Assembly (NCBI GenBank): GCA_020693225.1
Contig: JAIMJL010000025.1
Span: 1-34,337 of the forward strand
Reading direction: 5' to 3'
Length of the DNA: 34,337 bases
DNA from: Sandarakinorhabdus sp.
GTDB taxonomy: Bacteria; Pseudomonadota; Alphaproteobacteria; Sphingomonadales; Sphingomonadaceae
This document shows positions 1-34,337 of the stretch, in pieces (within the stretch, counting starts at the first letter, position 1; each line of letters begins with the position of its first letter). Under the pieces are notes generated by a model, which saw only the letters and a list, made by a program, of their open reading frames with translations, made no database searches and had not been told where the DNA came from. The translations under genes were made by a program, and so were the position numbers.

Positions 1-153
1 GACCGTTGGTTCCTGCGCGGCTTCATCCAGAACATCACCGACAACAATGCGACCACCGGGCTGTATGTGACCGACCAGTCCTCCGGGCTGTTCACCAACA
101 TCTTCACGCTGGAGCCGCGCCGGTTCGGTGTGGTGGCGGGGTTCAAGTTCTGA
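1..153 (+). CDS. TonB-dependent receptor, C-terminal end (partial, 5' end outside window)
   Basis: Frame 1 is open from the window start: DRWFLRGFIQNITDNNATTGLYVTDQSSGLFTNIFTLEPRRFGVVAGFKF*; the terminal beta-strand ending in aromatic F is typical of TonB receptors. Confidence 0.8.
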   Translation, partial: DRWFLRGFIQNITDNNATTGLYVTDQSSGLFTNIFTLEPRRFGVVAGFKF

Positions 154-251
154 CGCGAGAGCTTTTGCCTTCGGCGACCGGGGCCTGAGGCCCCGGACCC
201 CCGGAGTCTGGATGCGCTTGCGCCAAGAAGGCGACGCGACAAGTTTGGCAT

Positions 252-294
252 TTGAAAGCCTGCGGCGCCTGTTTTCAGCGCCGCAGGCTTTCAA
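252..294 (+). terminator. Strong stem-loop, candidate terminator after the TonB receptor
   Basis: TTGAAAGCCTGCGGCGC (252-268), 9-nt loop, GCGCCGCAGGCTTTCAA (278-294): perfect 17-bp inverted repeat. No long T-tract follows. Confidence 0.55.
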
Positions 295-536
295 GTCTTG
301 AACACCCAATGTCGCCGCCGGAACACCGCAAAGAGTGTTGGGGTGAAGGGGACGAGTCCCCTTCCCGCCGGAGGCATCCTGTTCGTTTGGCGTGCATCCT
401 TCGCCAAGCCGGGGTCTTGCAGCTGGCGCGCCAGCCGCGCCCTTTCTTTTTGCCGGATTCTGGCCTAAGGGACAGGTCGCGAGAGCCAATGCTCCGTCTG
501 CCCGTAAACGGGTCGCGCCTTGCTTTAGGATCACAT

Positions 537-2114
537 TTGCTATTTTCTGACCTGCACCTGTCGGACGCTTTGCTGAAGGCGGTTGACGACAGTGGATACA
601 CTGAACCGTCTGCCATTCAGGCGGCTGCCATTCCCTCGGTTTTGATGGGCCGCGACCTGATCGGGGTGGCGCAAACCGGAACGGGCAAGACGGCGAGCTT
701 CGTTTTGCCGATGATCGACATATTGGCCGAGGGCCGTTCGCGGGCGCGGATGCCGCGCAGCCTGATCCTGGAGCCGACGCGGGAACTGGCCGCGCAGGTG
801 GCCGAGAATTTTGAAAAATACGGCAAATACCACAAGCTTTCCATGGCGTTGCTGATTGGCGGCGTGGCCTTTGGCGATCAGGACCGGGCGCTGGAAAAGG
901 GCGTGGATGTGTTGATTGCGACGCCGGGGCGGCTGATGGATCAGCATTCGCGCGGCAAGATCCTGCTTTCGGGCGTGGACATCTTGGTGATCGACGAGGC
1001 TGACCGGATGCTCGACATGGGCTTCATTCCGGATGTGGAGAAGATCTGTTCCTATCTGAAGCCGGATCGGCAGACGCTGTTGTTTTCGGCCACCATGCCG
1101 CCGCCGATCAAGCGGCTGGCTGATACTTTCATGACCAACCCGAAGATGGTGGAAGTGAGCCGGCCGGCGACCACCAACAAGGATATTGCGCAAAGCCTGG
1201 TGGCCGTTTCGGCGCGGGACAAGCGCGATGTGCTGCGCGATCTGCTGCGCGAGGAAGGCGTGAAGAACGCCATCATTTTCTGCAACCGCAAGACGACGGT
1301 GCGCGACCTGGCATCGAGCCTGAAGAATGCGCGGATGAAGGTGGGACAGATCCATGGCGACATGGAGCAGGCCGATCGCATTCGCGAGCTGGACAAGTTC
1401 AAGAATGACGAGATCGACATCCTGGTGGCATCCGATGTTGCGGCGCGCGGGTTGGACATCAAGGGCGTGAGCCATGTGATCAACTTTGATTCGCCGTGGC
1501 ACCCGGATGACTATGTGCACCGCATCGGCAGGACGGGCCGCGCGGGCCAGAAGGGCACGGCGATCACGCTGGTGACACCGGACGACGAGGAAGCGATCGC
1601 GCAGATCGAGAAGCTGACCGGGCAGACGATCCCGCGCCGGGTTCTGGGTTCTGGACGGGATGTGCGGCGTGACGCCAGCAGGGATGCTGAACCGGCACCG
1701 CGGGCAGCGATACCTGCTCCCACCGAGAGCGCCATGGAGACGGGCGAACGCGATGCACCGAAGCGAGACCGAACCCGGCCGCGCGCCGCTCGCGCGACGA
1801 AGGATGCCGATGCACAGCCACGGCGGCGCGACCCGGGTCGCGCGGCAGACAGTTCGGAGCGGCAGGCCGCAATAGGTGCGGCAGCGGGGCGCGCGCCGCG
1901 TGATGAGCGCCCGAAGCGTGAAAAGCGACCGGAGCAGCGGACCGATCCGCAGCAGGGGCATCAGCTGCGCGCCGATGACCAGCGTCAGGAGCGGCGGCCA
2001 GAGCGTCGAGATGATAGGCGGCGTGACGATCGCGAGGACCGCGACATGCCGATCGGGCCGGGGTTCGGGGACGAAGGGGTTCCGGCGTTCCTGCAGGTTT
2101 CGGCACGCGGCTGA
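537..2114 (+). CDS. DEAD-box ATP-dependent RNA helicase (RhlE-like)
   Basis: Motifs AQTGTGKT, PTRELAAQ, VIDEADRMLDMGF, LLFSATMP, HRIGRTGRAG; Arg-rich C-terminal tail. Start taken as TTG at 537 (LLFSDLHLSDALLKAV) with AGGA about 6 nt upstream; the ORF track start at 252 lies in the upstream hairpin. Confidence 0.92.
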   Translation: MLFSDLHLSDALLKAVDDSGYTEPSAIQAAAIPSVLMGRDLIGVAQTGTGKTASFVLPMIDILAEGRSRARMPRSLILEPTRELAAQVAENFEKYGKYHKLSMALLIGGVAFGDQDRALEKGVDVLIATPGRLMDQHSRGKILLSGVDILVIDEADRMLDMGFIPDVEKICSYLKPDRQTLLFSATMPPPIKRLADTFMTNPKMVEVSRPATTNKDIAQSLVAVSARDKRDVLRDLLREEGVKNAIIFCNRKTTVRDLASSLKNARMKVGQIHGDMEQADRIRELDKFKNDEIDILVASDVAARGLDIKGVSHVINFDSPWHPDDYVHRIGRTGRAGQKGTAITLVTPDDEEAIAQIEKLTGQTIPRRVLGSGRDVRRDASRDAEPAPRAAIPAPTESAMETGERDAPKRDRTRPRAARATKDADAQPRRRDPGRAADSSERQAAIGAAAGRAPRDERPKREKRPEQRTDPQQGHQLRADDQRQERRPERRDDRRRDDREDRDMPIGPGFGDEGVPAFLQVSARG

Positions 2115-2129
2115 CCGCACGGCGCGTTT

Positions 2130-2780
2130 TTATCGGTCGGCGTCGGGCTGTTGCTCCGGGCGCGCTGACTGGAATGCCGGCAGTGGTTCGCAGGCGACCT
2201 CTGCCTCGGCGATACGGGGATAGTCAGCAAGATCAATGCCGAAGCGTCGGGCGTTGAACAGCATCGGCACGAGCAGGATATCGGCCAGCGTTGGCCTGGC
2301 GCCGAAGCAATAGGGGCCGGATTCGCGGGCTATCAGGGCCTCGAACGCGGCTAGGCCGTGCGCGATGGTTTCCTTTGCCCATTGGCGCGCGTGGTCGGCA
2401 CTGGTGAGGGCTTCGATGCGTTTCAGGATGCCGAGATTCTGGATGGGGTGCGTGTCGGCGGCGATCACCAGGCTGGCGGCGCGGATTCGGGCGCGCGCTT
2501 GCGGATCTGCGGGCAGAAAGGGGTTGGCGGGATGGGTTTCTTCCAGCCATTCGAGGATGGCGAGCGACTGGGTGAGCAGGGTGCCATCCGACAGTTCCAG
2601 CGCCGGCACCATGGCTTGCGGATTGCGGGCGCGCCAATCGGCGGCGGATTGCGCGCCGGTGCGCAGATCGATGGCGGTTTGCGGGACTGACAGCCCCTTC
2701 CAGGCGAGGCCGATCCGCACCCGCCAGGACGCGCCGGAGCGGAAATAGCTGAACAGCCGGAGCGGTTTTGGATGGGGCAT
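2130..2780 (-). CDS. maiA: Maleylacetoacetate isomerase / zeta-class glutathione S-transferase
   Basis: MPHPKPLRLFSYFRSGASWRVRIGLAWKGL... NPQAMVPALEL...LTQSLAILEWLEETHP...; typical MaiA N-terminal SSC-like region and GST fold motifs. Confidence 0.8.
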   Translation of the reverse strand: MPHPKPLRLFSYFRSGASWRVRIGLAWKGLSVPQTAIDLRTGAQSAADWRARNPQAMVPALELSDGTLLTQSLAILEWLEETHPANPFLPADPQARARIRAASLVIAADTHPIQNLGILKRIEALTSADHARQWAKETIAHGLAAFEALIARESGPYCFGARPTLADILLVPMLFNARRFGIDLADYPRIAEAEVACEPLPAFQSARPEQQPDADR

Positions 2781-2937
2781 GATTGACGCATACCAAAGCG
2801 GCGGCCCTGTTTCGAGACTGTCACAAAAGGGCCACAGTGGGATAGCTTTCGGCGGATGCGGCGACGATGGCGCTTTGCTTCTGGGCTGTTCTGCATAAAC
2901 TTTTTGCGTCGCAGCAAATGCCAGAGAGGTTTTCCGC

Positions 2938-5577
2938 ATGAATGCAATCGTTTCGTTCCGCGCCGCACTGCTGGCTTCGCTGGTTTTCGCCCCCGCGCCG
3001 TTGCTGGCGCAATCGGCAGAGACGGCCGCCGAGACGACCGACACCATCATCGTGACCGGGACAAGGCGGGTGGATCGGGTTGTGACGGCTTCGCCGGTTC
3101 CGGTGGATGTAATTACCGCGACCGCGCTGCAGAACAGCGGCTCGACAGAGACCAACCGGCTGCTGCGCGATCTGGTGCCGAGCTTCAACTTCCCGCAGCC
3201 TTCGGTGACCGACGGGACCGATGTGATCCGCCCGGCCTCGCTCCGCGGCCTGGGGCCTGATCAGACGCTGGTGCTGGTGAATGGCAAGCGGCGGCACATG
3301 TCGGCGCTGCTGAACATCAACGGTTCGGTGGGCCGCGGTACGCAGGCTGTGGATATCAACTTCATCCCGTCGTCGGCGCTGTCGCGCGTCGAGGTGCTGC
3401 GCGATGGCGCGGCGGCGCAATATGGCTCGGACGCGATTGCCGGCGTCATCAACTTCCAGCTGAACGATGCGCGATCGGGTGCGCGCTTTGCGGCGACCTA
3501 TGGCGGTTATGTGACCAGCCTGTCCGGCGTGAACGAAGTGACGGGGCTGGTGCTGGCGAATGGCCAGCCGACCCTGGCGGCCGACGGCACCCTGGCGGTG
3601 GCCGATACCGGCAAGAAGCTGCGGGTGAACGATGGCGAGGTGTTGACGCTGTCGTCGAACTTCGGCTTGCCGATCGGGGCCGAGGGCTTTGCCAATATCA
3701 CGGTGGAGTATCGCGACCGGCAGGATACCAATCGCACCGGCTATGACCGGCGGCAGCAGTTTGACCGGGTGGCGGGTGCCTTCAGCCCCAAGGAGCAGAC
3801 TTTTGACCGGCGTTCGCATCGCTATGGCGACCCGAAGACCGAAGATGTCAGCGTGTTCCTGAACGCCGGAATCCCGCTGGACGATCGCGTGGACGCCTAT
3901 TTCTTTGGCGGCTATGGCGAGCGGGACGGGGAATCGGCCGGTTTCTACCGGCGCTCGCTGGATGCGCGCAACGTGCTGGCCATCTATCCCGATGGCTTTT
4001 TGCCGCTGATCACCACGAAATCGAAGGATTTCTCGCTGACCGGCGGCTTGCGCGGCCAATTCGGCGCGTGGAACTGGGATCTGTCCATGCAATATGGGCA
4101 GAACAAGGTGAATTACACCATCATCAACACCTTGAACGCCTCGCTGGGCGCGGCGAGCCCGAACGAATTTGATGCCGGCGGGCTGACCTATAGTCAGTGG
4201 ATCAACAATCTGGATGTGTCGCGCGAGCTGGATCTGCTGGCGCGCAGCACCTTGTCGTTCGGACTGGAGTATCGCCGCGAGACCTATCAGGTGCGGGCCG
4301 GCGAGCCGGACAGCTATCGCTCAGGCGGCGTCACCATCAACGCCAACAATCCGAACAATCCGAGCATGTTGGGGGCCGCACCGGGCTCGCAAGTGTTTCC
4401 CGGCTTTCAGCCCACGATTGGCGGTGAAAGCGTGACCGGGACCAATGCGCGGGAGAATGTGTCCGCCTATGCCGAGCTGGATGTGGACATACTGGAAAAC
4501 TGGAACGTGCAGCTGGCCGGGCGCTATGAAAATTATTCGGATTTCGGCAGCGACTGGAACTGGAAGGCGGCGACGCGCTTTGCCGTGACCGACTGGATCG
4601 CGGTGCGCGGCGCTGTTTCCACCGGGTTCCGCGCGCCGGGCGTGGCGCAGCAATTCTTTGCGGCCTCTGCCACCAACAATATTGTCGGTATCGGCCTGGT
4701 GGATTCGGTGACCTTGCCGGTGGACAATCCCGTGGCGCAGGCGCTCGGCTCTTCGCCGCTGCGGCCGGAAACGGCGGTCAACTGGTCGGTTGGCACCGTG
4801 GTCGGCCCGGTTTCGGGGCTGACCTTCACCTTCGACTATTATCAGATCGACATCGATAACCGCATCGTGCTGACGGAAAATTTGTCGGCAACGCGGGACG
4901 CGCTGGGCAATCCTTCGGGCACCAATCCGGGGCGGGCGATCGCGCAGATTCTGAACGATGCGGGCTTTAACACGATTTCTGCGGCGCGCTTTTTTATCAA
5001 CGGGATCGATACGCGCACCAGGGGATTTGATGCGATTGCCAACTATCGCTTCGATGTGGGGGCGGAGGGGCGTATGGGGCTGACCGCCGGCTACAACTGG
5101 AACAAGACCGAAATCACCGGCCGCAACGATGCACCCGGTGCCTTGAACCAGGTGCCCGGGGTTGTGTTGTTTGGCCGGCTGGAATCGCTGCGGATCGAGC
5201 AGGGCCAGCCGCGTGACAAGATCAACCTGGGGCTCGACTATGACCAGAAATGGTTTGGCATGACGTTGCGCGGCAATCGCTTCGGCAAGACGCTTTCACC
5301 GGGCAGCGATGCCTTCAACGATCTGGAGCTGAAGGCGGCCTGGGTGGTGGATGCGGAGCTCAGGGTGCAGCCGATGCAGGGGCTGGAAATTGCCTTTGGT
5401 GCCAACAATCTGTTCGATCAGTATCCGACCGTGAACAACACCGGGCGGGGCACCGATCCGGTGACCGGCAACGGCCGCAATTACGACAGCACCAACTATT
5501 TCTTCCCCTATTCGAACTTCTCGCCTTTCGGCTTCAACGGGCGGTTCCTTTATGGGCGGGTGAGCTACAAGTTCTGA
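2938..5577 (+). CDS. TonB-dependent receptor
   Basis: 879 aa; signal peptide, IIVTGTRR, plug domain (RGLGPDQTLVLVNGKRRH, VEVLRDGAAAQYGSDAIAGVINF), terminal GRVSYKF. Confidence 0.93.
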   Translation: MNAIVSFRAALLASLVFAPAPLLAQSAETAAETTDTIIVTGTRRVDRVVTASPVPVDVITATALQNSGSTETNRLLRDLVPSFNFPQPSVTDGTDVIRPASLRGLGPDQTLVLVNGKRRHMSALLNINGSVGRGTQAVDINFIPSSALSRVEVLRDGAAAQYGSDAIAGVINFQLNDARSGARFAATYGGYVTSLSGVNEVTGLVLANGQPTLAADGTLAVADTGKKLRVNDGEVLTLSSNFGLPIGAEGFANITVEYRDRQDTNRTGYDRRQQFDRVAGAFSPKEQTFDRRSHRYGDPKTEDVSVFLNAGIPLDDRVDAYFFGGYGERDGESAGFYRRSLDARNVLAIYPDGFLPLITTKSKDFSLTGGLRGQFGAWNWDLSMQYGQNKVNYTIINTLNASLGAASPNEFDAGGLTYSQWINNLDVSRELDLLARSTLSFGLEYRRETYQVRAGEPDSYRSGGVTINANNPNNPSMLGAAPGSQVFPGFQPTIGGESVTGTNARENVSAYAELDVDILENWNVQLAGRYENYSDFGSDWNWKAATRFAVTDWIAVRGAVSTGFRAPGVAQQFFAASATNNIVGIGLVDSVTLPVDNPVAQALGSSPLRPETAVNWSVGTVVGPVSGLTFTFDYYQIDIDNRIVLTENLSATRDALGNPSGTNPGRAIAQILNDAGFNTISAARFFINGIDTRTRGFDAIANYRFDVGAEGRMGLTAGYNWNKTEITGRNDAPGALNQVPGVVLFGRLESLRIEQGQPRDKINLGLDYDQKWFGMTLRGNRFGKTLSPGSDAFNDLELKAAWVVDAELRVQPMQGLEIAFGANNLFDQYPTVNNTGRGTDPVTGNGRNYDSTNYFFPYSNFSPFGFNGRFLYGRVSYKF

Positions 5578-5598
5578 TTGGAACGCCCTGATCGGCTT

Positions 5599-5628
5599 CG
5601 GATGCCCTCCATCCTTGTGGGGCATTCG
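5599..5628 (+). terminator. Stem-loop between convergent TonB receptor and hspQ
   Basis: CGGATGCCC ... GGGCATTCG, 8 of 9 arm positions paired, located between the two stop codons. Confidence 0.4.
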
Positions 5629-5659
5629 GCGCCGACAGCGGTGACCCTGCGGCGTACGC

Positions 5660-6055
5660 TCAGTTGCGGACGCTGGGCTTCAGGATGTAGCGGCCGTCGC
5701 GGAACTCGCCGAAAATCTGATCGATCGCCGGGTGGCGGATGGGGTCGGCGTCGTCATCGGGGATCAGATTCTGCTGGCTGACATAGGCGACGTAGGCGCT
5801 TTCCTCATTTTCAGCGAGCAGGTGATAGAAGGGCTGGTCTTTGCGCGGCCGCACTTCTTCGGGAATCGCCTCCCACCATTCTTCGGTGTTGGCGAATTCC
5901 GGATCGACATCGAAGATGACGCCGCGGAACGGGAACAGCTTGTGCTTCACCACATCCCCGATTCCGAAATGCGCGACGGCCGCCTGCCAATGTGCACCGG
6001 CAGGCGTTTCGGGGGATTTCGGGGTGTCGCGCTTGGTGATGGTCTTGTCCTGCAT
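5660..6055 (-). CDS. hspQ: Heat shock protein HspQ (YccV family)
   Basis: FGIGDVVKHKLFPFRGVIFDVDPEFANTEEWWEAIPEEVRPRKDQPFYHLLAENEESAYVAYVSQQNLIPD matches the HspQ family pattern. Confidence 0.9.
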   Translation of the reverse strand: MQDKTITKRDTPKSPETPAGAHWQAAVAHFGIGDVVKHKLFPFRGVIFDVDPEFANTEEWWEAIPEEVRPRKDQPFYHLLAENEESAYVAYVSQQNLIPDDDADPIRHPAIDQIFGEFRDGRYILKPSVRN

Positions 6056-6181
6056 AAGAGTTGATTGCCTGATGCAAATATAGGCCTTCCACGCGCCAGG
6101 AGAAGGGGTTGACGCATCCGGACTTGCCCCGGCGCGCTCGCAAGGCTATGCCGCGCGCTCCCAAGACAGCAGCTGACCCGC

Positions 6182-6271
<90 letters not shown>

Positions 6272-6306
6272 CGGGCCATGGTGATCGAAGTGTAGCGGCG
6301 CCGGCT

Positions 6307-6412
6307 TAGAGCATGTTCCGATATGGTGGAATCACCAGCCTCGGAAACCCATGCGGAAAAACAGGAAGATAGAGCGGCCGTTCTGATGCAGTCAGAACGA
6401 GACTCGCTCTAG
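6307..6412. repeat. 106-bp compound palindromic intergenic repeat, copy 1
   Basis: TAGAGCATGTTCCGATATGGTGGAATCACCAGCCTCGGAAACCCATGC...TAGAGCGGCCGTTCTGATGCAGTCAGAACGAGACTCGCTCTAG; same length and about 97/106 identical by eye to 32749-32854; two nested stem-loops. Confidence 0.9.
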
Positions 6413-6545
6413 TGGGCGCTGTGACGATTGCAGCATTGTGTTATCGCGCGCGGGGTAAAAGCGTCCGAATATGATCATCGCAGCGGGCAGGCTTGGTCGA
6501 CTCGGCGTCGCGAGCGCCGGACGCTGGAGAGGAAAGGGCACTGGT

Positions 6546-7400
6546 TCAGGGCTGGAGCGGCTCTGCGGCGACCATGTGCCGATAGACGTGCCAGGTGGCG
6601 TGGCCGATGATCGGCAGGACGACGAGCAGGCCCAGCAGGCCGGTTGCGACCGAAACGGCAATCATCACGCCGATGACCAAGGCCCACATCAGCATCGATA
6701 CCGGATTGACGAGACAGGCGCGCACGCTGGTGGCAAGCGCGGTCATGAAATCGATGTCGCGGTCCAGCAGCAGGGGCACGGCGATCACGCTGACGGTGAA
6801 CACAACGGCGGCGAGGACGGCACCCACGGCATTGCCCAGAAGCAGGAAGCCCAACGCTTCCGGCGAAGTCAGATTGGCGATCAGCTCGCCAGGGCTGACC
6901 GAACTGGTGCCGAACTCCAGCGCATAGAGCAGGGTGGCGGCGCGCATCCAGATCAGCATGATGAAGATGAGTACGCCGCCGAACAGCAGCAGCTGGGTTC
7001 CGCCATGGCGGCGGAAGGAGCTGGCGATGGCGCCCCATTGCAGCGGCTCGCCGGCCTCCAGCCGGCGGCTGATTTCATAGAAGGCGACCGCAGTGGCCGG
7101 GCCGATCAACAGGAAGCCGGCGATGGCGGGAAAGGCGGCGAAGGCATAGCCGCGGGTGAACAGGAAGCCAACCAAGGCCACGCCGGCCACGACATAAACG
7201 GCGGCAAAGGTGATTCCGATCCACCAGCTGTTGCGGAAATCGGCTGCACCCTTTCGCAGCGCCACAAAGATCTCGCCGGGCGAAATCGAACGCACCTGCG
7301 GCGGCGGCAGATAGCCTTCCGGCGTAAAATCCGGCTCGGCGTCTTCAAACCGGGCCATGTCCGGCGCATGCTGGGCCGGATCGAGCGATTTTTTCATCAT
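6546..7400 (-). CDS. DUF2189-like integral membrane protein
   Basis: [19 protein letters not shown]... with six predicted TM segments (e.g. [65 protein letters not shown]), characteristic of DUF2189; divergent from cco operon. Confidence 0.8.
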
Positions 7401-7426
7401 TGCGGTTTTCCGCTTCCTACCTCTTA

Positions 7427-7442
7427 GGCTATCAGGATAGCC
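7427..7442. promoter_or_regulatory. 16-bp inverted repeat in the divergent DUF2189/ccoN promoter region
   Basis: GGCTATC-AG-GATAGCC, perfect 7-bp arms, between the two divergent starts (7400 and 7475). Confidence 0.4.
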
Positions 7443-7474
7443 GTGATCCCTTACTTTGCAACCGAGGCCTGTGC

Positions 7475-8944
7475 ATGGCGATAGCAACGTTGGTTCGGCC
7501 CGGCATCCAGCCCGGCATCCGCTACGACAATGGCATTGTCCGGATGTTCGTGATCGCGACCGTGATCTGGGCGATTGGTGGCATGATGGCGGGCGTGTTC
7601 ATCGCCGGGCAGCTGGCCTTTCCGGTTCTGAACCTGTCGGAATATGTGAACTTCGGCCGGTTCCGCGCGGTGCATACCAGCTCGGTCGTTTTGGGCTTTG
7701 CCGGCAATGCGCTGATCGGCACCTCCTTGCATGTGGTGCAGCGGACCTGCCAGGTGCGGCTGTTCGGCGGCCGGGCGCCGGCGCTTTTTGTGTTCTGGGG
7801 TTATCAGGTGACCGTGTTGATGGCGATCATCGGCTATATGTTCGGAATCAGCAAGGCGATGGAATATGCCGAGCCGGAATGGTATAATGTTTTGCTGCTG
7901 GTGGTGGTGTGGGTGGTGTATTTCGTCATCTTCACCGGCACCATCGTGCGGCGGACCGAGCCGCATATCTATGTGGCCAACTGGTTTTACTGGGCATTCA
8001 TCGTGACGGTGGCGGTTCTGGTCATCGTCAACAATCTTTCGCTTCCGGTTTCCCTGTTGGGGACCAAGAGCTATTCGGTCTGGTCTGGCGTGCAGAGCGC
8101 GATGATCCAGTGGTGGTATGGCCACAATATGGTGGGTTTCTTCCTCACCGCCGGCTTCATCGGCATCATGTATTATTTCCTGCCCAAGCAGGCCGGCCGG
8201 CCGATCTACAGCTATCGGCTGTCTATCGTGCACTTCTGGGCGCTGATCTTCCTGTATATCTGGGCCGGCCCGCACCACCTGCATTACACCGCGCTGCCGG
8301 ACTGGACGCAGACGCTGGGCATGGTGTTTTCGATCATGCTGTGGATGCCTTCCTGGGGCGGGATGATCAACGGGATCATGACGCTTTCGGGTGCCTGGGG
8401 AAAGCTGCGCACTGATCCCGTTCTGCGCTTCCTGGTGGTGGCCGTGGCTTTCTATGGCATGGCGACGTTCGAGGGCCCGCTGATGGCGATCCGCGAAGTG
8501 AATGCGCTGTCGCACTATACCGACTGGACGGTGGGGCATGTGCATTCCGGGGCGCTGGGCTGGGTTGCCTTCATGGCCTTCGGCGCGCTCTATTATCTGG
8601 TGCCACGGCTTTGGGGGCGGCCGCTGCATTCCAAGCCGATGGTGGAGGTGCACTTCTGGCTGGCGACGATCGGCATCCTTTTCTACATCACCGCGATGTG
8701 GGTGGCGGGCATTTCGCAGGCCTTGATGTGGCGGGCCTATGACGACCAGGGCTTCCTGCAATATTCGTTCAGCGACTCGGTGGTGATGCTGCATCCCTAC
8801 TATGTGGTGCGGCTGGTGGGCGGACTGTTCTTTCTTTCCGGCATGCTGTTGATGGCGTTCAACCTGTATCGCACCGCGCGGGCTCCGATGGTGCGGGATG
8901 TGGACGGCGCACTGGCACCGGCCCGGTTGGGAGCATCGGCATAA
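7475..8944 (+). CDS. ccoN: cytochrome c oxidase, cbb3-type, subunit I
   Basis: [25 protein letters not shown]...; [57 protein letters not shown]. Confidence 0.97.
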
Positions 8945-9681
8945 TGGGCGCGTTCAACCATAGCGTGATCGAGAAGAGTGCTCCGCTCTTCCTGCTGCTG
9001 ACCCTGGTGACGATTGCGATCGGCGGGCTGGTGCAGATCATCCCGCTGTTCAAGATCGAAAGCACGATCGAGCCGGTGAAGGGCATGCGGCCCTACAGCC
9101 CGCTGGAGCTGGCGGGGCGCAACATCTATATCCGCGAGGGCTGCTACAACTGCCATTCGCAGATGATCCGCCCGTTTCGCGACGAGGTGGATCGCTATGG
9201 CCACTACAGCCTGGCGGCTGAGAGCAAATATGATCACCCCTTCCAGTGGGGCTCCAAGCGGACCGGGCCGGACTTGGCGCGGGTGGGCGGCAAATATTCC
9301 AATGCCTGGCATGTGGCGCATCTGAAGAACCCGCGCGATGTGCTGCCGGGATCGATCATGCCGCCCTATGGATTCCTGAAGGACAAGCCGCTGGAGGTGG
9401 ACACGCTGGGCGACCATCTGCGGACGTTGCGGACGCTTGGCGTGCCCTATTCGGCAGCGATGATCGAGGCGGCGGCGGCGGACGCGAAACTGCAGGCGCA
9501 GCCGGACAGCGGCGATGCCGATGCGCTTCGCGCGCGCTATCCCAAGGCACCGCTGGGGCCTTTTGTGGAGAAGCCGGGGCCGGTGACCGAGATGGAGGCG
9601 CTGATCGCCTATCTGCAGGTGCTGGGAACCTTGGCGGAAATCGAAGCGGCACGACCGGAAGATCTGAGGCAGACGCGATGA
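8944..9681 (+). CDS. ccoO: cytochrome c oxidase, cbb3-type, subunit II
   Basis: Single heme motif in EGCYNCHSQMIRPFRDEVDRYGHYS; N-terminal TM anchor. Confidence 0.97.
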   Translation: MGAFNHSVIEKSAPLFLLLTLVTIAIGGLVQIIPLFKIESTIEPVKGMRPYSPLELAGRNIYIREGCYNCHSQMIRPFRDEVDRYGHYSLAAESKYDHPFQWGSKRTGPDLARVGGKYSNAWHVAHLKNPRDVLPGSIMPPYGFLKDKPLEVDTLGDHLRTLRTLGVPYSAAMIEAAAADAKLQAQPDSGDADALRARYPKAPLGPFVEKPGPVTEMEALIAYLQVLGTLAEIEAARPEDLRQTR

Positions 9682-9854
9682 GTGAAGCAATGATGGGCTA
9701 TCTGGAAGCCGCATTCATCGTGCTGGGCATCCTGGTGATCGGCTGGCTGATGTGGCGGGTTTATGATCCGGCCCGCAAGGATGAGCTGGAAGCGCACGGC
9801 CGCCGGGTGCTGGAGCGGGATGATGCCGACGGAGGCAGCCATGGCGACGCCTGA
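9678..9854 (+). CDS. ccoQ: cbb3-type cytochrome oxidase subunit CcoQ (FixQ)
   Basis: MSEAMMGYLEAAFIVLGILVIGWLMWRVYDPARKDELEAHGRRVLERDD...; position between ccoO and ccoP; 4-nt overlap with ccoO. Confidence 0.85.
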   Translation: MSEAMMGYLEAAFIVLGILVIGWLMWRVYDPARKDELEAHGRRVLERDDADGGSHGDA

Positions 9855-10767
9855 ACGCGACCCGCTGACCGGGCAGTATACCACCGGGCACAGCTGGGAC
9901 GGCATCAAGGAACTGCGCACGCCGATTCCGGGCTGGTGGCTGGCGGTGTGGCTGGCATCGATTGCCTTCACGCTGGGCTATATCGTTTTCAACCCGTCGT
10001 TTCCGGCACTGGATGGCACGGTGAGCGGCGACAGCAGCCGCACGGCGCGCGAGGAGCTGGCCAAGGCGGGCGCGAAATCGGATGCCACCAAGGAGGCCCT
10101 GCGCGCGCAGATTGCGGCGCTGGACGTCGATGCCATTGCCGCCGATCCGCAACTTGCCCGCTTTGCCTTTCGCGGCGGCAAGGCGGCTTTCGCGGTGCAT
10201 TGTGCTGGCTGCCATGGCAGCGATGCGGGCGGGCAGATTGGCCAGTTTCCCGCGCTGGTGGATGATGACTGGCTGTGGGGCGGCACGGCAAGCCAGATCC
10301 ACCAGACCATCGCCTATGGCATTCGCAACGAGGAAGCCGACAGCCGCAACGGCCAGATGCCGGCGTTCGGCGACATTCTTTCGGATCGGGAAATCCGCGA
10401 TGTGGCGGCCTATGTTGCGGGGCTGGGCGATGCGAAGGTAGCGGCGGATCGCCGGGCGGCGATGCCGGGTGCCACGGTTTTTGCGCAGAATTGTGCCTCT
10501 TGCCATGGCGACAACGGCGAGGGGAACCGGGATTTCGGGGCGCCCCGGCTTTCGGATTCGATCTGGCTCTATGGCGCATCGCAGAAGGCGATCGAGGCGC
10601 AGATCCGCAATCCCCGGATGGGCATGATGCCGGCCTGGGAAAAGCGGATCGGTGCGGATGCCGTGAAGATGCTGGCCATCTATGTGCATGGGCTGGGCGG
10701 TGGCGAGGCCAATCCGCCGCCGCCGCCCGTTGCCGAAGCAGCCATCGCGCCGGTCGTCCAGCCGTGA
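9841..10767 (+). CDS. ccoP: cytochrome c oxidase, cbb3-type, subunit III (diheme)
   Basis: MATPERDPLTGQYTTGHSWDGIKELRTPIPGWW; two heme motifs CAGCH and CASCH. Confidence 0.96.
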   Translation: MATPERDPLTGQYTTGHSWDGIKELRTPIPGWWLAVWLASIAFTLGYIVFNPSFPALDGTVSGDSSRTAREELAKAGAKSDATKEALRAQIAALDVDAIAADPQLARFAFRGGKAAFAVHCAGCHGSDAGGQIGQFPALVDDDWLWGGTASQIHQTIAYGIRNEEADSRNGQMPAFGDILSDREIRDVAAYVAGLGDAKVAADRRAAMPGATVFAQNCASCHGDNGEGNRDFGAPRLSDSIWLYGASQKAIEAQIRNPRMGMMPAWEKRIGADAVKMLAIYVHGLGGGEANPPPPPVAEAAIAPVVQP

Positions 10768-12122
10768 AGGCGATGCCGGCGCTGCCCAGCCGGCCGATCC
10801 GGCCGCGGCCTGTTGCGGGCCGCTGGCGACACGCGAAGAATGTGGTGATGGCGATCGTGCTGGTGGCGTTGTTTGTGGGGCCGGTGCTGCCTTGGGCGCG
10901 GGCCGATGGCCTGCCGCAGCGGGCGCTGTTGTTCGATTTTGCTGGCGGACAGGCCTATCTGTTTGGCGCGGTGTTTGGTCCGCGTGATCTGCCGCTTTTG
11001 CTGGCCACCTTGATATCGGCGGCGTTGCTGCTGTTTCTGACCAACAGTGTGGTGGGTCGGATCTGGTGCGGCTTTGCCTGCCCGCAGACGATCTGGACGG
11101 ATCTGTATCGCAAGATCGAGACGCGGGTGCAGCGATTTGGCGGCACCGGACTGGCGCGCGCCATCTGGCTCCTGGTTTCCTTTGCCACCGCATTTGCAAT
11201 GGTATCCTGGTTTTTCGAAGGGGGCGGGTTGCTTGGCGATCCGAAGCCGGTGGCAACCGCCCTGCTGCTGCTGTTCACCGGTTTGACCTATCTTCTGGCG
11301 GCGCATGCGCAGGAGCTGGTTTGCACGCATATGTGCCCGTGGCCGCGCATCCAGGCGGCGATGGTGGACGGCGACACGGCGCTGGTGACCTATGACGAGC
11401 GGCGCGGCGAACCGCGCGGGGCGCTGAAGCGCGCGGCGGCTGGCGGCGCGGTGCGCGGGGCCTGCGTGGATTGCGGGCTTTGCGTGGCGGTTTGCCCGAT
11501 GGGGATCGACATCCGTCGCGGCCAGCAGCTGGCCTGCATCGGCTGCGGGCTGTGCGCCGACGCCTGCGACGGGGTGATGGCGCGGACGAAGCAGCCGGCG
11601 GGATTGATCCGCTTTGCCAGCCAGCGCGCCATGGAGCAGCCCGCGAAACCCGCGCCGCCGCTTTGGCGGCGCCCGCGACCGATGGCCTATGCCCTGCTGA
11701 TCGCCTTTGTGGCGATTGGCACGGCAACGCTGTTTCAGGGGCGGGGCGGGGTGAGCATGATGGTGGAGCCGGTGCGCAGCCGGGGCTATGTGCTGTTGAG
11801 CGACGGATCGGTGCGCAACGATTTCACGCTTCTGGTACGCGACGGGCGGGCCGAGCCTGCGGCGCTGGTTGTGCGCACCAGCGGCTTGCCGGGGGCGACC
11901 GTGCGGGTGGGCATTGGCGGCGATGCGCCTGCCGAAGATGGCACAATTCCCGTGGCGAGCGGCGACACGGCGACCGAGGCCCGGCTGCTCATCACTGTGC
12001 CGCCCGGCGTGGCTGCGGCCGATCGTACCGTGTTTTCGCTGCGGCTGGAGCCGGTGGGCGGGGGCGCTCCGGTGGCAGAGACCGAGAGCTTTTTCGTTGC
12101 TCCTCCGGCAGGGGCTCGTTGA
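10764..12122 (+). CDS. ccoG: cytochrome c oxidase accessory protein CcoG (FixG), ferredoxin-like
   Basis: VVGRIWCGFACPQTIWTDLY; CVDCGLCVAVCPMGIDIRRGQQLACIGCGLCADACD. GTG start at 10764 overlaps ccoP stop by 4 nt (ATG alternative at 10773). Confidence 0.93.
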   Translation: MKAMPALPSRPIRPRPVAGRWRHAKNVVMAIVLVALFVGPVLPWARADGLPQRALLFDFAGGQAYLFGAVFGPRDLPLLLATLISAALLLFLTNSVVGRIWCGFACPQTIWTDLYRKIETRVQRFGGTGLARAIWLLVSFATAFAMVSWFFEGGGLLGDPKPVATALLLLFTGLTYLLAAHAQELVCTHMCPWPRIQAAMVDGDTALVTYDERRGEPRGALKRAAAGGAVRGACVDCGLCVAVCPMGIDIRRGQQLACIGCGLCADACDGVMARTKQPAGLIRFASQRAMEQPAKPAPPLWRRPRPMAYALLIAFVAIGTATLFQGRGGVSMMVEPVRSRGYVLLSDGSVRNDFTLLVRDGRAEPAALVVRTSGLPGATVRVGIGGDAPAEDGTIPVASGDTATEARLLITVPPGVAAADRTVFSLRLEPVGGGAPVAETESFFVAPPAGAR

Positions 12123-12589
12123 TGCTGGCGGCAGCGCGGACCTGGTTCCTGACCGGCGACCGGTGGATTCCGGCGCTGTTCGTGCTGTTTTTTGTGGGGC
12201 TGGCGGTGGTGGAGGCGCGGTTGATCCATATCGCGCTTTCAACGAGCACGGGGCTGGTGACCGATCAACCGGCGGCAGCGGTGGCGGGCAAGTGGCAGCT
12301 GGATCTGGACGTTGCGCCGCTGGCGGGCGAAGCGGTGCCGGTTCGTGTGCGGGTGCGCGAAGTGGACGGGCGCAGCGTGCGCGGAGCGGATGTGCGGGTG
12401 GTGGCGGAGCGGGCCAGCCGCTACGCGCAGATTGTGAGCGTGGCCCTGCAGGAGCAGGACGGCGCCTATGTCGGCGCGCTGCGGCTGCCGATCGGCGGCA
12501 CCTGGGACATCAGCGTGGTGGCCGAGCGCGGCGATGAGCGGGCGACGATGGCGCGAGACATCGAAGTGGCGGCGGGGGTTTTGCCATGA
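12122..12589 (+). CDS. ccoH: FixH-family protein
   Basis: MLAAARTWFLTGDRWIPALFVLFFVGLAVVEARLIHIALSTSTGLVTDQP; position between ccoG and ccoI. Confidence 0.88.
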   Translation: MLAAARTWFLTGDRWIPALFVLFFVGLAVVEARLIHIALSTSTGLVTDQPAAAVAGKWQLDLDVAPLAGEAVPVRVRVREVDGRSVRGADVRVVAERASRYAQIVSVALQEQDGAYVGALRLPIGGTWDISVVAERGDERATMARDIEVAAGVLP

Positions 12590-14787
12590 CGGCGGCGGCG
12601 TCCGGGCTGCAGGTTGCCGGCGGTCCGCCGACTCTGGCGGGCTATGTGACGCGCGGTGCGGACGGGCTTTCGGCGATCGACCTCTTTGTGGACGGAATCC
12701 ATTGCGGCGGCTGCGTGCGAAAGGTGGAGAACCGGCTGGCGGCGGACGCGCGAATTGCCAGTGCCCGGCTCAATCTTTCGACCCGCCGCCTGCAGGTGCG
12801 CTGGCGCGGTGCGCGCGGCATGGCAGACACCATCGTCGCTGCCATTGCCGAGCTTGGCTATGCCGCAACTCCCTATGCGCAGGAGGATGTGACCGCAGCC
12901 GATGCCGCCCGGGCGCGGACGTTGCAGCTGGCGTTCGGGGTGGCGTTCTTTGCGATGGCCAATGTGATGATGCTGTCGTGGGCGCTGTGGGTTGGCGATG
13001 ATGGCGACATGGGGCCGGGCACGCGCGGGCTGTTCCAGTGGCTTTCGGCGCTGGTGGCGCTGCCGGCCATTGCCTATGCCGGGCGACCCTTCTTTGCCTC
13101 GGCCTGGGCAGCCCTGCGGCAGGGCAGCACCAACATGGATGTGCCGATTGCCGCCGGGGTACTGCTGACCACGGCCATGAGCCTTTCGGAGACCGTTCGC
13201 GGCGGGCCGCACATCTATTTCGATGGCGCGCTGTCGTTGCTGACGGTGCTGCTGCTGGGCCGCTGGCTGGACCAGCGGGCGCGCAGCCGGGCACGTTCCG
13301 GCGTGACCCGGCTGGCCGAGCTGGCGGCGCGGCCGGTGGCGCTTCTGCTGCCCGAAGGCAGCACCGAGGCGGTTCCGGCGGCGCGGATTCGCCCCGGCCA
13401 GCGCATCCTAGTGGCGGCGGGCGAGCGGATCGGTGCGGACGGGCGGATCGAAACAGGCGAAACGCGGATCGAGACCAGCCTGATCACCGGCGAATGGCTG
13501 CCGCAGGCGGCCGGGCCCGGCGATGCGGTGCTGGCCGGGATGACGAATATCGGCGCGCCGATCGTGGTGCATGCCGAACGCGCCGGCAATGCCAGCAGCG
13601 TGGCCGAAATGGTGCAGCTTCTGGAGGCCGCCGAGCAGAAGAAGGGCGGCTATGTGGCGCTCGCCGACCGGGTTGTCGGTTTCTACACGCCGGTGGTGCA
13701 TGGGCTGGCGCTGGCCACGTTTCTGGGCTGGTGGCTGTTGGGCGGGCTGGGCTGGCAGCCGGCGCTGGTGCATGCGGTAACAGTATTGATCATCGCCTGC
13801 CCCTGTGCGCTGGGGCTTGCCGTTCCGGTGACGCAGGTGGTGGCTGCCGGACGATTGATGAAGAGCGGTATCCTGCTGAAATCGGAGACGGCGCTGGAGC
13901 GGGCGGCGGAGGTGAACATGGTGGTGTTCGACAAGACCGGAACGCTCACCCTGCCGGCAGCGGCGCTGGCGCCCGTTCCCGACCGGCCCGAGGTGCGCCG
14001 CCTGGCGGCCGGGCTGGCGGCGGCGAGCCTGCACCCGCTGGCGCGCGCCATTCGCGCGCTGGATCCGGAAGCACCGGCGCTGGACGGGGTGATCGAAGTG
14101 CCTGGCCTGGGGTTGCTATGGGCCGGGCCGGAGGGCGATATTCGGCTGGGCTCTGCCGAATGGTGCGGGGTGGCGGCAGGCGAGGGGCCGCAGGCCGAGG
14201 CCTGGCTGGTGGCACCGGGATTGCCGGCCATACGCTTTGCGTTGACCCAGCAGCTGCGCCCGGACGCGGATCGCAGCATCGCGCTCCTGCGGGCTACGGG
14301 GCGGGAGGTTGTGCTGCTGTCTGGTGATCGGGATGCTGCGGTGGCGCCAATTGCTGCGGAAGCCGGGTTGGATGCGTGGCAGGCGGGCCTGTTGCCGGCT
14401 GGGAAGGCCGCTGAAGTCGCCCGTCGGGTGCAGGCCGGGCAGCAGGTTCTGATGGTGGGGGATGGCATCAATGATGCTCCGGCGCTGGCGACGGCCACGG
14501 TTTCCATGGCACCGGGGCATGCGTCTGACATCAGTCGCAACGCCGCCGATGCGGTCTGGCTGGGAAGCAGTCTTGCCGCGGTGCCGGAGTTTCTGGCGGT
14601 TGCGGCGAAGGCGCGGAGCATCATCCGGCAGAACATCGGCTTTTCGTTTGTTTACAACGCCATCTGGGTGCCGGTGGCGGTGGCGGGGCTGGTAAACCCG
14701 TGGATTGCCGCGCTGGCGATGGCGGCCAGTTCGCTGGCAGTGACCTTGAACGCGCTGCGGCTCAACCGGGGCGGGGGAGGCGCATGA
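12586..14787 (+). CDS. ccoI: Copper-translocating P-type ATPase of cbb3 assembly
   Basis: N-terminal CGGC metal site, IIACPCALGLAVPVTQ, FDKTGTLTLP, MVGDGINDAPAL. Confidence 0.95.
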   Translation: MTAAASGLQVAGGPPTLAGYVTRGADGLSAIDLFVDGIHCGGCVRKVENRLAADARIASARLNLSTRRLQVRWRGARGMADTIVAAIAELGYAATPYAQEDVTAADAARARTLQLAFGVAFFAMANVMMLSWALWVGDDGDMGPGTRGLFQWLSALVALPAIAYAGRPFFASAWAALRQGSTNMDVPIAAGVLLTTAMSLSETVRGGPHIYFDGALSLLTVLLLGRWLDQRARSRARSGVTRLAELAARPVALLLPEGSTEAVPAARIRPGQRILVAAGERIGADGRIETGETRIETSLITGEWLPQAAGPGDAVLAGMTNIGAPIVVHAERAGNASSVAEMVQLLEAAEQKKGGYVALADRVVGFYTPVVHGLALATFLGWWLLGGLGWQPALVHAVTVLIIACPCALGLAVPVTQVVAAGRLMKSGILLKSETALERAAEVNMVVFDKTGTLTLPAAALAPVPDRPEVRRLAAGLAAASLHPLARAIRALDPEAPALDGVIEVPGLGLLWAGPEGDIRLGSAEWCGVAAGEGPQAEAWLVAPGLPAIRFALTQQLRPDADRSIALLRATGREVVLLSGDRDAAVAPIAAEAGLDAWQAGLLPAGKAAEVARRVQAGQQVLMVGDGINDAPALATATVSMAPGHASDISRNAADAVWLGSSLAAVPEFLAVAAKARSIIRQNIGFSFVYNAIWVPVAVAGLVNPWIAALAMAASSLAVTLNALRLNRGGGGA

Positions 14788-14939
14788 ATGCGCTGCTGCT
14801 GCTGATTCCGCTGGCGCTGGCGCTGGGCTGCATCGGCTTGTTTGCCTTTTTCTGGGCGGTGCGAAGCGGGCAATATGATGATATCGAGGGGGCCGCCGAG
14901 CGAATTTTCAACGATGACAATGAGGGCGGGGAACCATGA
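14784..14939 (+). CDS. ccoS: cbb3-type cytochrome oxidase assembly protein CcoS
   Basis: MNALLLLIPLALALGCIGLFAFFWAVRSGQYDDIEGAAERIF matches CcoS; overlaps ccoI by 4 nt. Confidence 0.93.
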   Translation: MNALLLLIPLALALGCIGLFAFFWAVRSGQYDDIEGAAERIFNDDNEGGEP

Positions 14940-15538
14940 CTGACGCGCAACCGGTGCCGGACGCTGCCCCCGAGCCCGCCTCTCCGCTGCTGCTGGCGAT
15001 CAACCTGACCCTGACCACAACGGTGGCTGCGCTCTATGGCCTGTCTGTTGGCCAGCCCTTGTGGGTAGGAGCCGCCGGCGGGCTGGTTGGCGGCATCCTC
15101 ATTCTGCTGCTGCTGGGGTTTGTGCGCGGGATGCGCGGCGTTCGGGTTCCGGCCCCGCCGGTTGCGCGGGTGGATTCGCTGCTGGCGCGGCTGCTGCGTC
15201 CGGTGGAGCGCGCGGGTCGGGCGTTTGGACGCTGGACCGGGAAGATCGGTGACCGGATTGCTCGCTGGGTGCCTTCGCGGCCCGGCGGCACGCCGACAGC
15301 CGTGGCCGAGCGCGCCGCGCTGCCGCCGGTATCGAGTGGCGACGCGCTTGCCCTGATGCTGGCAAATGTGGTGCTGCTGCTGCTGGTGGCAACCGTCCTG
15401 TTCGGAATCTGGGTGGCCTATGTGTTTGCCATCATCGCCACGCCGATCTGGCTGGTGGTGTTGATGATGATGGCGGTGGATGGCGCCAATCCGGACGGCG
15501 GCGTGCCGTTGCCGGATGATCTGGAAGCGCCGGAATGA
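14936..15538 (+). CDS. Hypothetical membrane protein, coupled to ccoS
   Basis: 200 aa, four predicted TM stretches; 4-nt overlap with ccoS. Confidence 0.75.
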   Translation: MTDAQPVPDAAPEPASPLLLAINLTLTTTVAALYGLSVGQPLWVGAAGGLVGGILILLLLGFVRGMRGVRVPAPPVARVDSLLARLLRPVERAGRAFGRWTGKIGDRIARWVPSRPGGTPTAVAERAALPPVSSGDALALMLANVVLLLLVATVLFGIWVAYVFAIIATPIWLVVLMMMAVDGANPDGGVPLPDDLEAPE

Positions 15539-15545
15539 CGCCGAT

Positions 15546-16283
15546 ATGAGCGTGGTGTTTGAGGAAATCGCGTTTGAGGAGACGTCGATCGGCTCGCTGG
15601 CGCTACGCCGTCGGCGGTTGCAGGCCGGTGGCGAGGATATCTGGGAGATCAAACTGGACGACGGCTATCTGATGTCCAGCCTGTTTGTGGAGGGCGAAAT
15701 CGCGCTGGCCGATCTGGGGCTGGCGATGGCGGAAGGCGCGAGGCTGGACGTGGTGATCGGCGGGCTTGGCCTGGGCTATACGGCGCATGCCGCCCTGGCG
15801 GACGCCCGTATCGCAGAGCTGACGGTGGTGGAGCTGATCCCGCAGGTGATCGGCTGGCATCGGCAACGGCTGCTGCCGCTGGGCGATGCCATTGCCGGGG
15901 ATGCACGGTGCCGGCTGCTGGATGGGGATTTCTTTGCGCTTGCGATGGCGGATTCGGGTTTTGACCCTGCCGCCCCGGATCGCCGCCACGATGCCATCCT
16001 GATCGATATCGACCATTCGACGACGCATTTCATCGATCCGGCCAGCGCCGGATTTTACAGCGCGGCGGCTCTTCGGGCGATTGCCGGCAAGCTGAAGCCG
16101 GGTGGTGTTTTTGCGCTGTGGTCAACCGATGCCGAAGACCCGGCCTTTGTGGACGCGCTGCGCCAATGCCTGCACGATGTGCGGGTGGAGCGGATCGAGT
16201 TTACCACGCCCTATCGCGAGCAGCCGGCGTTCAACCTGATCTATCTGGGCCGCGCACCGCATAGGGATGCTGCTGCGGGCTGA
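15546..16283 (+). CDS. Spermidine-synthase-like / SAM-dependent methyltransferase-fold protein
   Basis: DVVIGGLGLGYTAHAAL, LTVVELIPQVIGWH, YDAILIDID-like segment HDAILIDIDHS, KPGGVFALWS; Rossmann motifs of the spermidine synthase family. Confidence 0.75.
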   Translation: MSVVFEEIAFEETSIGSLALRRRRLQAGGEDIWEIKLDDGYLMSSLFVEGEIALADLGLAMAEGARLDVVIGGLGLGYTAHAALADARIAELTVVELIPQVIGWHRQRLLPLGDAIAGDARCRLLDGDFFALAMADSGFDPAAPDRRHDAILIDIDHSTTHFIDPASAGFYSAAALRAIAGKLKPGGVFALWSTDAEDPAFVDALRQCLHDVRVERIEFTTPYREQPAFNLIYLGRAPHRDAAAG

Positions 16284-16844
16284 TCATCGGGCCGGGGGAT
16301 CGACCGCCGCATTGTCCCATGCACCGGGTGCCAGCCCGTCGAGCGTCCATGGCCCGATGCGCCAGCGCACCAGCCGCAGCGTGGGGTGGCCGATGGCGGC
16401 GGTCATCCGCCGGACCTGCCGGTTGCGGCCTTCGGTGATGGTGAGGCGGAGCCAGCAATCGGCGACGGTCTTGCGCTGGCGGATGGGCGGGTCGCGCGGC
16501 CACAGCATTGGCGGATCGATGCGCTCGGCCTCGGCCGGGCGGGTGGAGCCGTCGGCCAGCAGCAGGCCGGCGCGGATGTGCTGCAGCGACTCGTCGGTGG
16601 GCAGGCCCTCGACCTGCACCAGATAGGTTTTGGCAAGCTTGAAGCGCGGATCGGCGATGCGCGCCTGCAGCCGGCCATCGTTGGTGAGCAGCAGCAGCCC
16701 CTCGCTGTCGCGATCGAGCCGACCGGCCGGATAGACGCCGGGCAGATCGATATGATCTGAAAGGGTCTGACGCACCGCGCCGGACCGCAGATCGGTGAAC
16801 TGCGACAGCACCCCGAATGGCTTGTTGAAGCGGATCAGGCGCAT
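16284..16844 (-). CDS. rluE: 23S rRNA pseudouridine synthase, RluE-like (RsuA family)
   Basis: MRLIRFNKPFGVLSQFTD...GVYPAGRLDRDSEGLLLLTNDG...WPRDPPIRQRKTVADCWLRLTITEGRNRQVRRMTAAIGHPTLRLVR. Confidence 0.88.
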   Translation of the reverse strand: MRLIRFNKPFGVLSQFTDLRSGAVRQTLSDHIDLPGVYPAGRLDRDSEGLLLLTNDGRLQARIADPRFKLAKTYLVQVEGLPTDESLQHIRAGLLLADGSTRPAEAERIDPPMLWPRDPPIRQRKTVADCWLRLTITEGRNRQVRRMTAAIGHPTLRLVRWRIGPWTLDGLAPGAWDNAAVDPPAR

Positions 16845-17006
16845 GGCTGCCGGCCCTGCGCGCTGCGGCAGGGGTCGCTCCTGTCTGTTTGCACAGATTG
16901 GCGGCATGGGTGCGATAGACCAGCGTTTGGCGATACTGTTGCATTGCATCGGCTGCCTGGCTGCTGCAGGGCAAAGCGGCCAAACGCGAACCGGGAGACG
17001 ATCATC

Positions 17007-17810
17007 ATGGCCTTTGAGCACATCCTCTGGAGCGAGGACAAGGGCGTTGCCACGCTGACCATCAACCGGCCGGAGCGGCTGAATTCGCTGAACACCGAAG
17101 TGATCGCCGAGATGATCGAGGCGGTGGACAGCATTCGCGATGGCACCTGCGGCGCGCGCTGCCTGCTGTTGACGGGGGCGGGGCGGGGCTTTTCCTCCGG
17201 TGCCGATCTTTCGGCTTCCGGCGGGGCGGGCGGTGCCGTGGGCAAGGGCCCGATCGATGCCGGAAAGGTTCTGGAAACGCATTTCAATGTGCTGCTGGAG
17301 CGGCTGTTTGCCTTGCCGGTGCCGTTTGTGACCGCGGTGAACGGGCCTGCGGCGGGGGCGGGCTGTTCCTATGCGCTGGCCGGGGATATCGTACTGGCCG
17401 GGCGCTCCGCCTATTTCCTGCAGGCGTTTGTGAACATCGGGCTGGTGCCGGATGTGGGATCGACCTGGATGCTGCCTCGGCTGGCCGGGAAGGCGCGGGC
17501 GCAGGCGATGATGATGCTGGGCGAGCGCATCCCGGCCGAGACGGCGGCGGAGTGGGGCATGATCTACAAGGTGGTGGACGATGCTGCGCTGATGGACGAG
17601 GCGATGGCCGTGGCGCAAAGACTTGCGAACGGGCCGACCAGGGCGCTGGCGTTGATCCGCTCCGGCATCCGCGACTGCATGGACAAGAGCCTGACCGAGG
17701 GGTTGATGGTGGAGCGGCGCAACCAGATGGTGGCAGGGCGCTCGGGCGACTTTGCCGAGGGGGTGATGGCGTTTCTGCAGAAGCGTCCGGCGGCGTTTAC
17801 GGGCAAATAG
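17007..17810 (+). CDS. Enoyl-CoA hydratase/isomerase family protein (PaaG-like)
   Basis: VATLTINRPERLNSLNTEV, LLTGAGRGFSSGADL, AVNGPAAGAGCSYALAGDIVLAGRSAYFLQAFVNIGLVPDVGSTWMLPRL. Confidence 0.88.
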   Translation: MAFEHILWSEDKGVATLTINRPERLNSLNTEVIAEMIEAVDSIRDGTCGARCLLLTGAGRGFSSGADLSASGGAGGAVGKGPIDAGKVLETHFNVLLERLFALPVPFVTAVNGPAAGAGCSYALAGDIVLAGRSAYFLQAFVNIGLVPDVGSTWMLPRLAGKARAQAMMMLGERIPAETAAEWGMIYKVVDDAALMDEAMAVAQRLANGPTRALALIRSGIRDCMDKSLTEGLMVERRNQMVAGRSGDFAEGVMAFLQKRPAAFTGK

Positions 17811-17847
17811 CCTTGCAATCTTGCGGACGGGCGGGTTGAACGCGCGC

Positions 17848-18312
17848 ATGACCGATCACCGCCCCCTTCGCGACGCCTTTGGCTGCTTTGCCACCGGCGT
17901 TACCATCGTGACCAGCTTCGACTCCGCCCGCGCGCCGGTTGGCTTCACGGCCAACAGCTTCACATCCGTGTCGCTCGATCCGCCGTTGCTGCTGGTGTGC
18001 CCGGGGAAATATGCCTCCAGCCTGCCGGCGATCCGCGCCACCGGGGTGTTCGGGGTAAATGTGCTGTGCGCGTCGCAGAAGGCGGTGGCGGAGCAGTTTG
18101 CCATGCGCGGGGTGGATCGCTTTGCCGTGGGCGACTGGGTGGAATCGGAATCGGGGTTGCTGCTGCTGGAAGGTGCCTGTGCCAATTTCGCCTGCACGGT
18201 GGTGGAGGAAGTGGATGCCGGCGATCACCTGGTGCTGATCGGCCGGATCGAGAGCTTCCGCTGTGCCGCCGACCGCGAACCGCTGCTGTATCTGCGCGGA
18301 GCCTATGCCTGA
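17848..18312 (+). CDS. Flavin reductase family protein (HpaC/DIM6-NTAB type)
   Basis: LRDAFGCFATGVTIVTS...PVGFTANSFTSVSLDPPLLLVC...; start at ATG 17848 rather than TTG 17821. Confidence 0.88.
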   Translation: MTDHRPLRDAFGCFATGVTIVTSFDSARAPVGFTANSFTSVSLDPPLLLVCPGKYASSLPAIRATGVFGVNVLCASQKAVAEQFAMRGVDRFAVGDWVESESGLLLLEGACANFACTVVEEVDAGDHLVLIGRIESFRCAADREPLLYLRGAYA

Positions 18313-18379
18313 GGGACGCTGATCGGGGAACGCCTGAGCTCTCGACTTGTGCTACCTCTGGATTTGAGGGCCCAAAAAA

Positions 18380-18394
18380 TTCCGCGTGGTGGAT
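18380..18394. promoter_or_regulatory. Candidate IclR operator, site A (upstream of TonB receptor)
   Basis: TTCCGCGTGGTGGAT; matches the 15-bp motif seen at sites B-E; 146 bp upstream of the 18541 start. Confidence 0.45.
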
Positions 18395-18540
18395 AAAATG
18401 TCGCACGTTGATGGGAAGTGGCCGACAACGCGATAGAGCGATGGTCGACGGCGTCGACCCGTCGGGGAAGGTGTCACATCGCGCGCAACACAAGGCCCGA
18501 TCGAGAGGCTGCATCGCGCCCCAGCAAAGGGGAATTCACT

Positions 18541-21114
18541 ATGCCAAACGCCATAACCGCACAGCGTCACGCCATTCTGGGCTCGGCATCCGTTGGCGCC
18601 ATCCTCTGCACTGCCATGCTAGGTTTCGCAGCGCCTGCCATCGCCCAGACTGGCACGGCCGCCAACGAAGACATCATTGTGACCGCGCGCAAGCGCGAGG
18701 AAGATATCCAGCGCGTGCCAATCGCCATCACGGCGCTGACGGCGTCTGATCTTGCCGCGCGCAACATCAGCAATTTCAACGATTTGTCCAACAGCACGCC
18801 GGGCATTGCGGTCACCTCGATCGCCGGCGGCACGTTGCAGACCATCTATATTCGCGGCCTGGCGCCGGCGAACACCGCCAATGATCTCAACGTGGAAGCC
18901 AATGTCGGCGTGTTCATCGACGGCATCTACCAGACCAGCCGCAACACGCTGGATATGATTTCGGTGCTGGATCTGGCGCAGATCGAAATTGCCAAGGGTC
19001 CGCAGAGCGCGCTGTTCGGCCGCTCCACCTTTGCCGGCGCGGTCAGCATTTCCACCGCATCGCCCACCGACACGCTTTCGATGAACGGCTCGGCGACGAT
19101 CGGCAACGACAAGGATTTCCGGGTGCGGGCCGCCATTTCGGCGCCGCTGTCGGACACGCTTTCGGTGCGGGTGGCCGGCGGCTGGCTGAGCTATGGCGGA
19201 TTTGGCGAAAATCTGGCCGACCCCGGTGACAAGCTGAACGGCACCGAGAAATGGGCCATCACCGCGGCCGCGCTGTGGCAGCCGACCGATGATCTGACGG
19301 TGAAGCTTGCCGGCTTCATCACCCGTTCGGAGGTGGAGATGTCGTCGGTGAGCCACACGCCGCTCACCAGCAACAATTGCGGCACGGTAAATGCGGCGAC
19401 CCGCCTGCCGACGCTGTTCTGCGGCGACCTGCAAGCCGAGCGGGTGGCCGATATTACCCCGGACATGCCGGTGACGACGGCAGAGAATCAGCAGGTCTCG
19501 CTGGATATAACCTGGCGTCGCGACGGCATTGCGTTCACCAGCGTGACCGGCTTCACCGCTTCGGACAACAGCACCTTCAACGACTATGACGGGTCTTCAC
19601 AAGGCGTGCAGTTCGGGGTGTGCGGCGCAGGGGTAGGCTGCTTTCCGTTCAGCGCCTACAGCCGCCTGCAACGGGTGAACCTGCAATCGATCAGCCTGGA
19701 GAAGGTGCGCACCTTCAGCCAGGAGTTCCGCATCCAGTCCGCTGGGGATTCGCCCTTTTCGTGGATTGCGGGCGCCAGCTATTTCAACTCCCGCGTTCCG
19801 TTGACGGCGGGGGGGATTGGAGCCGATCGCAATGGTCTCGCCGCCAATGAGCGGGTGGTGCAGGTGTCGCAGATCACACCGCCGCCGGCCACGGGATTTG
19901 GGGCCTATGATTTCGTTGCCAATCCTTTCCTCACCAACGACTGGAAGACCATGGGGCTTTCCAGCAGCTATTCCGCGGCGTTCACGCGCAACTTTTCCAT
20001 CTTCGGGGCAATTGGCTATGATTTCGGCCGCGTCCGGGTGAATGCCGAGGGCCGCTACAACAGCGACCAGAAGCAGGCGCAGGTGTTCTCGGTGAACAAT
20101 CCGCTGTCGCAACCCGGCTTCAACCAGCACATTGTGCCCGGAGACGTGCCGGAGGCGGGCGTTTTCCCGGTGGTTGGCCCGAAGTTCCGCAAGACCTTCA
20201 CCCACTTCGCCCCGCGCTTCACCGTGGATTGGCAGGCGCATGACGATATTTTCGTCTATGCGTCGGCGGCCATGGGGGTGCGTTCGGGTGGCTTCAACAC
20301 GGCCAACGCGGTCAGCGCCACCGGCATTCTGGCCGATGAAGTGGCTTACGGCGAGGAATCCAATTGGACCTACGAACTGGGCTTCAAGAGCGACCTGTTC
20401 GACAATCGCTGGATGCTGAACGCCTCGGTGTTCCATGTTGTGTGGAGCGATGCGCAGGTTTCCGGCTTCACGCAGAACCCGACGGCGGTTGGTGCCACGC
20501 GGATCGTGCAGAATGCCGGCGACATCAAGGCCACCGGCTTTGAAGTGCAGACGCAGTTTCGCTTCAGCGACCTGTTCGCGGTGGGCGGCAGCCTGACCTA
20601 TTCGGATCCGAAGTTTCAGGCGGGGGCCTATGAAGGCTCGCAGATTGCGCAGTGCGTGATCGGTACGGGCGCGGCCGCCACTGCGGCGCCGGGTTGCCCG
20701 CCGGTCATCCTGATCACCCGGGCCAATGGCCAGACGGTGGCGGTGCCTTCGCTGGAAGGCCTGCGTCCCTCGCGCGCCGTGAAGTTGCAGTGGAATCTGA
20801 ATGCCAGCCTTGCGGTGCCGATCAGCAACGAATGGCGGCTGGATGGACGGGTGGATGTGAGCCACACCGGCAACAGCTATTCCAACCTCATCAACACTGC
20901 GGCTTTCGGCGAACGTACGCTGACCAATCTGCGGATCGGCGTGAGCAATGATCGCTTCGGCATCGCGGCCTGGGTGAACAATCTGTTCGATGTGGAATAT
21001 GTGGCCAACTCGATCAACCAGCCCCGCGCCGGCATCCCGTTCGTGTTTTCGGTCGGGGAAAATTATCTCGGCGAAACGCGCCGCTTCGGGCTGACGGCTT
21101 CGTTCAAATATTGA
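18541..21114 (+). CDS. TonB-dependent receptor
   Basis: MPNAITAQRHAILGSASVGAILCTAMLGFAAPAIAQ signal, EDIIVTARKREEDIQRVPIAITALTASDLAARNISNFNDLSNSTPGI plug, terminal FGLTASFKY. Confidence 0.94.
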   Translation: MPNAITAQRHAILGSASVGAILCTAMLGFAAPAIAQTGTAANEDIIVTARKREEDIQRVPIAITALTASDLAARNISNFNDLSNSTPGIAVTSIAGGTLQTIYIRGLAPANTANDLNVEANVGVFIDGIYQTSRNTLDMISVLDLAQIEIAKGPQSALFGRSTFAGAVSISTASPTDTLSMNGSATIGNDKDFRVRAAISAPLSDTLSVRVAGGWLSYGGFGENLADPGDKLNGTEKWAITAAALWQPTDDLTVKLAGFITRSEVEMSSVSHTPLTSNNCGTVNAATRLPTLFCGDLQAERVADITPDMPVTTAENQQVSLDITWRRDGIAFTSVTGFTASDNSTFNDYDGSSQGVQFGVCGAGVGCFPFSAYSRLQRVNLQSISLEKVRTFSQEFRIQSAGDSPFSWIAGASYFNSRVPLTAGGIGADRNGLAANERVVQVSQITPPPATGFGAYDFVANPFLTNDWKTMGLSSSYSAAFTRNFSIFGAIGYDFGRVRVNAEGRYNSDQKQAQVFSVNNPLSQPGFNQHIVPGDVPEAGVFPVVGPKFRKTFTHFAPRFTVDWQAHDDIFVYASAAMGVRSGGFNTANAVSATGILADEVAYGEESNWTYELGFKSDLFDNRWMLNASVFHVVWSDAQVSGFTQNPTAVGATRIVQNAGDIKATGFEVQTQFRFSDLFAVGGSLTYSDPKFQAGAYEGSQIAQCVIGTGAAATAAPGCPPVILITRANGQTVAVPSLEGLRPSRAVKLQWNLNASLAVPISNEWRLDGRVDVSHTGNSYSNLINTAAFGERTLTNLRIGVSNDRFGIAAWVNNLFDVEYVANSINQPRAGIPFVFSVGENYLGETRRFGLTASFKY

Positions 21115-21153
21115 GGCCAATGGGCGGCCTGCACCACAGCCCGGTGTGGCACA

Positions 21154-22398
21154 TTATTGCAGCGGCCCTGCTTGCGGAACGGGCGGCGCTTCGCCTGGTT
21201 GCAGCTTCAGGCCGCCAAGCACCAGGTTGGGCAGCATGCTGTTGTCCCACTCCAGCGTTTTTGGCGGGTTCGGGCCGGTGCGCAGGATGACGGTGCGGGT
21301 CTGCGGCGACACATAGACGACCTGGTTGCCGTTGCCGTCGAACAGGAACAGATCGCGATCCGGATAGGGCCGGGTGTGCAGCACTTGCGGGCCACCCTTT
21401 TCAGGGCCGGAAAAGCCGCGCCGCGCGACATAGCCTTCGCCCAGCCACAGCCCCATGCCGAAATGCGGGTTCTGTGGTGTGGGGGTGCGCATCTGCTGCA
21501 CAAAGCCCTGTGGCAGCAGCCGCTTGGCAGCCCACTTGCCGTCATCCAGCAGCAGCACCGCGAGCTTCAGCCAGCTTTCGGGGGGCAAGGTCATGCAGCA
21601 TCCGGAATGGGCCAGTCCGCCTTCGCGGTTGATCCAGATTTGCCCGCCCTCCGCGCCAAGCGGGGCCAGGATTTCGCTGCCGATGAACTCCGCATAGCGG
21701 CGACCTGTGGCGCGTTCGATCACCACGGCGACCAGCTCGGCGGTGGCGTTGTTATAGCCATAGTGCGTGCCGGGCGGATGGGTCAGCGGGTAATGATCGA
21801 TGATCTGCTGGCCATGATCGGGATCGATATAGGCGCGGTTGATCGGATGGTCCGGATCGGCGCTCACCATCTGCTCCAGCAGCCCGGAGCGCATGTCGAG
21901 CAGGTGGCGAACGCGGATCTCCGCCTTGGGGGTGCCCTTCCATTCGGGGATGAAATCGGCAACCGGCTGATCGACGGAGCGGATCGAGCCGAGCTGGATG
22001 GCGCGGCCGATGGCAATTGCGCTCAGCGGCTTGGACAGGGATTTCGATACGATCGGCGTGTGGCGGTCCGCCCCTTGCGGATACCAAGAGGCCTGCAACT
22101 TGCCGTTTCGCCATACGAGGAAGGCGCTGCTGGCATTGGCTTCGGCATAGGCGCGGGCCGCTTCCAGCGCGTCCGGGCTGATGCTGCGTTCGGCGGCGGT
22201 TGCCAGCGGGATCGGGCCGGGCCTTGCGGCGCCGCGCACCGCTTCCATCGGGGCATAGTCGGGGAAGATGCCACGGTTCTGCATGAGCGTGGCAAAGCGC
22301 GCCTGATAGATCGCTTCCCACTGTGGATCGCGCTCTGCCGCAGCCGGTTGGGCAGCGGTCAGCAACAACGCGAGCAGGGCGGAGCGGGCTGGGAGCAT
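21154..22398 (-). CDS. Periplasmic serine hydrolase (beta-lactamase class C / EstB family)
   Basis: Signal MLPARSALLALLLTAAQPAAA; SLSK (SxxK) in PIVSKSLSKPLSAIAIG; YGYNNATAEL (YxN); VRHLLDMRSGL. Confidence 0.85.
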   Translation of the reverse strand: MLPARSALLALLLTAAQPAAAERDPQWEAIYQARFATLMQNRGIFPDYAPMEAVRGAARPGPIPLATAAERSISPDALEAARAYAEANASSAFLVWRNGKLQASWYPQGADRHTPIVSKSLSKPLSAIAIGRAIQLGSIRSVDQPVADFIPEWKGTPKAEIRVRHLLDMRSGLLEQMVSADPDHPINRAYIDPDHGQQIIDHYPLTHPPGTHYGYNNATAELVAVVIERATGRRYAEFIGSEILAPLGAEGGQIWINREGGLAHSGCCMTLPPESWLKLAVLLLDDGKWAAKRLLPQGFVQQMRTPTPQNPHFGMGLWLGEGYVARRGFSGPEKGGPQVLHTRPYPDRDLFLFDGNGNQVVYVSPQTRTVILRTGPNPPKTLEWDNSMLPNLVLGGLKLQPGEAPPVPQAGPLQ

Positions 22399-22406
22399 CG
22401 CGCCGA

Positions 22407-22916
22407 TCAGTTTTTCGGCGGGCTGGTGTCGGTCCAGTTTTCCCAGTCGCGGGTGACGAATCGCTCGTCGATCAGTGTGCGCTGGAAGCAGATGCCGTCG
22501 CGGAACCACTGCCATGTGCGGGCGCGGTGGGTGCGGGCGTCGTTGTTCTGGATCATCTCGTAAAGCTCGAGGCCGGGCTCGTTCTTGCGCTCCCAGTAGA
22601 GGCAGGTGGAGCGGTTGAGATCGTCGAGCGTGAGCTCGGCGCACCAGCCTTTGATGAGGTCATTGTCCCAGCGCAGGCGACCGTCGCGGAAGTCGGCGGG
22701 AAAGTCGCGGATGTCGGTGCGACCATCTGGCCAGAAATAATAGTTGGTCTGATGGTAACGCTGGCTGCCGTCCGGATTGCGGATCAGCCGGCACAGCAGG
22801 CGCGATCGGTGTTCATCGACCAGCTTGCCGGTGCTGGCGTCATAATAGCGGTACCAGCCCTCCCAGACGCCTTCGTTGCTGGCGAGAATGGGCATGGCTT
22901 CGCTGATGCTGGGCAT
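22407..22916 (-). CDS. Hypothetical conserved-looking protein (possible DUF3598/lipocalin-like fold)
   Basis: MPSISEAMPILASNEGVWEGWYRYYDASTGKLVDEHRSRLLCRLIRNPDGSQRYHQTNYYFWPDGRTD...; 8 bp upstream of the serine hydrolase, same strand. Family call uncertain. Confidence 0.65.
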   Translation of the reverse strand: MPSISEAMPILASNEGVWEGWYRYYDASTGKLVDEHRSRLLCRLIRNPDGSQRYHQTNYYFWPDGRTDIRDFPADFRDGRLRWDNDLIKGWCAELTLDDLNRSTCLYWERKNEPGLELYEMIQNNDARTHRARTWQWFRDGICFQRTLIDERFVTRDWENWTDTSPPKN

Positions 22917-23007
22917 GGCAATTTCTCCGTCCGGTGCCGCAAATGAGCGACTTTGGATTGCCATGCTAGCCACCTTGCAGGCTGCGGGAATCGCATCTTT
23001 GCAGTCT

Positions 23008-23022
23008 ATCCGATTGGCGGAT
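23008..23022. promoter_or_regulatory. Candidate IclR operator, site B (divergent 22916-/23167+ region)
   Basis: ATCCG-ATTGG-CGGAT, perfect 5-bp arms. Confidence 0.5.
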
Positions 23023-23166
23023 GAGCCGGAAGGCGCGGGCTGCGGATGCGCCCGGAGCAGCGCCTTTCCGTCCGCACAGCGGACAAGCTTTTGCCGGGGC
23101 AGCCGGTTGCCGCCGGTGTAGCTGTAGTGCGGCTTTGAACTGCGGCTGCAAAGGAGCAAATGGCAG

Positions 23167-24033
23167 ATGGCAAACCCCGTGCTTCGCGCGAAGCTGGCTG
23201 AAGGCGCCTTCTTTGTCGTGCCCGGCATTCAGGACATGATTGCGGCTGTCGTTGCCGACAAGGTTGGTTTCGACATCGTCTATGGCACCGGCTTCTGGTT
23301 GACCGCCTCGGCCTATGGGCTGCCGGATGCCGGCATTGCCAGTTACAGCCAGATGGTGGACCGCATGGCGACCCTTGCCCGCACCACGAAGGCAGCGGTG
23401 ATTGCCGACGCGGACACCGGCTATGGCGGGCTTTTGAATGTGCACCACACGGTGCGCGGCTATGAGGAGGCCGGCGTGACCGCGGTGCAGCTGGAGGACC
23501 AGGAGTTCCCCAAGAAGTGCGGTCACACGCCTTTCAAGCGGTTGATTTCGGCCGACGACATGGCAGAAAAGCTGCGCGTTGCGGCGGACGCCCGGCGGGA
23601 TCGAGACAATCTGCTGATCATCGCACGCACCGATGCGATGCAATCCGAAGGCTTGGATGGTGTGCTGCGGCGGCTGGAGGCCTATGTCGAGGCCGGGGCG
23701 GATGTGCTGTTTCCTGAGGCGCTGACCAGCCACGAGGATATGCGAAAATGCTGCGAGACGTTCGATCTTCCGGTGATGGCGAACATGTCCAACGGCGGTT
23801 GTTCGCCGGTTCCAGAGGCATCGGTTCTGGCCGATATCGGCTATGCATTCGCCATCTACCCCTCGCTCACCAGCCTCGTTGCGGCGAGCGCGATGGAGCA
23901 GGCGCTCGTGCAGCTGAAAACGCATGGTATTGGACAGCCCGAAGGGCTGTTCAGCTTCCAGGAGTTCTGCACGATGATCGGCTTCGAGGAGGTGTGGGCG
24001 TTCGAGCGCAAATGGGCGCGGGACGGATTTTGA
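23167..24033 (+). CDS. Isocitrate lyase / PEP mutase superfamily lyase (methylisocitrate- or dimethylmalate-lyase-like)
   Basis: VIADADTGYGG, QLEDQEFPKKCGH, LIIARTDAMQSEGLDG; KKCGH active-site loop. Confidence 0.88.
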   Translation: MANPVLRAKLAEGAFFVVPGIQDMIAAVVADKVGFDIVYGTGFWLTASAYGLPDAGIASYSQMVDRMATLARTTKAAVIADADTGYGGLLNVHHTVRGYEEAGVTAVQLEDQEFPKKCGHTPFKRLISADDMAEKLRVAADARRDRDNLLIIARTDAMQSEGLDGVLRRLEAYVEAGADVLFPEALTSHEDMRKCCETFDLPVMANMSNGGCSPVPEASVLADIGYAFAIYPSLTSLVAASAMEQALVQLKTHGIGQPEGLFSFQEFCTMIGFEEVWAFERKWARDGF

Positions 24034-24055
24034 TCACCGACTGACGGAATATTCT

Positions 24056-24070
24056 ATCCGCTTGTCGAAC
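24056..24070. promoter_or_regulatory. Candidate IclR operator, site C (upstream of iclR-type gene)
   Basis: ATCCGCTTGTCGAAC, preceded by CT as at sites B and D; weaker right half. Confidence 0.35.
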
Positions 24071-24148
24071 AGATTTTCCTGTTTATGCCATGTTTCTGCA
24101 ATCTCCGGGTCACATTTCCCCCACCAGCCATAGCGAGGGAGAGGTTTG

Positions 24149-24934
24149 ATGGAGAAAGGCGTTCCGATCCGGTCGATCACCCGGTCGATCGCGGCGCTGA
24201 AGGCGATCAATCGCCACGGCTCGCTATCGATGATGGAGATTTCGCGGGCATCCGAAGTGCCCTACCCGACTGCGTGCCGGATCGTGCAGACGCTGCTGTA
24301 TGAGGGCCTCATCGAGATGGAGCCGTCGCGCAAGCGATACCGCCCGACGGCGCTGGTGCAGACGCTGGCACATGGTTTTCAGCATGACGATGCGCTCGTC
24401 ACCGTTGCGCGGCCGCATATCGTGGCGTTTACCAAGCGCGCCGGCTGGCCGGTTTCGGTGGCGATCCGGGTGGGGCGCAACATGATGCTGCGCGACAGCA
24501 CGCACGCCAATACCTCGCTCACCTTCGAGCATTATTATCCCGGCTTCACCCTGCCGATCCTGGAAAGCGCGTCGGGCAAGGTGTCGCTGGCCTATGCCGA
24601 CGCGGAAGACCGGCAGATGATCCTGTCGTGCCTGCGTGTCTCGGAGGAGTTTGATCTTGCCTATCTTGCAACCGCGCAGGCCAGCCTGGATGTGGAGCGC
24701 ATTCGCGCGCAGGGCTATGCCGTGCAGGGCCGCAACCATTTCAACCTGACGCCGGGCAAGACCTCTTCTATTGCCGTGCCGATCTTCCAGAATGGCGTGT
24801 ATCAGGCGGCGATGACGATGGTGTTCTTCGTGTCTGCCATGAAGCTGGACCACGCCCTGGCCACCTACCTGGACGATCTGAAGGCCACGGCGGACGCGAT
24901 CAGCGACGAACTGGGGCAGCGCGTGCTGCAATAG
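24149..24934 (+). CDS. IclR-family transcriptional regulator
   Basis: IRSITRSIAALKAINRHGSLSMMEISRASEVPYPTACRIVQTLLYEGLIE winged HTH; C-terminal effector domain (LPILESASGKVSLAYAD, SIAVPIF). Confidence 0.92.
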   Translation: MEKGVPIRSITRSIAALKAINRHGSLSMMEISRASEVPYPTACRIVQTLLYEGLIEMEPSRKRYRPTALVQTLAHGFQHDDALVTVARPHIVAFTKRAGWPVSVAIRVGRNMMLRDSTHANTSLTFEHYYPGFTLPILESASGKVSLAYADAEDRQMILSCLRVSEEFDLAYLATAQASLDVERIRAQGYAVQGRNHFNLTPGKTSSIAVPIFQNGVYQAAMTMVFFVSAMKLDHALATYLDDLKATADAISDELGQRVLQ

Positions 24935-24962
24935 GGCGCAGCGGTGGCACCGGCCGGTCGGG

Positions 24963-26114
24963 TTAGACCGGCACGGTGCGGCAGTCATAATCGAACAGGC
25001 CGAGCGACTCTTCGTTGCGCAGGCCGCCAATGCCGAACAGATCGGTTTCCTGGCCTTGCATCCGGTCGGCATTGGCGTTCGATTCGGCCTGGATGAAGGT
25101 GGCGCGCGCACGCCGTGCGGCGAAGAAGCGGGCGAGCCCGTCCGATATGGTGGACGATGCGGCCAGCGCGCGGGCCAGCACCACCGCATCCTCGATGGCG
25201 CAGGCGGCGCCGTGGCCGAGGAAGGGGGTCATCGCATGGGCGGCATCACCGATCAGCGCGACCGCGCCATCCTGCACCCAGCTGGCAAGTGGTGTGCGCG
25301 CGTTGATGGCCCATTTGTACAATGGCTCGGTTGCCGCCGCGGCAATCATCGCCTGCACGCCCTCGCACCAGCCGGCATAGATGGCGGCAAGGTCCGCCGG
25401 ATCGCTGCGGATGGTCCAGCCGTCTTCCGTCCAGCCCGGCTGTCGGGCGAAGAACACCAGATTGAGCATGCGGTTGTCACGCACCGGATAGCGGGTGATC
25501 ATCCGGCCCGGCCCGATATGGATGCCGGGATAGTAAGCGAGATCGGCGAGCGTAGGCGTGACGGGAACGAGCGAGCGCCAGGCGACATGGCCGGTGAAAT
25601 GGGCGGCGGCCGGTTCGAAACGTTGCCGGACGACGGATTTCACCCCATCGGCGCCGATCACGGCGTCGCCGGAAACGCTTGAGCCATCGGCGAGGTGGAC
25701 GGTGGTGCCCTGCACCGCGACCGCCGCGGCGTTGGTGCGCAGCGTGACCCCGGCGCTGCGCGCGGCATCCACCAATATGGCGTGCATGTCGGCCCGGTGC
25801 ACGGTGACATAGGGTGCGCCGTAGCGCCTGCGTTGGTCGGTGCGATCCATTTCAACGAGCGTTTGCCCGGTCTGCCAATGCTGCACGCGCTGCCGCTGTG
25901 GCTCCACCCCGGCGGCGGCGACGTCCTCGCACACGCCGATGAAATCCAGCCCCTTCATGGCATTGGGCGAGAGCGTGACCCCGGCGCCGATTTCACCGAA
26001 CTGCGGCGCGGCTTCCAGCAGGGTGGCGGCGAAGCCGGCGTGCGCCAGCGCGGTGGCGGCGGTCATTCCGGCGATGCCGCCGCCAACGATGACGATGTGT
26101 TCGCGGCGGCTCAT
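24963..26114 (-). CDS. FAD-dependent aromatic monooxygenase (salicylate / 6-hydroxynicotinate hydroxylase-like)
   Basis: IVIVGGGIAGMTAATALAHAGF (GxGxxG), GADGVKSVVR (DG motif), ALIGDAAHAMTPFLGHGAACAIEDA (GD motif). Confidence 0.88.
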   Translation of the reverse strand: MSRREHIVIVGGGIAGMTAATALAHAGFAATLLEAAPQFGEIGAGVTLSPNAMKGLDFIGVCEDVAAAGVEPQRQRVQHWQTGQTLVEMDRTDQRRRYGAPYVTVHRADMHAILVDAARSAGVTLRTNAAAVAVQGTTVHLADGSSVSGDAVIGADGVKSVVRQRFEPAAAHFTGHVAWRSLVPVTPTLADLAYYPGIHIGPGRMITRYPVRDNRMLNLVFFARQPGWTEDGWTIRSDPADLAAIYAGWCEGVQAMIAAAATEPLYKWAINARTPLASWVQDGAVALIGDAAHAMTPFLGHGAACAIEDAVVLARALAASSTISDGLARFFAARRARATFIQAESNANADRMQGQETDLFGIGGLRNEESLGLFDYDCRTVPV

Positions 26115-27025
26115 CCCAGCTGGCCCGGAATGTGGCTTGCATGGTTGGCGAGATACCAGTCGGCGATCTCTTCGCGGGTGGCCCACCAGACGCCGGGCAG
26201 CGATTGCGCATGCTGGATGAATTCGCGCAAGGCGCGGATGCGGTGCGCGCGGCCCGACACATGGGGGTGCAGGCCGACATTCATGATCCGGCCTGACCGT
26301 TCGCCCTCCTGATAGAGCACATCGAGCTCTTCGATCAGCGCGTCGCGGAACTGATCGGTGGTGTAATTCTTGCGGGTGATGAAGGTGAAATCGTTGATTT
26401 CGTTGGAATAGGGCACGGAGACAATCGGGCCGGCCGGGGTGCGCAGCAGATAGGGCTGATCGTCATTCATGATGTCGCAGTAGAAGGTGCAGCCCTGCTC
26501 GGCGAGAATGTCGGCGGTCTGCAAGGTGCCGCGCAGCGAGGACGACAGCCAGCCCTTCGATTTGCGCCCGGTGAAGCGTTCGAACTGCTCAAGTGTGCGC
26601 AGGATGATCTCGCGCTCCTTCGCCGGGTCTTTGGCAAAATCGGTGAGCAGCTCGCCCTGCTCCCAATTGTGCGTCAGCAACTCCCAGCCGCGCTCCAGCA
26701 CGGCGTCGGTCATGGCCTTGCGGCGATCGAAGGTGACGGCGTTGGTGGTGCAGCTGGCCTTCGCACCCACGCTGTCGAACAGATCGAACAATCGCCAGAT
26801 GCCGACCCGCTGGCCATATTCGCGCCAGCTGTAGTTCGGGAAATCGGGCGTGTTGCCAGGCAGGATGTCGGGCAGGATGGCCGGGCCGCCGGCGTAGTAG
26901 GGCTTGTCGGTGTCTTTCACCAGATCCCAGGTTTCGAGATTGAAGGTGAGGATGAGGGCAACGCGCGCGCCACCGGGCCAGCGCAGCGGCTGGCGATGAG
27001 GCAGCGGCACATAATCATAGTCCAT
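26111..27025 (-). CDS. Polysaccharide deacetylase / PuuE allantoinase-like hydrolase
   Basis: VALILTFNLETWD; GWELLTHNWEQGELL; NVGLHPHVSGRAHRIRALREFIQHAQSLPGVWWATREEIADWY; 4-nt overlap with the downstream monooxygenase. Confidence 0.8.
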   Translation of the reverse strand: MDYDYVPLPHRQPLRWPGGARVALILTFNLETWDLVKDTDKPYYAGGPAILPDILPGNTPDFPNYSWREYGQRVGIWRLFDLFDSVGAKASCTTNAVTFDRRKAMTDAVLERGWELLTHNWEQGELLTDFAKDPAKEREIILRTLEQFERFTGRKSKGWLSSSLRGTLQTADILAEQGCTFYCDIMNDDQPYLLRTPAGPIVSVPYSNEINDFTFITRKNYTTDQFRDALIEELDVLYQEGERSGRIMNVGLHPHVSGRAHRIRALREFIQHAQSLPGVWWATREEIADWYLANHASHIPGQLG

Positions 27026-27035
27026 GCGGATATCC

Positions 27036-27794
27036 TTAGAAGCGGCTGAGCAGGGCGCCGAAGCCATCCTGCTGATCGGCGATGCCCATGCTGCGCAACG
27101 CATGCCAGTAGGTCGCAGTGTTGATGGCGATCACCGGCATCTCCAGCCAGAACTCGGCGATTGCCGCCACTTCGGCAAACGCGAGGTTGGTGCCGGCCTG
27201 GATGATCGCGTCCACGCCTTCGGACACCGCGATGGCCGTGCGCTTCAGCTTCTGCTTGTCTTCGTGCGCGATCTGCATCGGCGAGGGCGATTTCAGCCCG
27301 ATGATGTGCAGCACTTCATAGCCCTGATCCTCGAAGAAGCGCTTCACATTGGCGTCCCCCACCGGGGCATAGGGGGTGAGGATCCCCAGCTTTCGGATCG
27401 ACCCGCGCTCGCTTTCATAGGCCTTGATGGCGGCATCGACCGCGGTGGACCCCATGATGACCGGCACGCCGCCGGTGCGCTCCAGCATTTTCCGGTGCAG
27501 CTTTTCCGCGCCCTCCACACCGTCCCAGAAGGTTTCCGCCGACATGCCCATGATGACGCAGCCCGGATCCATCGACATCGACACATCGACCGCATCGAAG
27601 GTGGCGGCGCGGATATTCTCCAGCATCACCATGAAGCTGTCATCGTCGGTGACCCGGGTGTCGGGGATGGCGATGCGCGAGAAATGGTTGGTGACGCCAC
27701 GCGGGCGCATGGCATCATATTCCGGCTGCACGCTGGTGTTGGTGGAGGGGGCCACCACCGCATATTTCATCCGATACCCGAGGGAATCACCCAT
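27036..27794 (-). CDS. Maleate isomerase / arylmalonate decarboxylase family (Asp/Glu racemase superfamily)
   Basis: YAVVAPSTNTSVQPEYDAMRPRGV; PVIMGSTAVDAAIKA; KLGILTPYAPVGDANVKRFFEDQGYEV; VDAIIQAGTNLAFAEVAAIAEFWLEMPVIAINTATYWHALRSMGI. Confidence 0.85.
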   Translation of the reverse strand: MGDSLGYRMKYAVVAPSTNTSVQPEYDAMRPRGVTNHFSRIAIPDTRVTDDDSFMVMLENIRAATFDAVDVSMSMDPGCVIMGMSAETFWDGVEGAEKLHRKMLERTGGVPVIMGSTAVDAAIKAYESERGSIRKLGILTPYAPVGDANVKRFFEDQGYEVLHIIGLKSPSPMQIAHEDKQKLKRTAIAVSEGVDAIIQAGTNLAFAEVAAIAEFWLEMPVIAINTATYWHALRSMGIADQQDGFGALLSRF

Positions 27795-27869
27795 TGGCCT
27801 GCCTTTCGCATTGCGACCGTTCCGTGCAACCATAGCAGCGATTGCGGAGCGATGGCTTCAGCGCAGACT

Positions 27870-27884
27870 ATCCGTTTGGTGGAG
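27870..27884. promoter_or_regulatory. Candidate IclR operator, site D (divergent 27794-/28014+ region)
   Basis: ATCCGTTTGGTGGAG; extended similarity to site B (GCAGnCTATCCGnTTGGYGGA). Confidence 0.5.
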
Positions 27885-27923
27885 AGGTTGGCGGGACTTC
27901 GCAGTTCAGGGCCTTCGAGGACT

Positions 27924-27938
27924 GACCGCTGGGCGGAT
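27924..27938. promoter_or_regulatory. Candidate IclR operator, site E (divergent 27794-/28014+ region)
   Basis: GACCGCTGGGCGGAT; reverse complement ATCCGCCCAGCGGTC, in CTATCCG context on the minus strand. Confidence 0.4.
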
Positions 27939-28013
27939 AGCGCACCGTGCGGGCGCTTGCATTTGCGGCCAAGGCTACGCAGGTTTTGTTGAAATGGTAT
28001 GGGAGTTCGGGTG

Positions 28014-29246
28014 ATGCTCAACACGTTTCAGCAGGCGCCGCATCCGGCCTTGCCGCGCGCCACGCATGATGAGGCCGCGCGGCAGGAGTTTGCCAAGAGC
28101 TTCAAGCAGTTCATCCAGCAGGGCCTGTTGCCCGGTCTGACGCCGGTGTATCGCACCCGGGTAACCAGCGCGTTCGAGCGCGCGCACGGCCGCGCCCCCG
28201 CCGATCGCCGGGATATCCGCTCCGGCATGGTGCAGGATCTCTATTTCCAGCATTATGCCGCTGCGAACCGGATTGCGCAGGAGCTGCTTTGGGAATCGGT
28301 GAATGTCTCCATCGATCGCCAGCTGCCCGAGCTGATCGAAGCGGCTGGCAGGCTGTCGCGGGGGACGGCGGCCACGCTGGATATACCGGACGACTTTGTG
28401 CCGCCGCGCTATGTGACCGCGGTGGATATCCACTGCATGCCCGGCGGCTATGCCACCGAGGTTGCTGCCGACGACATTGCCGCCGGCGCACTGTATGACC
28501 GCGGCGTCTACCTGTATGCGATGGGCTACATGGGCCCGCTGAACGACGATATGGGCCGGTCGGTTTGCAACTATATCAAGCGCCGGATGCCGGATTTCCG
28601 GCCACGGCGCATCCTCGACATGGGTTGCACGGTGGGACACTCCACCCTGCCCTTCAAGGAGGCCTTTCCGGATGCCGAGGTGTGGGGCATCGATGTGGGG
28701 GCGCCGGTGGTGCGTTATGCCCATGCTCGTGCGGCCGGGCTGGGGCTGGAGGTCAACTTCGCGCAGATGAATGCGGAGGAAACCCGCTTTCCCGATGGCC
28801 ATTTCGACCTGGTGGTGAGCCACATCCTGCTGCACGAAACGAGCGGCAAGGCGATGCCCAGAGTTTTCGAGGAATGCCACCGGCTGCTTAGCCCCGGCGG
28901 GCTGATGATCCATGCCGATCTGCCGCCGTTCGATCTGATGGACCCCTTCACCCAGTTCATCCTGGACAATGAGACCTGGTACAACAACGAGCCCTTCTGG
29001 GGCGCGATGCGGGAGATGGACCAGCTCGATCTGGCGGCGCGCGCCGGGTTCGATCGCGCCGACACGCGCTTCGACACCGCGCCGATGGCGGTGATGGAGT
29101 TCGCCGCGACGCACTCCGAAGGCTATAGCGAGGACGCCGCAAGCGCGGTGGCCGAGCGCGAATTCACTGCCGGCGAATATGCGCCGGGCGGCGGCTGGGA
29201 GGTGCTGATCTCCCGCAAGCCGATGGCACAGGCGAAGGCGGCATGA
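28014..29246 (+). CDS. Class I SAM-dependent methyltransferase with long N-terminal extension
   Basis: RRILDMGCTVGHSTLPFKEAFPDAEVWGIDV; FDLVVSHILLHETS; RLLSPGGLMIHADLPP. ATG 28014 with GGGAG upstream (ORF start 27999 also possible). Confidence 0.87.
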   Translation: MLNTFQQAPHPALPRATHDEAARQEFAKSFKQFIQQGLLPGLTPVYRTRVTSAFERAHGRAPADRRDIRSGMVQDLYFQHYAAANRIAQELLWESVNVSIDRQLPELIEAAGRLSRGTAATLDIPDDFVPPRYVTAVDIHCMPGGYATEVAADDIAAGALYDRGVYLYAMGYMGPLNDDMGRSVCNYIKRRMPDFRPRRILDMGCTVGHSTLPFKEAFPDAEVWGIDVGAPVVRYAHARAAGLGLEVNFAQMNAEETRFPDGHFDLVVSHILLHETSGKAMPRVFEECHRLLSPGGLMIHADLPPFDLMDPFTQFILDNETWYNNEPFWGAMREMDQLDLAARAGFDRADTRFDTAPMAVMEFAATHSEGYSEDAASAVAEREFTAGEYAPGGGWEVLISRKPMAQAKAA

Positions 29247-29611
29247 GCATGGCAGCAAGCGACACCCGCCCACATGTGGTGAAGGACGCGCGCGGCAAGC
29301 GCCCGACCTTTTACGAAGCGCCCGGCATGGACCAGGCGATGGCGATGATCATGGTGCTGGCGAACGAACTTTCGGTGCTGCACGATCGGCTGGATTCGGC
29401 GGAGCGCGTGGCGCGGGCAAACGGCCTCGATCTGGCGGCGGGGATCGAGACCTTGCAACTGGATCAGGAGGCGCTGGAAGCGCGCGAGGCCTGGCGGCAG
29501 GGCTTTCTGGACCGGCTCTTCTATCTGGCGCGCAAGGACGCGCGCGAGGCGGCCGAGGCCGACTCGGCGCAGAAATACGCCGACACGATCGCCGAAATCG
29601 CCGAGGGCTGA
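29243..29611 (+). CDS. Hypothetical protein, translationally coupled to the methyltransferase
   Basis: 122 aa; ATGA overlap with the preceding stop; MSMAASDTRPHVVKDARGKRPTFYEAPGMDQAMAMIMVLANELSVLHDRLD... Confidence 0.75.
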   Translation: MSMAASDTRPHVVKDARGKRPTFYEAPGMDQAMAMIMVLANELSVLHDRLDSAERVARANGLDLAAGIETLQLDQEALEAREAWRQGFLDRLFYLARKDAREAAEADSAQKYADTIAEIAEG

Positions 29612-29813
29612 GGCAGCCCGCTGCTGTGGGTGCCACGGGCCGCGCTTCTCCGGCCATGCGCCATCGGGCCCTTTGCCCGCGTGACGGAGAGACTTGCAGC
29701 AGGCCGCACCCCCGTGCGCGGCGACGGCTAGAATGGTGATCACGGTGGCAGAAGGGCAAGGGTGCAACAAGCGCCATGCCGCTCTTGCCGATGAGCCAAG
29801 GGACTGACGATTT

Positions 29814-31013
29814 ATGAAGCGCGTACAGGTGCTGGTGGCAGGGGCGGGGCCGGTTGGAACAACCGCGGCCTTTCGACTGGCGCAGGCGGGCATCGATGTT
29901 CTGGTGGTGGAGGCCCTGCCGGCCTGCCCGGATGACATGCGCGCTTCCACCATGCACCCGCCCACGCTCGACATGCTGGACACGCTGGGGGTGCTGCCCG
30001 AGCTGGAGGCGCAAGGGCTGCGCGCGCCGGTGTATCATTATCGCAACCGCCGCAGTGGCGAGGTGATCGCGTTCGACATGGGCGAGCTGTCCGATGTTTC
30101 GGCGCATCCCTATCGGCTGCAGTGTGAGCAGTTCAAACTGGCGCGGCTGATGGTGAAGAGGCTGGAGGCGCTGCGGCCGGGAACGGTGAAGTTCCTGCAC
30201 CGGCTGGTGGGTGTGCAGCAGGATGCCGACGGGGTGACGGTGCAGCTGGAAACGCCGTTCAGCATCGAAACCGTGCGGGCCGACTATCTGATCGGCGCGG
30301 ATGGCGCGAACAGCAGCGTGCGCAAGTGGACCGGCACCGACTTCGACGGCTTCACCTACCCGGAGCGATTCCTCACCCTGTCGACCGATTATCCGATCGA
30401 GCAGCATTTCGATCGGCTGGTTTCGGTGAACTATGTTGCCGATCTGGAGGAATGGTGTGTGCTGCTGCGGGTGCCGGCCTTCTGGCGCATCCTCGTGCCA
30501 ACCCATAGCGCGATGTCGGACCAGGAGCTGTTGTCTGACGCGTACAAGAACGCCGTGGTGGAGCGGCTGGCGATGAACGGTGCTGCCGTACAGACCAGCC
30601 ATCGCACCCTCTATCGCGTGCACCAGCGGGTTGCGAAACAGTTTCGCGCGGGCCGCATCCTGCTGGCCGGAGATGCCGCGCACCTCAACAATCCGCTTGG
30701 CGGCTTCGGCATGAATTCAGGCATTCATGATGTGTGGAACCTGACCGGGCGGCTGCTGCAGATCCTGCAGGAGCAAGGCGACGCCGACCAGCTTCTGGAT
30801 CAGTACGACCGGCAGCGCCGCAGCATCGCCCACAGTTTCGTGCAGAGCCAGACGATCGAGAACAAGCGCCTGCTGGAAAGCGGTGACGGCGAACAGCGTA
30901 GTGCGATGGAAATCCAGCTGGAAGGGGTGGCGCGCGACCCCGAGCGCCGGCGCGCCTATCTGATGCGGCAATCCATGTACCAGAGCCTGACCGAAGAAGC
31001 GGCGATCGCCTGA
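29814..31013 (+). CDS. FAD-dependent aromatic hydroxylase (PheA/TfdB/MhpA-like)
   Basis: VLVAGAGPVGTTAAFRLAQAGIDVLVVE; YLIGADGANSSVRK; RILLAGDAAHLNNPLGGFGMNSGIHDVWNL. Confidence 0.92.
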   Translation: MKRVQVLVAGAGPVGTTAAFRLAQAGIDVLVVEALPACPDDMRASTMHPPTLDMLDTLGVLPELEAQGLRAPVYHYRNRRSGEVIAFDMGELSDVSAHPYRLQCEQFKLARLMVKRLEALRPGTVKFLHRLVGVQQDADGVTVQLETPFSIETVRADYLIGADGANSSVRKWTGTDFDGFTYPERFLTLSTDYPIEQHFDRLVSVNYVADLEEWCVLLRVPAFWRILVPTHSAMSDQELLSDAYKNAVVERLAMNGAAVQTSHRTLYRVHQRVAKQFRAGRILLAGDAAHLNNPLGGFGMNSGIHDVWNLTGRLLQILQEQGDADQLLDQYDRQRRSIAHSFVQSQTIENKRLLESGDGEQRSAMEIQLEGVARDPERRRAYLMRQSMYQSLTEEAAIA

Positions 31014-31014
31014 T

Positions 31015-32016
31015 TCAGGGCGCGCTTGCTACCGGTGCGGACGTTGGAATCGCGGCTTCGATATAGGCCAGCATGATGCGGGCGAAGCGGTCTGGCGCTT
31101 CGAGCGGGGGATAATGGCCGACGTCGGGCAGGATCATCCGCGACACTTCCGACTTGGGCATATAGCCGTGCAGCCGCTCCACGGCTGATAGCGGCAGCAG
31201 CTTGTCGGCACCGCCCCAGATCAGCAGCGCCGGGGTAGTGATCCTTGCAAAAAGCTGGGTCGATTCCTTGCCATCGCGGATTTGCGCCACCAGGGCGACC
31301 ACATTCGGGTGCGGTGCGCGGCGGTTGAACATATAATATTCCTGCCGCTTGGCGGGGCTGATCCGCGCCGGGTCGCCGGAGAAATAGCTCATGAACTGGT
31401 TCCAGAAATCCTGATCCTGGATGCCCTGCTGTTTGGCGCGGGCCTGGGCGTCGATGAAGGCCTGCGGTTGCACGAGATGGGTGGTGACCACGGGATCGGA
31501 CGGCATGTTGGAGAGCACCAGCCGTTCAACCAGATCCGGCCGCTTCGAGGCGAGGAATGCGACCAGCGTGCCGCCGCTCGAAACACCGACGGCGGCCGCC
31601 AGACGGGTCACGCCGCGTTCCTTCAGCAGCGCCTCGGCAATGTCGGTGGGTTTGAGCGCCGCCGCCGCTGCATCGGATACCGGGCCGGAAAGCCCGTTGC
31701 CTGCCACATCATAGCGGATGATGCGGTAGCGATCCTTCAGCTGTTCGACGATGCGATCCCAGGTGCGCAGGGAGCTGGCCGAGCCATGCACCATCAGCAG
31801 GACGGGGCCCTGGCCTTCGTCCTTGTAGTGGATTTCAACGCCACCGATGGTGGTGAAGCGGCTTTGCGGGTCAACGAAGGCTGCGCGCAGATCTGCGACC
31901 GAGAGGTGTGTGGGCGGTGCCGGCTGAGCGACCCTGGCGGAATCCTGCGCGACTGCGGGCGCGCCGACCACCAGGGCAGCGAGGGCAAAGGCAAGCACGA
32001 AAGGAGGGCGCATCAT
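31015..32016 (-). CDS. Secreted alpha/beta hydrolase
   Basis: Signal MMRPPFVLAFALAALVVGAPAVAQ; LLMVHGSASSLRTWD; VGVSSGG nucleophile region; LPDVGHYPPLEAPDRF. Confidence 0.88.
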   Translation of the reverse strand: MMRPPFVLAFALAALVVGAPAVAQDSARVAQPAPPTHLSVADLRAAFVDPQSRFTTIGGVEIHYKDEGQGPVLLMVHGSASSLRTWDRIVEQLKDRYRIIRYDVAGNGLSGPVSDAAAAALKPTDIAEALLKERGVTRLAAAVGVSSGGTLVAFLASKRPDLVERLVLSNMPSDPVVTTHLVQPQAFIDAQARAKQQGIQDQDFWNQFMSYFSGDPARISPAKRQEYYMFNRRAPHPNVVALVAQIRDGKESTQLFARITTPALLIWGGADKLLPLSAVERLHGYMPKSEVSRMILPDVGHYPPLEAPDRFARIMLAYIEAAIPTSAPVASAP

Positions 32017-32225
32017 TGCTTCCCCAGGGTCTGGAGATAGGCCAGCACATCCGCGCGGGCCTTGGCGCTGGCGATGCCGGCAAAGACCATCGTGGTTCCC
32101 GGAACCAGCGCATTGGGCCGCTGCAGCCAGGCATCCATCCGCGCCGCATCCCAGGTGATGCCCGATTTTGCGAACGCCGGCGAATAAGCGAAGCCGGGCT
32201 TTGCCGCAGCCTTCGAGCCCATCAC
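32013..32225 (-). pseudogene. Cytochrome c, C-terminal remnant (N-terminal CXXCH half missing)
   Basis: MGSKAAAKPGFAYSPAFAKSGITWDAARMDAWLQRPNALVPGTTMVFAGIASAKARADVLAYLQTLGKQ is the C-terminal part of a class I cytochrome c; reading the frame upstream reaches a stop (TAG) with no CXXCH. Confidence 0.8.
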
Positions 32226-32751
32226 GCCGGCGTTGCAGGGCCGGCAGGCGGAGGCGGTGCGAACCCTGCCCTATCAGCCGATCACCATCGCGATGCTGCA
32301 GGCGAGCGAACCTTTCTGGGACAGCGACGGCCTCTCGCCGGGCATGTGGACCGATGGCTTCAGCGGCAATGCGATGCCGCAGCGTTTTGGCACCAACAGC
32401 AGCGACATCAGCGGATTGATGGTGCAGGCGCGCGGGTTGCTCGCCCTGCAATGGGATCGGCTGGGCAAGGAGGCCGCCATGCGGCGACTGATCGCCGATA
32501 TCGAGGCGATGCGGCCCGCTGCGAAAGGCAAGTTGAAGGCGACCGCCTGCGTCAGCTGGGCCGGGGAATATTTCAGCGGCGGCGACATTGCCTATTATTC
32601 GCCGGGGCAGATTGCCTCTTTCGTGGCCGGAATGGGCGCCAGCGCCGGTCGCATCCACTTTTGTGGCGAGCATCTGGCAACCGCCGCGCGCGGGCTGGAG
32701 GGTGCGCTGGAAACGGCCGAGCGCGCAGCGATCGAGATTTTGACGGCCTAG
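32221..32751 (+). pseudogene. Flavin amine oxidase, C-terminal remnant (FAD-binding N-terminus missing)
   Basis: ITPALQGRQAEAVRTLPYQPITIAML...ATACVSWAGEYFSGGDIAYYSPGQIASF...GRIHFCGEHLATAARGLEGALETAERAAIEILTA* is the C-terminal region of the monoamine oxidase family; no GxGxxG region upstream. Confidence 0.75.
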
Positions 32752-32854
32752 AGCATGTTCCGATCTGGTAGAATAACCAGAATCGGAAATCCATGCTGAA
32801 AAACAAGAAGATAGAGCGGCCGTTCTGATGCAATCAGAACGAGACTCGCTCTAG
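32749..32854. repeat. 106-bp compound palindromic intergenic repeat, copy 2
   Basis: TAGAGCATGTTCCGATCTGGTAGAATAACCAGAATCGGAAATCCATGC...TAGAGCGGCCGTTCTGATGCAATCAGAACGAGACTCGCTCTAG; near identical to 6307-6412. Confidence 0.9.
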
Positions 32855-34337
32855 AGCCCCAGCACACCGGGGTTCATGAGCCCCTGCGGATCGAGCAGGG
32901 CCTTGATGCCGTGCAACAGGGCGGCTGCCTGCGGATCGAGACGCTGCTGATAGGGGTAGGCGCGGCCAAGCTGGAAATGCGCCGCCCCGAACTGCTGCAT
33001 CAGCGCGATCACTTCGCCCTTCAGCGCATCGGTGAAGGCGCGGGCGACCGGGTTTTCGGCATAGGCGGGCAGCGCGGCGAGATGTTCGGAACCAAGGGTT
33101 TCGCGGTGATAGGGGGAGCGGTCATCCGGCCAGTAGAAGGCGATTTCATAAAGGAAGCCGGTGGAGCCGACCGGGCTGAACATGGTTCCCACGGTTACGC
33201 CATGGCGCTGCATTTCCGCGCGCCGGGTTTGCAGCAGCGCGGCATAGGCGGCGTGGAAGGGCATCACATCGGTCTGCCGGAAGATGCCGTGGATCGGCAC
33301 CCAACGTTCGCCGGCCGGCCCCAGGATGTTGGCCAGCGGGGCAAAGGGCATGGAGCGTACAAAGCTTGGCACGCTGTTGGCGATTTCCCGGCCATGCGGC
33401 GCCATCAGGCAGCGCAGGCGGCGGGCGCGGCCTTCGGCTTCCGGCGCATCGATCCCTTCCACGATGAAATGCACCATATAGGCACCGGCGCGCATCGGAT
33501 CGTCCCCGGCCAGCGCCATCTTCAGCAGCTGTTTCAGGCCGGCGACCGGACCCGGCGCCCGCCGCCAAACTTCGCCGGCAATCTTCAGCCGCGCGCCCAC
33601 CCCCTCCTGCCGGGCGATCTGGCCCTGCGACAGCGCGAGATCGAGCCCGAATTGCGAATCCTCCAGCCGCTCTTTCTGGGCCAGCGCGATTCCCCGGTGG
33701 CACGCGGCGAGGTCATCGAACGCGAAGCTCAGCGCAACGGCGGCCTCGCGCACCGCGATCAGCGGCATCCGGATGGCAACCTTCAGCCCCAGCGCGCCGC
33801 AGTCTCCGGTAAACAGCCCGGTCAGGTCCGGGCCATAGTGGCGCGTGGCGGCGCTGGCGCCGGTGGACAGGAGCGCGCCGGATGCCAGCACGACATCCAT
33901 CGAGAGGACGGATTCGGCGGAAATGCCGTGCGCGGCCGTTCCGTGGCTCACCGTGTTCTGGCTGATGCTGCCGCCGATGGTGGCAGCGATCCCCGAAAAC
34001 GGCCCCCAGAAGGGCGTACGCAGGCCGCGCGCGTCAAGCGCCGTCTTCAGCTGCGCCCAGGTGGTGCCGGCACCCACGGTGACGAGGGCGTTGTCTTCAT
34101 CGATGGCGATGCTGTCGAGCGCGCCCATATCGAACAGCACATGGCCGCCGGCCAGGGTGATATAGCCATCGGTGTAGGACGCACCGCCGCCGCGCGGAAC
34201 CATGGCGACCCCGGCATCGGCACACAGGCGGACCGCCTGTTGCACGGCTTCGACCGTGGCAGGACGCACGATGGCAAGCGGCGCGCCGCCACTGCGATAG
34301 ACATCGTTGGCCATCAGGGCGAGCGCGGCCGGATCCG
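32851..34337 (-). CDS. FAD-linked oxidoreductase (FAD_binding_4 / VAO-type), partial, 5' end outside window
   Basis: LAIVRPATVEAVQQAVRLCADAGVAMVPRGGGASYTDGY (PP-loop-like), IAATIGGSISQNTVSHGTAAHGISAESVLSMDVVLASGALL; frame stays open through the window end (DPAALALMANDVYRSGG). Confidence 0.88.
   Translation of the reverse strand, partial: DPAALALMANDVYRSGGAPLAIVRPATVEAVQQAVRLCADAGVAMVPRGGGASYTDGYITLAGGHVLFDMGALDSIAIDEDNALVTVGAGTTWAQLKTALDARGLRTPFWGPFSGIAATIGGSISQNTVSHGTAAHGISAESVLSMDVVLASGALLSTGASAATRHYGPDLTGLFTGDCGALGLKVAIRMPLIAVREAAVALSFAFDDLAACHRGIALAQKERLEDSQFGLDLALSQGQIARQEGVGARLKIAGEVWRRAPGPVAGLKQLLKMALAGDDPMRAGAYMVHFIVEGIDAPEAEGRARRLRCLMAPHGREIANSVPSFVRSMPFAPLANILGPAGERWVPIHGIFRQTDVMPFHAAYAALLQTRRAEMQRHGVTVGTMFSPVGSTGFLYEIAFYWPDDRSPYHRETLGSEHLAALPAYAENPVARAFTDALKGEVIALMQQFGAAHFQLGRAYPYQQRLDPQAAALLHGIKALLDPQGLMNPGVLGL

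Follow-up and report, generated by a model that had tools for sequence, protein, structure and literature searches.

One deletion of ~1.25 kb very probably removed the 5' halves of two divergent genes, one encoding a cytochrome c and the other a flavin amine oxidase (FAO), together with the promoter region that they shared. The junction lies in the stretch of 34,337 bp that was analysed here (the window), which is the entire contig C54 of a 2.63-Mb genome assembled in 134 contigs with 98% completeness. The genus of this organism is placed in the Sphingosinicellaceae (Sphingomonadales). Three relatives with an intact gene pair were used for comparison: Sandaracinobacteroides hominis SZY PN-1 (G001, contig NZ_JADCUC010000002), which belongs to the same genus as the window, and genomes G027 and G034, which represent two other genera. 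The region around the junction has the following features.

31015 to 32016, minus strand: intact alpha/beta-hydrolase gene (PF00561/PF12697)
32013 to 32219, minus strand: 3' remnant of a cytochrome c gene of the c-550 type (NF043008 match and identity to the S. hominis protein)
32220 to 32228, no strand: probable deletion junction CATCACGCC, possibly extending to 32231 (CATCACGCCGGC), located by comparison of the flanks with G001, G027 and G034
32229 to 32751, plus strand: 3' remnant of the FAO gene (PF01593, positions 272-443 of 443; 77% amino acid identity to the S. hominis enzyme)
32748 to 32853, no strand: dispersed double-hairpin repeat of ~106 bp between the FAO remnant and the FAD oxidase gene
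32851 to 34335, minus strand: FAD-binding_4 oxidase gene, intact to the contig edge (PF01565; 79% amino acid identity to S. hominis)

On the minus strand the frame at 32013-32225, which stays open back to 32270, matches only the C-terminal part of the NCBIfam profile for cytochrome c-550 (NF043008, positions 60-126 of 131, E = 1.1e-13). The coding sequence between 32013 and about 32228 covers residues ~59-131 of such a class I cytochrome c and ends with a TGA stop at 32015-32013. Its amino acid identity to the corresponding C-terminal part of the S. hominis protein, which is intact with 131 residues, is 62%. The distal-ligand region (PGTTMVFAG) is kept; the signal peptide and the CXXCH motif, the latter present in all three relatives, are missing. 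On the plus strand the frame at 32188-32751 likewise matches only the C-terminal part of the Pfam Amino_oxidase family (PF01593, E = 3.7e-13). The segment from about 32220 to 32751 represents the last ~175 residues of an FAO. About 297 N-terminal residues are gone, and with them the Tat signal and the Rossmann GxGxxG motif that occur in G001, G027 and G034. There is no ATG start codon in the first part of the FAO frame or upstream in it, the first possible start being a TTG at 32233, and a scan of 31900-33000 for sigma-70-like promoters, a weak type of evidence, gave no match. Neither remnant contains an internal stop codon. The preliminary description had recognized a minus-strand cytochrome c frame that starts in mid-protein without CXXCH and a plus-strand FAO C-terminal half from about 32221, both free of internal stops, and all of this was confirmed; the FAO homology (ITPAL...) indeed starts at 32221.

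In each of the three relatives the same place is occupied by a full-length cytochrome c gene on the minus strand and a full-length FAO gene on the plus strand in head-to-head orientation, with start codons 148-236 bp apart. Since this intact divergent pair is found at the same position in three genomes, the pattern in the window is not due to chance. The cytochrome c gene is followed by the alpha/beta-hydrolase gene in G001 and G027 with overlapping stop and start codons (TGATG), and the FAD-binding_4 oxidase gene beyond the FAO is common to the window and G001. DNA alignment of the window with the S. hominis locus (L068) is interrupted precisely at the junction: it paired positions 31053-32228 with 5988-7142 and positions 32217-32749 with 8387-8919. 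The flanks are collinear and the window lacks 1256 bp relative to G001, 1360 bp relative to G027 and 1242 bp relative to G034. Aligning the junction to relatives with intact divergent genes had been suggested beforehand, and the single missing block of ~1.25 kb, together with the synteny, supports the proposal that one deletion took the divergent promoter region and both 5' halves. Stand-alone families in which either short protein would be full length had been named beforehand as evidence against this proposal. What was found instead were FAO homologues in Sphingomonadales and beyond that are full length, with open frames of about 450-708 amino acids, and adjacent cytochromes c that carry CXXCH. 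Short FAO matches among the homologues lay at contig ends, apart from one remnant of another paralogue in the sister species S. hominis. The latter (L102:8463-8903, G001:C15:422453-422893) is a separate FAO C-terminal fragment of about 33% identity with one in-frame TGA and no N-terminal half nearby, and is an independent pseudogene.

The switch in homology falls at 32220-32228, with the cytochrome c side extending up to 32228 and the FAO side starting from 32221. The sequence across the junction reads GAGCC-CATCACGCC-GGCGTT, in which CATCACGCC is compatible with both flanks: on the cytochrome side it provides Gly-Val-Met codons on the minus strand (the Val also occurs in G027) and on the FAO side Ile-Thr-Pro codons. 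Both homologies thus end together, as had been noted, but the spot is smaller than the roughly 15 bp first given, being a 9-bp tract of ambiguity that may reach 12 bp. Apparent homology of both proteins past the junction in tblastn searches (25-130 and 272-473) was rejected as chance gapped extension through stop codons. The cytochrome c N-terminal half searched alone gave no match beyond the junction, and the N-terminal halves alone give no support for such extended homology.

The earlier suggestion to look for microhomology at the breakpoints led to a short direct repeat. In the intact G027 locus both breakpoint sites carry an identical 10-bp run, CCATCACGCC, of which one copy is present in the window. 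Among 587,530 position pairs between the two G027 genes the longest exact run was 10 bp, and runs of 10 bp or longer had a frequency of 1.9e-5. The G027 breakpoints therefore sit in a repeat as long as the longest that its two genes share, which points to deletion between short repeats. In S. hominis, the closest relative, the left copy, CATGATGCC, has drifted and differs from CATCACGCC at 2 of 9 bases, so it is the window and G027 that suggest a perfect repeat in the direct ancestor. An explanation by two separate truncations, or by an insertion that was later excised, would be scarcely credible beside one deletion. Nothing direct speaks for them apart from a dispersed hairpin repeat nearby (32748-32853), which is more than 500 bp away, whereas both homologies stop in the same 9-bp tract with no foreign sequence between them. 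At that distance the hairpin repeat was also dismissed as the cause of the deletion.

The age of the event was estimated from the state of the remnants. Comparison of the FAO remnant with S. hominis gave a dN of 0.176, a dS of 0.952 and a dN/dS of 0.185; the corresponding ratios for the intact neighbours were 0.164 (FAD oxidase) and 0.236 (hydrolase). Tajima relative-rate counts were 13:13 for the FAO (against G027) and 12:7 and 7:11 for the cytochrome, which is not significant. No changes were found at the 39 positions (26 + 13) at which 85% or more of the homologues agree. In neutral simulations a divergence of about 0.03 substitutions per site spared the remnants in only ~5% of runs, a rough bound since conserved codons were placed at random. 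The accelerated decay expected of pseudogenes was thus not seen in either remnant, in the form of excess substitutions or of stop codons, and an old event was rejected. Set against a synonymous distance of ~0.9 to S. hominis, this lack of decay means that the event is either very recent or an artefact. The recent origin proposed in the preliminary description is in line with the undecayed remnants, and by the substitution data the deletion appears young compared with the divergence from S. hominis.

Undecayed frames could also be read as genuine short proteins or as a selected new arrangement, for example one in which the cytochrome remnant serves as a leader to which translation of the hydrolase is coupled. 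The frames are open and conserved and the ATGA overlap with the hydrolase gene has been kept, yet recency already explains the lack of decay. The haem-binding motif and the Rossmann part are both gone, the FAO frame lacks an upstream ATG and a sigma-70-like promoter match in 31900-33000, and the FAO relatives are full length with CXXCH-bearing cytochromes alongside. We consider this interpretation very improbable.

An assembly or amplification artefact is unlikely, but has to be weighed against a real deletion. If it were an artefact, the organism would possess the intact pair and the junction would stem from a chimeric molecule or from a misjoin at the short repeat. Undecayed remnants are equally expected from an artefact, the genome is fragmented (134 contigs), and chimeric molecules can also arise at microhomologies. 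On the other hand, an overlap of 9-12 bp is shorter than the k-mers that assemblers normally use, and a misjoin must have left out precisely what lies between two syntenic neighbours, with their order and orientation unchanged. Moreover, the missing block was found on no other contig of the 98%-complete genome. With the FAO N-terminal half as query only generic FAD-domain similarity over 43-48 residues was detected in this genome, while the same query found G001, G027 and G034 with E values of 1e-114 or better. The deleted DNA segment of S. hominis gave no match in the genome either. The same tool readily finds flank DNA at 73-76% identity, which makes the absence of the segment meaningful, and relocation of the missing halves elsewhere in the genome was rejected. 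A real deletion is favoured because joins at 9-12 bp are unusual for assemblers, the block occurs on no other contig and gene order and orientation are maintained.

Under the preferred explanation of one deletion, the ancestor would have carried a cytochrome c gene with a coupled alpha/beta-hydrolase gene on the minus strand and, divergently, a gene for a Tat-exported FAO on the plus strand. The loss of ~1.25 kb would have taken the shared promoter region, with the intergenic segment of 148-236 bp, and both N-terminal parts. The cytochrome would have lost ~58 residues, among them the signal peptide and the haem-binding CXXCH, and the FAO ~297 residues, which include the Tat signal and the FAD-binding Rossmann part. 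To judge from the junction, the deletion was probably guided by a direct repeat of roughly 10 bases, possibly through replication slippage or single-strand annealing at the two repeat copies. In E. coli, deletions between short direct repeats have been shown to occur independently of RecA (PMC5426353). As in those cases, the sequence between the repeats is gone and one copy is left at the junction, but here the mechanism is deduced from the junction itself and the repeat of 9-12 bp was reconstructed from a relative rather than seen in the direct ancestor. We infer that neither remnant would yield a working protein. Like ordinary pseudogenes formed by recent deletion, they are 5'-truncated, promoterless remnants of genes with intact orthologues; the difference is that two genes, probably forming one redox pair, were lost together. 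While the event is mechanistically ordinary, the locus offers a clean example of head-to-head genes in which one short-repeat deletion takes an enzyme together with what is probably its electron acceptor. For annotation, both short frames should be treated as remnants and not as new small proteins. It is conceivable, though doubtful, that the undecayed remnants at this repeat-prone junction reflect a live polymorphism in a population in which intact and deleted cells coexist; if so, one could follow as it happens how an amine dehydrogenase is lost along with its dedicated cytochrome acceptor.

The function of the intact pair can be considered by analogy. According to published work, FAOs whose electrons go to a dedicated cytochrome c instead of O2 are marked by two features, a Tat signal and an adjacent cytochrome c gene (PMC12224317), and the flavoprotein amine dehydrogenases NicA2 and Pnao use a cytochrome c, CycN (PMC9396064). 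The FAOs of the intact relatives have the PF01593 fold and, read by eye, a Tat-like TRRxF motif at the start, and a divergent cytochrome c gene lies 148-236 bp away. They share with NicA2/Pnao-CycN the Tat-like signal and the adjacent gene for a cytochrome c with a signal-like N-terminus. In contrast to the P. putida S16 genes, which form one operon, the genes of the relatives are divergent, and the FAO matches NicA2 weakly (5ttj, E 1.4e-13), below MAO-B. Due to this weak similarity the lost genes can be said to resemble a NicA2/CycN-type pairing as a functional analogy, not as members of that group. By this analogy, one event probably disabled an amine-oxidising enzyme along with its cytochrome electron acceptor. 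Of ~22 FAO-bearing Sphingomonadales loci read with flanking sequence (several kb if the contig was long enough), 9 also had a cytochrome c gene of this type in the stretch read. The divergent arrangement in Sphingomonadales adds to the candidates for amine dehydrogenases that use a cytochrome, whose number is growing. At L087, L088, L096, L097, L098, L101 and L067, which span various Sphingomonadales and one Steroidobacteraceae genome, a c-type cytochrome gene was noted no more than about 6 kb from another FAO gene; by gene neighbourhood the products of these FAO genes are candidates for the same class.

The genes flanking the remnants are intact. The ATG of the hydrolase gene overlaps the cytochrome c stop codon (ATGA), a tight overlap also present in G001 and G027. 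The hydrolase gene probably lost its upstream promoter too, its native promoter presumably having gone in the same step as the 5' halves. The FAD-binding_4 oxidase gene is convergent to the FAO and is a conserved neighbour in G001. Between this gene and the FAO remnant lies the double-hairpin repeat, which has a predicted fold of -46 kcal/mol (z -6.9) and at least 40 genome copies at 87-95% identity (67 candidates, 40 scored). It is a REP/MITE-like intergenic element. Another copy is located in the window at 6303-6412, and weaker relatives occur in other genera. Two copies are at contig ends (C40 and C84), and the repeat may break the assembly. Elsewhere in the window, segments 18418-22644 and 7549-14000 match contig C4 of G027 within a 16-kb stretch that bears its intact FAO-cytochrome pair, with the order rearranged, which suggests a shuffled conserved neighbourhood. 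The window also contains a cbb3 oxidase and assembly cluster (8944-9681, 11471-12589 and 12586-14787) with FixO, FixH and a copper-translocating P-type ATPase.
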